Below, one piece after another: positions 1 through 64,000 of a DNA stretch of 64,000 nt. This DNA comes from Traorella massiliensis (GTDB lineage Bacteria; Bacillota_I; Bacilli_A; Erysipelotrichales; Erysipelotrichaceae): the NCBI RefSeq assembly GCF_900104665.1, contig NZ_LT629969.1:715716-779715 (forward strand), given 5' to 3'. The position numbers and the translations under genes were made by a program. The notes beneath the pieces are model-generated. The model saw only the letters and a list, made by a program, of their open reading frames with translations, was not told where the DNA came from and ran no database searches. Every line of letters starts with the position of its first letter. Positions within the stretch are counted from its first letter, which is position 1.

Positions 1-751
1 GCTTTTTATCTTTCAGCCTGCTGAAGAAAGTGGTGGAGGAGCTAATTATATGATTCAAAAAGGAATTTTTGAAAAATATGGAATTGAATATTTACTGGCA
101 GTACATGTTTTTCCACATTTGAAGGATAAAATTGGCTGCTGTAAGGGCGTATTGATGGCTAGAAGCTGTGAAATCAAGGTGATTGTCCGTGGGAAAAGCG
201 TTCATGCTGCTCATTCTGAGCAAGGAATTGATGTGATAAAAATATTGTATCAATTTTTAAATTGGGTCGATGAACTTAAAGGAAATCTCAAATCAGATCT
301 GATTCATTTTGGCAGGATGAATTGTGGAGAAGTATGTAATGCTGTAGCAGCTTATGGGGTCTTGGAAGGAACGATGCGCTGCTTTGACGATATAAACTAC
401 GATATGATCCGCACTCAAATGATCCGTCAGTTAAGTATAATTGATGAAGAATATCATTCGACTTCAGAAATCATTTTTTCAGAGGGTTATGAAAAAGTAG
501 TCAATGATGAAAAACTCAATGAGTATGTTTTACAGATTGCGAAAGAAGATTATGTCGAAATGAAGCCGTTATATTTAAGTGAGGATTTTTCTTTTTATAG
601 AAAAAAAAGTCCATGCTGTCTATATTTATGTGGATTAAGCAGTGAAGAAGATCTTCATTCCTCATCTTTTGATTTAAAAGAAGAAGAATGTCTTAAGGCA
701 GTGGAAATGAATGTTTCATTGGCAGAAAGAATATTTTGTGAAATGATGTGA
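1..751 (+). CDS. M20-family amidohydrolase/peptidase, 5'-truncated by window edge
   Basis: C-terminal part of a zinc-dependent M20 amidohydrolase of the N-acyl-amino-acid or N-acetyldiaminopimelate deacetylase type, which removes acyl groups from amino acids in the cytosol. The reading frame is open from base 2 and reads FQPAEESGGGA before the first ATG at 50, which is the M20 active-site segment, so the true start lies left of the window. The dimerisation domain follows (VIVRGKSVHAAHSEQGID), then the C-terminal metal-site signature EDFSFY and an LHSSSFD ending. The exact substrate cannot be decided without the N-terminal half. Confidence 0.85.
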   Translation, partial: LFIFQPAEESGGGANYMIQKGIFEKYGIEYLLAVHVFPHLKDKIGCCKGVLMARSCEIKVIVRGKSVHAAHSEQGIDVIKILYQFLNWVDELKGNLKSDLIHFGRMNCGEVCNAVAAYGVLEGTMRCFDDINYDMIRTQMIRQLSIIDEEYHSTSEIIFSEGYEKVVNDEKLNEYVLQIAKEDYVEMKPLYLSEDFSFYRKKSPCCLYLCGLSSEEDLHSSSFDLKEEECLKAVEMNVSLAERIFCEMM

Positions 752-755
752 AGTC

Positions 756-803
756 TTGACTTCATTTGAAGGATGACTATAATAGTTAATATGGTTAACT
801 ATT
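756..803 (+). promoter_or_regulatory. Sigma-A promoter with overlapping MarR-type operator
   Basis: TTGACT at 756-761 and TATAAT at 778-783 are separated by 16 bases. Directly on the -10 box lies a perfect inverted repeat, AATAGTTAA (781-789), spacer TATGG, TTAACTATT (795-803). It is followed by the ribosome binding site GGAGGTG and the regulator ATG at 816. Position and symmetry fit an autorepression site for the MarR protein encoded next; binding itself is inferred. Confidence 0.75.
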
Positions 804-815
804 GGAGGTGATCGA

Positions 816-1280
816 ATGGATGAAATCAATAGGAAACAGATGAAGATTCTTTTTGAAATCAAACAAAAAGTACATCATCTGTGTCTTTCACCAACACTTT
901 CTATGTCATTGTTTTCAATTCTAAAAACGATTGAAACACAGTCAAAGATGATAAAAATTGCTGGTGAAGAAATAGTGGCCATGAGGGTGAATGATTTATT
1001 TGATACGATTCATGTAAGCCGGCCGGCAATTTCCAAAGCTTTGAAAGAGTGTGAGTCTAGAGGGTATATTAGCCGGTTTATAAGTGAAAAGGATAAACGG
1101 TTTAGTTATGTCAGTCTAAAGGAAAAAGGAAAAGAAGTCATTTTTCAATCAGAAGCTGAAATCAAGGAATCTGTAGGATGGATCATTGCCCAGTTTAGTG
1201 ATGAAGAAAAAGAACAGTTTAAAAATCTGATGATACGTATTAATCAGATTTTAGATGATTTTGAAAAGAGAGGACGTTAG
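816..1280 (+). CDS. MarR-family transcriptional regulator
   Basis: A 154-residue winged-helix regulator of the MarR family. The DNA-binding part is visible around residues 55-115 (VNDLFDTIHVSRPAISKAL, then ESRGYISR, then the wing with SEKDKRFSYVSL), flanked by N- and C-terminal helices used for dimerisation in this family. It starts 5 bases after a strong GGAGGTG site and ends 2 bases before the first ABC transporter gene, so the three genes form one operon. The inverted repeat over its promoter suggests it represses its own operon and is released by a ligand, probably a compound handled by the transporter. The ligand is unknown. Confidence 0.88.
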   Translation: MDEINRKQMKILFEIKQKVHHLCLSPTLSMSLFSILKTIETQSKMIKIAGEEIVAMRVNDLFDTIHVSRPAISKALKECESRGYISRFISEKDKRFSYVSLKEKGKEVIFQSEAEIKESVGWIIAQFSDEEKEQFKNLMIRINQILDDFEKRGR

Positions 1281-1282
1281 AA

Positions 1283-3430
1283 ATGCTGCGACTAAAAAAG
1301 TATTTGAAACCATATCTGCTTATGATTGTGGTGTCCATTGGTCTTTTGTTCGCTTCTAATATCTGTGATTTGAAATTACCGGATGTCATGAGCGATATCG
1401 TCAATGTTGGAATCCAGCAAAGTGGAATCGAACATGCTTCGATGGATATAATTAGTGAAGATGGTCTTGATTTTCTTACTGTGTTTATGGAAGAAGATGA
1501 GGCAGAACTTGTGAAAGACTCCTATGTCTTGGAGGATGGGTATTATCATCTGAATTCTAATGCTGACAGAGAGACTCTGGACGAAATTTTTTCTGTTAGT
1601 GAATGGACACTGATCAATGCGCTTCAGGAATTGCAGGGAACTTCTGGAACAGAAAGTATTAGCGAATCTGTGGATGATGTGGATCTTCGTGAACTGTATA
1701 CAACAAAGCCCCTTTTTGAAATGATGGATTTAAGCAATGCCAGAAGCAGTGCTCTTGCATTGGATGAATCAATGCGTAGCAGTACCGGTGTTGTTTTCGC
1801 AAAAATGTTTTATGAAGAAGCTGGAGAAGATACTTCAGCTATGCAAAGTCAATACATTTTATCAAGTGGGATTAAAATGCTAGGCATTGCCTTCATAGGA
1901 ATTTGTGCAACGATTGCAGTCAGCTTTATTGCTTCAAAAGTGAGCAACGGTATTGGGCGAGATCTTAGAGAAGATATTTTTAAGAAAGTTGAAAGTTTTT
2001 CAAATGCTGAGTTTGATAAGTATTCAACTTCATCGCTGATCACTCGTAATACGAATGATGTTACACAGGTTAGCCAGCTTGTAATGATGGGATTAAGAAT
2101 GATTATTAGTGCGCCTATCATGGGAATCGGTGCTTTGATCATGATTTTCAAACGTAATACAAGTATGGTTTGGATTTTAGGGTTAGGCGTTGGTGTGGTG
2201 ATGCTGCTCATTATTTTTATGTTTGTATTTGCTTTACCGAAATTTAAGATCATCCAGCAGCTGGTCGATAAATTGAATCTGGTGGCTCGAGAGAACCTCA
2301 ATGGTTTAATGGTCGTACGTGCTTTTAAAAATCAGAAATTTGAAGAAAAACGTTTTGATAAGGCGAATACTGATCTTACGAAAACACAGCTGTTTATCAA
2401 TCGTGCCATGGCTGTCATGATGCCTTTTATGACATTGATGATGAATGGTATGATGCTTTTGATCATTTGGGTAGGTGCTCATCAGATTGCGCAAAGTCAG
2501 ATGCAGGTGGGCGATATGATGGCTTTTATGCAGTATTCAATGCAAGTGGTCATGAGCTTTGTTATGATTGCAATGATCTTTATTTTAGTTCCAAGAGCCA
2601 GCGTCAGTGCCGGACGTATTGCCGATGTCTTAGAAACTGAAAGTACGATTCAGGATCCTGTTCATCCGCTTCCTTTCAAAGATGAATATAAAGGTTTTGT
2701 AGAATTTAGAAATGTATCTTTTAATTATGGAGATGCTGATGAAAATGTATTGCAGAATATTTCCTTTGTCGCAAAACCGAAAGAAACGACAGCCTTTATC
2801 GGTTCTACAGGTTCTGGCAAGAGTACCTTGATTAATTTGATCCCACGTTTTTATGATGTAAGCGAAGGTGAAATTTTGGTCAATGGTGTGAATGTAAAGG
2901 ATGTAAATCAGCAGGATCTTCATGATCAGATTGGCTATGTAGCACAAAGAGGGATCTTATTATCTGGGACGATCAAAGAAAATATTAAATACGGCAATGA
3001 AAACTTAAATGATGATGAGGTAAAAGAGATAGCAGCTATCGCTCAAGCAGATGATTTCATCAGTGCCAAAGAGGAAGGTTATGATTTTGATATTGCTCAG
3101 GGCGGCAGTAATGTCAGTGGCGGTCAGCGCCAGCGTTTAAGTATTGCTCGTGCTCTAGCAAAAAAAGCAACAATCCTGATTTTTGATGATTCTTTCAGTG
3201 CACTTGATTTTAAGACAGATGCAGCCTTGCGTGCAGCCCTTGCTAAGCATACGAGTGATGCGACAATTTTGATCGTTGCCCAGCGTGTCAGCAGCATCAT
3301 GCATGCAGAACAAATCATTGTATTAGATGAGGGAAAAGTAGTTGGTAAAGGAACTCATGAAGAACTTCTGAAAAATTGTCCGACTTATTACGAAATCGCC
3401 TCAAGTCAGTTATCAAAGGAGGAATTATAA
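1283..3430 (+). CDS. Heterodimeric ABC exporter subunit 1 (permease-ATPase)
   Basis: A 715-residue half-transporter with an N-terminal membrane domain and a C-terminal ATPase domain. Walker A (GSTGSGKST) is at about residue 507, the signature VSGGQ at about 611. Walker B ends in FDDSFSALD, with Asp where the catalytic Glu normally stands; this is the degenerate-site subunit known from TM287/288-type heterodimers. Between membrane segments 1 and 2 there is an outside loop of about 150 residues (roughly 40-190), much longer than in ordinary exporters. It lies directly downstream of the MarR gene and 1 base before its partner. It probably exports a toxic or antimicrobial compound; the substrate cannot be read from sequence. 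Confidence 0.9.
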   Translation: MLRLKKYLKPYLLMIVVSIGLLFASNICDLKLPDVMSDIVNVGIQQSGIEHASMDIISEDGLDFLTVFMEEDEAELVKDSYVLEDGYYHLNSNADRETLDEIFSVSEWTLINALQELQGTSGTESISESVDDVDLRELYTTKPLFEMMDLSNARSSALALDESMRSSTGVVFAKMFYEEAGEDTSAMQSQYILSSGIKMLGIAFIGICATIAVSFIASKVSNGIGRDLREDIFKKVESFSNAEFDKYSTSSLITRNTNDVTQVSQLVMMGLRMIISAPIMGIGALIMIFKRNTSMVWILGLGVGVVMLLIIFMFVFALPKFKIIQQLVDKLNLVARENLNGLMVVRAFKNQKFEEKRFDKANTDLTKTQLFINRAMAVMMPFMTLMMNGMMLLIIWVGAHQIAQSQMQVGDMMAFMQYSMQVVMSFVMIAMIFILVPRASVSAGRIADVLETESTIQDPVHPLPFKDEYKGFVEFRNVSFNYGDADENVLQNISFVAKPKETTAFIGSTGSGKSTLINLIPRFYDVSEGEILVNGVNVKDVNQQDLHDQIGYVAQRGILLSGTIKENIKYGNENLNDDEVKEIAAIAQADDFISAKEEGYDFDIAQGGSNVSGGQRQRLSIARALAKKATILIFDDSFSALDFKTDAALRAALAKHTSDATILIVAQRVSSIMHAEQIIVLDEGKVVGKGTHEELLKNCPTYYEIASSQLSKEEL

Positions 3431-3431
3431 G

Positions 3432-5282
3432 ATGGCAGAAGCAAAAATGACATCTGCAAGACCTTCAAGAAGAGGTCATGGTCCTGGAGGCATGATGACT
3501 ACAGAAAAAGCGAAGGATTTTAAAGGAACATTCATTAAATTGGTGAAATATCTTGGGAAATATCGTTTTACTGTCATCTTAGTCATGATATTTGCCATCT
3601 GTTCAACAATATTCTCAATTATTGGACCAAAAGTGATGGGAGATGCAACCCAAAAAATCTATGAAGGTTTGATGAACATCATTACAAATAGTGGTGGAAT
3701 GGATTATGATGGTATTTTAAGAATCATTCTTCTATTATTAGGACTTTATGTTCTGAGTGCTTTATTTTCTTATGCACAAGGCTGGCTGATGAGCGGTGTT
3801 GCCAATAAAGTCAGTTATCAGATGAGAAAAGAACTAGCAGCAAAGATTCATAAGCTTCCATTATCATTTTATGATAAAACGAGCTATGGTGAAGTTCTGA
3901 GTCGAATTACCAACGATGTTGATACCTTATCAAACTCTTTAAACCAGTCATTGACACAGATCGTAACTTCATTGACAACAGTGATTGGTGTTTTATATAT
4001 GATGTTTTCAATCAGCTGGCAAATGGCTTGTGTTGCTTTGCTTGTATTACCTATTTCAATGGTTTTTATTAGTGTAGTTGTTAAACGAAGTCAAGGCTAT
4101 TTTGTCAGTCAGCAGGAATATTTAGGACATGTCAATGGTCATATTGAAGAAATGTATGGGGCACATATTATCGTTAAGGCATATAACGGTGAAGAAAAAA
4201 GTACAAAGCAATTTGAAAAATTAAATAACAGACTTTATGAATCCGGCTGGAAGAGTCAGTTTATGTCAGGACTTATGATGCCAATCATGAGTTTTATCGG
4301 TAATGTCGGATATGTTGCGATTTGTGTATTAGGCGGTTATTATGCATCAATCGGAACGATTACAGTAGGCAATATTCAGTCTTTTATTTCATACATGAGA
4401 AACTTTACACAGCCTTTGACACAGGTTGCCAATATTTCGAATGTTTTGCAGCAGACAATGGCTAGCAGTGAACGTATCTTTGAATTTTTAAATGAAGAAG
4501 AAGAGGAACCGGATACTCAATATCCGTTAAATGTAAATGATATTAAAGGAGATGTGATCTTTGCTCATGTGAAGTTTGGCTATGATCCTGATAATATCGT
4601 CATTCATGATTTTACAGCAGATATCAAACAGGGACAAAAAGTAGCTATCGTAGGACCTACTGGTGCAGGTAAAACAACGATCGTAAAATTATTGATGCGT
4701 TTCTATGAACTGAATGAAGGGGCTATCTGTATTGATGGTTTAGATATTCGCCAGTTTACAAGAAATGATCTGCGTAGCCTATTTGGTATGGTCTTACAGG
4801 ATACTTGGTCATATCATGCTTCGATTGCAGATAATATCCGTTATGGAAAATTAGATGCAACAGATGAGGAAGTCGTTCAAGCGGCAAAAGCAGCGCAGGT
4901 TGATCATTTCATCAAAACGTTGCCGGATGGCTATAACAGTATTTTAAATGAGGAAGCAAGTAATATTTCACAAGGTCAAAAACAGCTGTTAACGATTGCT
5001 AGAGCTATTCTGACAGATCCAAAGATCCTGATCCTTGATGAAGCAACCTCAAGTGTTGATACTCGTACAGAAATCCTGATACAGAAAGCAATGGATAATC
5101 TGATGAAAGGAAGAACAAGCTTTATCATTGCTCATCGTCTTTCTACGATTCGAGATGCTGATTTGATCTTATGTCTAGATCATGGCGATATCGTAGAGCA
5201 AGGCAAACATGAAGAACTTCTGGAAAAGAAAGGTTTCTATTATCATTTATACAATTCACAATTTGAACATGAGGAAGAATAG
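3432..5282 (+). CDS. Heterodimeric ABC exporter subunit 2 (permease-ATPase)
   Basis: A 616-residue partner of the upstream ABC gene. The first 45 residues are basic and Gly/Pro-rich, then come six membrane segments and the ATPase domain: Walker A GPTGAGKTT at about residue 408, signature ISQGQ (deviating from LSGGQ), and Walker B ILDEATSSVD with the catalytic Glu. Its intact Walker B pairs with the canonical signature of subunit 1, while its odd signature pairs with the Asp-containing Walker B, giving one working and one degenerate ATP site, as in heterodimeric multidrug exporters. Ribosome binding site GGAGGA is at 3419. A hairpin with a T-run ends the operon at its stop codon. Confidence 0.92.
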   Translation: MAEAKMTSARPSRRGHGPGGMMTTEKAKDFKGTFIKLVKYLGKYRFTVILVMIFAICSTIFSIIGPKVMGDATQKIYEGLMNIITNSGGMDYDGILRIILLLLGLYVLSALFSYAQGWLMSGVANKVSYQMRKELAAKIHKLPLSFYDKTSYGEVLSRITNDVDTLSNSLNQSLTQIVTSLTTVIGVLYMMFSISWQMACVALLVLPISMVFISVVVKRSQGYFVSQQEYLGHVNGHIEEMYGAHIIVKAYNGEEKSTKQFEKLNNRLYESGWKSQFMSGLMMPIMSFIGNVGYVAICVLGGYYASIGTITVGNIQSFISYMRNFTQPLTQVANISNVLQQTMASSERIFEFLNEEEEEPDTQYPLNVNDIKGDVIFAHVKFGYDPDNIVIHDFTADIKQGQKVAIVGPTGAGKTTIVKLLMRFYELNEGAICIDGLDIRQFTRNDLRSLFGMVLQDTWSYHASIADNIRYGKLDATDEEVVQAAKAAQVDHFIKTLPDGYNSILNEEASNISQGQKQLLTIARAILTDPKILILDEATSSVDTRTEILIQKAMDNLMKGRTSFIIAHRLSTIRDADLILCLDHGDIVEQGKHEELLEKKGFYYHLYNSQFEHEEE

Positions 5283-5297
5283 TTTCCTCATGTTTTA
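5268..5297 (+). terminator. Rho-independent terminator of the MarR/ABC operon
   Basis: CATGAGGAA (5268-5276) pairs with TTCCTCATG (5284-5292) and is followed by TTTTATATT. The stem spans the stop codon of the second ABC gene. Confidence 0.75.
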
Positions 5298-5390
5298 TAT
5301 TATGTAGTAATTTCTTGCATCTGCTTATTACATATTCTTGTGTACTCATTCTGAAGGCTCTATGCTTTTGTCTATAAGAAATTCACCCAC

Positions 5391-5416
5391 GAATAAAATA
5401 TCATCTTCCATATTCT
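5391..5416 (+). promoter_or_regulatory. Possible sigma-E-type promoter of cotJABC
   Basis: GAATA at 5391 and CATATTCT at 5409-5416 resemble the -35 (ATA-containing) and -10 (CATACANT-like) boxes of mother-cell sigma-E promoters, 13 bases apart and about 40 bases before cotJA. The call rests on loose matches plus the known sigma-E control of cotJ in Bacillus. Confidence 0.35.
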
Positions 5417-5453
5417 AAGAGTGAGGAACCCCTCAGAAAGGAATCAATTAATT

Positions 5454-5642
5454 ATGAGCAAAGAATTTGGATGCAGTCGTAACCGCAGGGATTCACGTCC
5501 TCTGGCTATGGCTTATGTTCGTAAACAGTCATGGCGCAGAATTTATAAGTTAGATGTAGCGATTGCCCGTGGAACACTGTTTAATGAACTGGATATGCCT
5601 TTTAGTGGATGCGGAACAGGAGGTAGACATTGTGAGAAATAA
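5454..5642 (+). CDS. cotJA: Spore coat-associated protein CotJA
   Basis: A short CotJA-family protein of the inner spore coat. The conserved core PLAMAYVRKQSWRRIY followed by ARGTLFNELDMPF is complete. I place the start at the ATG at 5454 (MSKEFGCS), 10 bases after AGAAAGGA, not at the upstream ATG at 5421. The end overlaps the GTG start of cotJB by a few codons in another frame, so the two are translationally coupled. It is the first gene of a cotJA-cotJB-cotJC operon, which in Bacillus is expressed in the mother cell and builds part of the coat with the CotJC manganese-catalase-like protein. Confidence 0.85.
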   Translation: MSKEFGCSRNRRDSRPLAMAYVRKQSWRRIYKLDVAIARGTLFNELDMPFSGCGTGGRHCEK

Positions 5643-6393
5643 TGATGATTTTGATTTTTGCGATATTGATCGTCATAATGATGATTGTGATTTTGATTTC
5701 TGTGAAGATGATTGTGAATATAACAATGGATATGACCGTCGTCGAATAGGAGATTATGATCGCAGAAATGGCGGTGACTGTGATGATTATGATTCTCGCC
5801 GCCGGGATAGAGATTGTGATCATGATGATTGTGAAAGCCATAGACGAAATCGTGACTGTGACTGTGAAGAACGATGCGGACGTGAAACTGATAGATGCGG
5901 ATGCCATGATCATGATGATTGCCGTTGTCATGATAGAGAAGATGGCTGCTGCCATGAAAATAATCATGATAACGGATGTTGTGAAAGAACAGCTCGCTGC
6001 AGTGATTTTAGAGATTTTAATGAAGATGAAAGATTTGGATGTAATTCTGCATATGATGCGGCACAGAGTGAAGATTCATGGTTTGATCATCGTGAAGATG
6101 ATGATTGCTGTGGGCGAACTCGTGAATTATGTGAAGAAGAAAGAAATTTTAAGAGAAAATTAAAATGTCGTATTCAAGTATTGGATTTTGCTTTACTAGA
6201 AACTATTTTATTTTTAGACACGCATCCTTGTGATTTTGAAGCACTACGTTATTACCGCATTATTAGAAAAAAATTAGCTCGTTTAGAAAAACTTTATGAA
6301 TGTAAATTCGGACCTCTGACAAATCAGGGCGTTGATACAGAATTTGGCTGGGAATGGGCAACGTGTCCATGGCCTTGGGAAGGAAAGGAATAA
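5632..6393 (+). CDS. cotJB: CotJB with a long Asp/Cys/His/Arg-rich N-terminal extension
   Basis: The last 75 or so residues are a clear CotJB spore coat protein (LDFALLETILFLDTHPCDFEA, KFGPLT, then the Trp-rich end WEWATCPWPWE). CotJB is normally 80-90 residues, but this one has 253. GTG at 5632 follows AGGAGG by 7 bases and opens a region of about 175 residues made mostly of Asp, Arg, Cys, His and Asn, with about two dozen Cys in pairs or CxC spacing (for example CGCHDHDDCRC, DGCCHE, NGCCERT). There is no predicted fold. The extension is in frame with the core and has no stop. It may bind metal or cross-link the coat; that is inference. The next gene, cotJC, starts 3 bases later. Confidence 0.85.
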   Translation: MRNNDDFDFCDIDRHNDDCDFDFCEDDCEYNNGYDRRRIGDYDRRNGGDCDDYDSRRRDRDCDHDDCESHRRNRDCDCEERCGRETDRCGCHDHDDCRCHDREDGCCHENNHDNGCCERTARCSDFRDFNEDERFGCNSAYDAAQSEDSWFDHREDDDCCGRTRELCEEERNFKRKLKCRIQVLDFALLETILFLDTHPCDFEALRYYRIIRKKLARLEKLYECKFGPLTNQGVDTEFGWEWATCPWPWEGKE

Positions 6394-6396
6394 TTT

Positions 6397-7029
6397 ATGT
6401 GGACTTATGAAAAGAAACTTCAGTTTCCAGTAAATATTAAAAAATGCGATCCAGAAATGGCAAGACTTATATTAACAGCATTGGGTGGTCCAGATGGTGA
6501 GATGGGAGCAAGTAATCGTTATCTTCATCAGCGTTATGCTATGCCTTATCCACAAATCGTTGTTTTATTAACGGATATCGGAAGTGAAGAAATGAATCAC
6601 ATGGAAGTTGTGAGTGCTATTGTACGCCAGCTGACAAGAAATCTTTCTTCTAAGCAAATTCAAGATTCTGGTTTTAATGCATTCTATACCGATCATACTT
6701 TAGGAATGTATCCAGTAAGTGCAAGTGGCGATCCTTTTATGTCACATTATTTTCAGTCAAAAGGTGATCCAATTACTGATATTCACGAAAATATGGCAGC
6801 TGAGCAAAAAGCGCGCACAATGTATGAAAATTTAATTCGCATGACAGACGATGATGATGTCATTCGTCCTTTAGAGTTTTTACGTCAACGTGAGATCGTG
6901 CATTATCAAAGATTTGGCGAAGCATTAGAAATTATTCGTCGTGAACTTGATTGTAAAAATTATTATGCTTTTAATCCGGCATACGATAAAAAAGCTTCTT
7001 TGGAAGACAGAGGACTTGAATCAAAATAA
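6397..7029 (+). CDS. cotJC: Spore coat manganese-catalase-like protein CotJC
   Basis: A 210-residue CotJC, a ferritin-like protein related to manganese catalase that sits in the spore coat. Metal ligands expected for the di-manganese site are visible: the DGEMGASNRYLHQRY segment, EEMNHMEVV (ExxH), the AAEQKAR segment and RQREIVHYQRF. Full length for the family. It is the last gene of the cotJ operon, which ends in a strong terminator 4 bases after the stop. Whether this protein still degrades peroxide is not known, but the ligand set looks intact. Confidence 0.92.
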   Translation: MWTYEKKLQFPVNIKKCDPEMARLILTALGGPDGEMGASNRYLHQRYAMPYPQIVVLLTDIGSEEMNHMEVVSAIVRQLTRNLSSKQIQDSGFNAFYTDHTLGMYPVSASGDPFMSHYFQSKGDPITDIHENMAAEQKARTMYENLIRMTDDDDVIRPLEFLRQREIVHYQRFGEALEIIRRELDCKNYYAFNPAYDKKASLEDRGLESK

Positions 7030-7032
7030 AGT

Positions 7033-7057
7033 GAAGCACTTCGGTGCTTCTTTTTTT
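7033..7057 (+). terminator. Terminator of the cotJ operon
   Basis: GAAGCAC, loop TTCG, GTGCTTC, then seven T. A textbook stem with a stable tetraloop. Confidence 0.9.
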
Positions 7058-7268
7058 CTGAAAAAAATGAAAAACACATCAAAAGGTAGACATTTTGAGA
7101 ACGATATAAAAAACCATAAAAATCATTTAAATATCTGTTTTATCCTTTCGTTTTTATTATAAATCTAATGAAAGAAAATGTCTGATTTATCGTTCGAATT
7201 ATAAGAAAGGAGGTAAAAAGAAAAATCTAATTAAAAATGATGCTTTAAAAAAAGAAAGGAGAAAAAAT
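7058..7268 (+). other. Long untranslated leader of the surface protein gene
   Basis: No gene is seen here. It holds two interleaved pairs of inverted repeats (AGACATTTT 7088 with AAAATGTCT 7175; AACGATA 7100 with TATCGTT 7188), a consensus ribosome binding site AAAGGAGGT at 7206-7214 with no start codon at a usable distance, a three-codon ATG ATG CTT TAA about 20 bases later, and then the real site AAAGGAG just before ATG 7269. A regulated leader is possible. Confidence 0.4.
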
Positions 7269-9704
7269 ATGAATTTTCTAAAGAATCATTTTAAAAAGGG
7301 AATAGCTCTTGGAGCAGCATTATTCATGATTATAAGTTTAATGCCTGTTCATGTTTCTGCGGCTGTAGATGAAACACTTTATCAAAATGAAAATATTTCT
7401 ATTTCTATTAAAAATAATAACAATGCTTATAATCCTAAAACAATTACTTTTGATATTATTGTTGATGGAGAAACTGTTGTTGAAGATAAAGTTGTTACAG
7501 ATATTCCACAGGCTAATTCTAAATTGATTATCGATGCGGATGGTTACGATGTTACTTTTGATGGAGATATTGGTGTAACAAAAGGAATTGATAATAACTA
7601 TAATCTGCAAATTGGAGCTGGAAGAAATCATGAGCTAACCATCAACCTTGCTTCAGAAAAAACCAGCGATGATATTCGAATTGAAGATACAGATTCAAAT
7701 ACTTATTATGGCACTTTTTCTTGGGTAAAAGGTGAAGCTACAACGAGTGCTTACCGTCGTTTGGTGACTGTGTATGTGAATGGTGAGTATGCATATGAAC
7801 AGTATGTAAACACACCTAGTCTGCTTAATAATGCAACTGGATCGAATAAGCAGTTCTGGTTTACACCTTCAGATGATTATAATGAAGAAGTTACATATAA
7901 TCATCCGTATGCTTTAGATACGGCAGCTAACTCTGATTTGGAAATTTATCTGACTACAAAATGTCCATGTGGAAATCCATATTGTGACTGTCCAGGCGGA
8001 ACAGATTGTACTTGTCATGAAGACTGTGAATGTGAATTATGTAATCCGCCTTTAGGTGATAATGAAATTCGTACTCCATATGGTGTGATAGAATATAAAG
8101 AACCAGGGTTAGGTGGCGGTTATAATTTAACTGTTGAAACCTATGTGAATGGAGTTTTAAAACATACGACTGATCAATTACGAATTAGAAGCGGTGAAGT
8201 AGATAGCTTGAATTTTACACCAACAAGTGGATATTATTATTTTAATGATGAGAATAGTTATGATTTGATTACAGATGGAGCGTCATCTTGGGATCAAAGA
8301 ACTGGCTGGATAACAATTGTTGGAGATAGAGATGATGACAATGTTCTAAAAGTATATCTATGGACATTTGAAAACCATGCCAGCTTGGATGTAGAGCGTA
8401 GACTTTCGGTTGATGATGATGTTACGGGTTATATCATTTCTTATGAAGCTTATAATCCTGAAACAAAACAGAATGAAGTCTTTACTTATGAAGCTACTTC
8501 TTTCTTAGCAGCTCAAAGCCAAATGATTCCTATTAATACGGATGTTACTATTACTGCTATCTGTAATTCACCATATGAAGTTAGTCAATGGTCAAGTGCG
8601 GATGCTTATACTGGAGTTGAACTGACAGGATCAGAAGGACAAAATAATACAGAAGCTTATGGTAATAGTGCTACTATTAAAGTAACTTCTACAGCTTATA
8701 CAGATGTTACTGTTTACATAGATGCTGTAAGAGAAGTTAAACTTCCTACTGAAGATGATTTGATTTCAAATAAAGATGAATGTTTTGACGGAAATGTAGC
8801 TGTAGTTGTAGATTGTATCAATAACTTAGAACACGAATCTAGTAATTATGGATTAATTGCCGATACATTTACTATTGGTCAATTAGAAGGTAATTCTGCA
8901 ACTGGTTATACTACCAAAGTTATTATTACTCAGCCAAGTGAATATGTAAATCGATATAATCAGGTAAATGGTGAACATACACGTGTAGATAGCGACGTAA
9001 AAGTTATTACATTAAAATGGGAAGTTGTAAATGGAGAAAGCCAATGGAAAGCTGTTGGATCAGCTACCTATGATGTGATTTGTGATCAGGGTGAAGATAA
9101 GCCTGAAAAGCCTGATCAGCCAACTGTAGAAGAATTACTGTTAGATAATGCAGTAAAGATCGATTGTGTCAATACAGAAGCAGATCATGACGATAAAGTA
9201 TATGGTTTAAAAGACGGCTATACAATTGGTGATGTATATACTAAAGATAATATCTACTATGTAGATGTAACGGTAGAAGCTGATGTTTATGTAGAAGCCT
9301 ACAGCACAGATATGGGATCACAGCATACGCTGAGCGCTGATTCAAAGACAAGCGATGTCATTACACTGGTTTATACAGAAGAAGGATGGGCAGTAGCAGA
9401 AAATGAAGCTCCTGTAACCTTTACTGTAGAGTGTGAAGATGGTGGATCTACAACAGATCCAGGAGATGAAGAAGATCCAAATGATCCTACAAATCCAGGT
9501 GAAGATCCATCTAATCCTCAAGAAGGTGAGAATGATGAAACAAATGATTCTGATTCGTCTTCAGATGACAATGATGCTTCAGATTCAACTCACACGCCTA
9601 ATACCGGAGATACAATGCATATCTATTTAATGGCTGCTTCAGTATCCTTGCTGATTTTATGTATTTATGCTTTAACTCATTTTAAAAAAGAATTTTCTGA
9701 TTAA
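7269..9704 (+). CDS. Large repeat-containing surface protein with sortase-type anchor
   Basis: An 811-residue exported protein. Residues 1-31 are a signal peptide (basic start, hydrophobic core, VSAA). About residue 232-262 holds a tight cysteine cluster (CPCGNPYCDC and CTCHEDCECELC) that could bind metal or form disulfides. Two related modules of about 90 residues sit near residues 505-610 and 625-725 (both begin with a V/I-D-C-I/V-N motif and end in a Cys). A Pro/Asp/Asn/Ser-rich wall-spanning region follows, then the C-terminal sorting signal TPNTGD, a hydrophobic helix and a charged tail. The motif has Thr where LPxTG has Leu. Adhesion or host contact is likely, but no named domain is recognised. 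Confidence 0.82.
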   Translation: MNFLKNHFKKGIALGAALFMIISLMPVHVSAAVDETLYQNENISISIKNNNNAYNPKTITFDIIVDGETVVEDKVVTDIPQANSKLIIDADGYDVTFDGDIGVTKGIDNNYNLQIGAGRNHELTINLASEKTSDDIRIEDTDSNTYYGTFSWVKGEATTSAYRRLVTVYVNGEYAYEQYVNTPSLLNNATGSNKQFWFTPSDDYNEEVTYNHPYALDTAANSDLEIYLTTKCPCGNPYCDCPGGTDCTCHEDCECELCNPPLGDNEIRTPYGVIEYKEPGLGGGYNLTVETYVNGVLKHTTDQLRIRSGEVDSLNFTPTSGYYYFNDENSYDLITDGASSWDQRTGWITIVGDRDDDNVLKVYLWTFENHASLDVERRLSVDDDVTGYIISYEAYNPETKQNEVFTYEATSFLAAQSQMIPINTDVTITAICNSPYEVSQWSSADAYTGVELTGSEGQNNTEAYGNSATIKVTSTAYTDVTVYIDAVREVKLPTEDDLISNKDECFDGNVAVVVDCINNLEHESSNYGLIADTFTIGQLEGNSATGYTTKVIITQPSEYVNRYNQVNGEHTRVDSDVKVITLKWEVVNGESQWKAVGSATYDVICDQGEDKPEKPDQPTVEELLLDNAVKIDCVNTEADHDDKVYGLKDGYTIGDVYTKDNIYYVDVTVEADVYVEAYSTDMGSQHTLSADSKTSDVITLVYTEEGWAVAENEAPVTFTVECEDGGSTTDPGDEEDPNDPTNPGEDPSNPQEGENDETNDSDSSSDDNDASDSTHTPNTGDTMHIYLMAASVSLLILCIYALTHFKKEFSD

Positions 9705-9707
9705 AAC

Positions 9708-10046
9708 ATGAACATAGAGAAATTGCAGCAGGAAGTAAATGACATCATACAAGATGATGAAAAAGCTCAATTAGTCATAAAAGCGGTATTAAAAAATAAA
9801 AAAGAAGAGGAAGAGAAACGTAAAGAAAAAATAGTAAACGGTATAAGAGCTGCCCAGAATAAAGGAATTGTTTTTGGCAGACCAAAGAAAAAGATTCCTG
9901 CACAGTTTGATGTTATATATGAGATGTATGAAAATCATCGTATATCAAGCCGTTCAGCAGCTAAAATGTTAGGAGTTGCTCAAAGTACTTTTCTTAAATG
10001 GTGTAATGAGTATAAATGTTCTGAAATTTCTAAAACTAAATTATAA
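9708..10046 (+). CDS. Resolvase-like DNA-binding protein without catalytic domain
   Basis: A 112-residue protein that starts 3 bases after the surface protein gene and shares its terminator. Residues 1-45 are a charged helix rich in Lys/Glu. From about residue 46 it matches the C-terminal part of small serine resolvases: the GRP motif (FGRPKK) and a helix-turn-helix (SRSAAKMLGVAQSTFLKW). Compared by eye with the intact recombinase at 41184-41774 in this window, about 27 of 58 positions are identical. The whole N-terminal catalytic domain with its active-site serine is missing, so it cannot recombine DNA by itself. It might act as a regulator of the adjacent surface gene; this is inference. 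There is no SD right before the ATG, suggesting coupled translation. Confidence 0.7.
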   Translation: MNIEKLQQEVNDIIQDDEKAQLVIKAVLKNKKEEEEKRKEKIVNGIRAAQNKGIVFGRPKKKIPAQFDVIYEMYENHRISSRSAAKMLGVAQSTFLKWCNEYKCSEISKTKL

Positions 10047-10083
10047 AAACAAAGCGGCGTTATAAACACGTCGCTTTGTTTTA
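10047..10083 (+). terminator. Terminator after surface protein/HTH operon
   Basis: AAACAAAGCGGCG and CGTCGCTTTGTTT form a 13-pair stem (one G-T) with a short loop and a T-rich end. Confidence 0.85.
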
Positions 10084-10154
10084 TGTCTGGATTTCATCTA
10101 AAAAGTATGACAAATTATGATGATGGCTTTTAATAAAGTGAATAGGGGGTGATT

Positions 10155-10859
10155 ATGGAAAGTTACGTTGAATTTACATTTATGCATAATCTTTTAATTA
10201 GTGCCTTTTCACTAACATGTTCACTTGTTCTTTCTAGAAAGCCTATGCATCGGATTCATTTTTGGAAGATAATTTTGATGGTTACTGTATTATCGAGCTT
10301 TTTATTTTGTGAAAAGAGCATGACTTGGATATGGCTGAATGAGATTCTGATGTTTTTAATGCTTTTTCAAAAAAGAAATCACACATATTTATTATTTATA
10401 ACTTTTCGTTTTTTATTTCATTTTATTTATTATATGTTGTTTGAAGGGGTTATTTATCATTTGCAGTTTTTTGTTTCTGATGAGCCAATGATTTTTGTTG
10501 CAGATATAGTGCTCTTATTTCTATACTTAATTTTATTGTTAAAAGGCAGATATATCCTTTCTGAAAAAGATTTTCTATATCACTTTGAAATGAATCATAA
10601 GAGATATACAGGTTATGTCGATAGCGGCAATTTAGCAACCTATGAATCATTTCCTATCATATTTGTGAAAAGAAGCATTTATGAAACGATACAAGCTCCG
10701 TCATCTTTCATTCAAATCGAACAGATTACCGGAGTTGAAAAAATTCAGGGAATCAAAGGTGAAATAATCATGAATCATAAAAGAATTAAAGTAGTTTGTT
10801 GTCCATTAGAAGAAGATTATCCTTATGACGCATTATTAAATATGAAAGGAATCCTATGA
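10155..10859 (+). CDS. spoIIGA: Sigma-E processing peptidase SpoIIGA
   Basis: A 234-residue membrane protein that activates pro-sigma-E in the mother cell during sporulation. The N-terminal half is a bundle of about five hydrophobic segments; the C-terminal half holds the aspartic protease motif YVDSGNLA with the active Asp, followed by FPIIFVKR. It is shorter than the Bacillus protein (about 309), mostly at the C-terminal end. The ATG at 10155 is preceded by AGGGGGTG; a GTG at 10149 lies inside that site and is rejected. Its stop overlaps the sigE ATG (ATGA), the conserved spoIIGA-sigE order, which supports a call that the diverged sequence alone would leave weaker. Confidence 0.85.
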   Translation: MESYVEFTFMHNLLISAFSLTCSLVLSRKPMHRIHFWKIILMVTVLSSFLFCEKSMTWIWLNEILMFLMLFQKRNHTYLLFITFRFLFHFIYYMLFEGVIYHLQFFVSDEPMIFVADIVLLFLYLILLLKGRYILSEKDFLYHFEMNHKRYTGYVDSGNLATYESFPIIFVKRSIYETIQAPSSFIQIEQITGVEKIQGIKGEIIMNHKRIKVVCCPLEEDYPYDALLNMKGIL

Positions 10860-11560
10860 AACTATTAAGAAAACTGTTTAACTGGCTTTTCATACCTAAG
10901 GAAGTCAGATATGTTCATTATATCAAAAGCAAAGAAGGACTTCCTAAGCCTTTAGAAGGTGATGAAGAAAAAGAGGCTTTAGATCTTTTAATGAAAAAAG
11001 ATGAAGAAGCTCGAAAGAAATTAATCGTACACAACCTTCGTCTGGTTGTTTATATTGCTAAGCGTTATGAAGTCAGCAGCAGTGAGATGGAAGATCTGAT
11101 CAGTATTGGTACGATTGGTTTGATTAAAGCTGTAAATACTTATAAGGTAGATAAGAATATCAAACTGGTTACTTATGCTTCCAGATGTATTGAAAATGAA
11201 ATTTTAATGTTTTTACGTAAAAAAAGTAAAAGTCGTAAAGAAATCTCTTTGGATGAACCGTTAAATGTTGATTATGACGGAAATGAACTTTTATTGGGAG
11301 ATATTGTTGGAACTCAGGGGGATTTAGTAGAGAAGGCGTTTGAACGTAATGAAAATAAACGTATTTTATTAAAAGCCATTTCAACATTGAATGAACGAGA
11401 GAAAATGATTCTTCAGATGCGTTACGGTATTGGTGAAAATGAGGCAACCCAGAAAGATATTGCGGAAAAGCTGGGAATCAGCCAAAGTTATATATCACGT
11501 TTAGAAAAGCGGATTTTAATGCAATTAAAAGCCACTTTGACCAGTGTTAAGGGTAAATAA
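10856..11560 (+). CDS. sigE: Sporulation sigma factor sigma-E
   Basis: A 234-residue sigma-70-family factor that directs early mother-cell transcription. The N-terminal stretch (about 1-30, LFNWLFIPKEVRYVHYI) resembles the pro-sequence removed by SpoIIGA. Region 2 is clear (NLRLVVYIAKRYE, then EMEDLISIGTIGLIKAV), and region 4 ends with the helix-turn-helix TQKDIAEKLGISQSYISRLEKR. It is coupled to spoIIGA by a 4-base overlap and is followed by sigG after an 83-base gap with its own promoter. Confidence 0.95.
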   Translation: MKLLRKLFNWLFIPKEVRYVHYIKSKEGLPKPLEGDEEKEALDLLMKKDEEARKKLIVHNLRLVVYIAKRYEVSSSEMEDLISIGTIGLIKAVNTYKVDKNIKLVTYASRCIENEILMFLRKKSKSRKEISLDEPLNVDYDGNELLLGDIVGTQGDLVEKAFERNENKRILLKAISTLNEREKMILQMRYGIGENEATQKDIAEKLGISQSYISRLEKRILMQLKATLTSVKGK

Positions 11561-11593
11561 GAACGACTGGAAATATTAGGAAGAAATTGAATT

Positions 11594-11623
11594 GAATACT
11601 CACTCACTTCTAAGGGAAAAATG
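11594..11623 (+). promoter_or_regulatory. Sigma-F/sigma-G-type promoter of sigG
   Basis: GAATA at 11594-11598 and GGGAAAAATG at 11614-11623 fit the forespore consensus (GHATR, about 15 bases, GGNNANANTR) with exactly 15 bases between. The spacing to the sigG ATG is about 20 bases. In Bacillus spoIIIG is transcribed by sigma-F and then sigma-G, which agrees. Confidence 0.65.
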
Positions 11624-11643
11624 TAAGTAAGAGGAAGTGAATC

Positions 11644-12420
11644 ATGAGTAAATTTAAGGTAGATATATGTAATGTCAATACGGCTGATCTACAAGTATTG
11701 AGCGTAAGCGAAATGAAAGATGCTTTTATTCGCTATCAGCAGGGTGATGAAAGCTATAAAGAAGTGCTTCTTTTAGGAAACTTGAAGCTTGTTTTAAGTA
11801 TGGTGCAGCGTTTTTCAAATCGTTGTGAAAATATGGATGACCTTTTTCAGGTAGGCTGTATTGGACTTGTGAAAAGTATTGAGAATTTTGATCTCAACCA
11901 TGAGGTACGTTTTTCAACTTATGCAGTTCCGATGATCTTAGGAGAAATAAAACGTTATTTAAGAGATAATCAGATGATACGGGTATCAAGAAACTGTAAA
12001 GATCTGGCTCATCAGTGTTTCCGGCTTAAAGAGGATTATTATCATGAATACAGCAAGGAACCAAGTATTGAATATTTATGTGAAATGACCCAAGCAAAGA
12101 GCAAAGATGTGATTGAAGCATTGGATTCCTTTCAAAGCGTTCTCTCTTTATTTGAACCTATTTATAACAGCGATGGAGATGAAATGTGTCTGGTAGATAC
12201 GATTGGTGACTCTAAAGATGAAATTGCTCTTTTAAGTAATGTTCTTACATTGCGCATGAGCTTAAAACAGCTGAATGAAAAAGAGCTTGATATTTTAAAT
12301 AAACGATATTATCTGGATTATACACAAAGTGAGATTGCTAAGGAGCTGGGAATTTCTCAGGCACAGGTTTCACGTCTGGAGAAGGGTGCTTTAAAATGTT
12401 TGAAAAAGAACTTTGAGTAA
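11644..12420 (+). CDS. sigG: Forespore sigma factor sigma-G
   Basis: A 258-residue sigma factor for late forespore genes. The family-specific N-terminus (KVDICNVNTADLQVL) is followed by region 2 (LGNLKLVLSMVQRF, MDDLFQVGCIGLVKSI, RFSTYAVPMILGEIKRYLRDN) and region 4 (YTQSEIAKELGISQAQVSRLEK). The RBS GAGGAAGTGA precedes the ATG. Position next to sigE and the forespore-type promoter upstream both separate it from sigma-F, which would lie in a spoIIA operon. Confidence 0.95.
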   Translation: MSKFKVDICNVNTADLQVLSVSEMKDAFIRYQQGDESYKEVLLLGNLKLVLSMVQRFSNRCENMDDLFQVGCIGLVKSIENFDLNHEVRFSTYAVPMILGEIKRYLRDNQMIRVSRNCKDLAHQCFRLKEDYYHEYSKEPSIEYLCEMTQAKSKDVIEALDSFQSVLSLFEPIYNSDGDEMCLVDTIGDSKDEIALLSNVLTLRMSLKQLNEKELDILNKRYYLDYTQSEIAKELGISQAQVSRLEKGALKCLKKNFE

Positions 12421-12461
12421 CATAAAAATCATCTATGCATAGACTGAAGCAGGGTGAAGGT

Positions 12462-12698
12462 ATGAAACTAAGTGAGTTAATGAGCAAGCAAGTCATTTGC
12501 GTTGTTGATGGAAAAAATATTGGTTTTGTCAGTGATGCGATCTTAACACATGATTTAAAGATCGTCTGTATCATTGTATGTATGAAAAGAAAAGGCTTTG
12601 CACGTTTTTGTCCTTTCTTGTTTGAACCGGAATGTGAGAAGATTGCGGTAGACTGTATCGTGAATATTGGATGCGATGTTATCTTAGTCAAACGATAG
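12462..12698 (+). CDS. YlmC/YmxH-family sporulation protein (PRC-barrel)
   Basis: A 78-residue protein of the YlmC/YmxH family, a PRC-barrel-type fold linked to sporulation in Bacillus and clostridia. It shows the pattern KLSELMSKQVICVVDGKNIGFVSDAIL. I choose the ATG at 12462, which has AGGGTGAAGG in front, over the ATG at 12435. It follows sigG by 41 bases and is probably read from the same transcript; this sigG-ylmC neighbourhood is common in clostridia. Molecular role unknown. Confidence 0.75.
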   Translation: MKLSELMSKQVICVVDGKNIGFVSDAILTHDLKIVCIIVCMKRKGFARFCPFLFEPECEKIAVDCIVNIGCDVILVKR

Positions 12699-12703
12699 TG
12701 ATT

Positions 12704-12725
12704 GAAGGCAATGCCTTCTTTTTTT
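12704..12725 (+). terminator. Terminator after the sigG unit
   Basis: GAAGGC, loop AAT, GCCTTC, then seven T. Confidence 0.8.
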
Positions 12726-12887
12726 GATCGGATGCCAAATCAAAATGATGTAGAAAATATTGATGATTTTTGAATAAGATTTAAATATATCATTTTATGA
12801 CTTTAGATGTATCGAACTGGTTTATCAGGCTTATGATATGTTATCATGATTTGATTGTTAGGCTGATAATGAACTTTTTAGAAATGG

Positions 12888-12910
12888 AAAGGTGGAAACA
12901 CCTTTTCTTT
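12888..12910 (+). terminator. Orphan terminator-like hairpin upstream of sepF
   Basis: AAAGGTG, loop GAAA, CACCTTT, TCTTT. No plus-strand gene lies between the previous terminator (12725) and this one; the 160 bases between are AT-rich and without an open frame. It may end a small RNA or catch read-through. Confidence 0.55.
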
Positions 12911-12953
12911 GTGCTTAATTTGTTTATTTTCAACTACCAATCAAATGGTTTTG

Positions 12954-12962
12954 TGTTATAAT
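12954..12962 (+). promoter_or_regulatory. Extended -10 promoter of sepF-ylmH-divIVA
   Basis: TGTTATAAT gives a TGn-TATAAT extended -10 box about 20 bases before the sepF ATG. No good -35 box is seen at 16-18 bases, which is common for extended -10 promoters. Confidence 0.55.
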
Positions 12963-12982
12963 AATGAAGTGTGGAGGTAATT

Positions 12983-13378
12983 ATGAGTATTAAGGATAAA
13001 TTGAAGGATTTTATTAGTCCGGATGATGAAGAATTATACCTGGATGAAGAAGAAGTAGAAACAATTAGCAGTAAATACGAACAGCCTCGCTCTAAAGCGA
13101 TGGCGAATGCACATATCGATGCGAAGATGGTTTTATTTGAACCTCGCTCTTATGAAGAAGCACAGGAAATTGCCGTTCGTTTAAAGGAAAATAAAGCTTG
13201 TGTTGTTAATTTGCATCGTTTGCCTCATGATTATGCACAGCGTACGATTGACTTTTTGACGGGAGTAATTTTTGCGCTGGATGGAACTATTCAGAAAATT
13301 GGACCAAATATTATTTTATGTGCGCCTAAAACAATCGGTGTCGGCGGCTCGATCAATATAGATGGGGACGACGAATAA
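12983..13378 (+). CDS. sepF: Cell division protein SepF
   Basis: A 131-residue SepF, which binds FtsZ and tethers the division ring to the membrane. The N-terminal helix (MSIKDKLKDFIS) fits the membrane-binding amphipathic helix, followed by an acidic linker and the conserved core (VLFEPRSYEEAQEIAVRLKENKACVVNL, RTIDFLTGVIFALDGTI). The start is ATG 12983 after GGAGG; the GTG at 12971 lies upstream of the site. It overlaps ylmH by 17 bases, in the usual sepF-ylmH-divIVA-ileS order of Firmicutes division clusters. Confidence 0.93.
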   Translation: MSIKDKLKDFISPDDEELYLDEEEVETISSKYEQPRSKAMANAHIDAKMVLFEPRSYEEAQEIAVRLKENKACVVNLHRLPHDYAQRTIDFLTGVIFALDGTIQKIGPNIILCAPKTIGVGGSINIDGDDE

Positions 13379-14114
13379 GAACTGGCTTGTTCACTTTAAA
13401 GGAAACGAAGCGCTGGCGCTTCGTTTTGACGATCAGATCGAAAGCCATTTAAGAACGGGACGTCGCATCTTAACTCCTTTTTTAGATGAAACTCAACAGG
13501 AAATTTTAAGAAAGGTGGCTGGAAATCGTGTGACACTTTCTTTTTCTGGCGGATATGAGAATGCTGAACGAAAAAGAGCCCTGATCGGTGAAACAGATGA
13601 TTTTGAAATTGTACAGCTTCGTGCAAAGTTATCATCTTATGAGCGTATTACACATTCAGACTGTATGGGGGCACTCTACAACTGTGGCTGTAAGAATGAT
13701 CATTTTGGTGATATTCTGGTGAATGAAAAAGAAGTTGTAGTATTTGTATGCCAGAGCATTGCGGAATATGTCAAAGATAACTGCACGCAAATAAAAAGAA
13801 GCCGGGTCAGTTTTCATGAAGATGAACGTATCGTTGAAAAGAAAGTAAATATCGAAAAGTTTCATAAGATCGTGACTACGCTTCGCTTAGATTCGCTCGT
13901 GTCTGCCTGTACGAATCTTTCACGTGCAAAAGCACAGAATTTAGTGCGTGCTAAATATGTAAAAGTAAATCACATTTGTCTTGAAGATTGCGCTTACTTG
14001 TGCAATAATGGTAGTATTCTATCCATTCGGGGATACGGAAGATTTTTGTTTGAAGGCGTTGTTAAGGAAACAAAAAATCAGAAGTATGTCGTTAGTCTGG
14101 GAAAATATAAGTAA
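13362..14114 (+). CDS. ylmH: YlmH, S4-domain RNA-binding protein
   Basis: A 250-residue YlmH/RqcP-type protein. The N-terminal two thirds are the YlmH-specific region (TPFLDETQQEILRKV, SFSGGYENAERKRALIG). The C-terminal part from about residue 175 is an S4 RNA-binding domain (RLDSLVSACTNLSRAKAQNLVRAKYVKVN). In Bacillus this family (RqcP) helps RqcH add alanine tails on stalled ribosomes, and an RqcH homologue is encoded at 26538-28175. It overlaps sepF and is followed by divIVA after 11 bases. Confidence 0.88.
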   Translation: MGTTNKNWLVHFKGNEALALRFDDQIESHLRTGRRILTPFLDETQQEILRKVAGNRVTLSFSGGYENAERKRALIGETDDFEIVQLRAKLSSYERITHSDCMGALYNCGCKNDHFGDILVNEKEVVVFVCQSIAEYVKDNCTQIKRSRVSFHEDERIVEKKVNIEKFHKIVTTLRLDSLVSACTNLSRAKAQNLVRAKYVKVNHICLEDCAYLCNNGSILSIRGYGRFLFEGVVKETKNQKYVVSLGKYK

Positions 14115-14125
14115 GGGGTGAAGTT

Positions 14126-14584
14126 ATGAGTGATGTGAAATTTGATACGATGCGCAATGGCTATAATCGCTATCAGGTGGATGACAAGGTCGCTCAATTA
14201 ACAAATGAAGTAGAAACCTTACAAAAAAAGCTTGATTTATATATCAGTCGTTTGGATGAGGTTGAAAAGCAGAGTGCCAGTTACAAGGAAAAGTATTTGA
14301 CGCTTGCTGGAGAGATTCGTATTAAGGAAAAAGCGGCTGAGGATATTGCCCGTATTGCATTGAAGGAAGCCAATGTCATCGTACAGACAGCGAATGAGAA
14401 TGCGGATGTGATTGTGAAGGAAGCTTTAGCAAGTGCTAGGGCCATCCTGATAGAGGTCAACAAGCTGGGTGAAGAAACAGGTGAAATCAAACAGCGGATG
14501 ATCAAAGAGCTGGATAAGCTGGATCAGGCGTTGAGTGAATTTGAAGTTCCTCATAAGATTGATCTAAACTTACTGGAAGAATAA
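14126..14584 (+). CDS. divIVA: Cell division/polarity protein DivIVA
   Basis: A 152-residue DivIVA coiled-coil protein that recognises curved membrane at poles and septa. The N-terminal lipid-binding module (FDTMRNGYNRYQVDDKVAQL) is followed by long heptad-rich helices (EVETLQKKLDLYISRLDEVEKQ and the Ala/Glu-rich second half). Somewhat shorter than the Bacillus protein. RBS GGGGTGA precedes the ATG. It is the last gene before the ileS T-box and belongs to the sepF unit. Confidence 0.9.
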   Translation: MSDVKFDTMRNGYNRYQVDDKVAQLTNEVETLQKKLDLYISRLDEVEKQSASYKEKYLTLAGEIRIKEKAAEDIARIALKEANVIVQTANENADVIVKEALASARAILIEVNKLGEETGEIKQRMIKELDKLDQALSEFEVPHKIDLNLLEE

Positions 14585-14604
14585 ATACGATGAATAAGAC
14601 ATGT

Positions 14605-14796
14605 CTTATAGATGGGATCGATAGAGAGCTGCTGGCTGGTGGAAAGCAGTGTGAAAGCTATAAGGAATCACTTAGGAGTAGGTTGAGCGATAAGTAGTTT
14701 AACACGTAACCTTGCGTTAAAAGGATGAGTGCACGAGCAATCGTGAACTAAGGTGGTACCACGTTAAGCGTCCTTAGATGAGGCGCTTTTTTTATT
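14605..14796 (+). promoter_or_regulatory. T-box riboswitch, isoleucine-specific, controlling ileS
   Basis: A tRNA-sensing leader. Stem I can close through CTTAT (14605) with ATAAG (14690). The AGAGAG element lies near 14623, the specifier loop shows GGAATCAC with the Ile codon ATC at 14667-14669, and the conserved T-box AAGGTGGTACCACG is at 14750-14763. The terminator arm AAGCG..CGCTT with a T-run follows at 14764-14796. Uncharged tRNA-Ile would pair with the T-box and allow read-through into ileS. A perfect 16-base palindrome (ATAAGACA/TGTCTTAT, 14594-14609) overlaps the start of stem I. Confidence 0.92.
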
Positions 14797-14809
14797 AGGA
14801 GGGATAACA

Positions 14810-17557
14810 ATGGACTATAAAAGTACACTTAGAATGCCACAGACGGATTTTGAAATGAGAGGAAATCTTCCTAAGAAAGAACCTTTATTTCAGGAAAGAT
14901 GGGAAAAAGAGGATCTATATCATGAAATGCTTGCCAAACATGATGGATATCCGACTTTTGTTTTGCATGATGGGCCTCCATATGCCAATGGAGATATCCA
15001 TATTGGGCATGGATTGAATAAGATCTTGAAAGATGTGATCGTTCGTTCTAAATATATGGCGGGTTATCAGACACCCTTTATTCCAGGATGGGATACGCAT
15101 GGTCTGCCAATTGAAACAGCGATCACAAAGCTTGGTTATGATCGTAAGAAAATGCCGATCAATGAGTTTAGAAAGCTGTGTTATGACTATGCTTTAAAAC
15201 AGGTGAATAACCAGATGGCAACAATGAAAAAATTAGGTACAGTGGCTGATTATGATCATCCATATATCACTTTACAGAAAGAATTTGAAGGCCATCAGAT
15301 TGAAATTTTTGCCAAGATGGCCATGGATGGTTTGATTTATAAAGGGTTAAAACCGGTTTATTGGTCACCATCAAGTGAAAGTGCTTTGGCAGAAGCTGAA
15401 ATTGAATATAAAGATGTAAAATCACCTACGATCTTTGTGAAGTTCCAGGTAAAAGACGGCAAAGGTCTTTTAGATGAAAATGATTATTTTGTAATCTGGA
15501 CAACGACTCCTTGGACAATTCCGGCAAACCTTGCGATCTGTTTGAATGAACGCTTAGAATATGCTTTGGTAAAGAGTGAAAAAGGTAATCTTTTAGTTTT
15601 AAAAGAATTGGTAGATTCACTTTGGGAGAAATTTGGTTTAAAAGAAAAAGAAATCTTAAAAACATTTAAAGGAAAAGAATTAGAAGGTATTACTACTCGT
15701 CATCCTTTATATGATCGTGAAAGTATCATTATCTTAGGTGATCACGTTACGGCAGATGCTGGTACAGGTTGTGTACATACAGCTCCAGGTCATGGTGTTG
15801 AAGACTTTATGGTCGGAATGAAATATGGCTTAGAGGCTTATTGTCCGGTTGATGAACATGGCTGCATGACGGAAGAGTGCGGTGACTGGCTGAAGGGTCA
15901 GTATGTGGATGATGCGAATAAGACAGTGACCTTAAAGCTGGATGAGTTAGGAGCTTTATTGAAACTTGAGTTTATTACGCACTCTTATCCTCATGACTGG
16001 CGTACGAAAAAACCAATCATCTTCAGAGCAACGACACAGTGGTTTGCCTCGGTTGATAAGATTCGTGAGAAACTGTTAGATGAAATTCAGAAAATTGACT
16101 GGAAACCTGCATGGGGTGAACAGCGTATGTATAACATGATCAAGGATCGTTCTGACTGGTGTATTTCCAGACAGCGTGCCTGGGGTGTTCCAATTCCGAT
16201 TTTCTATGCTGAAGATGGTACACCGATCATGGATGAAAAGGTGTTTAAGCATGTTGCCTCTTTAGTAAAAGAATATGGCAGCAATGTCTGGTTTGAAAGA
16301 GAAGCGAAAGATCTTTTACCTGAAGGTTATACACATCCAGGTTCTCCAAATAATATCTTTAGAAAAGAAACGGATACGATGGATGTCTGGTTTGATTCAG
16401 GAAGCTCACATACAGGATGTATGGTAGAAAGAGGATATACACTACCAGTAGATCTGTATTTTGAGGGAAGTGATCAGTATCGTGGATGGTTTAATTCTTC
16501 ATTGATCGTTTCAACGGCCTTCTATGGTCATGCACCATATAAGCAGGTATTATCTCATGGCTTTGTCATGGATGGCAAAGGTGTGAAGATGAGCAAATCA
16601 CAGTTCAATGCGGTATCACCTGCAAATATCATGAAGCAGTATGGAGCTGATGTTCTTCGTTTATGGGCTAGCAGTGTTGATTATCAGGCTGACTGTGTCA
16701 TGAGTGATGAACTTTTGAAACAGTGTTCTGAAACTTATCGTAAAGTACGTAATACCTTCCGCTTCATGTTAGCAAATATCAACCCAAATGATTTCACAAA
16801 GGATGATCTTTTGGATCCAAATGAATGTACGATGGTTGATAAAGATATTTTATTAAAACTGAATGAGGTTTCTGATAAAGTTAAGAAAGCCTATACAGAT
16901 TATGATTTTATGAGCGTAACTTCAACACTTGCGACATTCATGAGTAATGAATTAAGTAGTTATTATCTTGATTTCACAAAAGATATCCTCTATATTGAGG
17001 CTCATGACGATGTTCGTCGCCGCCAGGTACAAAGCGTCATCTATTATTGTGTAGATACGCTGATGCGTTTATGGGCACCAATCTTAGTTCATACATGTGA
17101 AGAAATCAATGATCATTTTGACAAGGGTGAATCTGTTCATTTAAAAGAATTTAATGAAAATTATGAAATTGATGATGCACAGGCAATTGTTGAAAAGATG
17201 GCACGTTTGATGGAATTACGCAGTGATGTCTTTAAAGCACTGGAAGAAGCACGTGCAGAAAAGAAGATTGGTAAATCATTGGAGGCAACGGTTTATATGC
17301 ATGTAAGTGCAGATGATCAGAAGATCATCAATGAAGTACTTGGCTGTAAGCTGGCACAGTGGCTCATTGTCAGTGAGGCCATCTTAACGGATACAACCAT
17401 GAAAAAATATGATCATTGTGAAGTCAGCGTTGAAAAGTGTCAAGGAAAGGTATGCCCAAGATGCTGGAACATGCATGATGAAAGTGATGCCCATGAATGC
17501 TGCAACCGCTGTGTTGATGTATTAAAGAAAGAATATCCACAAGTTCCTATTTTATAG
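14810..17557 (+). CDS. ileS: Isoleucyl-tRNA synthetase
   Basis: A 915-residue class Ia synthetase that charges tRNA-Ile. HIGH is at residues 64-67 and KMSKS at 593-597; the editing domain lies between (WTTTPWTIPANLAIC, GTGCVHTAPGHG). The C-terminus carries the zinc-binding cysteines (CPRCWN and CCNRC) of the bacterial type-1 enzyme. Full length. Expression is set by the Ile T-box directly upstream. An inverted repeat covers the stop codon. Confidence 0.97.
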   Translation: MDYKSTLRMPQTDFEMRGNLPKKEPLFQERWEKEDLYHEMLAKHDGYPTFVLHDGPPYANGDIHIGHGLNKILKDVIVRSKYMAGYQTPFIPGWDTHGLPIETAITKLGYDRKKMPINEFRKLCYDYALKQVNNQMATMKKLGTVADYDHPYITLQKEFEGHQIEIFAKMAMDGLIYKGLKPVYWSPSSESALAEAEIEYKDVKSPTIFVKFQVKDGKGLLDENDYFVIWTTTPWTIPANLAICLNERLEYALVKSEKGNLLVLKELVDSLWEKFGLKEKEILKTFKGKELEGITTRHPLYDRESIIILGDHVTADAGTGCVHTAPGHGVEDFMVGMKYGLEAYCPVDEHGCMTEECGDWLKGQYVDDANKTVTLKLDELGALLKLEFITHSYPHDWRTKKPIIFRATTQWFASVDKIREKLLDEIQKIDWKPAWGEQRMYNMIKDRSDWCISRQRAWGVPIPIFYAEDGTPIMDEKVFKHVASLVKEYGSNVWFEREAKDLLPEGYTHPGSPNNIFRKETDTMDVWFDSGSSHTGCMVERGYTLPVDLYFEGSDQYRGWFNSSLIVSTAFYGHAPYKQVLSHGFVMDGKGVKMSKSQFNAVSPANIMKQYGADVLRLWASSVDYQADCVMSDELLKQCSETYRKVRNTFRFMLANINPNDFTKDDLLDPNECTMVDKDILLKLNEVSDKVKKAYTDYDFMSVTSTLATFMSNELSSYYLDFTKDILYIEAHDDVRRRQVQSVIYYCVDTLMRLWAPILVHTCEEINDHFDKGESVHLKEFNENYEIDDAQAIVEKMARLMELRSDVFKALEEARAEKKIGKSLEATVYMHVSADDQKIINEVLGCKLAQWLIVSEAILTDTTMKKYDHCEVSVEKCQGKVCPRCWNMHDESDAHECCNRCVDVLKKEYPQVPIL

Positions 17558-17563
17558 GAACTT
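17541..17563 (+). terminator. Inverted repeat over the ileS stop, probable weak terminator
   Basis: AAGTTCCTAT and ATAGGAACTT pair perfectly over a TTT loop, followed by only TCTTA. The poor T-run suggests partial read-through into the next gene. Confidence 0.55.
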
Positions 17564-17579
17564 TCTTATGGGAGTATGT

Positions 17580-19424
17580 ATGAAAATAAAGGTTAAAAAT
17601 ACAGAATTAGAATGTTTTGAAGATGGTAGTTTTGCTCTTCAGAAGGATGATGTTCGCTGGGTAAGCAAAGAGAAAGGGAAAATTGTTTTTGATGAACAGA
17701 ATCGTGTTTGTTTTGATGAAATGAAAACAACAAGCATGCATTATAAAAGTGGTGTAGGGGAAGGCTTTTGTTTTGTATATGAAGGAAATCATGGTAAGTT
17801 TCAAACACTGATCTGGGTGGAATATGTTAGTGAAAATATTTATTTTGAATTAATTCCAATTGATTTTGAAGAAGATTTTGAGGCGATTTACTGGCCAGGG
17901 TATTTTGAATTTGATCACTGTTCAAAAGAGTGGATCACTTTATTACCGCATATGCAAGGACTTATGATCCCTAATGATTATGAAAATGAGTGTACACGTT
18001 TGAATTTTGATGGACAGTTCTGCAGCAATGGAGCTTATATGCCTTGGATGGCTCAGATCAAAGAAGGGCATGGTTATATTATGATGTCATGTACACCATG
18101 GGATATGGGGTATCAGGTAGATCATCCAGCCAATGGTCCATATACCCATGTTTCGATGCGTCATCTCTCTTCTTTAGGAAAGCTTGGTTATCGCAGGGTC
18201 ATGAGAATGGTTCTTCAGGAATCAGCGAGTATCACTTCGATTTGTAAGATCTATCGTCAATATGCGATAGAAAAAGGATCTTTGGTGACATTGAAAGAGA
18301 AGGCCGCTCGCTCATCCTATGTGGATAAACTGATCGGTAGTGCGATTCTGCATAAAGGTATCAAAACACATCTTTCAAAGGAGTGTGAATTCTATGATCA
18401 TGAACATCCTGAAAAGAATGATCATGTGGTTTCTTTTGAAGATCGAGCAAAGGAAATTGAATACTTTCATGAACAAGGAATTCAAAAACTTTATCTTCAT
18501 TTAGATGGCTGGGCTGAACCAGGCTATGATAATGCTCATCCGGATTATCTTCCTGCATGTAAAAAAGCTGGTGGCTGGGAAGGTATGAAAAAGCTCTCAG
18601 ATACGCTAAAAAAATATGATTACATGTTTGGTTTGCATGATCAGTATCGTGATTATTATAAAAGTGCTCCAAGCTTTGATGAAAATTTTGCACTTATGCA
18701 GAAGGATGGTCATATCTTTGAACAATGCCGCTGGGCAGGAGGAGCACAGTCTTATCTGTGTGCATCATTAGCTCCTTATTATGTCAAACGTAATTTTGAA
18801 GAAATATTAGCGCATGATATTCATTTGGAGGCTAGTTATCTGGATGTCTTTACTTGTAATGAACCGGATGAATGTTATAATGAGCAGCATAAAATGTCAC
18901 GAAAAGAGTGTCTGGAATATCGTGAAGCCTGTTTTCAGTATCTTTGGTCAAAAAATATTTTACCAAGCAGTGAAGAGGTAAATGACTGGGCTGTTCGTTC
19001 ACAGGTATTTGCTCATTATGGTCCTTATGACTTCATGTTGAGAATGCCGGATGCACCACGTTTAGGTATACCGGTCCCGCTATGGAATCTTGTTTATCAT
19101 GACTGTGTTATCTTGCCATGGCCGATGGATCATACAGATAATGAAGATTATATGTTGTATGCTCTTTTAAATGGTGGAGCGGCTTATGTCGATAAAGATG
19201 GGGCTTATCCAAATATTGATGGAGCTTTTGAATATCGTAAAAAAGCGCTGGATGAAGAAATAAAGCGTTATCGTATCGTTGCTGATCTGCAGCAAAAAGT
19301 AGCAAAGTATGAAATGACGGAATTTGGCTTTATGGATGGTGATTATAAAAAACAGTATAGTCTTTTTGAAGATGGTACAAGAGTAGAAATCAATTTAAAT
19401 GATAATACATATGATATTAAGTAA
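17580..19424 (+). CDS. Predicted glycoside hydrolase-like protein (DUF5696/GH101-129-like)
   Basis: A 614-residue cytosolic protein (no signal peptide). The N-terminal 180 residues look like a beta-rich sugar-binding-like region; from about residue 260 there is a barrel-like part with short conserved blocks: KLYLHLDGWAEPGYDNAHPD, YMFGLHDQYRDYY, EASYLDVFTCNEPDECYN and SSEEVNDWAVRS. Acid residues at the ends of such strands are typical of TIM-barrel glycosidases. My best match from memory is the DUF5696 group near GH101/GH129, which act on alpha-GalNAc or similar; substrate uncertain. Start at ATG 17580 after GGAG; ATG 17568 is less likely. It has its own terminator. Confidence 0.6.
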   Translation: MKIKVKNTELECFEDGSFALQKDDVRWVSKEKGKIVFDEQNRVCFDEMKTTSMHYKSGVGEGFCFVYEGNHGKFQTLIWVEYVSENIYFELIPIDFEEDFEAIYWPGYFEFDHCSKEWITLLPHMQGLMIPNDYENECTRLNFDGQFCSNGAYMPWMAQIKEGHGYIMMSCTPWDMGYQVDHPANGPYTHVSMRHLSSLGKLGYRRVMRMVLQESASITSICKIYRQYAIEKGSLVTLKEKAARSSYVDKLIGSAILHKGIKTHLSKECEFYDHEHPEKNDHVVSFEDRAKEIEYFHEQGIQKLYLHLDGWAEPGYDNAHPDYLPACKKAGGWEGMKKLSDTLKKYDYMFGLHDQYRDYYKSAPSFDENFALMQKDGHIFEQCRWAGGAQSYLCASLAPYYVKRNFEEILAHDIHLEASYLDVFTCNEPDECYNEQHKMSRKECLEYREACFQYLWSKNILPSSEEVNDWAVRSQVFAHYGPYDFMLRMPDAPRLGIPVPLWNLVYHDCVILPWPMDHTDNEDYMLYALLNGGAAYVDKDGAYPNIDGAFEYRKKALDEEIKRYRIVADLQQKVAKYEMTEFGFMDGDYKKQYSLFEDGTRVEINLNDNTYDIK

Positions 19425-19450
19425 CATGGGTATGAAGCCCATGTTTTTGT
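19423..19450 (+). terminator. Terminator after glycosidase-like gene
   Basis: AACATGGG, loop TATGAAG, CCCATGTT, then TTTGTTT. Confidence 0.85.
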
Positions 19451-19495
19451 TTGAAAGACATAGAAAAAAAGTTTATCTTGTGACATAATAGTAGC

Positions 19496-21385
19496 ATGAA
19501 AAAAATACTTAAAAATTATGTGATTGATATATGTTTGCTTGTCTGTTTCATGTATTTAGAAATTCTATTTCAGATACATATTTTTCATGAGCTCTCTTTT
19601 GATATCATATATCCTTTTCTTTTTGGATGTTCTGTTATCATGCTTTTATTGTTCATCGTTCATCTTTTTGGAGGAAAAGCTGGAAAAGTACTTTCAACTG
19701 TCTTTCTTGTATTTATGATCATCGTATTTTTGATACAGATGATTTATTATGATAAATTTAAAGTATTTACAAGTATTTTTTCTGTATTTCATGGAACGGA
19801 GCAGGTATTAGGATTTGGCAGTGAAATCATAGATTCTATTTTAAAAAATATAGGTCTAATCTTTCTTTGTTTCATTCCTTTGATCATGTATCTTTTAGTA
19901 CTGGTGAAATTTGATCTGAGAAAAATTCATTTTAAAGAGGGCTGTATTCGAGTGATAACTGCTTCTTTGTTTTATTTGACGGGTATCTTATGTCTGATGA
20001 TACCGCATAGCGGTATGGAACCAACCTTAGAACTTTATCTGAACAATCGTCCTAGTATCATGGTGATGAAACGTTTTGGGGTCATAACTTCATTTCGATT
20101 ACAGTTACGTGAAATGGTAATCGAATTTGATAATCGTGCAATCAAGAAAACGGTAAAACCATTCAATAATACTAAATTTGATGAAACTGAAGTAAATCAG
20201 ATGGATATTGATTTTTCATCTTTGATCGCAAGTGAAAGTGATCCAATGATCAAAGATATGCATCAGTATTTTGCCAATCAGAAAGCAACATTGAAAAATG
20301 AATATACGGGTATGTTTAAGGATTATAATCTCATTATGATCACAGCTGAAGCTTTTAGTGATTATGCCATTGATGAGCAATTGACACCTACTTTATATAA
20401 GATGAAAACAGAAGGCTTTGATTTTAAAAATTTCTATAATCCATTATGGGAGGTTTCTACGAGTGACGGTGAATATGTCAATGTGATGGGACTTTATCCT
20501 AAACCTGGAGTATGGAGCTTTTCACAGTCTTATGGACATGAGCTGCCATTCGTTCTGGCAAGACAGTATCAGAAATTAGGTGTGGAGACTTTTGCTTATC
20601 ACAATCATTACTATAATTATTATGATCGTGATCTGACCCATGCTTACTTATGGGAAAATTATAAGGGACTTGGAAACGGCTTGGATGTGAAGGCAACATG
20701 GCCTGAAAGTGATTTAGAGATGATTCAGAAGACAAGTGATGAATATATGCAGCTGGATCGTTTTCATACTTATTTTATGAGTGTCAGCGGTCATTTGAAT
20801 TATACATGGACAGGGAATACGATGTCTTCTAAGAATCATGAAGCAGTGGCTGATTTGAATATGAGCGAGCTTTCTAAAGGATATCTGGCTGCTCAGATCG
20901 AATTGGATAAAGCGATGGAACAGCTTTTAAAAGATTTAGAAAGATATGATCATTATCCATATGGATTAGAAAAAGAAAATATTGAAGAACTTTCCGGAAG
21001 AAAAATTGAAGATGATTTTGATTTATATAAAAGTACATTGATCATGTACGCTCCTTCAATGAAAGAAAGCATCGAGGTCGATACAATTTGCAGCAGCATT
21101 GATATCCTGCCAACAGTTTCTAACCTGTTAGGATTTGAATATGATTCCAGACTTTTAATGGGAGTGGATATTTTTGGTGATCAAATGCCTTTGGTCGTAT
21201 TGGCGGATGGAAGTTTTATGAATGGTGAGGTAAAGTATGATGCACAAAATAGCAAGGCTGTTTTTTTGGATAAGCGAATAAGTGAGACACGTTTGAAATC
21301 ATTGTATGAGAAAGCTGCCAAGAAGCTTGAAATGTCTGCTTGGATCTTAGAGAAAGATTATTATCGCAGCTTATATCTGAAATAG
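19496..21385 (+). CDS. LtaS-like membrane sulfatase/phosphotransferase
   Basis: A 629-residue membrane protein of the lipoteichoic acid synthase family. Residues 1-175 hold about five membrane helices; the outside catalytic domain starts near residue 270. Visible family features are NLIMITAEAFSDYAI (metal-binding Glu), the nucleophile Thr at about residue 322 in STSDGEY, the HNHYYNYYDRDL segment and DHYPYGL at 485. The beta strand that normally precedes DHYPYG seems missing: the helix LLKDLER runs directly into YDHYPYG. No ribosome binding site is present; a CATAAT -10 box lies 7 bases before ATG, so the mRNA may be leaderless. Role: polymerising or modifying glycerol-phosphate wall polymers. 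Confidence 0.8.
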   Translation: MKKILKNYVIDICLLVCFMYLEILFQIHIFHELSFDIIYPFLFGCSVIMLLLFIVHLFGGKAGKVLSTVFLVFMIIVFLIQMIYYDKFKVFTSIFSVFHGTEQVLGFGSEIIDSILKNIGLIFLCFIPLIMYLLVLVKFDLRKIHFKEGCIRVITASLFYLTGILCLMIPHSGMEPTLELYLNNRPSIMVMKRFGVITSFRLQLREMVIEFDNRAIKKTVKPFNNTKFDETEVNQMDIDFSSLIASESDPMIKDMHQYFANQKATLKNEYTGMFKDYNLIMITAEAFSDYAIDEQLTPTLYKMKTEGFDFKNFYNPLWEVSTSDGEYVNVMGLYPKPGVWSFSQSYGHELPFVLARQYQKLGVETFAYHNHYYNYYDRDLTHAYLWENYKGLGNGLDVKATWPESDLEMIQKTSDEYMQLDRFHTYFMSVSGHLNYTWTGNTMSSKNHEAVADLNMSELSKGYLAAQIELDKAMEQLLKDLERYDHYPYGLEKENIEELSGRKIEDDFDLYKSTLIMYAPSMKESIEVDTICSSIDILPTVSNLLGFEYDSRLLMGVDIFGDQMPLVVLADGSFMNGEVKYDAQNSKAVFLDKRISETRLKSLYEKAAKKLEMSAWILEKDYYRSLYLK

Positions 21386-21450
21386 ATGGATTCAAATCTT
21401 TTTCCTATCGAAGAACGGCAAATTATGCTATTATAAATAAAGGTGATAAA

Positions 21451-22494
21451 ATGCAAAGTTTATATGATTTTAATTATGAACAGATACAGCAGTATGCATT
21501 AGATCAGGGATGGAAGAAATTTAGAGGCCATCAGATCTTTCAATGGCTGTATCGGAAAAGAGTACAGAGTATTGATGAGATGAGTGATATAAGCAAGGAA
21601 TGTCGTGATTTTTTGAAAGAAAATTTTATCGTTAATCCTTGTAAGATCGTAGATAAACAAGTATCGAGTGATGGTACGACTAAATATTTATTTGAGTTAA
21701 CAGATGGAGCTTTAGTAGAAAGTGTTTTAATGATCTATGATTATGGAAAAAGTGTCTGTGTTTCTTCACAGGTGGGCTGTAATATGGGGTGTGATTTTTG
21801 TGCAAGCGGTCTTTTGAAAAAAAGAAGAGATTTGACGAGCGGGGAAATGGTTGCCCAGGTATTAAGCGTTCAGAAAGATTTAGATGAAACGGATGATCGT
21901 GTTTCCCATGTTGTTGTTATGGGAACGGGAGAACCGTTTGATAATTATGAACATGTGATGAATTTTGCGAAAACGATCAATCATGATCTTGGATTGGGAA
22001 TCGGTGGAAGACATATCACGATTTCAACTTGTGGGATCGTACCGAAGATATTGGCTTTTGCGCAAGCAAAAACACAATATAATTTAGCCATTTCGCTGCA
22101 TGCACCTAATGATACCTTACGTAATAAACTGATGCCGATCAATAAAGCTTATCCTTTGGAAGAGCTGATGAAGGCACTAAAGGTGTATACGGATTTGAAT
22201 AATCGTCGTTTAACGTTTGAATATATTCTTTTAAAAGGAATTAATGATCAGCAGATACATGCGGATCAGTTAGCAGATTTGATCCGTGGAATCAATGCTT
22301 ATGTAAATCTGATACCTTATAATGAGGTTGATGAACATGGGTATCGTAGCGTAGATCGAAAAAGTGCGATGGTGTTTTATGATCGTTTGATGAAAAAGGG
22401 TATTCGGGCAACGATTCGTAAAGAACACGGCGGTGATATTGACGCTGCCTGTGGACAGCTTCGTGCTAAGGAAGAAAAGAAGAGAATGGGGTGA
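21451..22494 (+). CDS. rlmN: 23S rRNA (adenine-2503-C2) methyltransferase RlmN
   Basis: A 347-residue radical-SAM enzyme that methylates A2503 of 23S rRNA and A37 of some tRNAs. The cluster motif CNMGCDFC is near residue 110, with the SAM-binding GTGEPFDNY and the methyl-carrying Cys in the C-terminal GDIDAACGQL. The start is ATG 21451, 6 bases after AGGTGAT; an earlier TTG at 21340 lies inside the preceding gene and is rejected. Followed after 4 bases by prpC. Confidence 0.95.
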   Translation: MQSLYDFNYEQIQQYALDQGWKKFRGHQIFQWLYRKRVQSIDEMSDISKECRDFLKENFIVNPCKIVDKQVSSDGTTKYLFELTDGALVESVLMIYDYGKSVCVSSQVGCNMGCDFCASGLLKKRRDLTSGEMVAQVLSVQKDLDETDDRVSHVVVMGTGEPFDNYEHVMNFAKTINHDLGLGIGGRHITISTCGIVPKILAFAQAKTQYNLAISLHAPNDTLRNKLMPINKAYPLEELMKALKVYTDLNNRRLTFEYILLKGINDQQIHADQLADLIRGINAYVNLIPYNEVDEHGYRSVDRKSAMVFYDRLMKKGIRATIRKEHGGDIDAACGQLRAKEEKKRMG

Positions 22495-22498
22495 TTTT

Positions 22499-23239
22499 AT
22501 GAAGGTGGCAGGATTGAGTGATAAAGGTCTTGTACGTCCGAATAATGAAGATTGTATAGGTTTTAAAATAAAAGAGGATGGCATGCTGTTAGCGATCGTC
22601 TGTGATGGGATTGGTGGCAGCAATGCAGGAGATGTTGCGAGCAAATGTGCTGTTGAAACATTTTTAAATGACTTTGATCAGGCTCCTTCATTACAGACAC
22701 CAAAAGAAGCGAGCAATTGGATCAAAAATGAGATTGATCACTGTAATGATGTGATTTATCAGATGGCAAGCTGTAATAAAAACTTACATGGCATGGGCAC
22801 TACATTAGCCGGTGTTTTAATGAATGATAAGATGACGCTGATCATGAATGTAGGCGATTCACGTGTTTATGGGCTTTTTGACCGTATGGTATGTTTAACC
22901 CAGGATCATAATCTGTTTCAGGAATTGCTTCATGCCGGTCAGCTGACAAGTGAAGAAATTAAACGTCAGCCTTCAAAACATGTATTAACCAATGCATTAG
23001 GCGTTTATGATAGAGCGAAGGTGGATATTGGATTGGCAAATAACGATTATGACTGTTTGCTTTTATGCAGTGACGGACTTCATGGCTATGTTGATGAGCA
23101 GATCATTAAAAATGTTCTGACACAGCAAAAAAGTGCTGAAGAAAAAGCTTCTTTGCTGATTCAGGCAGCTATCATTGCTGGAGGCTATGACAATACAAGC
23201 GTCATTGTTATCGAAAAGGAGGTAGGAAGCAATGACTGA
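22499..23239 (+). CDS. prpC: PP2C-type Ser/Thr phosphatase PrpC
   Basis: A 246-residue metal-dependent PP2C phosphatase, the partner of the PrkC kinase. Motifs are SDKGLVRPNNEDC, CDGIGGSNAGDVAS (metal-binding Asp), GTTLAGVLM, NVGDSRVYGL, LCSDGLHGYV and GGYDNTSVIVI. ATG 22499 follows GGGGTGA. It overlaps prkC by 8 bases, the conserved rlmN-prpC-prkC-rsgA-rpe order of Firmicutes. Confidence 0.95.
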   Translation: MKVAGLSDKGLVRPNNEDCIGFKIKEDGMLLAIVCDGIGGSNAGDVASKCAVETFLNDFDQAPSLQTPKEASNWIKNEIDHCNDVIYQMASCNKNLHGMGTTLAGVLMNDKMTLIMNVGDSRVYGLFDRMVCLTQDHNLFQELLHAGQLTSEEIKRQPSKHVLTNALGVYDRAKVDIGLANNDYDCLLLCSDGLHGYVDEQIIKNVLTQQKSAEEKASLLIQAAIIAGGYDNTSVIVIEKEVGSND

Positions 23240-24908
23240 AAACTTGCTTGCCGGCCGTTATAAAATTGTTAAATCGCTAGGAGAAGGCGGAATGGCGGAT
23301 GTGTATCTTGCCATTGATACGATCATTAACCGGGAAGTTGCGATTAAGATCCTTCGTGGAGAACTAGGAAATGACCCTGTAACATTATTAAGGTTTCAGC
23401 GTGAAGCAAATGCCGCAAGTAAATTGAACCATCCTAATGTCGTTCAAGTTTATGATGTAGGTACTTCTGAGGATCGTCATTTTATCGTCATGGAATATAT
23501 CCGTGGTAAAACACTGAAACAGCTGATTCAGCTAAGAGGTGCTTTGCATAAGGAAGAGGCAGTCAGCATCATGAAACAGCTGCTTAGCGCTGTAGCGGAA
23601 GCTCATCGTCACAATATCATTCATCGTGATATCAAGCCTCAGAATGTGCTGGTAAAAGATGATGGAACGGTTAAGATAACAGATTTTGGGATTGCTCTGG
23701 CCCATAATGCAGTGCAGTTAACGCAAAGTGACTCTGTTTTAGGAAGTGCTCATTATTTAGCGCCTGAAACGACTCGTGGGGAAGCAGCAACCAACCAGTG
23801 TGATATTTATTCGCTAGGAATCGTTTTCTATGAACTGCTTTGTGGCAGCGTGCCTTTTACTGGTGATAATCCTGTACAGATTGCGATGAAACATTTAAGT
23901 GAAGAAATTCCAAGCATTCGAGAATTCAATCCTTCATTACCGCAGTCAATTGAAAATATTATTATAAAAGCGACCGCTAAAAATAAAGCATATCGTTATC
24001 AAAGCGTCGAAGAAATGCTGCATGATGTAGAAACCTGTCTGGATGAAGATCATCTTCATGATGAAAAAATTGTCTTCCAGCCACCAAAGGATAAAGCAAC
24101 CACTACTGTGGTCATGAATCGTTTTGATGACAATATTATCAAAGATGAGGAAGAAAAACCAAAGAAAAAAAATAAAGGTTTGATTGCCGGTTTCATTATA
24201 CTTGTAACAGTTGCGGCTAGCGTGACCATGATGTATTTTGGTGGTGTCTTTGATTACTTGACAAGACCCAAAACAGCGATCATACCAGATGTATCTAATC
24301 AAACGATAGAAGAAGCTACTCAGACATTGACAGAATTAGGATTTATCGTCAATGAAGATATTACCTATGAAAACTCATCAGAATTTGCAGATAGTTTAGT
24401 GATTCGTACAAGTCCTTCTATCGATAGTGAGCAGGAAATTGGCGCAGAAGTCAGTTTGATTGTATCAAAAGGACCAAGTTTTATCGTTGAAAACTATGTA
24501 GGTAAAAACATTACTGAAGTTCAGTCCTATCTTGAAGAAATGAATATTGAAGTTGTGGTGAATAAAGTTAGTTCAGATCAGCCAACCAATACGATATTGA
24601 CGCAGGATATCTTAGAGCCAGGAGCTGAAATTGATCCAGATGACCGGAAGTATCGTATTCGATTCAGCGTTGCTGGTGAAAAAGAATTTGTCATGATGAA
24701 TCTGGTTGGAAAACCAATTGAAGAGGCTCAAAAGACATTGACTGATTTAGGTGCAGTTGTCGAGCTGGAAGTTCTTTCGACAGAAGGCATGAGTGAGGAA
24801 GAATTACTTGAAATTGAAAAAGGAGTGGTGATTACGCAAAGCCAGGAACAGGGAACCTATTATATACAAAGTGAAGGGAAAGTAATTACACTGTCATATT
24901 ATGAATAA
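23232..24908 (+). CDS. prkC: Ser/Thr protein kinase PrkC with PASTA repeats
   Basis: A 558-residue membrane kinase that senses peptidoglycan fragments. The kinase domain (about 1-265) has the glycine loop GEGGMADVYLA, HRDIKPQN at about 131 and DFGIA. A Lys-rich stretch leads to a single membrane helix (about 315-337). Three PASTA repeats follow outside (each with a V/I-GK or V-S start and a P-S/PGAE-type motif). In this family it controls growth, wall metabolism and spore germination. Overlaps both neighbours by 8 bases. Confidence 0.95.
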   Translation: MTENLLAGRYKIVKSLGEGGMADVYLAIDTIINREVAIKILRGELGNDPVTLLRFQREANAASKLNHPNVVQVYDVGTSEDRHFIVMEYIRGKTLKQLIQLRGALHKEEAVSIMKQLLSAVAEAHRHNIIHRDIKPQNVLVKDDGTVKITDFGIALAHNAVQLTQSDSVLGSAHYLAPETTRGEAATNQCDIYSLGIVFYELLCGSVPFTGDNPVQIAMKHLSEEIPSIREFNPSLPQSIENIIIKATAKNKAYRYQSVEEMLHDVETCLDEDHLHDEKIVFQPPKDKATTTVVMNRFDDNIIKDEEEKPKKKNKGLIAGFIILVTVAASVTMMYFGGVFDYLTRPKTAIIPDVSNQTIEEATQTLTELGFIVNEDITYENSSEFADSLVIRTSPSIDSEQEIGAEVSLIVSKGPSFIVENYVGKNITEVQSYLEEMNIEVVVNKVSSDQPTNTILTQDILEPGAEIDPDDRKYRIRFSVAGEKEFVMMNLVGKPIEEAQKTLTDLGAVVELEVLSTEGMSEEELLEIEKGVVITQSQEQGTYYIQSEGKVITLSYYE

Positions 24909-25764
24909 AGGAACGATTATAAAAAATATATCGAATCAGTATGAAGTGCTTTTTGACAATGGCGAAATTCATGTTTGTGTTGCCATGGGAAAAGTACGTC
25001 TTGATAAAAAACCGCTGGTAGGAGATCATGTCATGGTGGAAACATTTGAATCACAGTACGGTATTCAAAAGATTCTTGATAGAAAGAATTATCTGACACG
25101 TCCTGCGATTGCCAATGTGGATCAGGCACTGATCGTTATGTCCAGCATTGAACCGGATTTTTCAACGACACTTGTGGATCGATTGATCTTTTTGATTTCA
25201 TTAGCGGACATTGAGCCTGTGTTATGTGTTACTAAAATGGATCTTGTCAAGGAAAATGATGAAATCTACTCTTATATTGAAGATTATAGAAAAAGCGGTT
25301 ATCGTGTTTATACGACAGGCAAAGATTTTGATGAGTCAGAGATCATCGCATGCTTTGAAAATAAAATTACGGTGTTAACAGGACAAAGTGGTGCTGGTAA
25401 AAGTTCTTTATTGAATCGTATCAATCCTGAATTTCAGCTGCATACGCAAAAAACCAGCAAAGCTTTAGGACGTGGTAAACATACGACTCGTCATTGCGAA
25501 TTATTTGCGATAGGAAATGGCTGGGTAGCAGACACACCGGGCTTTTCTTCTCTTGATTTTTCACGAGTTGATCTTTTAGAATTAAAAGATAAAATCTTAG
25601 ATTTTAAAATTGATGAAGAATGTCGTTTTAGAAACTGTGTTCATTTGGATGAACCTGATTGTGCTATAAAAAAAGCTGTTCAGGATGGAAGAATTTCTTC
25701 TATTCGTTATCAGAATTATAAAGATGTAGCTATGCTGATCAAACAAGGAAAAAGGAGTTACTGA
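24901..25764 (+). CDS. rsgA: Ribosome small-subunit GTPase RsgA
   Basis: A 287-residue circularly permuted GTPase that helps 30S maturation. An N-terminal OB fold is followed by the permuted motifs: TKMDL (G4) before GQSGAGKSSLLN (G1, about 161) and DTPGF (G3). The C-terminal zinc finger shows CRFRNCVHLDEPDCAI. Full length and coupled to prkC. Confidence 0.95.
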   Translation: MNKGTIIKNISNQYEVLFDNGEIHVCVAMGKVRLDKKPLVGDHVMVETFESQYGIQKILDRKNYLTRPAIANVDQALIVMSSIEPDFSTTLVDRLIFLISLADIEPVLCVTKMDLVKENDEIYSYIEDYRKSGYRVYTTGKDFDESEIIACFENKITVLTGQSGAGKSSLLNRINPEFQLHTQKTSKALGRGKHTTRHCELFAIGNGWVADTPGFSSLDFSRVDLLELKDKILDFKIDEECRFRNCVHLDEPDCAIKKAVQDGRISSIRYQNYKDVAMLIKQGKRSY

Positions 25765-26423
25765 TGAGAAAAATAGAAATTGCCCCTAGTGTACTTTCAC
25801 TGGATTATTCAATTTTTGAAAAACAATGTGCAGATCTAAATCAAAGTTTAGCCAATTACCTTCATTTTGATGTCATGGATGGACATTTTGTACCAAACCT
25901 TACCTTTGGTCCGGATATCTTAAAAGGTTTTAGAAAAGCTTGTCCGGATATGATCTTAGATGTGCATTTGATGATAGATCATCCAGACATGTTTGTTGAA
26001 TCTTTTGTGAAAGCAGGTGCTGATTTAATCACCTTTCATTATGAAGCCTGTACAAGTCATGATGAAATTAAAAAAATATTAGAAAAAATTCACTCTTATG
26101 GCATAAAAGCAGGGCTTGTCATCAAACCAAAAACGGATGCACAGGTTTTATTTGATTTTCTTGATCAATGTGATCTGATACTTATCATGTCAGTAGAACC
26201 AGGATTTGGCGGTCAAAAATTTATGGAAAGCTCTTTAGATAAAGTAAAAATCTTACGTGAAAGAATTGATGCATATGACTTGCCTTGTCTGATTGAAATT
26301 GACGGGGGTATCAATGATGAAACAGCTATTTTGGCTAAAAAAGCAGGAGTTGATGTCTTGGTAGCAGGAAGCTATGTATTTAAAGGGGATATTCAAAAAC
26401 AAGTGAATGAACTGTTAAAGTAA
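25764..26423 (+). CDS. rpe: Ribulose-phosphate 3-epimerase
   Basis: A 219-residue TIM-barrel epimerase of the pentose phosphate pathway, interconverting ribulose-5-P and xylulose-5-P. Conserved blocks: APSVLSLDY, HFDVMDGHFVPNLTFGP, DVHLMI, MSVEPGFGGQKF and EIDGGIN. It shares one base with the end of rsgA. With gnd at 44337 it belongs to the same pathway. Confidence 0.95.
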   Translation: MRKIEIAPSVLSLDYSIFEKQCADLNQSLANYLHFDVMDGHFVPNLTFGPDILKGFRKACPDMILDVHLMIDHPDMFVESFVKAGADLITFHYEACTSHDEIKKILEKIHSYGIKAGLVIKPKTDAQVLFDFLDQCDLILIMSVEPGFGGQKFMESSLDKVKILRERIDAYDLPCLIEIDGGINDETAILAKKAGVDVLVAGSYVFKGDIQKQVNELLK

Positions 26424-26432
26424 AACATATAT

Positions 26433-26454
26433 AACGTCTATCTTGGGCGTTTTT
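26433..26454 (+). terminator. Terminator of the prpC-prkC-rsgA-rpe unit
   Basis: AACGTC and GGCGTT (one T-G pair) with a 7-base loop and TTTTC. Confidence 0.6.
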
Positions 26455-26484
26455 CTATGGTTACAAAATATGAAAGCTAACATG

Positions 26485-26523
26485 TAAAAAAGAAGCATTT
26501 ATCAATGGAAAATGCTTCTTTTC
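26485..26523 (-). terminator. Bidirectional terminator between rpe and rqcH
   Basis: GAAGCATTT and AAATGCTTC pair, with an A-run on the left (T-run for the minus strand) and TTTTC on the right, so it serves rqcH and backs up rpe. Confidence 0.8.
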
Positions 26524-26537
26524 TATGAGATGCGATA

Positions 26538-28175
26538 CTATTTTTTATAGGTATCCAATAATTCAATTACCTTTTTTTCATCTGGGTCGATATATATCGT
26601 TTTATAACTATTCATTAAAGCTTGTCCAATGGCTTTTCCTTTGGCTTTTTTCAGATTCTTGATCTTGGTATAAGCGACTGGCACACTGCTGGAATCTTTA
26701 CCTTGTGAGTAATAACTTGCCAGCATGGCACAGGTACGGATGATTTCTTCGGATAGTTCATCACATTGTACGATGACATGAGCACCATGATAATCAAGCG
26801 TATGGAACCACCAGTCCTCTTTTCTTGCAAAGTGGAAAGTCAGATAATCATTTTGAAGATTGTTTTTTCCAATATAAATATTATTTCCTTTAAAATTTAA
26901 CGTAATAAAGTGAGGAAGAGCATTCTTTTTAGGTTTACGGATATTCTTTTGAATACGAAGGTAACCGTTTTTTTCTAATTCACTGCGAATTTCTTTAGCG
27001 TCATCAAAGGAAGCATATTCAAGCTGGGATTGAAGCAGGGTGAAATATTCAATTTCTTTTTCACAAAGATCGATCTGTTTGGCTACTTCTATTTGAGCTG
27101 TCTTGCTTTTTTTATATTTTTGATAGTATTTTTTAGCGTTATATTTAATATCATATTTCACATCTAATGGAATATGGATCATTTGACCTGTTTCAAAATC
27201 TTCTAAATCAACAGCTTCCATTTTCTGCGGATACTGATAACTGTAAGCATAAAGTAAATCACCATAAATACGATAATGATCGCAATCGTTTGCTAATGCG
27301 AGGGTTTCTTTTAGTTTTTTTAGTTTCGAAGTATTTTTATGCAATTCTTTTTTTACGACCTTATATAGATCACCACTTTGTTCACGGATTCTTTCTTTTT
27401 CCTGAGCATGGTAATAGACAACATCAAATCCACGCATTAAAGGATAAACACTGAAAGAAGAATGAAGATGTTTCAGTTCAATACAGTGAAACTGATTTTC
27501 TTTTTCATACACATAGAGCGATTCACTGTTTTCTAACTCATTCATGATATCTCTAAATGATTCATGATTGTGAAGGCGATAGATAAATTCTCTAGAAAGC
27601 AGTGGTGAAAAGCCATGAAACTGTTTCGAAAGTGATTCATCACAGTTAAAATCTTCTTCTAAAAAAGGATCTTTTTTTTCAAATTGGGTAGGAAGCGTAA
27701 ATTCCATACCTGGGAAAATAGGACGAATATTATTCTCAAAAGGGGGAATCCGCTTAAGAGCATCTATGATCCTGTTATTTTCTACTAAGACTAGATTGGC
27801 ATATTTACCCATCAGTTCAACATAGAGATGGTAAGTATGCGGATCACTAAGATCATCATAAGCGATGATTTCAAAATCTAAGATACGATCTAATCCAAGC
27901 TGTCTGATCGATATGATCATGCCTCCATCAATATATTTTCTTAGAACCATGCCGAAATTACCGGCAACAGCCGGACTTTGATAGTTTTCATTTGTCAGAT
28001 TAATACGATTGTACTGTGAATGAGTAGAAATCATCAGTTTACAGTTTTTCGCTTTGCTTCTGATATAAAACAACATTTCATGTTCACTGACCTGGGAACA
28101 TTTATTGATTTTCATGGGTGTCATCTGTGATAAGTTTTCCTGCAGCTTATGCAGCAATAATCCATCGAGTGCCAT
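26538..28175 (-). CDS. rqcH: Ribosome quality control factor RqcH (NFACT family)
   Basis: A 545-residue NFACT protein, often annotated as fibronectin-binding protein. In Bacillus RqcH binds stalled 50S subunits and directs alanine tailing of nascent chains. The NFACT-N domain starts MALDGLLLHKLQENL; a coiled coil with helix-hairpin segments covers about residues 260-400; the NFACT-R domain shows NNIYIGKNNLQNDYLTFHFARKEDWWFHT and HGAHVIV. It stands alone on the minus strand, divergent from gmk. A YlmH/RqcP partner is encoded at 13362. Confidence 0.92.
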   Translation of the reverse strand: MALDGLLLHKLQENLSQMTPMKINKCSQVSEHEMLFYIRSKAKNCKLMISTHSQYNRINLTNENYQSPAVAGNFGMVLRKYIDGGMIISIRQLGLDRILDFEIIAYDDLSDPHTYHLYVELMGKYANLVLVENNRIIDALKRIPPFENNIRPIFPGMEFTLPTQFEKKDPFLEEDFNCDESLSKQFHGFSPLLSREFIYRLHNHESFRDIMNELENSESLYVYEKENQFHCIELKHLHSSFSVYPLMRGFDVVYYHAQEKERIREQSGDLYKVVKKELHKNTSKLKKLKETLALANDCDHYRIYGDLLYAYSYQYPQKMEAVDLEDFETGQMIHIPLDVKYDIKYNAKKYYQKYKKSKTAQIEVAKQIDLCEKEIEYFTLLQSQLEYASFDDAKEIRSELEKNGYLRIQKNIRKPKKNALPHFITLNFKGNNIYIGKNNLQNDYLTFHFARKEDWWFHTLDYHGAHVIVQCDELSEEIIRTCAMLASYYSQGKDSSSVPVAYTKIKNLKKAKGKAIGQALMNSYKTIYIDPDEKKVIELLDTYKK

Positions 28176-28222
28176 AATACCTCCATTTCCATGATATTAT
28201 ACCACAAATAGGAAAAACTTAA

Positions 28223-28251
28223 TTGACTTTCTCTGTGTTTGTTACTATAAT
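28223..28251 (+). promoter_or_regulatory. Sigma-A promoter of gmk
   Basis: TTGACT (28223-28228), 17 bases, TATAAT (28246-28251). The RBS GTGGGGG and ATG 28275 follow. Confidence 0.85.
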
Positions 28252-28274
28252 TGAACCATATTAGTGGGGGTATT

Positions 28275-28838
28275 ATGAAAAAAGGATTACTTATTATTGT
28301 CAGTGGACCAAGTGGTGTTGGAAAAGGTACAGTAAGAGAATACTATATGAAAGATCCTTCATTGAATCTGACCTATTCCATTTCTATGACAACACGTGCA
28401 CCTCGTGAAGGCGAAAGGGACGGGGTTGATTATATTTTTATTTCGCGTGATGAATTCGAACAGAAGATCAAAGAAGGAGAATTTCTGGAATGGGCTGAAT
28501 TTGTCGGCAATTACTATGGGACAAGCATCAAACAGGTAGAAAAGCTGCGTGAGGAAGGTAAAAATGTCGTCCTTGAAATAGAAGTACAGGGAGCAACGAT
28601 CGTAAAAGAAAAATGTCCGGATGCAATTAGTATTTTCATAATTCCGCCATCTATGGAAGAACTCGAAAAACGAATTCGTGGACGTCGAAGTGAACCTGAG
28701 GAAATTATCCAGCAAAGACTCGCAAAAGCTTCACAGGAGCTCAAACTTGTAGGAAATTATAAGTATGTTGTCTGCAATGATGATCCGGAATTAGCTGCGG
28801 AAGTTATTGGACTTATAATAAAAAGAAATCAGAATTAG
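28275..28838 (+). CDS. gmk: Guanylate kinase
   Basis: A 187-residue GMP kinase (ATP + GMP to ADP + GDP). P-loop GPSGVGKGT, then SMTTRAPREGERDGVDY (GMP binding), EFLEWAEFVGNYYGTS and EIEVQGA. I use ATG 28275; an upstream TTG at 28251 overlaps the -10 box and cannot be the start. It has its own promoter and terminator. Confidence 0.95.
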   Translation: MKKGLLIIVSGPSGVGKGTVREYYMKDPSLNLTYSISMTTRAPREGERDGVDYIFISRDEFEQKIKEGEFLEWAEFVGNYYGTSIKQVEKLREEGKNVVLEIEVQGATIVKEKCPDAISIFIIPPSMEELEKRIRGRRSEPEEIIQQRLAKASQELKLVGNYKYVVCNDDPELAAEVIGLIIKRNQN

Positions 28839-28860
28839 CAGGCGAATCCTGCTTTTTATA
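28837..28860 (+). terminator. Terminator of gmk
   Basis: GCAGG, loop CGAAT, CCTGC, TTTTT; starts at the gmk stop codon. Confidence 0.8.
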
Positions 28861-28874
28861 TAGAGGAGTTTATC

Positions 28875-29792
28875 ATGAGAGAGTGTTCAAGAGAAATCTT
28901 AAATAAATATCAAATACGAAAAACAAGGAAACAGAAAGATGTTTTTATTGATTATTTAAATCAGGAAATCAAAAAGCTTGGTTTTGAGATGGTTGTTGAA
29001 GAAGGAGGTTTCTTTAAAAGCCGTAATCTTGTTGTAGGAGATGTAGAGAAAGCAGAAGTGATTTTGGGAGCCCATTATGATACTTGTGCACAGTTACCTT
29101 TTCCTAATTTTTTAACACCTAAAAATATACCGATATATATATTATTTAATCTTATCATTGTGGCTATCATATTTATCTTAGAGTCTGTTTTAGGATTCAT
29201 CCTGTATTCATTAACTCAAAATAACGTGGTCGTTTCTTTAGGAAGTCTTATTTTTTGTTTTGGTTTAATTTATATGCTGCTTGCAGGTAAAGCTAACAAA
29301 CATACCGTCAATGATAATACTTCTGGTATTATCACACTTTTAGAAGTAATGGGTGAATTAGATGAAGAAATGAGAGAAAAAGCTGCTTTTGTCTTTTTTG
29401 ATCATGAAGAAATAGGTCTTTTTGGTTCGATGAAATTTGTGAAAAATCATAAAAAAGCTCTTGAAGAAAAATTGTTGATCAATTTTGATTGTGTATCTGA
29501 TGGTGATCATTTCATGTTTATTCTAAATAAGAAGGCTCAAAAATATACTTCTATGTTTGAAGAAGCTTTTCAATGTACTACCAAAGAAATCATCGTTACA
29601 AGATCCTCAAATACGCTTTATCCTTCTGATCAGCTTAATTTTAAATGTTCAGCTGGTGTAGCTGCTTTTCATAAAAATAAATTCATTGGTTATTATATTT
29701 CCCGTATTCATACGAAAAAAGATGTAATGATGGATGAAAAAAATATCGATATTTTAAAAGAGGGAACAGTAAAACTGATTGCGAGGTTTTAA
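28875..29792 (+). CDS. M28-family zinc peptidase with two inserted membrane helices
   Basis: A 305-residue M28-type aminopeptidase. Zinc-site motifs are in order: GAHYDT (about 70), NDNTSG (about 152) and DHEEIGLFGS. Between the first and second motif, residues about 88-140 contain two strong hydrophobic segments (YILFNLIIVAIIFILESVLG and VVSLGSLIFCFGLIYML), so the enzyme core is membrane-tethered by an insertion rather than by its ends. No signal peptide. The RBS GAGGAG precedes the ATG. The substrate is unknown. Confidence 0.8.
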   Translation: MRECSREILNKYQIRKTRKQKDVFIDYLNQEIKKLGFEMVVEEGGFFKSRNLVVGDVEKAEVILGAHYDTCAQLPFPNFLTPKNIPIYILFNLIIVAIIFILESVLGFILYSLTQNNVVVSLGSLIFCFGLIYMLLAGKANKHTVNDNTSGIITLLEVMGELDEEMREKAAFVFFDHEEIGLFGSMKFVKNHKKALEEKLLINFDCVSDGDHFMFILNKKAQKYTSMFEEAFQCTTKEIIVTRSSNTLYPSDQLNFKCSAGVAAFHKNKFIGYYISRIHTKKDVMMDEKNIDILKEGTVKLIARF

Positions 29793-29839
29793 GTAGATTC
29801 AATTTTGTGGTACAATAGAGATAAACAAGGAGGTATATG

Positions 29840-30655
29840 ATGAGAACTTGTGAAAAATGTAAGAAAGTTTTTAATGATGATATGAATTATTGTCCTTATT
29901 GTGGTGAGAAATACCATGATTATCATGAGGACTTGAAAAATGTAATGGATGAACTTTTTGATGAGGAACAAAATCCTTCTGAAGATAAGAAAACAGAAGT
30001 TGAAAAAACACAGCCTATTTATGTAGAAAAGGTAAAAGAAGAGAAACCACCTGTTTCAAGAGTTGAAAAGCAAAAGAAACTGAAAGAAGAAAAAGAAAAT
30101 AACATTTTGAATAAAATTTTACTCGTACTAATTGTACTTCTTGTGGTGGTATTTCTAGGCGGCGGTTATTTTATAGCGAAAACATATCTTTTTCCTACAA
30201 ATGAACCAGTCGTGAATGAAGATGTGCCAAGTGAAAATGAGGATAACCAGCAAGAAGAAGATGAATCAACACCTTCACAGCCAAATGAAGATGAAAATGA
30301 TACCCAGCAAAATGAGAATGAGTCAAATAAAACAACACCAGATACACCTGTCAATGTGATCGATGAAAACATGGAAGGTGAAAATGTAACGATAACAGCA
30401 ATCCAGGCTTCTGATGAAAATGGGCAGACACGTTTGGATATTACATGTGAGTCTAAAACTACAGGTGAAATTTATTTAACTGATGGTGGTTCTTTGAACA
30501 TTGGTCCTATTCAATTAAGAGAAGGAAGTAATTCTTTTTATTTCACTTTAGGCATCAATGAAAATGCTCAGTATACACTCTCATTCCAGTATGAAGGTGG
30601 ACAAGATCAAATGACGATCACTTATGATATGATCATGAATGCAATAGCGGAATAA
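29840..30655 (+). CDS. Zinc-ribbon membrane protein, unknown function
   Basis: A 271-residue protein. The N-terminus is a zinc ribbon (CEKCKKVF, 14 residues, CPYCGEK), followed by a charged Lys/Glu-rich stretch, one membrane helix (about residues 95-117, ILLVLIVLLVVVFLGGGYFI), an Asp/Glu/Asn/Gln/Ser/Thr-rich outside linker and a beta-rich C-terminal domain of about 100 residues. Of two adjacent ATGs I take the second (29840), 6 bases from AAGGAGG. This zinc-ribbon-plus-helix-plus-outside-domain layout is common in Firmicutes, but no function can be named. Confidence 0.75.
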   Translation: MRTCEKCKKVFNDDMNYCPYCGEKYHDYHEDLKNVMDELFDEEQNPSEDKKTEVEKTQPIYVEKVKEEKPPVSRVEKQKKLKEEKENNILNKILLVLIVLLVVVFLGGGYFIAKTYLFPTNEPVVNEDVPSENEDNQQEEDESTPSQPNEDENDTQQNENESNKTTPDTPVNVIDENMEGENVTITAIQASDENGQTRLDITCESKTTGEIYLTDGGSLNIGPIQLREGSNSFYFTLGINENAQYTLSFQYEGGQDQMTITYDMIMNAIAE

Positions 30656-30696
30656 GAGAAATAGCTGCAAGATTTCTATTGATAGAAGATATTCAT

Positions 30697-30747
30697 AAAA
30701 ACTCTGTTTGATACAATATAATTATTGTTTAAACAGAGTTTTTATTT
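30697..30747 (+). terminator. Terminator after zinc-ribbon protein
   Basis: AAAACTCTGTTT and AAACAGAGTTTT pair around a 22-base loop; T-rich tail TTATTTG. Confidence 0.75.
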
Positions 30748-30830
30748 GTAGAATTTAACGATTTATAGTGTTATTTATGGAATTTTCCTTGGATTGTTAA
30801 GCTATCAGGTTTCATTATTAGCGAAAGATT

Positions 30831-30857
30831 AAAAAAACTCCTTTATTAAAAGGAGCT
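30831..30857 (-). terminator. Terminator of the AKR-HAD minus-strand unit
   Basis: On the minus strand CTCCTTTT, short loop, AAAGGAG, then seven T. It abuts the aldo/keto reductase stop. Confidence 0.8.
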
Positions 30858-31708
30858 TAGAAATTTACTGTATCCGGATCTTTAGATTCACCACAGCATC
30901 CTTTGAGTGAAGCAATCATCTCAACATCTTTTTGATCTAGGGTGAAATCAAAGACTTGAGTATTTTCTTTGATGCGTTGTGGAGTAACCGATTTAGGTAA
31001 TGGCAAAAAGCCCATTTGCAGACTCCAGCGAATACATATCTGTGCAACTGAACGCTGATATTTATCTGCGAGCTGTTTCATTTGATCGACTTCAAAGATA
31101 CGTCCAGTTCCTAAAGGACTGTAGGCTTCGCAAAGAATGTTGTGATCCCTGCACCATTGAGTAAGTTCATCCTGTGTTTCTCCTGGACAAAGACGTAGCT
31201 GATTGACCATTGGCATGATCGTTGCATTTTTCATAAGTGCTTCAAGATGATGAATTCTAAAATTGCTGACACCAATAGCACGAATACGTCCAGCTTTATA
31301 TAAATCTTCCATTGCTTTCCATGTCTGAGCATTGTATTTTTCCCAGTTATCACGGAAAAATACAGGATTTGGCCAGTGAATGAGATATAGATCAAGATAA
31401 TCTAATCCTAACTTATTCAAAGATTCATTGAATGCCGCAATCGTTTCATCATAGCCACGAACAGTATTCGCTAATTTAGTTGTGATGAAAAGCTCTTCAC
31501 GTGGAATACGAGAAGCTTTGATGCCACGTCCCACACTTTCTTCATTGCCATAAGCAGCTGCTGTATCGATGTGACGATAACCTTCTTCAATAGCACAGCG
31601 AACACTTGTTTTGGCAACTTCGCCATCAGGTGTTTGCCATGTTCCAAAGCCAACACAAGGGATTGCAACTCCGTTTACAAGCTGATAAGAATCGTTTAAA
31701 TGTTTCAT
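30857..31708 (-). CDS. Aldo/keto reductase
   Basis: A 283-residue NADPH-dependent aldo/keto reductase of the 2,5-diketogluconate reductase type. Seen: GFGTWQTPDG, the catalytic DTAAAYGNEE (Asp, Tyr), LDLYLIHWP (catalytic His) and the cofactor-binding PKSVTPQRIKEN. The start is ATG at 31708 (MKHLNDSY) with AGGAGG just before; the longer frame to 31762 would run into the HAD gene. It lies 10 bases after the HAD hydrolase gene, in the same unit. Confidence 0.92.
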   Translation of the reverse strand: MKHLNDSYQLVNGVAIPCVGFGTWQTPDGEVAKTSVRCAIEEGYRHIDTAAAYGNEESVGRGIKASRIPREELFITTKLANTVRGYDETIAAFNESLNKLGLDYLDLYLIHWPNPVFFRDNWEKYNAQTWKAMEDLYKAGRIRAIGVSNFRIHHLEALMKNATIMPMVNQLRLCPGETQDELTQWCRDHNILCEAYSPLGTGRIFEVDQMKQLADKYQRSVAQICIRWSLQMGFLPLPKSVTPQRIKENTQVFDFTLDQKDVEMIASLKGCCGESKDPDTVNF

Positions 31709-31718
31709 AATTTCCTCC

Positions 31719-32582
31719 TTAATCAAGATATTTCTCACATTCAGCAATGACGCCATCTTCATGGTTTGTATATTTGGAAATGATCTTAGCTCTTTTTAAG
31801 GCACGTTTTGTACCATTTTTCATTGTAATGCCAATACCGGCACTTAAAAGTAGGGGTTCATCATTTCCTGAATCACCAAAAGCAATTACTTCATTTAAGG
31901 TAAAGCCATTTTCATGGGCAATTGTTTCGACAGCATGTTTTTTAGAAACGCTTTTATGAGTGATTTCAAGTGAAACACTATTGACTGGATAATATGCAAA
32001 AGTATCAGGATATTTTTCTTCAAGCAGATGAATCCATTTTTTCTGATTTGAAGGTGTACCGATGACACATATTTTTACGATATCTTCTTGAATCAGATGA
32101 ATAAGCTCTTTTTCAAAAATTGTTTCATCTAGTAAATGAGCGGCATAAGATAGCTGACGTATACCTTTTTCATTTAAATGATGACAGCTTTTTTGAATAC
32201 CATTCATGATATGTTTACTAACAGAAAGGTGATAGGTGCCATTGATCTTGACATATTGCATCAAATGACATTTTTTGGCCAATTTGATACAATCACGTGC
32301 AATTTCACTGGGAATACCACTGAAATGGAAAGTGGTTTGAGCTGCCATATCGACAATTTCATAGCCATTTCCACATACAGCATAGCCATGGTATTCATCT
32401 AATTTTAATTCTTCCGCAAAGCGTCTTACTTCTTTAAAATAACGTCCGCTTGCTAAGGTAAGCAGATAGCCTTTTTGCTGATAGGCAATCATTTTTTCAA
32501 CAGTATTTGAAGATAAAACCTTATGATTATTCAATAAGGTTCCATCTAAATCACATACGATCATTTTAATTTTATTTGACAT
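31719..32582 (-). CDS. HAD-superfamily hydrolase, Cof type
   Basis: A 287-residue Cof-type phosphatase. Motif I CDLDGTLLN with nucleophile Asp, motif II LASGR, motif III Lys in SKKHAVE and motif IV FGDSGNDEPLL are all present, with the C2-type cap between. Substrates in this subfamily are sugar phosphates or cofactors. It overlaps the end of the DUF6440-like gene by 11 bases. Confidence 0.92.
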   Translation of the reverse strand: MSNKIKMIVCDLDGTLLNNHKVLSSNTVEKMIAYQQKGYLLTLASGRYFKEVRRFAEELKLDEYHGYAVCGNGYEIVDMAAQTTFHFSGIPSEIARDCIKLAKKCHLMQYVKINGTYHLSVSKHIMNGIQKSCHHLNEKGIRQLSYAAHLLDETIFEKELIHLIQEDIVKICVIGTPSNQKKWIHLLEEKYPDTFAYYPVNSVSLEITHKSVSKKHAVETIAHENGFTLNEVIAFGDSGNDEPLLLSAGIGITMKNGTKRALKRAKIISKYTNHEDGVIAECEKYLD

Positions 32583-32892
32583 TTTTTCTCCTGCCTCTTT
32601 TTATTTTTACGGGTTTTATCGTTTCAATTTCCTCCTCTTCTTTTCTTTCACAGATGAGGTCTTTTTCTTCGATCACGACCGTTTTTTTACGGATAGAATC
32701 CGGATGAGGGGTTATGTGATGACATAATAAAGGCTTGCCGTTTTCATCGATTAAAGGTGTACAGCTACAACCGCTGCCTTCCTGATGAAGAAGATATTGA
32801 ACATGGGTCTGAGTATCGACAAGGACTTTATCGACAGCATGCATATCATTCTGATAGATTTCAGTAATAATAAAACGTTGTTCTTTTTTCAT
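32572..32892 (-). CDS. DUF6440-like small protein
   Basis: A 106-residue protein. The first 65 residues fit the DUF6440 pattern (KVLVDTQTHVQYLLHQEG, then TPLIDENGKPLL); the C-terminal 40 residues are a charged Glu/Lys/Arg tail (KIKRGRRKNVK), longer than usual. First gene of the minus-strand unit, divergent from priA. Function unknown. Confidence 0.65.
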   Translation of the reverse strand: MKKEQRFIITEIYQNDMHAVDKVLVDTQTHVQYLLHQEGSGCSCTPLIDENGKPLLCHHITPHPDSIRKKTVVIEEKDLICERKEEEEIETIKPVKIKRGRRKNVK

Positions 32893-32966
32893 AACGCTAC
32901 CTCGTTTTTTTAGATTTTACGATTATATTATACTGAATTTATGGTATGATGTATACGGTGAATTTC

Positions 32967-35111
32967 ATGAATCTTGCATCTTGTTATATTGAGAATAATA
33001 CAAGTGCTTTAGATCAGACCTATACGTATCAGTTTAAAAATGAACCGGTAGAAATAGGAAAAAGAGTGCTTGTTAATTTTAATTATCGTGAATGTGTGGC
33101 TTTTGTAGATAGTATCGAAATGAACTCTTCAAAAACATTTCCTTATGAAATAAAGCCTATTTTAAGTGTGCTTGATGAACAGCCAATCTTAAATGCGGAA
33201 ATGATCGATTTGGCGAAGTGGATCAGTAAGACAAGCATTTCAACGGTGATCAGTGCCTTGCAGGCAATGGTACCGCCAGCTTTGAAGCCTAAAAGCAATG
33301 ACATTAAGATCAAAATGGAAAAATGGGTTCGCCCACTAGATGATCATACAAAAACACCAAAGCAGGCCATGCTTTATGAACGATTAATCAAAGAAGGAGA
33401 AATGAAGCGCAGCGAATGGCTGAAACTTTCCTCTCTTTCTAAAAAATTAGAAGAGATGGGCTGTGTAGAAATATTTGAGAAAGAAAAGCGGACATATGAA
33501 GAGGTTATTGAGAAAAAACCATGCCATATTGTTTTAAATGAAGAACAAAAACATGCGGTAGAGCGTATCCTGCATTCTTCAAAAGATGTGATTGCTTTAA
33601 AGGGAGTTACAGGAAGTGGTAAAACAGAGGTTTATCTTCATGCAGCTGAAGCGGTATTAAAGCAGGGACGAGAGGTCTTGATCTTAGTGCCGGAAATTTC
33701 ATTGACACCTTTAATGGTTAAAAGAGTCCAAGAACGTTTTGGAAATGATGTGGCCATTTATCATAGCGGATTGAGTGCACAACAGAAATATGAACAGTAT
33801 CAAAGCGTACGAGGCAAAGAAAAACGTATCGTTGTAGGGACTCGCAGTGCTGTTTTCATGCCGTTTTCAGATCTTGGATTAATTATTTTGGATGAAGAAC
33901 ATGATCTTAGTTACAAGCAGGATCAAAACTGTCGCTATCATGCACGTGATGTAGCCCTTCATCGTGCTAAGACACATCATGCCAGAGTGGTATTGGCAAG
34001 TGCCACACCTTCTTTAGATACGATGGCAAGGGCACTAAAGAAGGTTTATGAGCTGGTAGAAATCAAGCATCGTGTCAATCAGAGCTTACCTCATGTAAAG
34101 CTGATCAATATGAATGAAGTGATTCGCAAAAAACAGTCTTATATCCTGAGTGATGAAATGATCACCGAAATGAGAAAGACGCTGGATCGCAAACAGCAGA
34201 TCATCTTACTTTTAAATCGTCGTGGTTATCAGCCAATTTTGCGATGCAGCCAATGTGGTAAGGTCTTAATGTGTCCACACTGTGATAAGCCTTTAGTATT
34301 ACATAAAGAAAAAAATACGTTAAATTGTCATTTGTGTGGAACGGTATTGAAAAGAATTTATGAATGTCCACAGTGTCATGGTAAGCTTAGCGGCAGTGGT
34401 TTTGGAACGCAGATGCTGGAGGAAAAAGTAGCACAGCTTTTCCCGGATGCTCGTTTGATTCGTATGGATGCGGATACGACAACTCGTAAAAATGCGCATG
34501 AAACACTTTTGAAGGCTTTTGAAAATCATGAGGCAGATATTCTTTTAGGAACACAGATGATTTCTAAAGGACTTGATTTTGAAAATGTCACTTTAGTAGG
34601 TATTTTGCAGGGAGATGCCATGCTGGCACGAAGTGATTATCGCAGTGCAGAGCTAACTTTTGATTTATTGACGCAGGCTAGTGGAAGAAGCGGACGTGGC
34701 AACACAAATGGAAAGGTTCTGATTCAGGTCTATGATGAAGATCATTATGCGATTCAATGTGCTTTAAAACAGGACTATGACAGTTTCTTCAGACATGAGA
34801 TGCAGTATCGTCATTTAGCGGGTTATCCGCCTTATACTTATTTATGTGCCTTAACTTTTATCAGTAAGGATGAAAGTGGCTCTGATGAAGCAAATCATGT
34901 GATGAAACTTTTAAAAGAAAAAGATTTTAAAGTTTTAGGAGTCAGTGAACTTTTGAAGATTCAGGATGAAAAACGTTATCGTATCTGTGTCAAAAGTAAA
35001 TCATTAGAACTTCTTCAAAAAGAAATCTATGATGTTTATCAGCATCATCGTACATCAAAAAGCAGAGTAAAACTGCATATCGACATGAATCCTTTGACAT
35101 TGGATGATTAG
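32967..35111 (+). CDS. priA: Primosomal helicase PriA
   Basis: A 714-residue restart helicase. It shows the N-terminal 3'-DNA-binding domain (LASCYIENNTSALDQTYTY), Walker A GVTGSGKTE, the DEEHD box, and four zinc-binding cysteine pairs (CSQCG, CPHC, CHLCG, CPQCHG). I prefer ATG 32967, which has GGTGA 6 bases ahead, over ATG 32946/32949, which have no site; the conserved protein begins with this residue. Overlap-free with rsmB, 7 bases ahead. Confidence 0.93.
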   Translation: MNLASCYIENNTSALDQTYTYQFKNEPVEIGKRVLVNFNYRECVAFVDSIEMNSSKTFPYEIKPILSVLDEQPILNAEMIDLAKWISKTSISTVISALQAMVPPALKPKSNDIKIKMEKWVRPLDDHTKTPKQAMLYERLIKEGEMKRSEWLKLSSLSKKLEEMGCVEIFEKEKRTYEEVIEKKPCHIVLNEEQKHAVERILHSSKDVIALKGVTGSGKTEVYLHAAEAVLKQGREVLILVPEISLTPLMVKRVQERFGNDVAIYHSGLSAQQKYEQYQSVRGKEKRIVVGTRSAVFMPFSDLGLIILDEEHDLSYKQDQNCRYHARDVALHRAKTHHARVVLASATPSLDTMARALKKVYELVEIKHRVNQSLPHVKLINMNEVIRKKQSYILSDEMITEMRKTLDRKQQIILLLNRRGYQPILRCSQCGKVLMCPHCDKPLVLHKEKNTLNCHLCGTVLKRIYECPQCHGKLSGSGFGTQMLEEKVAQLFPDARLIRMDADTTTRKNAHETLLKAFENHEADILLGTQMISKGLDFENVTLVGILQGDAMLARSDYRSAELTFDLLTQASGRSGRGNTNGKVLIQVYDEDHYAIQCALKQDYDSFFRHEMQYRHLAGYPPYTYLCALTFISKDESGSDEANHVMKLLKEKDFKVLGVSELLKIQDEKRYRICVKSKSLELLQKEIYDVYQHHRTSKSRVKLHIDMNPLTLDD

Positions 35112-35118
35112 GAGGAAT

Positions 35119-36369
35119 ATGAACGCAAGAGAAAAAGCTTATGAGCTATTATGTGAGATCGTTTTGAAAAAAAAGTATTCTAATTTGGCTTTAAGACATG
35201 GAATCAATGATTTTTCAGCCTTAGATCGTTCTTTGATCGTTTCAATCGTTTATGGAACGATGCAGAACTATATTTATGTTCGCTATTTATGGGAAGATTT
35301 CGTTTCAAAGAAACTTCCCAATGATATGGCTGTTTTAATGGATATGAGCATTTATCAGCTTGTCTTTTTAGATAAGCTTCCAAATTATGCAATTGTGAGT
35401 GAAGCGGTCGATATTGCTTCTAAAAAGCATAAAGGAAAATATAAAAGTGTCATCAATGCTCTTTTAAGACGCTTTTTAAGAGAAGAGAGAAGAGAAGTCA
35501 GTCATGATCCTTTAGAAAGACTTTCGATTACTACTTCGCATCCGTTATGGCTTGTCAAGATGTGGGAGCGACAATATGGATTTGAAACAGCTCAGAAAAT
35601 CTGTGACAATGATCAGCAAATACCTGTACAGGCATGTCGAGTGAATACTCTATTCACTGATCGAGAAACGCTGATGAAAGAAAATGAACACTTTCAATTA
35701 GGAAAACTGAGTCGGGATGGTTTGATTTATGATGGAGAAGCACTGGCTCAGACAAAAGAATATAATGAAGGTAAGATTACGATTCAGGATGAGGCCAGTC
35801 AGTGTGTGGCTTTCTTTCTTGATCCTCAGCCCAATGAGAAAGTTTTAGATGTTTGTGCTGCTCCTGGAACCAAAAGTACTCATTTGGCTCAGCTGATGCA
35901 TGATCAAGGAGAAATCATTGCCTGTGACATACACAAACATCGTGTCGAACTGATCGAAAGTTCTTTGAAAAGACTCGGTATTCACTGTGTACAGCCCATG
36001 GTAAATGATGGAACAAAGAGTCATGAAGTATTTGAACATGAGTCTTTTGATCGTATCTTACTTGACGCACCTTGCAGCGGATATGGCGTATTAAAAAGAA
36101 AAAATGATATCAAAGTACATATGCAAAGCAGTGATATGGATGAAATCATCCCCCTCCAGCAGGAGTTATTAGAAAGTGTCAGTGTTCTTTTGAAAAAAGG
36201 TGGAAGACTGGTTTATAGTACTTGTACATTAAATAAAAAAGAAAATGAGAAACAAATTGAAAACTTTTTAAAAAAGCATGATGATTTTATATGTGAAAAG
36301 ATGCGAACGATCTTTCCATATGAATATGATAGTGATGGCTTTTTTATGGCTCGTCTTATAAAAAAATAG
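35119..36369 (+). CDS. rsmB: 16S rRNA (cytosine-967-C5) methyltransferase RsmB
   Basis: A 416-residue m5C methyltransferase. The N-terminal NusB-like domain (LDRSLIVSIVYGTMQNY) precedes the SAM domain (VLDVCAAPGTKSTHLA), the DAPCSGYGVLKRK catalytic loop and the nucleophilic Cys in YSTCTLNKKENE. ATG 35119 follows AGGAGG; the upstream ATG 35104 overlaps priA. The usual fmt gene between priA and rsmB is absent here. Confidence 0.95.
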   Translation: MNAREKAYELLCEIVLKKKYSNLALRHGINDFSALDRSLIVSIVYGTMQNYIYVRYLWEDFVSKKLPNDMAVLMDMSIYQLVFLDKLPNYAIVSEAVDIASKKHKGKYKSVINALLRRFLREERREVSHDPLERLSITTSHPLWLVKMWERQYGFETAQKICDNDQQIPVQACRVNTLFTDRETLMKENEHFQLGKLSRDGLIYDGEALAQTKEYNEGKITIQDEASQCVAFFLDPQPNEKVLDVCAAPGTKSTHLAQLMHDQGEIIACDIHKHRVELIESSLKRLGIHCVQPMVNDGTKSHEVFEHESFDRILLDAPCSGYGVLKRKNDIKVHMQSSDMDEIIPLQQELLESVSVLLKKGGRLVYSTCTLNKKENEKQIENFLKKHDDFICEKMRTIFPYEYDSDGFFMARLIKK

Positions 36370-36392
36370 GTTTCTTTTATTCATAAAAGCGT

Positions 36393-36405
36393 TATAATAA
36401 TAACC
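36393..36405 (+). promoter_or_regulatory. -10 box directly before azlC, possible leaderless start
   Basis: TATAAT at 36393-36398 ends 7 bases before the azlC ATG (36406), with no Shine-Dalgarno site. Transcription would begin at or next to the start codon. The -35 region is poor. Confidence 0.45.
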
Positions 36406-37077
36406 ATGAAAAAAGATGTGATCAAAAAAGCTTTTCAATTGACCTTTCCAGTCATGATGGGATATATTTTCGTGGCAATCGCATTTGCGGTATTGATGAA
36501 AGAAAAGGGCTTGAGCCCGCTTTATTCATTGCTTTTAAGCATATTTGTGTATGCAGGTGCCATGCAGTTTGCGGCAGTGGAATTATTAAGCAGTGGTGCA
36601 GGAATTCTTTCAGCAGCGATCATGACGCTTATGGTGAATATTCGTCATATTTTCTATGGATTGAGTCTGATTGAGCCTTATAAGAAAATGAAAAAAGAAA
36701 AATATTATTTCATTCATTCATTAAGTGATGAAACTTATTCTATATTATGTACTCAGGACAAGAATGATCGTCCGCTTTTGCTTTTGATTGGTCTATTCAA
36801 TCAGCTTTACTGGATTGCGGGTACACTGATCGGTTCCTGGCTGAGTGAATATCTGTTTTTTGATACGACTGGTATCGATTTTGCGATGAATGCTCTTTTC
36901 CTGGTTATTTTTGTAGAACAGTGGCAGTCGGTGGAGCATCATTTTCCTGCTATCTTAGGAATTGTGCTATCCCTTGTCTGTCTAGTGGTGTTTGGACAAA
37001 ATCAGATGGTAATCATGAGCATGATTTTGATTCTAGCTTCTCTTTTAGCTTATCGAAAACTGAAAGGAGTGAATTAG
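36406..37077 (+). CDS. azlC: AzlC-family branched-chain amino acid exporter subunit
   Basis: A 223-residue membrane protein with the AzlC pattern: AFQLTFPVMMGYIFVAIAF, AGAMQFAAVELL and LMVNIRHIFYGLSL. With AzlD it forms an exporter for branched-chain amino acids or their analogues. The start has no ribosome site but a TATAAT 7 bases upstream. The azlD ATG follows its stop at once. Confidence 0.9.
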   Translation: MKKDVIKKAFQLTFPVMMGYIFVAIAFAVLMKEKGLSPLYSLLLSIFVYAGAMQFAAVELLSSGAGILSAAIMTLMVNIRHIFYGLSLIEPYKKMKKEKYYFIHSLSDETYSILCTQDKNDRPLLLLIGLFNQLYWIAGTLIGSWLSEYLFFDTTGIDFAMNALFLVIFVEQWQSVEHHFPAILGIVLSLVCLVVFGQNQMVIMSMILILASLLAYRKLKGVN

Positions 37078-37395
37078 ATGGATAAGATCATTGTTACTAT
37101 TTTAGTGATGGCGATCATTACTTATCTTACACGGGCACTGCCTTTCTTTATCTGGGGATCGAAGCCTTGTCCTGCTATCATTCAGTATTTAGGGGAAACA
37201 CTTCCTTATGCGATGATGGCTCTTTTGGTTGTCTATGCTTTTAAAAGCGTTTCAATTACGACAAGTCCTTTTGGTTTACCGGAACTGATCGCAGGAGCTC
37301 TTTGTGTTGTCTTGCATTTATGGAAGCATAATCAGTTACTTTCGATTGGGGCTTCTACGATTACTTATATGTTTCTGATACAGGTCATTTTTTAG
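37078..37395 (+). CDS. azlD: AzlD-family exporter subunit
   Basis: A 105-residue small membrane partner of AzlC, with ITYLTRALPFFIWG and LPYAMMALLVVYAFK. Begins right after the azlC stop with AAAGGAG upstream. Full length. Confidence 0.9.
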   Translation: MDKIIVTILVMAIITYLTRALPFFIWGSKPCPAIIQYLGETLPYAMMALLVVYAFKSVSITTSPFGLPELIAGALCVVLHLWKHNQLLSIGASTITYMFLIQVIF

Positions 37396-37405
37396 GAGGA
37401 AAATT

Positions 37406-38140
37406 ATGGAAGTCATACGTTCATTACAAAATACACGTATTAAAAGCTGGTGCAAGCTTCATGAGAAAAAGTATCGTGAAAAAGAACAGCAGTTTCTGAT
37501 CGAAAATGAGCATTTGATCAATGAGGCCATATCAGCTCATCTTTTAGAAACACTCATATTAAAGGAAGATGAGAAAATCTCTTTTGATTTTGAAGGACCT
37601 GTTTATTATGTTAGTGAAGAGGTCATGAAGAAATTGAAGATGAGTCAGTCACTCCCAGCTTGTATGGGCGTTTGTCGCATTCCTAAAACCAACCAGCATT
37701 TAGGAAATAAAATTATCTTATGTGATGATATTCAAGATCCGGGTAATGTAGGAACGATGATTCGTAGCGCTTATGCTTTTGGTTTTGATTCTTTTATCGT
37801 ATCAAATTTAAGTGCTGATTTATACAATGATAAAACACTACGATCCACACAAGGGGCTATATTTCATATGAATGTCTGTCGTGGTAATTTAGTAGATTTT
37901 ATAACTCTTTTAAAAAGAAAAGACTATAAGATTTATGCAACTTCGCTTAAAGATGCGAAAGGATTAAGTGAATTTAAAAACGAAGAAAAGATAGTTTTGA
38001 TTTTTGGTAATGAAGGACGAGGTGTCCGTCAGGAATTATTAGAGATGGCAGATGATCGTATATTTATTGAAATGAATCGTTTTGAGAGCTTAAATGTCGC
38101 AATGGCAGCGACAATTTGTTGTTATTGGTTCCGTAGTTAG
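37406..38140 (+). CDS. SpoU/TrmH-family RNA 2'-O-methyltransferase
   Basis: A 244-residue SPOUT methyltransferase of the YsgA/RlmB type, acting on rRNA or tRNA ribose. An N-terminal substrate-binding domain (RSLQNTRIKSWCKLHEKKYR) is followed by the knotted domain: DDIQDPGNVGTMIRSAYAFG, FGNEGRGV and ESLNVAMAATI. AGGAGG precedes the ATG. The exact target nucleotide is unknown. Confidence 0.88.
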   Translation: MEVIRSLQNTRIKSWCKLHEKKYREKEQQFLIENEHLINEAISAHLLETLILKEDEKISFDFEGPVYYVSEEVMKKLKMSQSLPACMGVCRIPKTNQHLGNKIILCDDIQDPGNVGTMIRSAYAFGFDSFIVSNLSADLYNDKTLRSTQGAIFHMNVCRGNLVDFITLLKRKDYKIYATSLKDAKGLSEFKNEEKIVLIFGNEGRGVRQELLEMADDRIFIEMNRFESLNVAMAATICCYWFRS

Positions 38141-38219
38141 TTAATTTTATAGAATATATGTCATTCATGATTTGCTTTTTTTGAATTTGAAATTATAATA
38201 GATGCTGGAGGGATGAGCG

Positions 38220-39038
38220 ATGAATAAGAAAATCTGTTGTGTGAATGATATGCCGGGAGTAGGTAAGATTGCTCTGGCGGCAATGATACCGATTCTTTCA
38301 GCAAAAGGAATCTCGGTAACTTGTTTGCCTACAGCATTAGTATCAAATACGCTTGATTTTGGCAAGTTTGAGATTCTTGACACAAGTGATTATATGGATA
38401 AGACCATTGATGTCTGGAAAGAATTGGGTTTTACTTTTGATTGTATTTCTACAGGGTTTATGGTAAATCCTCAACAGGTTCGATTGGTAGAAAAGCTGAT
38501 CCATAATCAGAAGAAGGAAAATCTTTTAGTTGTTGTTGATCCGATCATGGGAGATGAAGGACATCTTTATAATGGTATGAGCGAAGAAAATGTTAAGATC
38601 ATGAGAGAACTGAGTGCTCATGCAGATATCTTACTTCCTAATTTTACTGAAGCTTGTTATTTGACCAGCCATTTTTATAAGAATAATATGACATTAAAAG
38701 ATGCCAATCAATTGATTGATGAATGCCGACAGTTAGGAGCTAAGTCTGTAGTCATTACGAGCGCTAAGATCAATGATCATAACTGTGTGATTGGCTATGA
38801 TCATTTAAAGGATGATTTCTTTACGATTGATTTTCAATTGATTCAGGCTCGTTTTCCAGGAACGGGAGATATTTTTTCAGCTGTTTTGATTGGTGAAGTT
38901 TTAAATGGCCGTAATCTGCATGATGCTGCTTTTAAAGCAATGAATGTTGTCAGTGAACTGATTAAAGAGAATCTGGATAAAAAGGAAAAGTTTTTAGGTA
39001 TCAGCATTGAAGAGTTTATTAAGGAAGGACGTTTATGA
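38220..39038 (+). CDS. Pyridoxal/pyridoxamine kinase (PdxK/PdxY-like)
   Basis: A 272-residue ribokinase-fold kinase for the B6 vitamers. It begins CCVNDMPGVGKIALAAMIPIL, and has VDPIMGDEGHLYNG and the anion-hole/catalytic end PGTGDIFSAVLIG with the catalytic Asp. GGAGGG precedes the ATG. The next gene starts within its stop codon. Confidence 0.88.
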   Translation: MNKKICCVNDMPGVGKIALAAMIPILSAKGISVTCLPTALVSNTLDFGKFEILDTSDYMDKTIDVWKELGFTFDCISTGFMVNPQQVRLVEKLIHNQKKENLLVVVDPIMGDEGHLYNGMSEENVKIMRELSAHADILLPNFTEACYLTSHFYKNNMTLKDANQLIDECRQLGAKSVVITSAKINDHNCVIGYDHLKDDFFTIDFQLIQARFPGTGDIFSAVLIGEVLNGRNLHDAAFKAMNVVSELIKENLDKKEKFLGISIEEFIKEGRL

Positions 39039-39274
39039 AAATCCGCATCAGCATAGTGGATCAAAAAGGAAGCTGTCCCTGTCATCGAGGACATCATGTA
39101 GGAGATGTCTTTGATTATGATCATGATCGAGGAAAGCTATGTCCTTTAGCAATGCATGTTCTTTTTCCGATGATCGATATTTTGCGTTACGGAGGTCAAT
39201 TAAAAAGTGATGTCTTTTGCTGTCCGGATGTAGATACGATCAATGTATTTAAAATAGAAAAGATTGATGAATGA
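39035..39274 (+). CDS. TIGR04076-family protein
   Basis: A 79-residue protein matching the TIGR04076 pattern: a CHRGHHVGD segment, then LCPLAMHVLFPMIDILRYGG and CCPDVDTINVF. Conserved Cys and His suggest metal binding; role unknown. Coupled to the kinase by a 4-base overlap. Confidence 0.75.
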   Translation: MKIRISIVDQKGSCPCHRGHHVGDVFDYDHDRGKLCPLAMHVLFPMIDILRYGGQLKSDVFCCPDVDTINVFKIEKIDE

Positions 39275-39311
39275 TATCCGTCAAGGATATTTTTCTATAA
39301 GGAGGAAGTTA

Positions 39312-39824
39312 ATGGAGTTGTGGGATTTGTATGATGAAAATGAAAATTTACTGCATCTGACACATGAAAGAGGAAAAGCATTGCCAAAGGGATGTTATCA
39401 TTTAGTGATTCATGTATGGACTTTTTCAAATGGAAAACTTTTAGTCTCTCAGCGTGATCCTCATAAGCCCTATGGTGGGAAATGGGAAGTAACAGGAGGA
39501 AGTGTCCTGGCGAATGAATCGGCCTTTGAGGGTGCAATACGTGAGCTTAGAGAGGAAACAGGTATTCAATGTTTAGAGAATGAACTACAGCTTCTGGTCA
39601 CGAAAATAGAAGGAGATTCTATCATTAAAAGCTTTATTCTTGTGAAAGAAGTTGATTCAAATATTTTGAAATGTCAAAAAGGAGAAACCATCGATATAAA
39701 GTTTGTAAGTCGTCAGCAGTGGCTGCAGATGATTGAAAATGATGAGGTAGCCAAACCGATCGTACGACATTATCATACTTATCAAAAAGAATTAGACAAG
39801 TATTTTTTGGAGGAAAAAAGATGA
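39312..39824 (+). CDS. NUDIX hydrolase
   Basis: A 170-residue NUDIX protein. The Nudix box reads GGSVLANESAFEGAIRELRE with EETGI next, complete with the Glu metal ligands. The N-terminus (WDLYDENENLL) resembles isopentenyl-diphosphate isomerase-like NUDIX proteins. The start is ATG 39312 after AAGGAGG. Its stop overlaps rimO (ATGA). Confidence 0.9.
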   Translation: MELWDLYDENENLLHLTHERGKALPKGCYHLVIHVWTFSNGKLLVSQRDPHKPYGGKWEVTGGSVLANESAFEGAIRELREETGIQCLENELQLLVTKIEGDSIIKSFILVKEVDSNILKCQKGETIDIKFVSRQQWLQMIENDEVAKPIVRHYHTYQKELDKYFLEEKR

Positions 39825-41122
39825 AAATTGGATTTGTATCATTAGGATGTGCGAAAAATCTTGTAGATAGTGAAAAGATCATGGGTATGTTGAAAGAAGG
39901 CGGACATGAGTTTGTTTCCAAACCATCGGATGCGGAAGCTATCATTATCAACACCTGTGGATTTATTCAAAGTGCGAAAGAAGAAGCCATCAATACGATC
40001 TTAGAAATGGCTGAATATAAAAAGAAAAATTGTAAGAAGCTGATCGTATGTGGATGTCTGGCACAACGTTATAAAGAAGATCTGGAAAAAGAGATGCCGG
40101 AAGTTGATCGTTTTATAGCTATTCGGGAATATCCACAGTTACATGAAATATTAAAAGAGGAACTTCAGATACCTTTACATGTATATGGAAAAAGTGAACG
40201 TCTTTCATCAGGAAAACCATGGACAGCTTATTTAAAAATAGCTGAAGGCTGTTCGAATCGCTGTACTTATTGTGCAATCCCGCTCATTCGTGGTGAAAAT
40301 GTATCTGTACCGATGGAAGATCTTGTTGAAGAAGCAAAGGATCTTGCAAGCAAAGGGGTAAAAGAATTAGTAGTGATTGCTCAGGATACGACAAAATATG
40401 GTATTGATCTTTATCATCGTTATGCACTTTTAGAGTTACTTGAAAAGTTGAATGAAATCAATGGGATTCATTGGATTCGTATTTTATATATGTATCCGGA
40501 TGAAATTAGTGATGAGCTCATTGAAGGTATGAAAAAACTGGATAAGGTATTGCCTTATTTTGATATACCGATGCAGCATAGTGATGCGAGAATGTTAAAG
40601 CTGATGAATCGTCGTGGTGATGAACATACAGTTCGACAATTGATTAAAAAGATTCGTGATACATTTGAAGATGCGACATTACGTACAACTTATATCGTAG
40701 GTTTCCCAACAGAAAGCAAACAGGATTTTGATAAGCTTTGTGATTTTGTAAAGGAAATTCGCTGGAATAAGATGGGAGCATTCACTTATTCAATTGAAGA
40801 AGATACACCTGCTTATGATATGGAACAAACAGTAAGTGAAGAAGAGAAAAAGGAACGTCTGGATGTACTAATGAGCTTGCAAAGTGAAATCTCTTATATG
40901 AATAACAGACAGTTGGCTGGTAAGACGATTGAAGTATTAGTAGAAGGTAAGGATGGTCTATCAGATAAATATGTAGGTCGTGGACGAATGCATGCTCCTG
41001 ATGATGTGGATGGTATCGTTGTTTTCACATCTATGAAGCATTTAGAATTAGGATCATTTGTTCATGTTAAGGTCAATGATGCAGATGAATATGACTTATA
41101 TGGAGAATTAGAAGAGGCGTAA
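39821..41122 (+). CDS. rimO: Ribosomal protein S12 methylthiotransferase RimO
   Basis: A 433-residue radical-SAM methylthiotransferase that modifies Asp88 of ribosomal protein S12. The N-terminal domain has cysteines in SLGCAKN, NTCGFIQ and CGCLAQRY for the auxiliary cluster; the radical-SAM CSNRCTYC motif follows, and a C-terminal TRAM domain. Full length. The terminator spans its stop. Confidence 0.95.
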   Translation: MKIGFVSLGCAKNLVDSEKIMGMLKEGGHEFVSKPSDAEAIIINTCGFIQSAKEEAINTILEMAEYKKKNCKKLIVCGCLAQRYKEDLEKEMPEVDRFIAIREYPQLHEILKEELQIPLHVYGKSERLSSGKPWTAYLKIAEGCSNRCTYCAIPLIRGENVSVPMEDLVEEAKDLASKGVKELVVIAQDTTKYGIDLYHRYALLELLEKLNEINGIHWIRILYMYPDEISDELIEGMKKLDKVLPYFDIPMQHSDARMLKLMNRRGDEHTVRQLIKKIRDTFEDATLRTTYIVGFPTESKQDFDKLCDFVKEIRWNKMGAFTYSIEEDTPAYDMEQTVSEEEKKERLDVLMSLQSEISYMNNRQLAGKTIEVLVEGKDGLSDKYVGRGRMHAPDDVDGIVVFTSMKHLELGSFVHVKVNDADEYDLYGELEEA

Positions 41123-41137
41123 AAGACGCCTTTTTTG
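41115..41137 (+). terminator. Terminator of rimO
   Basis: AGGCGT, loop AAAAG, ACGCCT, six T; overlaps the stop codon. Confidence 0.9.
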
Positions 41138-41183
41138 TTTGAATTTTAAATTTTGGTTAGAATATAGCTAGGAGGAAAATATT

Positions 41184-41774
41184 ATGAAATATTATGGTTA
41201 TATTCGAGTTTCGACAAAAGAACAAAATGAAGACAGACAAGTAGATGCATTGAAAGCTTATGAAATTCCACAAAAAAATGTTTTCATGGACAAACAAAGC
41301 GGTAAAGATTTTGAAAGACCTGCTTATCAGCAATTGATTTGTAAGTTAAAAAAGGGCGATGTATTAATCATTAAAAGCATTGATCGTCTAGGAAGAAATT
41401 ATGATGAAATTATAGAACAATGGCGTGTGATTACGAAACAGGTCGATGCAGATATCGTTGTAATCGATATGCCTTTATTAGATACAAGAGTAGGGAAAGA
41501 TCTTACGGGTAAATTTGTCGCTGATCTGGTTCTTCAGATTTTAAGCTATGTTGCACAAACAGAGCGTGAAGCCATTCGTCAAAGACAGGCTGAAGGAATA
41601 GCAGCCGCAAAAGCAAGAGGTGTTAAATTTGGGAGACCAAGAATTCCTCTTCCAAGTGATTTTCATGTAGTCAGTGAGCTTTATCGCCGACAGATGATCA
41701 CCTCTAGAGAAAGTGCAAGGATGTTAAGTGTATCACAAGATACTTTTTTAAGATGGAATAAAACTTATAGCTAG
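41184..41774 (+). CDS. Small serine recombinase (resolvase/invertase)
   Basis: A 196-residue serine recombinase. Catalytic domain: YGYIRVSTKEQNEDRQ (active Ser), FMDKQSGKDFERP, DVLIIKSIDRLGRN; the hinge helix LQILSYVAQTEREAIRQRQAEGI, then GRP and the helix-turn-helix SRESARMLSVSQDTFLRW. AGGAGG precedes the ATG. No transposase or inverted repeats were found nearby, so it may act on the chromosome or be a relic of a mobile element next to tRNA-Lys. The catalytic-domain-less protein at 9708 is its relative. Confidence 0.92.
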   Translation: MKYYGYIRVSTKEQNEDRQVDALKAYEIPQKNVFMDKQSGKDFERPAYQQLICKLKKGDVLIIKSIDRLGRNYDEIIEQWRVITKQVDADIVVIDMPLLDTRVGKDLTGKFVADLVLQILSYVAQTEREAIRQRQAEGIAAAKARGVKFGRPRIPLPSDFHVVSELYRRQMITSRESARMLSVSQDTFLRWNKTYS

Positions 41775-41960
41775 AGAAATTCAGGCATTTCTAGATGGAA
41801 TGCCTAATTTCAAGTTAGATAATATAGAGAAAAATTAAAAGAAATTTTTTAGTGATTCTATCAACGATATCATATTCAAAGTGATACGAATGTAAGGAGT
41901 AATATTAAAAAAATGGTATTGACAAGTTTGAAAACATATTGTATTATAATTGAGCGCTAT
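41775..41960 (+). promoter_or_regulatory. Non-coding spacer with tRNA-Lys promoter
   Basis: No gene. A stem AGGCATT/AATGCCT lies near 41792-41812 without a T-run. The promoter before the tRNA reads TTGACA (41919-41924), 17 bases, TATTAT (41942-41947). Confidence 0.65.
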
Positions 41961-42036
41961 GACTTGTTAGCTCAGCTGGCAGAGCAACTGACTCTTAATC
42001 AGTGGGTCCAGGGTTCGATTCCCTGACAGGTCACCA
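41961..42036 (+). tRNA. tRNA-Lys (anticodon CTT)
   Basis: A complete cloverleaf with encoded CCA. Acceptor GACTTGT pairs with ACAGGTC; the D arm contains GCTCAGC; the anticodon loop CTCTTAA gives CTT; the T arm shows GGTTCGATTCC. Confidence 0.95.
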
Positions 42037-42048
42037 TTTAATAGGATG

Positions 42049-42083
42049 TAGGCTTTCTTCGATAATGAGGAAAGCCTTTATTT
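42049..42083 (+). terminator. Terminator of tRNA-Lys
   Basis: AGGCTTTC and GAAAGCCT pair around a 12-base loop, followed by TTATTT. Confidence 0.75.
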
Positions 42084-42169
42084 ATGGGATATTTAGCTAT
42101 ATCGTGGTTTTGAGTTATCTAAACTCGCCACTTTTCCGCCACTTTTTGATAAAAAATCATGTATAACTC

Positions 42170-42205
42170 GTTTGTTATATGAAATTGGCATTTTATATAA
42201 CAAAC
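42170..42205 (+). repeat. Perfect 11-bp inverted repeat over the start codon of the serine hydrolase
   Basis: GTTTGTTATAT (42170-42180) and ATATAACAAAC (42195-42205), loop 14 bases. The ATG at 42179 lies in the left arm, so the start would be buried in an RNA hairpin. Confidence 0.8.
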
Positions 42206-42916
42206 AATCATGCTGAAGATGTTGCTTATTTTTACTATAATACGATTAATCAGCAGCAGGTTTTGTATAATGGATCTACAACGATGATGGCTGCCAGTAC
42301 TATTAAAGTTCCACTAGTAATGGGATGGACTAATTTAATTGCAGAAGGCACTGTTAATGAAGAAACCGCTTTATATTATTCAGAGAGTCTTTATGAAGCA
42401 AGTATGAAAGATTTATATTATTTTTATCCGGAAAATAGCTATGTTCCGCTTACTTTCCTCATGGAACATGCTATCGTGTATTCTGATAATACAGCTGCTA
42501 ATATTTTGTTAGTTAACTATACGAGCTATGCTTGTGAAACATTCAGAGAATGGTTTGTTTCATTCTCTGATGAAATAGTTCCAGAATCCTTTTATTCTAG
42601 AAATCAAATGAATGCTTCCATGATGTTGAATGTTATGAAAACATTATATGATGATTCTTTAAAATATGCAGATATTATAGAAAATATGAAGAATGCCTTA
42701 CCAAATGACTATTTTAAAGGAAATGAATATGATTTTGAAGTAGCACATAAATATGGGAATTATGATATCTATCGTCATGATATGGGAATATTTTATACAT
42801 TCGAATCTTTTCTTGCGGGTGTCTTTACACAAAACATCGAAGAAATTGCGAGTCAGGTCATTGCTGATATTTCTAAGATCATGGTGGAGTATAATATTGT
42901 CCATCTTTATGAATAA
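42179..42916 (+). CDS. Class A beta-lactamase-like serine hydrolase
   Basis: A 245-residue protein of the beta-lactamase/penicillin-binding fold. Active-site motifs: ASTIKVPL (SxxK), YSDNTAANI (SDN) and HKYG in the KTG position. No Glu166-type omega loop is obvious, so it may be a D,D-peptidase-like or unknown hydrolase rather than a resistance enzyme. The N-terminus is odd: no signal peptide although relatives are exported, no ribosome site, and the ATG is inside a perfect hairpin. Truncation at the 5' end or use of another start is possible. Confidence 0.7.
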   Translation: MKLAFYITNNHAEDVAYFYYNTINQQQVLYNGSTTMMAASTIKVPLVMGWTNLIAEGTVNEETALYYSESLYEASMKDLYYFYPENSYVPLTFLMEHAIVYSDNTAANILLVNYTSYACETFREWFVSFSDEIVPESFYSRNQMNASMMLNVMKTLYDDSLKYADIIENMKNALPNDYFKGNEYDFEVAHKYGNYDIYRHDMGIFYTFESFLAGVFTQNIEEIASQVIADISKIMVEYNIVHLYE

Positions 42917-42964
42917 TGCCTAGATACTGCTGTTTGAAGCACATAGTCTGAAGTGGAGGACAAG

Positions 42965-43468
42965 ATGAAAATAAATAAAAAAGCAGATGCTGTCTGTATG
43001 CTTCAAGGTTCAAGAGAATACCGTAACTTAAGAGCAGTATGTATGCTTCATCAGACAAATGAAGGTGTTTTAATTAGAATGAATGTACGTGGATTTCCAA
43101 TTCCGAATCGTATACGATGTAATCAGCCAATAGTAGCTTTTCATATTCATGAAGGGAAAAGCTGTACTGGAAACAGCAGAAATCCATTTGCAGATGCCAA
43201 AGGACATTATAATCCAAATAATTGTTCACATCCTTATCATGCAGGCGATTTAGGCAATTTATTTATCAATCGCAACGGCAGTGCATTTATGAGCATGTTG
43301 AATGATCGCTTTACAGTAGAGGAAGTATTGGGGAGAGTGATGATTCTTCATCAGGATTTAGATGATTTTAAAACACAGCCATCTGGAAACAGTAGAGAGA
43401 TGATTGCTTGTGGTGTTATCAGACCTTTTACGAATAATCGGCCACAGCCATATTCACAAAATAAATAA
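42965..43468 (+). CDS. Cu/Zn superoxide dismutase-family protein
   Basis: A 167-residue protein of the copper/zinc SOD fold. Metal ligands fit: FHIHEG (two His), GHYNP, a further His plus Asp in HPYHAGDLGN, and the late copper His in VMILHQDLDDF. The disulfide cysteines are in GKSCTG and IACGVI, and the active-site Arg region QPSGNSREM is close to the family pattern. No signal peptide. ATG 42965 follows GGAGG; the GTG at 42953 is upstream. Ending in a bidirectional terminator. Confidence 0.82.
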   Translation: MKINKKADAVCMLQGSREYRNLRAVCMLHQTNEGVLIRMNVRGFPIPNRIRCNQPIVAFHIHEGKSCTGNSRNPFADAKGHYNPNNCSHPYHAGDLGNLFINRNGSAFMSMLNDRFTVEEVLGRVMILHQDLDDFKTQPSGNSREMIACGVIRPFTNNRPQPYSQNK

Positions 43469-43470
43469 AA

Positions 43471-43500
43471 AACTATGAGAGCATTAAGCTTTCATAGTTA
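43471..43500 (+). terminator. Bidirectional terminator between SOD-like and lipoprotein genes
   Basis: AACTATGAGAGC and GCTTTCATAGTT pair (one G-T); A-run left, ATTTTT right. Confidence 0.8.
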
Positions 43501-43950
43501 TTTTTCACTTTCAATGGCATCAATGATAGGCCCCCAGACTCCATTCATAAAATTAATGGATCTTTCACTAAAAATTTCATTATTTGATGATAAAAATATA
43601 TGGGCAGTTGTTAATTCATCATCTTCTGAGGCTTCACTGCTTCCCATAAAAGTTGTCCATTGAATTTTAATATCTTCCTTAGAAATAGGTTTATCAAATT
43701 CAATAGCATATTGTACAGGTTCAAAAAAAGCAAAATCTGATTCACTATTCACTGTTATCGTATAATCGCTGTCTTGGAAAATCTGGACTGTATAATAAAC
43801 GATATTATCTTCTGAGGAAACATGATTCTCATTAGGAGAAATCGTTTCTTCATATATCAGGTTTCCTTGGATGTCTGATTCAGTATGTGAACATGCCCCA
43901 ACTAAAATAAAAACAGTTAAAAATAGAAAAATACGAATAACTTTTTTCAT
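43498..43950 (-). CDS. Lipoprotein of unknown function
   Basis: A 150-residue exported lipoprotein: signal peptide MKKVIRIFLFLTVFILVGAC with lipobox VGAC. The mature part is acidic and beta-rich (SDYTITVNSESDFAFFEPVQY) without a recognised domain. AAAGGAG lies before the ATG. It converges with the SOD-like gene. Confidence 0.75.
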   Translation of the reverse strand: MKKVIRIFLFLTVFILVGACSHTESDIQGNLIYEETISPNENHVSSEDNIVYYTVQIFQDSDYTITVNSESDFAFFEPVQYAIEFDKPISKEDIKIQWTTFMGSSEASEDDELTTAHIFLSSNNEIFSERSINFMNGVWGPIIDAIESEK

Positions 43951-44098
43951 ACTAAGCTCCTTTTCCTTTATTAAAATTATAAAAAAAGGCTTTAAAAATC
44001 AATATAAATATTTATCATTTTAATGAATGGGAGAAAGCATTTATATTTAGATTATGTATTTTTCTTTCCAAAATCTTTCCAAAAATAAAGAGGAATAA

Positions 44099-44128
44099 TA
44101 AAAAAGCCCTGGAAACAAGGCTTTATTT
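44099..44128 (-). terminator. Terminator of tRNA-Ser
   Basis: On the minus strand AAAGCC, loop, GGGCTTTTTT. Confidence 0.7.
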
Positions 44129-44134
44129 AAACAA

Positions 44135-44222
44135 TGGCGGAGAACATGGGATTCGAACCCACGGAAGCTTTCACTTCGCCACCTTTCCAAGATGGTGCCT
44201 TAAACCGCTCGGCCAATTCTCC
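44135..44222 (-). tRNA. tRNA-Ser (anticodon GGA)
   Basis: An 88-base class II tRNA with encoded CCA. Acceptor GGAGAAT/GTTCTCC, anticodon stem CCATC/GGTGG with loop TTGGAAA, a long variable arm (GAAGTGAAAGCTTC region) and the T arm GGTTCGAATCC. Confidence 0.95.
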
Positions 44223-44289
44223 AGTATATTCAATTTTAAGGAATTTCTAGTTTTTGTCAAGAAATTTATTGATATTTCAGGCATATCGT

Positions 44290-44317
44290 TTGCATCTTTT
44301 TTATATTAGCGTAATAT
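44290..44317 (+). promoter_or_regulatory. Candidate promoter of gnd
   Basis: TTGCAT (44290-44295), 16 bases, TAATAT (44312-44317), 20 bases before the gnd ATG. Confidence 0.45.
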
Positions 44318-44336
44318 CATAAGTAGAGGTAATGAT

Positions 44337-45692
44337 ATGTTAAATAATATTGGAATTATTGGATTAGGTGTAATGGGAAAAGCGATTGCACAAAATATAG
44401 GGAATCATGGCTATACAGTATCCCTTTACAACAAAACTTATGAAAAAACAGCTCTTTTTATAAAGCAACATCCATTTTTTAGCGGTTTTGAAAAATTAAA
44501 TGATTTTGTAAATTCATTAGAAAAACCACGAAAGATATTGTTGATGGTGAGTGCAAATGCGGTAGATTACGTATTAGATCAATTGCTTGAACTTGTAGAA
44601 AAAGAAGATATCATCATGGATGGTGGTAATTCGTTTTATCGTGATAGTGAAAGAAGAATGAAGCAATGTGCTCAAAAAGGTATTTATTTTATAGGTATGG
44701 GAATTTCAGGTGGAGAAGAAGGTGCATTACATGGTCCAAGCCTGATGCCTTCATCAGATCATGCAGCTTATGTACAAGTTGTCAGTCTTTTAGAAAATAT
44801 TGCAGCTAAAAATGATGAGGGTGATGCCTGTGTCAGCTATATTGGTCAAGGAGGTAGTGGGCATTTTGTGAAGATGGTCCACAATGGTATTGAGTATGCC
44901 GATATGCAGTTGATTTCGGAAACCTATATGGCTTTGAAAAAAAATAATTATAACAATGCTCAAATTGCAGATATATTTGAAACGTGGAATCAGGGGGAGC
45001 TTTTTAGCTATCTGATAACAATTACTATTGATATCTTAAGATTTAGTGATGAAGAAGGAGAAGTGCTTGATCGGATCAAAGATGTAGCTCATCATAAAGG
45101 TACGGGAGCATGGAGCGCTTTAAGTGCTATTGAATACAACGAAGCGGTTCCTAGTCTGATTGCGGCGCTTCAAGCACGTTTTATAAGTTCTAAAAAGAAA
45201 GTGAATCATGCATATGATAATGATGAACAGGTTGATGATAGTTTTATAGATGATTTGAAGATGAGTTTTTATTTATCTAAGGTCATGATCTATCATCAGG
45301 GTTTTGAGTTGATGAAAAAAGTTTCTGATGAAAACAATTGGGGATTAGACTTTACGGAGATAGCTCGAATTTGGCAAAAAGGTTGTATTATTCAGTCAGC
45401 ATTTTTGAAAAAGATCATTTCTGTTTATCGTGAAGGAAAAACATTGCTGGAAGATGAAAAAATCTTACAGATGATTGATCATGATCAAAGAAATTGGCGT
45501 CATGCTATGCAAATACTTATCATGAAAGGTGTTTATGCTCCCGTATATTTGTCTTCTTTGACATATTATGAGGGTTTAAGTACTTGTTTAGGTATGAATC
45601 TGATTCAAGCACAGCGGGATTATTTTGGGGCTCATACGTATGAACGGATTGATAAGAGTGGCTTTTATCATACAGAATGGCAAAGAAACTAA
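44337..45692 (+). CDS. gnd: 6-phosphogluconate dehydrogenase (decarboxylating)
   Basis: A 451-residue enzyme of the oxidative pentose phosphate pathway (6-phosphogluconate + NADP to ribulose-5-P + CO2). Dinucleotide fold GIIGLGVMGKAIAQN; substrate-site DGGNSFYRDSERR, MGISGGEEGA, and the catalytic Lys in GHFVKMVHNGIEY; the C-terminal domain has AHHKGTGAWSALSA. The length is slightly below the 468-482 of most relatives. Its product is used by rpe (25764). Confidence 0.95.
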   Translation: MLNNIGIIGLGVMGKAIAQNIGNHGYTVSLYNKTYEKTALFIKQHPFFSGFEKLNDFVNSLEKPRKILLMVSANAVDYVLDQLLELVEKEDIIMDGGNSFYRDSERRMKQCAQKGIYFIGMGISGGEEGALHGPSLMPSSDHAAYVQVVSLLENIAAKNDEGDACVSYIGQGGSGHFVKMVHNGIEYADMQLISETYMALKKNNYNNAQIADIFETWNQGELFSYLITITIDILRFSDEEGEVLDRIKDVAHHKGTGAWSALSAIEYNEAVPSLIAALQARFISSKKKVNHAYDNDEQVDDSFIDDLKMSFYLSKVMIYHQGFELMKKVSDENNWGLDFTEIARIWQKGCIIQSAFLKKIISVYREGKTLLEDEKILQMIDHDQRNWRHAMQILIMKGVYAPVYLSSLTYYEGLSTCLGMNLIQAQRDYFGAHTYERIDKSGFYHTEWQRN

Positions 45693-45757
45693 AAAAGTTT
45701 CTTTTTTTTTGGGAAATTTGGAGTTTTTGTGCATATAAAATAGTAGGAGGTGATATC

Positions 45758-45931
45758 ATGATCCAGCTAAGCAATCAACAGCTTTCTTCTATGTATGGCA
45801 AAGTTATCACAGCGAGTGCCCTTTTAGGTTATCTGGCGGTTGCAGCCGGAGTAGCCGCTATCATTAAGATTTTGACTTCATCAAAAGGGCGTGTTTCTGT
45901 ACCAGGAATCAATATTACTTGGGGAAATTAG
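45758..45931 (+). CDS. 57-residue hydrophobic peptide, bacteriocin-like or membrane peptide
   Basis: A short ORF with a very strong ribosome site (AGGAGGTGA, 6 bases before ATG 45758). The N-terminal 14 residues (MIQLSNQQLSSMYG) resemble a bacteriocin leader of the LSxxELxxxxGG type, except that the second Gly is Lys. Then comes a long hydrophobic helix (KVITASALLGYLAVAAGVAA) and a Gly/Pro-containing end. No transporter or maturation enzyme lies next to it, so secretion is not supported by context. It could equally be a small membrane protein. Confidence 0.6.
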   Translation: MIQLSNQQLSSMYGKVITASALLGYLAVAAGVAAIIKILTSSKGRVSVPGINITWGN

Positions 45932-45976
45932 TTCTTTTGAATAGTTAGAATCATAAGATGATAACAGAGGTGACAC

Positions 45977-46375
45977 ATGAATAAAACATCTGCCAGTGTC
46001 TTTCTAGCAATCATACTGGATCTGATTTTTGCTTTTCTTTTTCTTGTTCTTTTAAGCCAGTGGAAAGGCGGAGAAGAAGAAATAACGTTACATATGAATC
46101 AGATTGGAATGTTTAAAGAAACGACAAATAGCATGGCTTGTATTGAGAAACTGGAAGGATTAGGATATGAGGCGTTCAGCTATACAAAAGATGATTTGAT
46201 CATTGTTGTCACCTCACTTAGTTTAAATGAAGAAGAAACATTAGAAGCTCAAAAGATACTGAGTGAAAATCAGATTTCTTATATATTAAAAAAAGTAACA
46301 TCTACAGGGAAACAGTTTAATGAAGCTGTTACGAAAGGAGATATGAAATTAGTTATGGAGCTGATGTCAGATTAA
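45977..46375 (+). CDS. Membrane-anchored SPOR-like protein
   Basis: A 132-residue protein: a hydrophobic N-terminal helix (VFLAIILDLIFAFLFLVLLS), then an outside domain with a SPOR-like two-repeat pattern (MFKETTNSMACIEKLEGLGYEAFSY and EAQKILSENQISYILKK). SPOR domains bind denuded glycan at division sites. Position before radC-mreCD-minCD is where SpoIIB-like proteins occur in Firmicutes. The radC start overlaps its end. Confidence 0.6.
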   Translation: MNKTSASVFLAIILDLIFAFLFLVLLSQWKGGEEEITLHMNQIGMFKETTNSMACIEKLEGLGYEAFSYTKDDLIIVVTSLSLNEEETLEAQKILSENQISYILKKVTSTGKQFNEAVTKGDMKLVMELMSD

Positions 46376-47051
46376 GGTAAAGGAAATTGAAAAAGCAGAA
46401 CGTCCAAGAGAAAAAGCAGTCAAATATGGGATTACTTACCTCCAGCATCGTGAATTGATCGCTATCTTATTAAGAAGTGGTTATAAAGGAAAAAGTGCTC
46501 TTGAGCTGGCAGATGAGATTCTTAAGCTACGTCCTAATTTAAGTACTTTAAGTCATGTATCCTTGGAAGAACTTATTTCATTAAAAGGAGTGAAAAGAGC
46601 CAAGGCTTTAGAAATCTTAGCATGCTTTGAATTAAGCAGGAGGATGGCAGCTGCACGTGTAGAAAAGAAGATAACTATACAATCACCGAAAAATCTTGTA
46701 CAGTGGCTGAATATGGAAATTGGGTATCAGGAACAGGAACATTTTATGATTCTTTTTTTGAATCATAAAAATGAACTGTTGACATATAAAGATATGTTTA
46801 TTGGTTTAGAGAATAGCTGTAATGTATCAGTCAAAGAAGTTTTTACCTATGCTTTACGGGTCAATGCGTCGAAGATCATGCTTGTACATAACCATCCAAG
46901 TGGTCATGTTGAACCATCTAAAGAGGATATTGCTGTAACACGCCGGTTTATTGATGCTGGTAAAATTTGTGGAATTGAGTGTTTGGATCATTTGATCGTA
47001 GGACAGAATCATTATTTCAGCTTTAAAGAAAAACAAATGATTGCAAGTTAG
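46371..47051 (+). CDS. radC: RadC-family JAB domain protein, apparent ATT start
   Basis: About 226 residues. The conserved N-terminal block KEIEKAERPREKAVKYG is fully in frame, followed by helix-hairpin-helix (SLEELISLKGVKRAKALEI) and the JAB metal site (VHNHPSGHVEPSKED). An in-frame stop at 46362-46364 leaves only non-ATG/GTG/TTG codons until TTG 46455, which would remove the conserved block. The best start is ATT 46371, 10 bases after GGAG and overlapping the previous stop, or another near-cognate codon. Role in the cell is unsettled despite the name. Confidence 0.8.
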   Translation: MKVKEIEKAERPREKAVKYGITYLQHRELIAILLRSGYKGKSALELADEILKLRPNLSTLSHVSLEELISLKGVKRAKALEILACFELSRRMAAARVEKKITIQSPKNLVQWLNMEIGYQEQEHFMILFLNHKNELLTYKDMFIGLENSCNVSVKEVFTYALRVNASKIMLVHNHPSGHVEPSKEDIAVTRRFIDAGKICGIECLDHLIVGQNHYFSFKEKQMIAS

Positions 47052-47085
47052 GCTGGTTTTTCTTATAATTAGATAAGGTGATGTT

Positions 47086-47913
47086 ATGTCAAGATTTACA
47101 AGACTTCAGAAACTACTTCTTGCGCTTATTGCAGTTTTGCTGGCTTTTGCTCTTTTTACGAATGGCAAGGGAAGCACTATAAAAAGCATCGTATATGATC
47201 CTTTGGTCATGTTGAAATATAGTGTTTTGGATTATCCAATTGAAACATTGCAAAATTTTATCAGTGATTTTAATGATTTGTGGCAAGTAAAGCAGGAAAA
47301 TGATGCCCTTCGCCAGCAATTGGCAGAAAGTGATCAGCTGAGTGCCATGATTGAAAATTTGCAGCGGGAAAATGCGGAACTAAAGGAACTTCTTGGTACG
47401 GATGTGGCAGCACAGTATGAAAAAGTGAATGCTCGTATCATTAGTCGTAATCCAGAGGTTTACAATAATCAGATTACGATCAATGTTGGTTCAGCGGATA
47501 ATGTTGCATTGGATAATGCGGTCGTTTCTGCCTATGGATTGGTGGGAAAGATCACTGAAGTCAATGAACATACCTCAAGAGTGCGTCTATTAACTTCACA
47601 AGATCAGTTAAGTATGGTTTCGGTACAGATCCATGTCAGCGATACCGAGGTTGTCAATGGATATCTTGAACAATATGATTTGGAAAAAGGCGCTTTTATC
47701 GTACGGCTTTATACGAATACCGACCAGATCAAAATTGATCAGAATGTAACCACAAGTGGTGCTGGTGGTGTTTTCCCAAGTGGTATTCTTGTTGGTTCAG
47801 TGATGCAAATTGAAGAAATGCGCAATGAAAATGGGCGTATCGTCTATGTAACACCGGCAGCTGATTTCTCAAGCTTTGAATATGTAAGTGTATATTGTGA
47901 GGTACAGCCATGA
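47086..47913 (+). CDS. mreC: Rod shape-determining protein MreC
   Basis: A 275-residue MreC: N-terminal membrane helix (LLLALIAVLLAFALFT), coiled coil (QVKQENDALRQQLAESDQ) and the beta-rich periplasmic-side domain (ARIISRNPEVYNNQITINVGS, SGAGGVFPSGILVGSV). It scaffolds the elongation machinery. RBS AAGGTGATG. MreD overlaps its stop by 4 bases. No mreB is adjacent. Confidence 0.93.
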   Translation: MSRFTRLQKLLLALIAVLLAFALFTNGKGSTIKSIVYDPLVMLKYSVLDYPIETLQNFISDFNDLWQVKQENDALRQQLAESDQLSAMIENLQRENAELKELLGTDVAAQYEKVNARIISRNPEVYNNQITINVGSADNVALDNAVVSAYGLVGKITEVNEHTSRVRLLTSQDQLSMVSVQIHVSDTEVVNGYLEQYDLEKGAFIVRLYTNTDQIKIDQNVTTSGAGGVFPSGILVGSVMQIEEMRNENGRIVYVTPAADFSSFEYVSVYCEVQP

Positions 47914-48467
47914 TCCTGCAAGTACTTTTTATTGCTGCAGCTTTTCTTGTAGATGAGATCATCGGAGGATTGCTTCCGCATTCTTTTATGCCAGGAGATG
48001 TTGTGATCACATCGTGTCTGGGACTAAGTGCCTTGGTATTGATGCAGCGTAAGATGGAGAGGATCGATTCATTGCTGATCACGATTATTTTTGGTTTGCT
48101 TTATGATTATTTTGCTGCCCATACGTTTTTAGTTTGTACGATTGTCTTTGTAATCATAAACTTGGCAGTATCACAGTGGCAGAAACATATTACTGAATCG
48201 ATGCTTGAAAGCTGCCTGTTAGTCTTTACGACAATATTTGTCAAGGAGTTTCTGGTATACTTCATCATGACCTTACTCTCAGAAACACTGATGCCTTTTG
48301 ATATGTGGCTTGTTTCCCGTGCTTCTTTGACCCTGCTCTTGAATGGAGTATTGGTGGTCATTATCGTGTGGGCTTCAAGAATGATCGAAGACATTATGCT
48401 GATGCGTGAGAAAAAGATCAGAAAAGAGGAAACGATCTCATGGTGGAAGATATCATCAAAGCGGTAA
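47910..48467 (+). CDS. mreD: Rod shape-determining protein MreD
   Basis: A 185-residue integral membrane protein with about five hydrophobic segments and the MreD position directly after mreC. Sequence conservation is low in this family; weak signs are GLLPHSFMPGDVVITSCLGLSALVLM and a C-terminal helix. The context makes the call. The minC start lies 28 bases inside its end. Confidence 0.8.
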   Translation: MILQVLFIAAAFLVDEIIGGLLPHSFMPGDVVITSCLGLSALVLMQRKMERIDSLLITIIFGLLYDYFAAHTFLVCTIVFVIINLAVSQWQKHITESMLESCLLVFTTIFVKEFLVYFIMTLLSETLMPFDMWLVSRASLTLLLNGVLVVIIVWASRMIEDIMLMREKKIRKEETISWWKISSKR

Positions 48468-49021
48468 ATCATTCGTTTGTGTATGTAAGTCGCAGTGAAT
48501 TTGATATAATGATGGAAATATGTGCTAAAAAGCTTTTGGCCTGCTCGTTGCGTAACGGGGGAAGGTTTGAAGCTTTTTTTGATTGTATGAGCTGTAATGA
48601 AAAACAGTTGATAGAGCTTTTAAAGGTTTGTGAACAAAGTCATACCTTGTTTCTTGGATTTGTCAGTGAAAAGAAAGAAAAAAATATGAAAATCTTAAAT
48701 CGAAAAATTTATCCTGGAGAATGTCTGGTATTTGAAGATGATATGATGATCCTTCAGGATATTCCTTTTGACTGTTATTTAGAGTGTTATGGCAATTTAA
48801 TGGTAGTAGGAAAGATCAAAGGCTGTATTGACTTTCATTATCAGGATTGTCGTTGTATTGCTTCAAGTTTTCAACAGGCCCGTATTCGTATCTTTGATAG
48901 TCCGTTTCATAAAATGACAAGTTTTTCCAGCAGTGTTCTATATTATGAAAATGGTCAGATCATGAAGGAGGAAAAGACATGGGAAGTTGCATTGGAATCA
49001 CCTCTGGAAAAGGTGGTGTAG
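48440..49021 (+). CDS. minC: Septum site-determining protein MinC
   Basis: A 193-residue MinC, the FtsZ inhibitor. The C-terminal beta-helix is recognisable (GNLMVVGKIKGCIDFHYQDC, ASSFQQARIRI), the N-terminal FtsZ-binding domain is diverged. Start ATG 48440 has GGAAACG only weakly ahead. It precedes minD with a 43-base overlap. Confidence 0.82.
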   Translation: MVEDIIKAVNHSFVYVSRSEFDIMMEICAKKLLACSLRNGGRFEAFFDCMSCNEKQLIELLKVCEQSHTLFLGFVSEKKEKNMKILNRKIYPGECLVFEDDMMILQDIPFDCYLECYGNLMVVGKIKGCIDFHYQDCRCIASSFQQARIRIFDSPFHKMTSFSSSVLYYENGQIMKEEKTWEVALESPLEKVV

Positions 49022-49767
49022 GGAAAAGCAGCGTCTGTATTGGATTAGGAATTGCTCTGGCACGAAAGGGCTATAAGGTGTGTCTAGTAGATATGGATCT
49101 GGGATTGAAAAATCTTGATGTTATGATGGGACTTGAAAATCGTGTGTTTTACGACATTCTGGATATTGCACAGGGGAAATGCAGTCTTGCTCAAGCCATC
49201 GTTTCTGCTAAGAATCAGGATCGTTTAAAGCTATTGCCAGCGTGTAAAAGTGTTCATGTACATATGCTTAAACAAGAAATGATGACTGAAGTCATCGATG
49301 AATTAAAAGAAATGTTTGATTATATTCTTCTTGATACACCGGCAGGCATTGAAACAGGTTTTTTATATACATGTGCTCTTGCTGATAGTTTCATCGTCGT
49401 TTCTACGTTAGATATGACAGCTTTACAGGATGCAGATCGTATCATTGGTCTTTTAATGAAAGAAAATGTTCATCAGATCAAGTGTGTCTTGAATCGTCTT
49501 AATCTTCGATATATTGATAAAGGAATCAGTGTTCAGCTTACAAACGCTTTAGACTGGCTTTGCGTAGAGTGTATTGGTATCGTGTATGAGGATGAGCAAA
49601 TCATTCGTGGCTATAATATCGGACAGCCTGCCGTCTATCGTGAGAATTCTAAAGCATGGGAATGTTTTGATCATATCTGCAATGCTTTTCTTGGTGAAGA
49701 AGTGGTCATTCCAAAACTTCATAAATCCATTCTAAAACGTCTTTTCTCATCATACGATAGAATATGA
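48979..49767 (+). CDS. minD: Septum site-determining ATPase MinD
   Basis: A 262-residue ParA-type ATPase. Deviant Walker A SGKGGVGKSS near residue 9, VDMDLGLKNLDVMMGL, Walker B-like DYILLDTPAGIE, and a C-terminal amphipathic membrane-targeting helix (LHKSILKRLFSSYDRI). AAGGAGG precedes the ATG inside the end of minC. Confidence 0.95.
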   Translation: MGSCIGITSGKGGVGKSSVCIGLGIALARKGYKVCLVDMDLGLKNLDVMMGLENRVFYDILDIAQGKCSLAQAIVSAKNQDRLKLLPACKSVHVHMLKQEMMTEVIDELKEMFDYILLDTPAGIETGFLYTCALADSFIVVSTLDMTALQDADRIIGLLMKENVHQIKCVLNRLNLRYIDKGISVQLTNALDWLCVECIGIVYEDEQIIRGYNIGQPAVYRENSKAWECFDHICNAFLGEEVVIPKLHKSILKRLFSSYDRI

Positions 49768-50222
49768 AAAAGAAATCGAAAGCTAACTTTGTTAATCCGT
49801 TTATCTTCCTCCTTTTCTGTATAGCATTATTTCTTGGATTTAAGATCAATGAGAAACAGAATTGGATCCAGATACCTGCTATTGGAACTTGGCTTCCTTA
49901 TGAAAATTGGTTTCAATTTTATGATCATGAGGTCAGTGCTTCTATTGAATATCATCATTTAGTGGATGATATGTATACCAATGGTACCAATTCATGTGCT
50001 TCACTGTTTGATGGAATCGTTTTGAAAACGGATGAGGAATCAGTAACGGTGTTGCATGACAATGGGGTTTTAGGTGTTTATGCACAGCTGGAAGATGTTG
50101 TGGTAAAAGGTGATGAAAGGGTATTGAAAGGACAGAGTCTGGGGGCTTTTAAAGATTCGCTTAAATTAGAATTTAAAAAGGATGATCAAAAACTGAGCTA
50201 TGAGGAAGTGGTGAAACTGTGA
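49764..50222 (+). CDS. spoIVFA: SpoIVFA-like membrane protein (degenerate M23 domain)
   Basis: A 152-residue protein: an N-terminal membrane helix (NPFIFLLFCIALFLGF) and a C-terminal region with an M23-like fold (FDGIVLKTDEESVTVLHDNGVLGVYAQL) without the zinc ligands. In Bacillus SpoIVFA anchors and regulates the SpoIVFB protease that cleaves pro-sigma-K. It overlaps minD and the next gene by 4 bases each. Confidence 0.72.
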   Translation: MKKKSKANFVNPFIFLLFCIALFLGFKINEKQNWIQIPAIGTWLPYENWFQFYDHEVSASIEYHHLVDDMYTNGTNSCASLFDGIVLKTDEESVTVLHDNGVLGVYAQLEDVVVKGDERVLKGQSLGAFKDSLKLEFKKDDQKLSYEEVVKL

Positions 50223-50851
50223 AGCTTCACTTTTCATTCCTCTGGCTTCTTTTTTTGATACTCTCTTTATTTTCTCATGCATTAAAAGTTTATTTGATCA
50301 TTTTTTTAATGCTTTTTATTCATGAAATGGCACATGTTTTAATGGCCTTGAAACTGGGGTATCAAGTAGGGGTGATTCATGTCTATCCATTTGGTTTTAG
50401 TGCACAGATCTATCATTTGGATCATGGACAAGTTTTTGAAATTTTGCTCATTCTTTTTGCCGGCTTAGGAATGCATCTGCTTTTTTTCCCGCTTATTGAA
50501 TTTGTTTATCGATGGGATATGATTTCTTTTGGATTTCGTGACTATTTGATGCAGATCAATGCTGCTATCTTATTGTTTAATCTTTTGCCGCTTTATCCGA
50601 TGGATGGGGGAAGGATTTTTCTTTGTATATTACGTTTCATATTTTCATATGACTTTTCTAGAAAAGTAGTTTTATTTTTTTCATTGATCTTTTCAATATT
50701 ACTTTTTATTATAGGAATGTGGAATATGAAAATCATCATGCTTTTTTTGATGTTTCTTCTAATAAATGAAATAAGAAGAAATGGGGAAGATCTTGTGGAA
50801 TTTAGTTACCGTCAAAGAAATCATTTCAAACTTGATAAAAATCATGTATAA
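50219..50851 (+). CDS. spoIVFB: SpoIVFB-like M50 metalloprotease
   Basis: A 210-residue intramembrane zinc protease. HEMAHVLMALKLG carries HExxH and NLLPLYPMDGGRI carries the third ligand Asp; about six hydrophobic segments. Next to SpoIVFA-like protein and minCD this is the expected pro-sigma-K processing protease. A sigK gene is not in the window. Confidence 0.88.
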   Translation: MKLHFSFLWLLFLILSLFSHALKVYLIIFLMLFIHEMAHVLMALKLGYQVGVIHVYPFGFSAQIYHLDHGQVFEILLILFAGLGMHLLFFPLIEFVYRWDMISFGFRDYLMQINAAILLFNLLPLYPMDGGRIFLCILRFIFSYDFSRKVVLFFSLIFSILLFIIGMWNMKIIMLFLMFLLINEIRRNGEDLVEFSYRQRNHFKLDKNHV

Positions 50852-50862
50852 TGGTAATGGTG

Positions 50863-51825
50863 ATGTTTGTGAAAAAATTATGGAAAATATTATGTTTGAC
50901 ATTGGTCATCGCTACGATGAGCGGCTGCCGTATTCGTGCAGCAAAAGTATGTGCGACCAATTATCCTGTATATTATCTTATTAACCGTATTGGCGGTAGT
51001 TATGTAGATGCTTGTAATCTTTCCAGTAATGATCTGATTCAGGTAGCCTCTGTCAGCAATACTTTTGAAAGTGATCTGGATGAAGCGGATGTTATTTTCA
51101 CGATTTCACAGTTAGAGCCCTATTCAGCAATCTATAGTGAAGAATTTGCAAGAGCATCTTCAAAGACGATTGATTTATCACGTACAAGTGCTATTTATAA
51201 ATTTAATCGTTATACAACAACGACAGTAAATAATCAGCAGGTTGTTGTAGAAAGTGATTATTATGAAGGAGAAGTGTTTGATAATATCGATACTTATGAC
51301 AGTGATGTGATCTTATGGATGGATCCGATTTCTATGATGAGCATGGCTAAGACAATTGCTGAGACACTTTCAGAATTATATCCTGAATATGAGAGGGACT
51401 TTTCAGCACGTTATGAAGAACTCGAAGTAGATTTAGCTGTTTTAGATACACAGTTTCAGAATATTCGTTTGTCAAATAAAGAGGTTTCTTTTGTGAGTGT
51501 AACGCCAAGCTTTGGAAACTGGCAGAAATCGTATGTATTTAATGTTTATCCGCTGATTTTATCTAAATATGGCGCTTTACCAAGCGATGAGCAGTTAAAT
51601 CTTATCTGTGATAGAATTACACAGGATGGTGTAAAATATATTGCTCATGAAGAAAATCTGACGGAAGAGATGGAAGCTTTGTTTAATGAAGTAAAGGAAA
51701 GATGTAATCTTACAGAAATTAAGTTAAATAATATTTCTTCTATTTCGGATGATGCATTGGCAAATAATATGGATTACATGACTTTGATGTATGAGAATCT
51801 TTCTCAGATAGAGGCTCTTGATTAA
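50863..51825 (+). CDS. ZnuA/TroA-fold solute-binding lipoprotein lacking His ligands
   Basis: About 320 residues. The signal peptide (KKLWKILCLTLVIATMSGC) ends in a lipobox Cys. The ZnuA-type order is visible (TNYPVYYLINRIGG, ILWMDPISMMSMAKTIAETL, VSVTPSFGNWQKSY, GVKYIAHEENL), but the metal-binding His of GADPH, of HIWLDP and of the SHPAFGY segment are all replaced. It stands without a permease or ATPase gene. The start is uncertain: ATG 50851 lies inside a TATAAT -10 box, so ATG 50863 or GTG 50869 (GGTGA 5 bases ahead) are more likely. Confidence 0.72.
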   Translation: MFVKKLWKILCLTLVIATMSGCRIRAAKVCATNYPVYYLINRIGGSYVDACNLSSNDLIQVASVSNTFESDLDEADVIFTISQLEPYSAIYSEEFARASSKTIDLSRTSAIYKFNRYTTTTVNNQQVVVESDYYEGEVFDNIDTYDSDVILWMDPISMMSMAKTIAETLSELYPEYERDFSARYEELEVDLAVLDTQFQNIRLSNKEVSFVSVTPSFGNWQKSYVFNVYPLILSKYGALPSDEQLNLICDRITQDGVKYIAHEENLTEEMEALFNEVKERCNLTEIKLNNISSISDDALANNMDYMTLMYENLSQIEALD

Positions 51826-53384
51826 TGCTTAGGGTGAATGAATGCCGGTTAGTGCCGGGAAGTGAGATTTCACAATTACGAAAAGTGATTGCGAAAAAAC
51901 TAAAAACAAAGGATACTTTTGAATATGAAATCGTTCGCGAAAGCATTGATGCACGTAAAGAAGAAATATATCTGACTTATAGTGTAGATGTACAAATTGA
52001 TCACGAGGAAAAATATTTACATCTAAAAGATGTAACTTTATCTAAAACCAAAAAACCAGAAAAGATTCATTATACTTCTTTTGAGACAAGACCACTGATC
52101 ATAGGTATGGGACCCAGCGGTCTTTTCTGTGCGTTGTATCTAGCGATGCATCATGCGGCACCGATCCTTTATGAGCGAGGAAGCTGTGTAGAAAAAAGAA
52201 TGAAGGATGTAGAAGCCTTTTTTCAAGGTGGTCCATTAAATGAAAGCAGTAATGTTCAGTTTGGTGAAGGTGGTGCAGGAACCTTTTCAGATGGTAAGCT
52301 GACTTCTCGCAGCAAAGATCCTAAAGGACGTTATGTACTGGAACAGTTTGTACGCTTTGGTGCTGATCCGGCCATCGTATATCAGAGTCATCCGCATATT
52401 GGTACGGATGAACTAGTAAAGATCATAAAGAAAATGAGGGAAGAAATCATAAGACTTGGTGGTGAGATTCATTTCGATCATACCCTTGAGGATATGTATA
52501 TTGAGAATGATCAAATCCGTCAGGTTCAAATCAATGGTCAATGGCTTCCATGTGATGATTTATTTTTGGGAATTGGTCACAGTGCACGAGATACGTTTAG
52601 GATGTTGAATGAAAGAAAGGTGCACTGTATTGCGAAAAACTTTGCTGTTGGCGTTCGAATTGAACATTTACAGAAATTTGTTGATGAGAGCCAGTATGGT
52701 TCTTATGCTTCTCTTTTAGGACCGGCGAGTTATCGTTTAACCCATACGACTCAAAAGGGAAGAGGTGTCTATACTTTCTGCATGTGTCCAGGAGGCGAAG
52801 TTGTCATGGCTACTTCCGCATTCAATCATGTAGTGACCAATGGCATGAGCTATCATAAACGTGATTCAGTTAATGCGAATAGCGCCTTACTGGTACAAGT
52901 AACAACGGATGATGTGGGTCATGGACTTTTTGATGGCATGAATTTTCAGGAAGAATTAGAAAAGAAGGCCTTTGAGCTAGGTGGAAAAAATTATCATGCG
53001 CCAGCACAAAGGGTGGGTGATTTTTTGAAACATCAGCCAACAACTGCCTTTGGCAGTATACAGCCTTCCTGTCGCACAGGTGTAACGCCATGTGATCTCC
53101 ATGAGCTTTTTCCTGCATTCATCAATGAATCATTGGAAGAAGGCATACTTGCCATGGATAAGAAGATGAAAGGTTTTGCGCAAGAAGATGCCATTATGTG
53201 TGGTGTTGAATCACGAAGCACTTCACCGATCAGAATTGAACGTACAAAGGATTGTGTAAGTGTCAATGTGAAAAATCTTTACCCGATGGGTGAAGGAGCC
53301 GGGTATGCTGGCGGTATCGTTTCAGCGGCCATAGATGGTATTCGATGTGCTGAGGAATGGATGAAGAAAAGAGGTAAATCATGA
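51825..53384 (+). CDS. FAD-dependent oxidoreductase
   Basis: A 519-residue flavoprotein of the uncharacterised FAD-dependent dehydrogenase group. An N-terminal region of about 90 residues (KVIAKKLKTKDTFEYEIVR) precedes the dinucleotide fold PLIIGMGPSGLFCALYLA with an ERGSCVEKRMKDVEAF segment, then GEGGAGTFSDGKL and the C-terminal GEGAGYAGGIVSAAIDGI. Substrate unknown. Overlaps the preceding stop (TAATG) and mscL (ATGA). Confidence 0.88.
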   Translation: MLRVNECRLVPGSEISQLRKVIAKKLKTKDTFEYEIVRESIDARKEEIYLTYSVDVQIDHEEKYLHLKDVTLSKTKKPEKIHYTSFETRPLIIGMGPSGLFCALYLAMHHAAPILYERGSCVEKRMKDVEAFFQGGPLNESSNVQFGEGGAGTFSDGKLTSRSKDPKGRYVLEQFVRFGADPAIVYQSHPHIGTDELVKIIKKMREEIIRLGGEIHFDHTLEDMYIENDQIRQVQINGQWLPCDDLFLGIGHSARDTFRMLNERKVHCIAKNFAVGVRIEHLQKFVDESQYGSYASLLGPASYRLTHTTQKGRGVYTFCMCPGGEVVMATSAFNHVVTNGMSYHKRDSVNANSALLVQVTTDDVGHGLFDGMNFQEELEKKAFELGGKNYHAPAQRVGDFLKHQPTTAFGSIQPSCRTGVTPCDLHELFPAFINESLEEGILAMDKKMKGFAQEDAIMCGVESRSTSPIRIERTKDCVSVNVKNLYPMGEGAGYAGGIVSAAIDGIRCAEEWMKKRGKS

Positions 53385-53785
53385 AAAAATTCATCAATGA
53401 ATTCAAAGAATTTGCGTTAAAAGGAAATATGTTTGATATGGCAATCGGAGTCATTATGGGTTCTGCCGTATCTAAAGTAGTCAGCTCGATCGTTACAGAT
53501 CTTATCACACCACTGATCAGCCTTGTGACAGGTGGAACCGCTGCTTTAAGTGAAATGGTATTTACGATCAATGGTGTCAATTTTAATTATGGTCTTTTTC
53601 TTAATAATGTGATTGACTTTGTTATCATTGCCTTAATTATCTTTTTAATGGTAAAAGGACTTAACAAAGTAAGAACACTTGCACTGGCAAAGAAAAAAGA
53701 AGAGGAAAAGCCAGTCGAACCGGAAATTTCATCAACGGATAAACTTTTAATGGAAATTTTAGAAGAGTTAAGAAAACAAAAATAA
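53381..53785 (+). CDS. mscL: Large-conductance mechanosensitive channel MscL
   Basis: A 134-residue MscL, an emergency valve against osmotic shock. Membrane helix 1 (NMFDMAIGVIMGSAVSKVVSS), the LITPLISL loop, helix 2 (VIDFVIIALIIFLMVKGLNK) and the charged C-terminal helix are all present. Full length. Confidence 0.95.
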   Translation: MKKFINEFKEFALKGNMFDMAIGVIMGSAVSKVVSSIVTDLITPLISLVTGGTAALSEMVFTINGVNFNYGLFLNNVIDFVIIALIIFLMVKGLNKVRTLALAKKKEEEKPVEPEISSTDKLLMEILEELRKQK

Positions 53786-53792
53786 GGATCAG

Positions 53793-53825
53793 CCTTCCCG
53801 CATAAGATGTAGGGGAGGTTTTTTT
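53793..53825 (+). terminator. Terminator of mscL unit, sharing its arm with the next gene's RBS
   Basis: CCTTCCC and GGGGAGG pair (one T-G), then seven T. The 3' arm AGGGGAGG is also the only Shine-Dalgarno site for the ATG at 53826. Confidence 0.75.
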
Positions 53826-55118
53826 ATGTCAAAATCGTTCAAAAAAAAGATGATATTTCTTTTAACATTCTTTCTTTGTCTTATCCTTATAGGAATGTTT
53901 GTGTTTCTTCGTTACCAGGGAGTTTTAGGTACTTATATGCGTCTTATCGGTCATAAATATGTGGAGGTGGAAATCAATGAAGCTTATGAAGAAAAGGGTA
54001 TCATGATTCATAAAAATTTTCAGTCGATCACGAAAAATATTCACATACAAAGTAATGTCAATACGGAAAAACTTGGTCAATATGAAATTAGTTATACTTT
54101 TGAAAATCAACAAATCGTTCGTTATGTCAATGTAAAAGATACACAACCGCCTGTCATGACATTAATAGAAGATGCACATATGATTCTTTTTCAAAATGAG
54201 CCTTATGAAGAAGCAGGGGTGGAAATTTATGATAATTCTAAAGAAGATTTAATGAGCAAATTAAAAATTACCCATCATATCGATCCATCAGTTATCGGTG
54301 AATATAAGGTCAATTATACTGTAAGCGATCAGGCAGGGAATCTTAGTGAATTAGAAAGAATCGTCGAAGTTGTAGAAAATCCTTTTTCGATGAATCTTCA
54401 TTATCATTATGATGAATTAGATAATCAAAGACAGGGATGGTGGATCAAAAAAGCAAATGATCATGAACGCAAACCTCCTACCTATGATCAAAAATTAATG
54501 GAGCAGTATCAGACTTATTATATTGGAGAAGATGAAAAAACGATTTATCTGACTTTTGATGAAGGAGGAAAGGATAAGACATATATTAAAGAAATTACAG
54601 ATATTTTAAATAATCATGATGTAGATGCCACGTATTTTCTTACTCGTAATTATATATTAAAAGAAGCAGATTTTATGCGGGAGCTAAGTGCTAGTGGTCA
54701 TGAAATCGGGAATCACACACGTACACATCCAGATATGACACAATTGGCAAATGCACAAGGATCAGAATTGTTTGTCAAGGAACTTATGGAAACACAACGG
54801 GCCATTTATGAAGTTACAAAAAAAATGCCTCCATTGATCTTTCGTTTTCCAAAAGGAGATTTTTCTTTACGCTGTTTAGCGATGGTAAGCGATCTAGGCT
54901 ATCGTACGTATTTCTGGAGTCATGCTTATGATGATTATAGTACAGATGTTTCAAAAGAAGCCGCTTACAATAATCTTATCTCTCATCTTCATCAGGGAGC
55001 TATTTATCTTCTTCATCCGGCAAATAAAGGAAATTATGAAGCAATGGAAGATTTTATACTGGAAGCTAAACGTCAAGGTTATTCATTTGAACTTGTAAGT
55101 CAAATTAAAAAGGTATAA
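53826..55118 (+). CDS. PdaA-like polysaccharide deacetylase with Ig-like repeats
   Basis: A 430-residue enzyme. N-terminal membrane helix (IFLLTFFLCLILIGMFVF), two Ig-like repeats (about 40-105 and 110-180, each with a DTQPPVMTL or KVNYTVSDQAGN pattern), then a NodB deacetylase domain from about 235: TFDEGG, HEIGNHTRTH and FRFPKGDFS..LGYRTYFWSHAYDDY. The family layout resembles PdaA, which makes muramic lactam in the spore cortex. The motif TFDD reads TFDEG, so one metal ligand is Glu. No other cortex gene is adjacent. Confidence 0.85.
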   Translation: MSKSFKKKMIFLLTFFLCLILIGMFVFLRYQGVLGTYMRLIGHKYVEVEINEAYEEKGIMIHKNFQSITKNIHIQSNVNTEKLGQYEISYTFENQQIVRYVNVKDTQPPVMTLIEDAHMILFQNEPYEEAGVEIYDNSKEDLMSKLKITHHIDPSVIGEYKVNYTVSDQAGNLSELERIVEVVENPFSMNLHYHYDELDNQRQGWWIKKANDHERKPPTYDQKLMEQYQTYYIGEDEKTIYLTFDEGGKDKTYIKEITDILNNHDVDATYFLTRNYILKEADFMRELSASGHEIGNHTRTHPDMTQLANAQGSELFVKELMETQRAIYEVTKKMPPLIFRFPKGDFSLRCLAMVSDLGYRTYFWSHAYDDYSTDVSKEAAYNNLISHLHQGAIYLLHPANKGNYEAMEDFILEAKRQGYSFELVSQIKKV

Positions 55119-55144
55119 AATAACTGCAGAAAAGAGGGTGTGTT

Positions 55145-56911
55145 ATGATCAATGAAAGAATTCAAAAATTAAGAAATCTTATGAAAGAAAAAGGAATTGA
55201 TGCTTATTATATTCCAACGAGTGACTTTCATAACTCTGAATATGTTTCAGATTATTTTAAGGCTAGAGCTTATATGAGCGGTTTCAAGGGAAGTGCAGGC
55301 TTTTTGCTTATTACACAGAAAGAGGCTTGTTTATGGACGGATGCCCGTTATTTCATTATTGCAGCGAATGCGATCAAAGGCAGCGAATTTAAATTAATGA
55401 AAATGAATGAGCCTGGTGTACCAACCTTAGATGAATATATCAAGATGAATTTAAATGAAAATGATACGCTAGGTTTTGATGGAAGAGTTGTGACTGCAAC
55501 TCAATTTAAACATTTTAAAGAAAGTTTTAAGTTAAATTTTAAATGTGATGAAGATTTAGTAGGTATGATCTGGGAAGATCGCCCGGCATTATCTGATAAA
55601 AAAGCTTTCTTTATGGAAGAACAATATAGTGGTAAAAAGACAAGTGAAAAATTAGAGGATATTCGTAAGGTCATGAAAGAACATCATGCAGATGTACATG
55701 TTGTTTCTACATTGGATGATCTAGCTTGGATCTTTAATATGCGTGGAGATGATGTTCACTCATGTCCGGTAGTATTAAGCTATGGTGTCATCTTTATGGA
55801 TAAGGCAGCTTTATTTATCGATGAAAAGAAATGTGATGAGGGCATGAAAAAGAACTTTGAGGAATGTCATGTTGAACTTTATCCATATAATGATGTTTAT
55901 GAATATCTGAAAAAGCTGGATAAGAATCATCGTGTGATGGTCAATGAGGCTGTGATCAATTCATATTTATTAGAATGCATCCCTTGTGAAATTGTAAATG
56001 TGCCAAATCCAAGTACGATGATGAAAGCAATTAAAAATAAAGTTGAAATTGAAAATACGAAATGGGCACATATCATGGATGGCGTGGCTGTTACAAAATT
56101 CATGATCTGGCTGAAAGATGAAATCAAAAAACGTGAAATTAGCGAATTAGAAGTAAGTGAAAAGCTATTAAGCTTTAGAGAAGAATGGGCAGATTTGATT
56201 GAACCAAGTTTTGATACGATTGCTGGATATGGGCCAAATGGTGCAAGCATGCACTATACCGCAACAAAAGACTTTTATGCTATGTGCAGAGCAAAGGATT
56301 TTTTGTTAGTAGATAGCGGAGGAACTTATAAGCAGGGTACTACAGATATAACACGTACGTTTATGCTTGGAGAAACCTGTGAAGCCTTTAAAGAAGATTA
56401 TACAACGGTATTAAGAAGTCATATTGCGCTTGCAAAGGCAAAGTTTTTATACGGCTGTAGCGGGCCGTCATTAGATGGTATCTGTCGTGAACCTTTCTGG
56501 GAAAGAGGCATGGACTTTAAGCATGGTACAGGACATGGTGTTGGTCATGTGTTGAATGTACACGAAGGTCCAAATAACTTTTATTGGAATCCATCTAGAG
56601 GCTTATGTGTGTTTGAAGAAGGTATGATTACAACGGATGAGCCAGGTTATTATGTAGAAGGATCTCATGGAATACGTATTGAAAATGAATTGTTATGTGT
56701 CAAAGATATAAAGAATGAATATGGACAGTTTATGAGATTTGAATCCTTGACATTATGTCCATATGATTTGGATCCGGTTTTAAAAAACATGTTGACAAAC
56801 AGTGAGAGATTGTGGTTAAATAATTATCACAGAGAGGTTTTTGAAAAGCTTTCTCCGTACATGAATTCTTATGAACTGGAAAAGTTAAAAGAATATACTA
56901 GAGAAATTTAA
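55145..56911 (+). CDS. Xaa-Pro aminopeptidase (M24B)
   Basis: A 588-residue aminopeptidase P of the long (three-domain) type. Two creatinase-like domains (AYMSGFKGSAGFLLI, DARYFI) precede the M24 catalytic domain with metal ligands in DSGGTYKQGTTDITRT, HGTGHGVGHVLNVHEGPN, DEPGYY and IRIENE. Releases N-terminal residues before proline in the cytosol. RBS AGAGGGTG. Confidence 0.93.
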   Translation: MINERIQKLRNLMKEKGIDAYYIPTSDFHNSEYVSDYFKARAYMSGFKGSAGFLLITQKEACLWTDARYFIIAANAIKGSEFKLMKMNEPGVPTLDEYIKMNLNENDTLGFDGRVVTATQFKHFKESFKLNFKCDEDLVGMIWEDRPALSDKKAFFMEEQYSGKKTSEKLEDIRKVMKEHHADVHVVSTLDDLAWIFNMRGDDVHSCPVVLSYGVIFMDKAALFIDEKKCDEGMKKNFEECHVELYPYNDVYEYLKKLDKNHRVMVNEAVINSYLLECIPCEIVNVPNPSTMMKAIKNKVEIENTKWAHIMDGVAVTKFMIWLKDEIKKREISELEVSEKLLSFREEWADLIEPSFDTIAGYGPNGASMHYTATKDFYAMCRAKDFLLVDSGGTYKQGTTDITRTFMLGETCEAFKEDYTTVLRSHIALAKAKFLYGCSGPSLDGICREPFWERGMDFKHGTGHGVGHVLNVHEGPNNFYWNPSRGLCVFEEGMITTDEPGYYVEGSHGIRIENELLCVKDIKNEYGQFMRFESLTLCPYDLDPVLKNMLTNSERLWLNNYHREVFEKLSPYMNSYELEKLKEYTREI

Positions 56912-56929
56912 AAGCAGGCAACTGCTTTT
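56910..56929 (+). terminator. Terminator after aminopeptidase P
   Basis: AAAAGCAG, loop GCAA, CTGCTTTT, just before tRNA-Leu. Confidence 0.7.
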
Positions 56930-56934
56930 AATAT

Positions 56935-57021
56935 GCGGATATGGCGGAACTGGTAGACGCGCTAGATTCAGGTTCTAGTGGTAGCAATATCGTGCAGGTT
57001 CAAGTCCTGTTATCCGCACCA
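56935..57021 (+). tRNA. tRNA-Leu (anticodon CAG)
   Basis: An 87-base class II tRNA with encoded CCA. Acceptor GCGGATA/TATCCGC, anticodon stem CTAGA/TCTAG with loop TTCAGGT, a long variable arm and the T arm GGTTCAAGTCC. Confidence 0.95.
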
Positions 57022-57032
57022 TTATTCAAGAT

Positions 57033-57056
57033 AAGCCCTAGAAATAGGGCTTTTTT
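57033..57056 (+). terminator. Terminator of tRNA-Leu
   Basis: AAGCCCTA, loop GAAA, TAGGGCTT, TTTT. Confidence 0.9.
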
Positions 57057-57186
57057 GATGCTTATTTTTGCTCATGACGTATTTCGTGACGCATTTTTTA
57101 TTGCTTTTTATGCCACTTTTTGTTGTGGCAGTTTATAAAAGAAATGAAAACTTTTATATTAAAGGAAACATTAGAAAAATGGATGT

Positions 57187-57369
57187 TTGACTTATTATCA
57201 TAGAAAAGCAGATAATGTGCAAATTTTAAAAGAAGCAAGAAATTATGAAGTTGATTTTTTAAGAAAATATCAGGATATAGAAATATCAAAGACAAAGAAG
57301 CTGCTGGACATGGGTATTGTCACATATGATGAATTTAATCAAAAGAAAAAGCAAGTGCTTGGAATATAG
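57187..57369 (+). pseudogene. SHOCT-domain fragment
   Basis: A 60-residue open frame whose C-terminal half is a SHOCT motif (KTKKLLDMGIVTYDEFNQKK followed by QVLGI), normally at the end of larger proteins. It starts with TTG without a ribosome site, and no N-terminal domain is in frame, so it looks like the remnant of a longer gene at the left edge of the tRNA-Leu island. Confidence 0.5.
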
Positions 57370-57388
57370 GCACTTGCTTTATTTTTTT
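57350..57388 (+). terminator. Bidirectional terminator between SHOCT and GNAT genes
   Basis: GCAAGTGC and GCACTTGC pair around an 11-base loop, followed by a long T-run; an A-rich left flank serves the minus strand. Confidence 0.8.
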
Positions 57389-58018
57389 GCTTGGATTGCA
57401 TGTTTTCGTTTTCTATTGATAGAGTTATCTATTTTTAAATTTTTCATTGCTTTCATAAAGATAATTAAACCTGTATTGGTGAAAATAGGATTATTGTCAT
57501 CGTCTGTATATAAATCAAATCCTCTTTCAGTATAAAAACTCTTTAATTTATCATTATTTTCACATTCAAGATAAACGATTCTTCCACCGATGACTCTATT
57601 CACTTCAATGACCTGATGAAGAGGTAGATCGAATATATCTTCTCCTGTAATTAAAAGATTGTAATCGTTATAAAAATTCTTTCCTATTTGTCCAATCAGT
57701 ATAGCTGGTATTTGAGAATTTGCTTCAAAAGTTGTTCCTAAATATTGTTTCTTTTTTTTGACGACCGATTGTATCTTCAAGAGTAATAGGTCGATTGGCC
57801 AAAGTAAAATATGCTACAGGTGCTATATCAGTTTCATTTATTCCTAAAATGATATATGTTCTTGATTTATCCATTTTCTCAAATAGAATTGCCTTTTCTT
57901 TAATGAACGATTCTATATCCGGATTTATTGGACAAGAAAAATCGGCGAGAAATTTTTTTGTTATTTCTTCGCCGATTTCATTAATAAGGTCACATAATTG
58001 AAATACATGCAAATCCAT
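57379..58018 (-). pseudogene. GNAT acetyltransferase (toxin-like), split by a +1 frameshift in an A8 run
   Basis: Two overlapping minus-strand frames (57725-58018 and 57379-57780) join into one GNAT protein of about 175 residues. The first has FSCPINPDIESFIKEKAIL, SRTYIILGI and VAYFTLANRPITLED; the second has IPAILIGQIGKNF, LPLHQVIEVNRVIGGRIVYLE (acetyl-CoA binding region) and FYTERGFDLY. The break lies at eight A (plus strand T 57752-57759); one base fewer restores the frame. It follows the small protein at 58023 by 4 bases. It resembles acetyltransferase toxins of toxin-antitoxin pairs. Real mutation, phase variation and sequencing error are all possible. Confidence 0.75.
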
Positions 58019-58022
58019 TTAA

Positions 58023-58181
58023 TCACTTCTCAAAATACTTTTTAATTGATTTTGCATCTTTAATTTTAGCAATTGGAGTTTTACTGACACTAACTTTATC
58101 AGTACTCTCAAGGATGTTATTAAATGACTTTAATGTTTTTTTATTAACCTTAATCGTATTATCAAAACTTTGCGTCGCCAT
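58023..58181 (-). CDS. Small protein upstream of GNAT gene, candidate antitoxin
   Basis: A 52-residue basic, helix-rich protein (MATQSFDNTIKVNKKTLKSF.. ending SIKKYFEK). ATG 58181 lies 8 bases after GAGGAGG; an upstream in-frame ATG would extend into the palindrome and is less likely. It forms a two-gene unit with the acetyltransferase, with a 21-base near-palindrome just upstream. Size, order and operator fit an antitoxin, though no known antitoxin family is recognised. Confidence 0.6.
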   Translation of the reverse strand: MATQSFDNTIKVNKKTLKSFNNILESTDKVSVSKTPIAKIKDAKSIKKYFEK

Positions 58182-58202
58182 AAATAATCCTCCTCTCGTT
58201 CT

Positions 58203-58223
58203 TTGACCATGGTCCATGGTCAA
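58203..58223 (-). promoter_or_regulatory. Near-perfect 21-bp palindrome, candidate operator of the GNAT pair
   Basis: Half-sites TTGACCATGG and CCATGGTCAA flank one central base. It lies between the AT-rich promoter region (with ATTACAAT repeats at 58224-58240) and the ribosome site of the 52-residue gene. Such sites are typical for antitoxin autoregulation. Confidence 0.65.
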
Positions 58224-58497
58224 TATTACAATATTACAATAATATAAAAAAATAGAATTTGAGAAAATTTTTTATAATATTTATAAAATTCCGAGTTAAT
58301 TTTAAGGTATTTTAAAGATGAATTAATAAGTAAAATCATAAAGATGTAACAAGAGCTTTCAACAGAAAAAGTAAGTGATGCGTTTATTCATCGAATGAAA
58401 ACAGCGAGAAATAATGATCTCGCTGTCTTTTTTTGTTTCAAATTTTCTGAGATTTTTAAAATACAGTTTCTAATATATTCTCTTCCTTCATCGTTAG
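58224..58497 (+). other. AT-rich intergenic region of the island
   Basis: No gene is seen. The left 40 bases carry ATTACAAT repeats. A plus-strand terminator sits at 58401-58434, but no plus-strand gene precedes it; a short open frame (around 58350-58400, SDAFIHRMKTARN) may be the tail of a lost gene. Confidence 0.4.
58401..58434 (+). terminator. Orphan terminator
   Basis: ACAGCGAGA, loop, TCTCGCTGT, C, seven T. Strong stem without an upstream gene on its strand. Confidence 0.75.
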
Positions 58498-58512
58498 TTT
58501 CAACATAGGCTT

Positions 58513-58950
58513 TTGGGAAAAGAAATTAATTATGATTCGAAAGAACTCTTTATGTCGGTTGTTTTAGGTATGTCTGCCGGTGCGGTTCTTGGAGGTGTGG
58601 GAAACATTGTTATTGTCATCAATACAAGAAAGCAGTCAAACCAGCTTCAGGCAGATATGAATACACTAGAACAGTTTAGAAATATTACTGATCTGACAAC
58701 GGAAGAAAAAATTGTTCTTGACAGGACTATGAACATTGCTCAACAGGTATTGAATAATTTTAATAACAAATCTGTTATAGGGAATGCAGTGCAATTTGCC
58801 AGTGATCAAGCGCAGCAGATGTCGGCCCGTGAGGTTACTCGCAATTTTTATAAATTTCTTCAGCTACAGGTGGATGCGGAATCGCGTTTGGCTAGCGAGA
58901 AACAGGCTGTGATGAATGTATTGCAGAATGCACAGGCTATACTTCTGTGA
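58513..58950 (+). CDS. Orphan membrane protein, start uncertain
   Basis: A 145-residue frame: a glycine-rich hydrophobic helix (SVVLGMSAGAVLGGVGNIVIVI) followed by a long helical Gln/Asn-rich domain (about 50-145). No family recognised. The proposed start TTG 58513 has no ribosome site; ATG codons further in (58552) have none either, so the 5' end may be lost. Base composition matches the chromosome, not the GC-richer element to its right. Confidence 0.45.
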   Translation: MGKEINYDSKELFMSVVLGMSAGAVLGGVGNIVIVINTRKQSNQLQADMNTLEQFRNITDLTTEEKIVLDRTMNIAQQVLNNFNNKSVIGNAVQFASDQAQQMSAREVTRNFYKFLQLQVDAESRLASEKQAVMNVLQNAQAILL

Positions 58951-58967
58951 AGTTCCATTAAAGAACA

Positions 58968-59005
58968 CAAAGAAAATACCCTCATATCCAAAGATACAAG
59001 GGTAT
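58968..59005 (-). terminator. Terminator at the element's left edge
   Basis: On the minus strand a 13-pair stem (ATACCCT.. with ..AGGGTAT, two G-T pairs), loop TTTG, then TTTTCTTT. Confidence 0.8.
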
Positions 59006-59014
59006 GCTTAACGG

Positions 59015-59488
59015 TCATGCGTTTAGGTATTTCTTCATCTCAGCCTTTATCTTTTCTCTGGCGGCGGTTACAGCACGACCTACGGATTGTTGGCTGCAAT
59101 GCTCGATTTTCCCTATCTCCTTATAAGTCATCTCATACTCATAATGGAGCAGAAAACGCCGCCTTTGCATTTCTGGCAGATTTCTGATAATTTTCTGGAG
59201 CAGTTCTGCCCGTTCTTCCTCAAGAATGACCTCCTCAATGCTTTTAGGCTGTCTTACCGCCCGCCAGTTCAAAGTCTCCTCCATAATTTCCGAAAACTCT
59301 CTGTGACGGTAATCCCATCCCTCAATTTTTCGTTCATCAAGTTCCAGTCTCCGAAACGCCATGTAGAAGTCATACGATACGCACAACTTTTGGATTTTTC
59401 CCTGCCCGTCACGAAAACTGATATGATAGCTTGTTCCTTCCTCTGTCACTACCTCCCGAAGCCAGTATGACCGTTTAGGTATCGCCAT
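59015..59488 (-). CDS. Sigma-70 region 4-like protein of the element
   Basis: A 157-residue protein with a C-terminal sigma region 4 helix-turn-helix (EMTYKEIGKIEHCSQQSVGRAVTAAREKI) preceded by LPEMQRRRFLLHYEY. The N-terminal half (SYWLREVVTEEGTSYHISF) is element-specific. Such proteins regulate transfer or excision genes in clostridial elements. RBS GGAGGACA. Last gene before the left terminator. Confidence 0.8.
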   Translation of the reverse strand: MAIPKRSYWLREVVTEEGTSYHISFRDGQGKIQKLCVSYDFYMAFRRLELDERKIEGWDYRHREFSEIMEETLNWRAVRQPKSIEEVILEEERAELLQKIIRNLPEMQRRRFLLHYEYEMTYKEIGKIEHCSQQSVGRAVTAAREKIKAEMKKYLNA

Positions 59489-59504
59489 TGCCTTGTCCTC
59501 CTGC

Positions 59505-59539
59505 TAAAAAATGGGTGAGAGGGGTTGTCCTCTCACCCA
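59505..59539 (-). terminator. Terminator between the two sigma-like genes
   Basis: TGGGTGAGAGG and CCTCTCACCCA pair perfectly with a 6-base loop and a T-run (minus strand). Confidence 0.85.
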
Positions 59540-59571
59540 GTAGCCCGCAGGAAACAGCAGGGCTTTAGATA

Positions 59572-59997
59572 CTATAAGAGTTTTCTCAGCTTTTTCCGAA
59601 GATGGTCTAACCTTGCATAGACAGCACCCGCCGATAAATCAACCATCGGAGCAATCTCCTTTAGGGAATATCCCTGCATTTTCAGCAGGACAATTTGCAG
59701 GGTACGCTTGTCCACCGTAAGCAATGCACGATACAGTTTTTCGTCCTCGATTTCATTCAGCATATCCCAGACTGTGTTGACCTCCATAGGCGGCTCCTGC
59801 ATGGCAGTTTCCGCTATGTATTCCCCAACATCATTCAGGCGTGTGTAAAACCGTCTGTCGGAATTAAATTCTTCTCTGTCAAAAGTGCGGATTTCCTCAA
59901 TCGTTTCTTCATCAACGCCGCACTCCCGTAAAATCTTTTCTTCTTTCTCTTTCCAGAGCCGCCATCTGCGCTCTGCCTTTCCGTGGTTGTATGCCAC
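59572..59997 (-). CDS. Sigma-factor-like helix-turn-helix protein
   Basis: A 141-residue protein: a charged N-terminal part (WRLWKEKEEKILRECGVDEETIEEI) and a C-terminal region 4-like helix-turn-helix (QGYSLKEIAPMVDLSAGAVYARLDHL). GTG start with GGAGGT 8 bases ahead. The site is partly inside an inverted repeat (60010-60040). Role probably regulatory, as with similar proteins in Tn916-like elements. Confidence 0.75.
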   Translation of the reverse strand: MAYNHGKAERRWRLWKEKEEKILRECGVDEETIEEIRTFDREEFNSDRRFYTRLNDVGEYIAETAMQEPPMEVNTVWDMLNEIEDEKLYRALLTVDKRTLQIVLLKMQGYSLKEIAPMVDLSAGAVYARLDHLRKKLRKLL

Positions 59998-60009
59998 TGT
60001 TCTTTACCT

Positions 60010-60040
60010 CCAATCTGAATTTTTTGAAAATCCAGATTGG
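60010..60040 (-). repeat. Inverted repeat overlapping a ribosome binding site
   Basis: CCAATCTGAATTTT and AAAATCCAGATTGG match at 13 of 14 positions. On the minus strand the repeat ends in GATTGG, where the GG begins the GGAGGT site of the gene starting at 59997. Confidence 0.75.
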
Positions 60041-60101
60041 CAGGCGGGGAACGACACCCAACACCGAAAACAGGCTTGTCCTGTGTCCTGACAAAAAACG
60101 A

Positions 60102-60140
60102 CAAAAGAAAAACCGCAAAGGCTGTCAGACCATTGCGGTT
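60102..60140 (-). terminator. Terminator/attenuator in the structured block
   Basis: Minus strand AACCGCAA, 14-base loop, TTGCGGTT, TTTCTTTT. Confidence 0.7.
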
Positions 60141-60159
60141 ATCAGAAGTAAAAGCTCTT

Positions 60160-60204
60160 TTATGTAGATATTTGTCCTCTGCTTTTAGCGCATAAAAGAG
60201 CCAT
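60160..60204 (-). CDS. 14-codon leader-like ORF
   Basis: ATG GCT CTT TTA TGC.. reads MALLCAKSRGQIST and stops just before the terminator. Its first and last codons fall into the inverted repeat GCTCTTTTATG/CATAAAAGAGC, as in attenuator leader peptides. The ribosome site is weak, and no resistance gene follows. Confidence 0.35.
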   Translation of the reverse strand: MALLCAKSRGQIST

Positions 60205-60305
60205 ATCAGAACAAGGATTTTTTTAACAGATTATCCTCGTTTCTGTCTGGCAATATGTAGAACGCCGCACGGATCAGCGGCAGAATAGAAAGTGAAAAAA
60301 GACGC

Positions 60306-60342
60306 AAAAAATCCCTCCAAACTCAAAACGGGTTTAGAGGGA
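60306..60342 (-). terminator. Terminator in the structured block
   Basis: Minus strand TCCCTCTAAAC and GTTTGGAGGGA pair over 11 positions (one T-G), then six T. Confidence 0.75.
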
Positions 60343-60421
60343 GCGTTAGGGCATAACAATACAGTCCGTCAAAACTCCGTTTTTTTATATGGCGGACTGA
60401 TTAGCACTATCCGAAAAAGAA

Positions 60422-60464
60422 AGAGCCGATGATCCGTGAGGTAACTCACAAGTTCATCGGCTCT
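60422..60464 (-). terminator. Hairpin over the KTR gene stop
   Basis: AGAGCCGATGA and TCATCGGCTCT with an inner GTGAG/CTCAC stem; minus-strand tail TTTCTTTTTC. It covers the stop codon. Confidence 0.75.
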
Positions 60465-60645
60465 GCGTCTGTGCGTCTGGCTCTTTGATAATTATCATTT
60501 TTTGATTCTGTATATCAATTAGTGTTTCTTGTTTGCATTTTGGGCAGTACAACGGAAAATTTTTTAATATCGTGTCAAAGCATATTTGTATTCGGGTTTT
60601 ATTACCACAAACAGGGCATAAAAGCCATTTCCTATCGTTCGTAAC
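60454..60645 (-). pseudogene. Cysteine-rich KTR protein with damaged start
   Basis: A 63-residue frame of the cysteine-rich KTR family, common in Tn916-like elements: WLLCPVCGNKTRIQI, FPLYCPKCKQETLI and the end EPDAQTQSR. Zinc-ribbon-like cysteine pairs are intact. The frame has no ATG, GTG or TTG start: it opens with GTT ACG AAC GAT after a stop. An ATG 2 bases upstream (60647) is out of frame; removing TT would give MTNDRKW, the expected beginning. So either the start is broken or a rare start codon is used. Confidence 0.65.
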
Positions 60646-60660
60646 ATCACCGCCTTTGAT

Positions 60661-61002
60661 TTATTGATTAGTTGTGGACGATTTTTTCTTACAAATTGTG
60701 CTTGCTAAAATTTCCACAATTACTATTGTTCCGAGTATGCCCCACGGGATTATCCATGAAAGATTAGTGGGCATTTCAAAACGATAAAATGTCGCTATTC
60801 CAAGCATTATAGCTAATACCCCCATACCACTGCCCACAACTCTGCATAATCTTTTCTCATCATATCTTTGCTTTTTCTCTTTACTCGATGTATTGTAACC
60901 AGCGATTAAACAACTGCCTTTTCCAGCAAGTAAAAGTAGAGAAAATACAGCAAGCATAATAACAACAGCCCAGCATAACAATATTGGTGCATTCATTTTC
61001 AT
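60661..61002 (-). CDS. DUF3784 membrane protein
   Basis: A 113-residue membrane protein with three hydrophobic segments and the DUF3784 core LAGKGSCLIAGYNTSSKEKK. Short spacing to its neighbours (6 bases upstream gene, 15 bases to the KTR start) makes one transcript. Function unknown; common in element regulators' operons. Confidence 0.75.
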   Translation of the reverse strand: MKMNAPILLCWAVVIMLAVFSLLLLAGKGSCLIAGYNTSSKEKKQRYDEKRLCRVVGSGMGVLAIMLGIATFYRFEMPTNLSWIIPWGILGTIVIVEILASTICKKKSSTTNQ

Positions 61003-61008
61003 AACCTC

Positions 61009-61452
61009 CTATTCATCGTTCTCATGCTTGGCGTTATACTGTTTTTTTAGCTTATACACAACAAAAACAGATATAAACATTAACCCATAAATAATTCCCA
61101 AAGCGGTTTCTGTAATTTTACCATCGACAACTATACCAGACTTTCCAACTATCAAATCGTAAATACAAGCTATGAGAGCCACAAAACCAAACAATCCCAA
61201 AAAATATATTAAATGTTTCTGCTTATTTTCTGTTAACGGATATATGTCATATAAAATAAATTCGATACTGCATAGAACAATGGTAAATAGAATAATTGTT
61301 AATTCAGCCCATTTCCCCGATGCCCATTCTATTCCTTGCGAATATAATAGTGTATTAAGTAGTAGTAAGCCTATAAGGCAAAACATACCATGTTTAAATA
61401 TATTTCCTCTTTTTAATAATTGAAGTTCATCTAATTTCTTTATTTTTCTCAC
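61009..61452 (-). CDS. Four-helix membrane protein (DUF6773-like)
   Basis: A 147-residue membrane protein with about four hydrophobic segments and an N-terminal KIKKLDELQLLKRGNIFKHG motif that resembles DUF6773 proteins found beside small Xre regulators. It lies 3 bases after the Xre gene. Function unknown. Confidence 0.6.
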   Translation of the reverse strand: MRKIKKLDELQLLKRGNIFKHGMFCLIGLLLLNTLLYSQGIEWASGKWAELTIILFTIVLCSIEFILYDIYPLTENKQKHLIYFLGLFGFVALIACIYDLIVGKSGIVVDGKITETALGIIYGLMFISVFVVYKLKKQYNAKHENDE

Positions 61453-61455
61453 AAT

Positions 61456-61653
61456 CTATTCCTCCCAAAATAACTCGTCTAATGTTTTTCCTAACACCTT
61501 ACATATCTCTATACAGAGTTTTACAGACGGATAGTAGTCACCTTTTTCAATAGCATTCATAGTTTGACGGCTAACACCAATAGCCTCAGCTAAATCTTTT
61601 TGAGTCATATCCCGTGCAGCCCGTGCAGCCTTAAGTTTCAAATTTTTAGCCAT
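61456..61653 (-). CDS. Xre-family regulator
   Basis: A 65-residue single helix-turn-helix regulator (MTQKDLAEAIGVSRQTMNAIEKGDYYPSV), of the type paired with membrane proteins in Firmicutes. The start is ATG 61653 (MAKNLKLK) with AGGAT a few bases before; the longer frame to 61695 is not needed. It probably controls its own operon through the inverted repeat at 61732-61755. Confidence 0.88.
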   Translation of the reverse strand: MAKNLKLKAARAARDMTQKDLAEAIGVSRQTMNAIEKGDYYPSVKLCIEICKVLGKTLDELFWEE

Positions 61654-61731
61654 AATACTTATCCTACTTTCATAAGTGCATATCCCACTCCTCATTCTAC
61701 TTCATAATTAAGGTTAGCATAAATCGCTCCG

Positions 61732-61755
61732 AAAAGTCAAGTAACTTTGACTTTT
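61732..61755 (-). promoter_or_regulatory. Inverted repeat over the -35 region of the Xre operon
   Basis: AAAAGTCAA and TTGACTTTT, 9-base arms with loop GTAACT. On the minus strand one arm supplies TTGACT, and an extended -10 (TGCTAACCT) follows at 18 bases, so a bound regulator would block the -35 box. Confidence 0.65.
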
Positions 61756-61784
61756 ATTCAAAATATATTTACATTCAATCTCGC

Positions 61785-62165
61785 TTATCTCAATGAAAAA
61801 ATAATTTCCCTCTCCACAATCTCCCTCGCACACGCCCGTATGTTATTCATTCTCTGCACCCATTCTAAGGCGTTTTCCGCCTTTAGCTGCTCTGTGATAC
61901 CCTGCGCCCGTTTCATCTGCTCCGTGAGCCTTTCCATGCGCTCCTGCGCCTGTCTGTCGATGTCGGCAAGGTAAGCGTTCAGCCTGCCGCTTGTGAGCAG
62001 GGTTATGTGGGTGGCTCTGCGGTATTCTTTCAGATACCGCAAGTGCCGCTGCCCCCATACGCCTATGGGCTGTTCTTTTTCGTCTGGCACGGTAAGGCAG
62101 GGGAGAAGATAATCCCCCTGCTGTTCATAAGTGCCGCCCAACTGTTCAAAGATTGATTTCGTCAT
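61785..62165 (-). CDS. tnpV: Transposon-encoded protein TnpV
   Basis: A 126-residue TnpV of Tn4451-like elements: SIFEQLGGTYEQQGDYLLPCL, QPIGVWGQRHLRYLKEYRRA, YLADIDRQAQERMERL and the helical end WVQRMNNIRACAREIVEREI. ATG 62165 has GGAGGG 7 bases ahead; the ATG at 62180 overlaps the stop of the upstream small gene. In Tn4451 TnpV accompanies the TnpX recombinase. Confidence 0.88.
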   Translation of the reverse strand: MTKSIFEQLGGTYEQQGDYLLPCLTVPDEKEQPIGVWGQRHLRYLKEYRRATHITLLTSGRLNAYLADIDRQAQERMERLTEQMKRAQGITEQLKAENALEWVQRMNNIRACAREIVEREIIFSLR

Positions 62166-62179
62166 TGTCATTCCCTCCA

Positions 62180-62347
62180 TTACCGTTTTTTTATCTTTTT
62201 CGTCTTTGCGTACATGACCTTTATCAGCAGCTCGTCCACGCAGTCCGTATATCTGCCCGCCGCAAGTAACTTGTTGCGGAAGTCAATCAAAGCGTGGAAT
62301 ACAAGCTGCCTTTCTTCCTCGCTAAGATACAAGTGATATTTTCCCAT
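62180..62347 (-). CDS. Small 55-residue element protein
   Basis: MGKYHLYLSEEERQLV.. ends KIKKR. Helical and charged, with an SEEERQLVFHALIDFRNKLL pattern common for small proteins between recombinase and tnpV in clostridial elements. It overlaps the recombinase end by 26 bases with GGAAAGG before its ATG, and its stop abuts TnpV. No function known. Confidence 0.7.
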   Translation of the reverse strand: MGKYHLYLSEEERQLVFHALIDFRNKLLAAGRYTDCVDELLIKVMYAKTKKIKKR

Positions 62348-64000
62348 AGCCTTTCCTTTCTTTGAGAGGGCAGGCGTTTTTCCTGCAAGGGTGTTTCAGC
62401 ACCTTTGCGGAAAATACCCGTTCCCCTATGTAGCCGCCGAAGCGGTAACAGATTTTAATCATCTGTTCTGCCCCGGCATTGGTTTCCGTGCGGTCATAGA
62501 CCTCAATCCTCTCCACAAGGAGATTGAGGTTTTCAGCAGTCAATTCCTGTATCCCCACATACTGCGCCATCAGTTCCGCCCACCTGACAGCGTTCTGCTG
62601 ATTGTCCTTAACCTCCTGCATAGCGGTTTCTAAAGCCTGTATCTGCCCTAAAAGCTGTTCCTGCTCGGTCTGGTACTTATCCATCAGACGGTTAAAATTC
62701 TCATGGGAGATACGCCCCGATACACTGTCCTCATACAGACGATCAAACAATCTCGTCACTTCCTCATACCGTTTCTTTGCCGCTTTCAGTCTGTCGGCGT
62801 TGTTTTTCCCCTTGCTCCCGTCCGCTTTGGCGTTCATCTTCACTGCCAGAGCCACCGCTTTCTCCCTGTCCTCATAGGCAAGACGAGCGTGGTACTGAAT
62901 ATCCGCAAGCACCGCCTTGTATAAATCCTCATAGAAAATACGGTGGTCTGTGCAGGCTTTGGTGTCGTGGGCGTAAGTGGTACAGATATAAATACGGTGT
63001 TTTTCCCTGCCCCAAAAGCGTAATCCTAACGCCTTTCCGCAGGTGCCGCACTTCACAAGCCCCGCAAAGGGAGATACAAAGTTATCGGCGGTATCCCGCC
63101 TGCGGCTCAAAATCTTCTCGTTTGCCCCGTCAAAAACCTCCTGCGTCACAAGCGGCTCATGGGTGTTCTCCACGGTAATCCAGTCCTCTTTTGGTACTTT
63201 CTTTGAGGCGTTGACCTTGAAGATACTCTCGGCCTTGCACATCACGCAATGCCCCAGATAGAGGGGATTGGAGATGATATTGCGTATGACAGTGTGCGAC
63301 CACTCATACTTGTTCTCTGGATTTTCAAACCGCTTGGAGTAGTCCTTTTCGCCTCTGCTGTGCAGCCACCATGACGGACAGGGTACTTGTTCCTTGCGGA
63401 ACACGGTAGCGATTTTATGCACTCCCATTCCTGCGTTGGCAAGTTCAAATATCCGTTTCACAATCCACGCTGTTTCCTCGTCCACGATCAGCTTGTTGTG
63501 GTTATCGGGGGATTTGCGGTAGCCAATCGGGTTAAAGGAAGAACGGTACAGCCCCGCTTTTGCCCTCGCACGGATAGAGGAACGGATTTTGCGGGAATTA
63601 TCCCGGCTGTAAAACTCGTTCATCACATTTTTCAGAGCCGCTATATCGTTGTTCTTGTTGGCGGTGTCCACACCGTCATTGACTGCGATATACCGTACAT
63701 TCTTCATTGGGAAGTAAATCTCCGTGAAGTGTCCGACCTTCAGATGGTCACGCCCCAGACGGGATAAGTCTTTCGTAATGACCACATCAATCTTGCCCGC
63801 CTCGATGTCATCAAGCATACGGTTAAAGCTCGGACGGTCGAAATTCAAGCCGCTATACCCATCATCCACATAGATTTCCACCACCAGAAAGCCATGCTCC
63901 TTTGCGTACTGCGTCAGCATGGCTTTCTGCGTTTTGATACTCTCGCTGTCGCCCTGCAGCATATCGTCCTTTGATAAGCGGCAGTACAGAGCCGCCCTTA
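62322..64000 (-). CDS. Large serine recombinase (TnpX-like), 5' end outside window
   Basis: The frame stays open to the window edge (RAALYCRLSKDD before the ATG at 63962), so the start lies further right. It has the catalytic-domain end (YCRLS.. with DDGYSGLNFDRPSFNRMLDDI and ITKDLSRLGRDHL), the recombinase domain (GYRKSPDNHNKLIVDEE, SNPLYLGHCVMCKAE), the zinc ribbon (VKCGTCGKALGL.. CTTYAHDTKACTDHRI) and a coiled coil (about residues 400-460). It moves the element by site-specific recombination. Confidence 0.95.
   Translation of the reverse strand, partial: RAALYCRLSKDDMLQGDSESIKTQKAMLTQYAKEHGFLVVEIYVDDGYSGLNFDRPSFNRMLDDIEAGKIDVVITKDLSRLGRDHLKVGHFTEIYFPMKNVRYIAVNDGVDTANKNNDIAALKNVMNEFYSRDNSRKIRSSIRARAKAGLYRSSFNPIGYRKSPDNHNKLIVDEETAWIVKRIFELANAGMGVHKIATVFRKEQVPCPSWWLHSRGEKDYSKRFENPENKYEWSHTVIRNIISNPLYLGHCVMCKAESIFKVNASKKVPKEDWITVENTHEPLVTQEVFDGANEKILSRRRDTADNFVSPFAGLVKCGTCGKALGLRFWGREKHRIYICTTYAHDTKACTDHRIFYEDLYKAVLADIQYHARLAYEDREKAVALAVKMNAKADGSKGKNNADRLKAAKKRYEEVTRLFDRLYEDSVSGRISHENFNRLMDKYQTEQEQLLGQIQALETAMQEVKDNQQNAVRWAELMAQYVGIQELTAENLNLLVERIEVYDRTETNAGAEQMIKICYRFGGYIGERVFSAKVLKHPCRKNACPLKERKGYGKISLVS

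Follow-up and report, generated by a model that had tools for sequence, protein, structure and literature searches.

The cotJABC operon of Bacillus and Clostridia encodes the subunits of the CotJ complex of the spore coat, among them CotJB (PF12652), which usually comprises about 80-100 aa, a length that is common but not defining for the family, and lacks any long extension rich in Cys and Asp. To our knowledge, the molecular role of CotJA and CotJB is not well defined. The B. subtilis literature counts cotJB and cotJC, both of the inner coat, among the sigma-E genes (PMC3416734). Cysteine-rich coat material has been described in stand-alone proteins: self-assembly of CdeC, found like CdeM in Clostridioides, is redox-dependent (PMC7677010), and CsxA, ExsY and CotY, unrelated Cys-rich proteins, form spore layers stabilised by disulfides (PMC7333573). 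The cotJB locus of Traorella massiliensis (Erysipelotrichaceae; 2.6 Mb genome, labelled G000 in comparisons) shares its core family, gene order, overlap with cotJA and sporulation-type promoter with usual cotJB, and its high Cys content with CdeC, CdeM, CsxA, ExsY and CotY. Redox-dependent assembly is known for these five (PMC7677010, PMC7333573), which stand alone, whereas in Traorella the cysteines are carried by a tail on one subunit of the CotJ complex. No homology of the tail to any of the five was found, nor would low-complexity sequence be expected to show any. Core and operon identify the Traorella protein as a CotJB; it may act like the Cys-rich coat proteins without being homologous to them.

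The window, i.e. the whole stretch of 64,000 nucleotides analysed, carries the following features of the cotJ operon:

5409-5417, + strand: predicted -10 element CATATTCTA (contains CATANNNTA) of sigma-E/sigma-K type, for the cotJ operon
5422-5435, + strand: leader hairpin TGAGG-AACC-CCTCA, directly after the -10 element; same arrangement in relatives, with different inner pairs
5454-5642, + strand: cotJA, short form without Cys-rich extension, 62 aa (PF11007, E 1.3e-13)
5618-5624, + strand: ribosome binding site AGGAGGT of cotJB, inside cotJA; GGAGG in equivalent position in four Traorella genomes
5632-6150, + strand: N-terminal extension of CotJB, 173 residues, predicted disordered, rich in Cys, Asp and Arg
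5998-6045, + strand: conserved block CSDFRDFNEDERFGCN inside the extension (six-species alignment)
6055-6087, + strand: most conserved motif of the extension, DAAQSEDSWFD (DAADSDSTWYD in G144; six-species alignment)
6151-6393, + strand: CotJB core plus stop codon (PF12652 at residues 178-250; high-pLDDT helices 168-197 and 202-226)
6397-7029, + strand: cotJC, intact, Mn-catalase-type coat protein of 210 aa without Cys-rich tail (PF05067, E 7e-48)

Translation of cotJB (5632-6393) gives 253 aa without a stop, 173 of them in the extension. Its start codon, GTG at 5632, overlaps the 3' end of cotJA, is preceded at 8 nt by AGGAGG (5618-5623), and is the sole in-frame ATG, GTG or TTG ahead of the core; GTG and GGAGG occupy identical positions in all four Traorella genomes that cover the start. 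PF12652 matches residues 178-250 over profile positions 4-76 of 76 (E 2.3e-24, 85.8 bits, curated cut-off 29), and the gene lies between cotJA (PF11007) and cotJC (PF05067). The preliminary description of this locus, which had proposed an in-frame fusion of an Asp/Cys/His/Arg-rich extension to a normal CotJB core, behind a strong ribosome site and beside a di-manganese CotJC, is borne out in these points, an intact cotJC of the Mn-catalase type lying next to the fusion, as is its remark that CotJB is usually much shorter: tail-free CotJB proteins of relatives mostly have 80-95 aa. The gene cotJB is a single uninterrupted member of the cotJA-cotJB-cotJC operon, whose promoter sequence is of sporulation type. 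Downstream of cotJC, positions 7269-9704 encode an 811-aa secreted surface protein whose C-terminal region resembles sortase-dependent EF0750 proteins, below the family cut-off.

The sequence CATANNNTA, the -10 form that sigma-E and sigma-K recognise, is found 40-45 nt upstream of cotJA in the four Traorella genomes that include this stretch and in G144, a single genome of another genus. The leader hairpin is followed by AAAGG (5437-5441), and a TGAG...CTCA hairpin followed by AAAGG is present behind CATANNNTA in all of these genomes. The fifth pair of the hairpin is G-C, A-T or C-G depending on the species; because it changes and yet stays paired, the hairpin may be a selected mRNA 5' end. 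Hairpins of the form TGAGN..NCTCA lie right behind the cotJ -10 element in many Erysipelotrichaceae (window positions 5409-5441, loci L131, L130, L132 and others). A scan of 464 kb of the source genome recovered the cotJ leader and no second convincing combination of a -10 element with a hairpin leader. SpoIVA is encoded in all five Traorella genomes, which shows only that this coat base protein is encoded. Taken together, conservation of the CATANNNTA promoter, presence of SpoIVA and the sigma-E assignment of the B. subtilis inner-coat genes cotJB and cotJC make coat expression of Traorella cotJB likely.

The 173 residues of the extension include 41 Asp, 27 Arg, 23 Cys, 17 Glu, 13 Asn and 9 His, with neither Lys nor Pro, and have a net charge of -31. 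Cysteine accounts for 13% of the extension (23/173), compared to a mean of 1.6% in a genome sample made up of the window and 400 kb of further stretches of the same genome, and of the 473 non-overlapping ORFs in these 464 kb, it is cotJB in which Cys reaches its highest local density (17 per 100 aa). AlphaFold2, run on an alignment of 28 sequences, models the core confidently as a helical hairpin (helices 168-197 and 202-226) and leaves residues 1-139 and most of those up to 160 at pLDDT values of about 40-54; with so small an alignment, these low values support disorder of the tail weakly. The composition points the same way, i.e. to a tail that would be intrinsically disordered. Apart from PF12652 on the core, no Pfam or NCBIfam family above cut-off and no solved structure in the PDB matched the protein, and a weak match of the extension to UPF0184 (E 0.0087, below cut-off) looks compositional and was rejected as evidence of a known domain. 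Neither a second copy of the extension in the source genome nor a tandem-repeat array within the window's copy was detected; in relatives, the extension contains tandem repeats that keep the frame, with units of 33 bp in G003 and of 42 bp in G001 and G144.

The extension is kept in 5/5 Traorella genomes and in G144. Complete copies range from 173 to 208 residues, that of G003 being incomplete as its contig begins within the extension. Neither stop codons nor frameshifts occur in the extension across the six lineages, and all indels in nucleotide alignments are multiples of three. Between G000 and G002, dN is 0.17 and dS 1.35 in the extension (dN/dS about 0.13), with a dN/dS of 0.02 in the core. 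Conserved across the six species aligned are a block close to the core, CSDFRDFNEDERFGC, and the motif DAA[QND]S[ED]xxW[FY][DE], common to Traorella and G144. Protein alignments favour the matching of Cys residues. In nucleotide alignments, 17/22 Cys and 9/9 Phe are kept from G000 to G004, together with 12/26 Arg and 1/9 His; Cys is conserved significantly more than other residues in the pairs G000-G004 and G002-G004 and not in the pairs G000-G002 and G003-G004. In G144 the number of Cys is raised to 45 of 186 residues, with fewer Arg and His, and the composition drifts from Arg-rich in Traorella to rich in Asn, Gly and Pro. The Cys content and acidic nature of the extension persist, and its His and Arg do not. 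The genomes with the CotJB tail form a single clade in the CotJC tree (98/97) and in the CotJB-core tree (95/94). As read from these comparisons, the tail is under purifying selection and is kept in the clade made up of Traorella and a sister genus, where it changes by in-frame insertions, deletions and repeats.

Cysteine-rich tails are not peculiar to CotJB, as the preliminary description had supposed, since they also occur on CotJA and CotJC of sister lineages and on CotJA of one Clostridia genome. With a threshold of five Cys per tail, 14 of 31 Erysipelotrichaceae operons surveyed for CotJA, CotJB and CotJC have a Cys-rich N-terminal extension on CotJA (one of these, G176, is partly masked by N), the longest comprising 202 residues with 39 Cys (G094). 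Two of the 14, G094 and G102, also have a Cys-rich C-terminal tail on CotJC, that of G102 having been read separately from the scripted survey. Domain searches confirmed three of the tailed proteins: CotJA of G094 and G178, and CotJC of G102. The CotJB tail is found in 6/31 operons, all of one clade, and CotJA is short (60-62 aa) in the five of these six that cover cotJA. A tail on both CotJA and CotJB occurs in 0/31 operons, an exclusion to which no p-value is attached as the operons are related rather than independent; it fits a tail that would serve the complex rather than one subunit. Tail labels require six changes on the CotJB-core tree, many branches of which are weak. Since 11 of the 31 operons have no Cys-rich tail at all, the tail is dispensable in many lineages.

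The Cys-rich CotJA and CotJC proteins of this family (G094, G102, G176-G179, G210-G212) belong to the same operon and have a similar low-complexity make-up, but their tails sit on the N-terminus of CotJA or the C-terminus of CotJC and their repeat units differ from the CotJB tail, so that common descent of the tails is not established. We tentatively suggest, as a possibility falling somewhat short of an even chance, that CotJ complexes of Erysipelotrichaceae carry an exchangeable, disordered Cys-rich module which has shifted among the three subunits or originated independently on each (N-termini of CotJA and CotJB, C-terminus of CotJC), selection holding the tail on the complex and not on the subunit that bears it.

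Outside Erysipelotrichaceae, none of the loci examined in Bacilli and Clostridia had a CotJB with a long Cys/Asp-rich extension. Long CotJB frames in other families of Bacilli are mostly fusions with a CotJA-like, Cys-poor N-terminus; CotJA-like sequence fused to CotJB was noted at loci L037-L044 and L067-L099 (Coprobacillaceae-like and other Bacilli families), the CotJA match in the L037 fusion being below cut-off. The Traorella extension is not such a fusion, as the part added there is CotJA-like and poor in Cys and cotJA is here a separate gene. CotJB was detected in 233/393 Clostridia genomes, with frames of at most 180 aa among the matches listed, and a stretch of six Cys in 40 aa was absent from the approximately 48 Clostridia operons read. 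N-termini of other composition occupy the same place in Clostridia CotJB: Met/Gly-rich repeats (GGMDHMGGMDHM...) at L168, L169 and L170, an Asn-rich sequence at L183, and a Tyr/Asp/Cys-rich one at L181. When 323 Clostridia genomes were searched for CotJA, the matches listed included a repetitive 426-aa frame in G860 (L213) with about 20 repeats like KCPEKPSCVMPA and 51 Cys. Cys-rich CotJ tails are thus not confined to Erysipelotrichaceae and probably arose more than once.

Judged from sequence, disulfide cross-linking or scaffolding is the best reading of the extension. Specifically, we consider it reasonably probable that a folded helical CotJB core is preceded by a disordered, acidic, Cys-dense tail of 173 residues which acts as a flexible cross-linking tether of the CotJ complex in the coat. 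The core would dock into the CotJ (A/B/C) complex. On exposure of the coat to an oxidant, the thiols of the tail would pair into disulfides, either among themselves or with those of other coat proteins, so that a flexible, thiol-rich tether would join the complex to a disulfide-linked coat; the layers of CsxA, ExsY and CotY and the redox-dependent assembly of CdeC are precedents. Several points count against this proposal: an ordered disulfide lattice might require exact spacing, which is conserved in few stretches of the tail; disulfides alone leave the high Asp and Arg content unexplained; 11 of the 31 operons do without a Cys-rich tail; and the excess of Cys conservation is significant in two of the genome pairs and not in two others. 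Alternatively, the thiols could act as a redox buffer, scavenging oxidants or shuttling oxidising equivalents beside CotJC rather than forming cross-links. The subunit that bears the tail is the partner of a protein of the Mn-catalase type, and CotJC itself bears a Cys-rich tail in G094 and G102. However, most CotJ operons lack such tails, and free thiols and disulfides look alike in a sequence; we regard this alternative as unlikely.

Metal storage, one of the functions considered in the preliminary description, is quite unlikely on the present evidence. A tail acting as a metal store or chaperone, whether to supply CotJC with manganese or to bind zinc, iron or calcium, could draw on Asp, Glu, His and Cys as potential ligands and on the Mn-type protein next door; yet the tail contains 27 Arg, fixed ligand spacing is absent, and Mn2+ prefers oxygen and nitrogen ligands and is not thiol-seeking. 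It is above all the poor conservation of His, the least conserved residue between G000 and G004, that makes this function less likely, and thiol chemistry is favoured over it because Cys, Phe and one motif are kept between species and His is not. The acidic residues of the tail could still bind divalent ions weakly. A functionless insertion, driven by repeats and tolerated by a coat protein that is not essential, would agree with the 33-42 bp repeats in relatives, the variable length and the compositional drift between Traorella and G144, but is very unlikely in view of a dN/dS of 0.13, the retention of DAAxSxxxW[FY][DE] across genera and a frame uninterrupted in six lineages. Finally, an annotation or assembly artefact with the core translated alone from an internal start, for which only the usual CotJB length speaks, has negligible probability as far as sequence can tell: the preliminary description had named a start just before the core together with lack of conservation, a frameshift or an assembly error as what would speak against its own reading, and there is no such start, the extension is conserved in the genus and in frame in six genomes, and no frameshift is evident.

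No earlier description of such a CotJ tail was found in the literature on CotJ and Cys-rich coat proteins, as far as this is available without subscription. If true, a conserved, movable Cys-rich CotJ tail would provide CotJA and CotJB with a testable role, namely to anchor the CotJC enzyme in a coat linked by disulfides. Such a tail also suggests that Cys-rich coat material can come as tails on an old conserved complex and not only as stand-alone proteins, which bears on how spores of strict gut anaerobes harden.

In some relatives, cotJC itself is interrupted. Interruption at the same codon (...ED[ML]AA) was observed in four Erysipelotrichaceae and three Clostridia (L126/L188 of G205; L124, L125, L134, L164, L165, L166). 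The insert of G205 (contig C4, 80371-86758; 6387 bp) is flanked by GCAGCAGA, has a large serine recombinase at one end, and its removal in silico restores a CotJC of 200 aa. It looks like a skin-type developmental element; no literature linking cotJC to such an element was found. In G144 (L055, minus strand), cotJC is split at another site (TEEYAH), with halves about 6.6 kb apart and a large serine recombinase in the insert. In G092 (L195/L122), the cotJC frame is cut short beside prophage-like genes (holin-like, amidase-like), possibly by a prophage.
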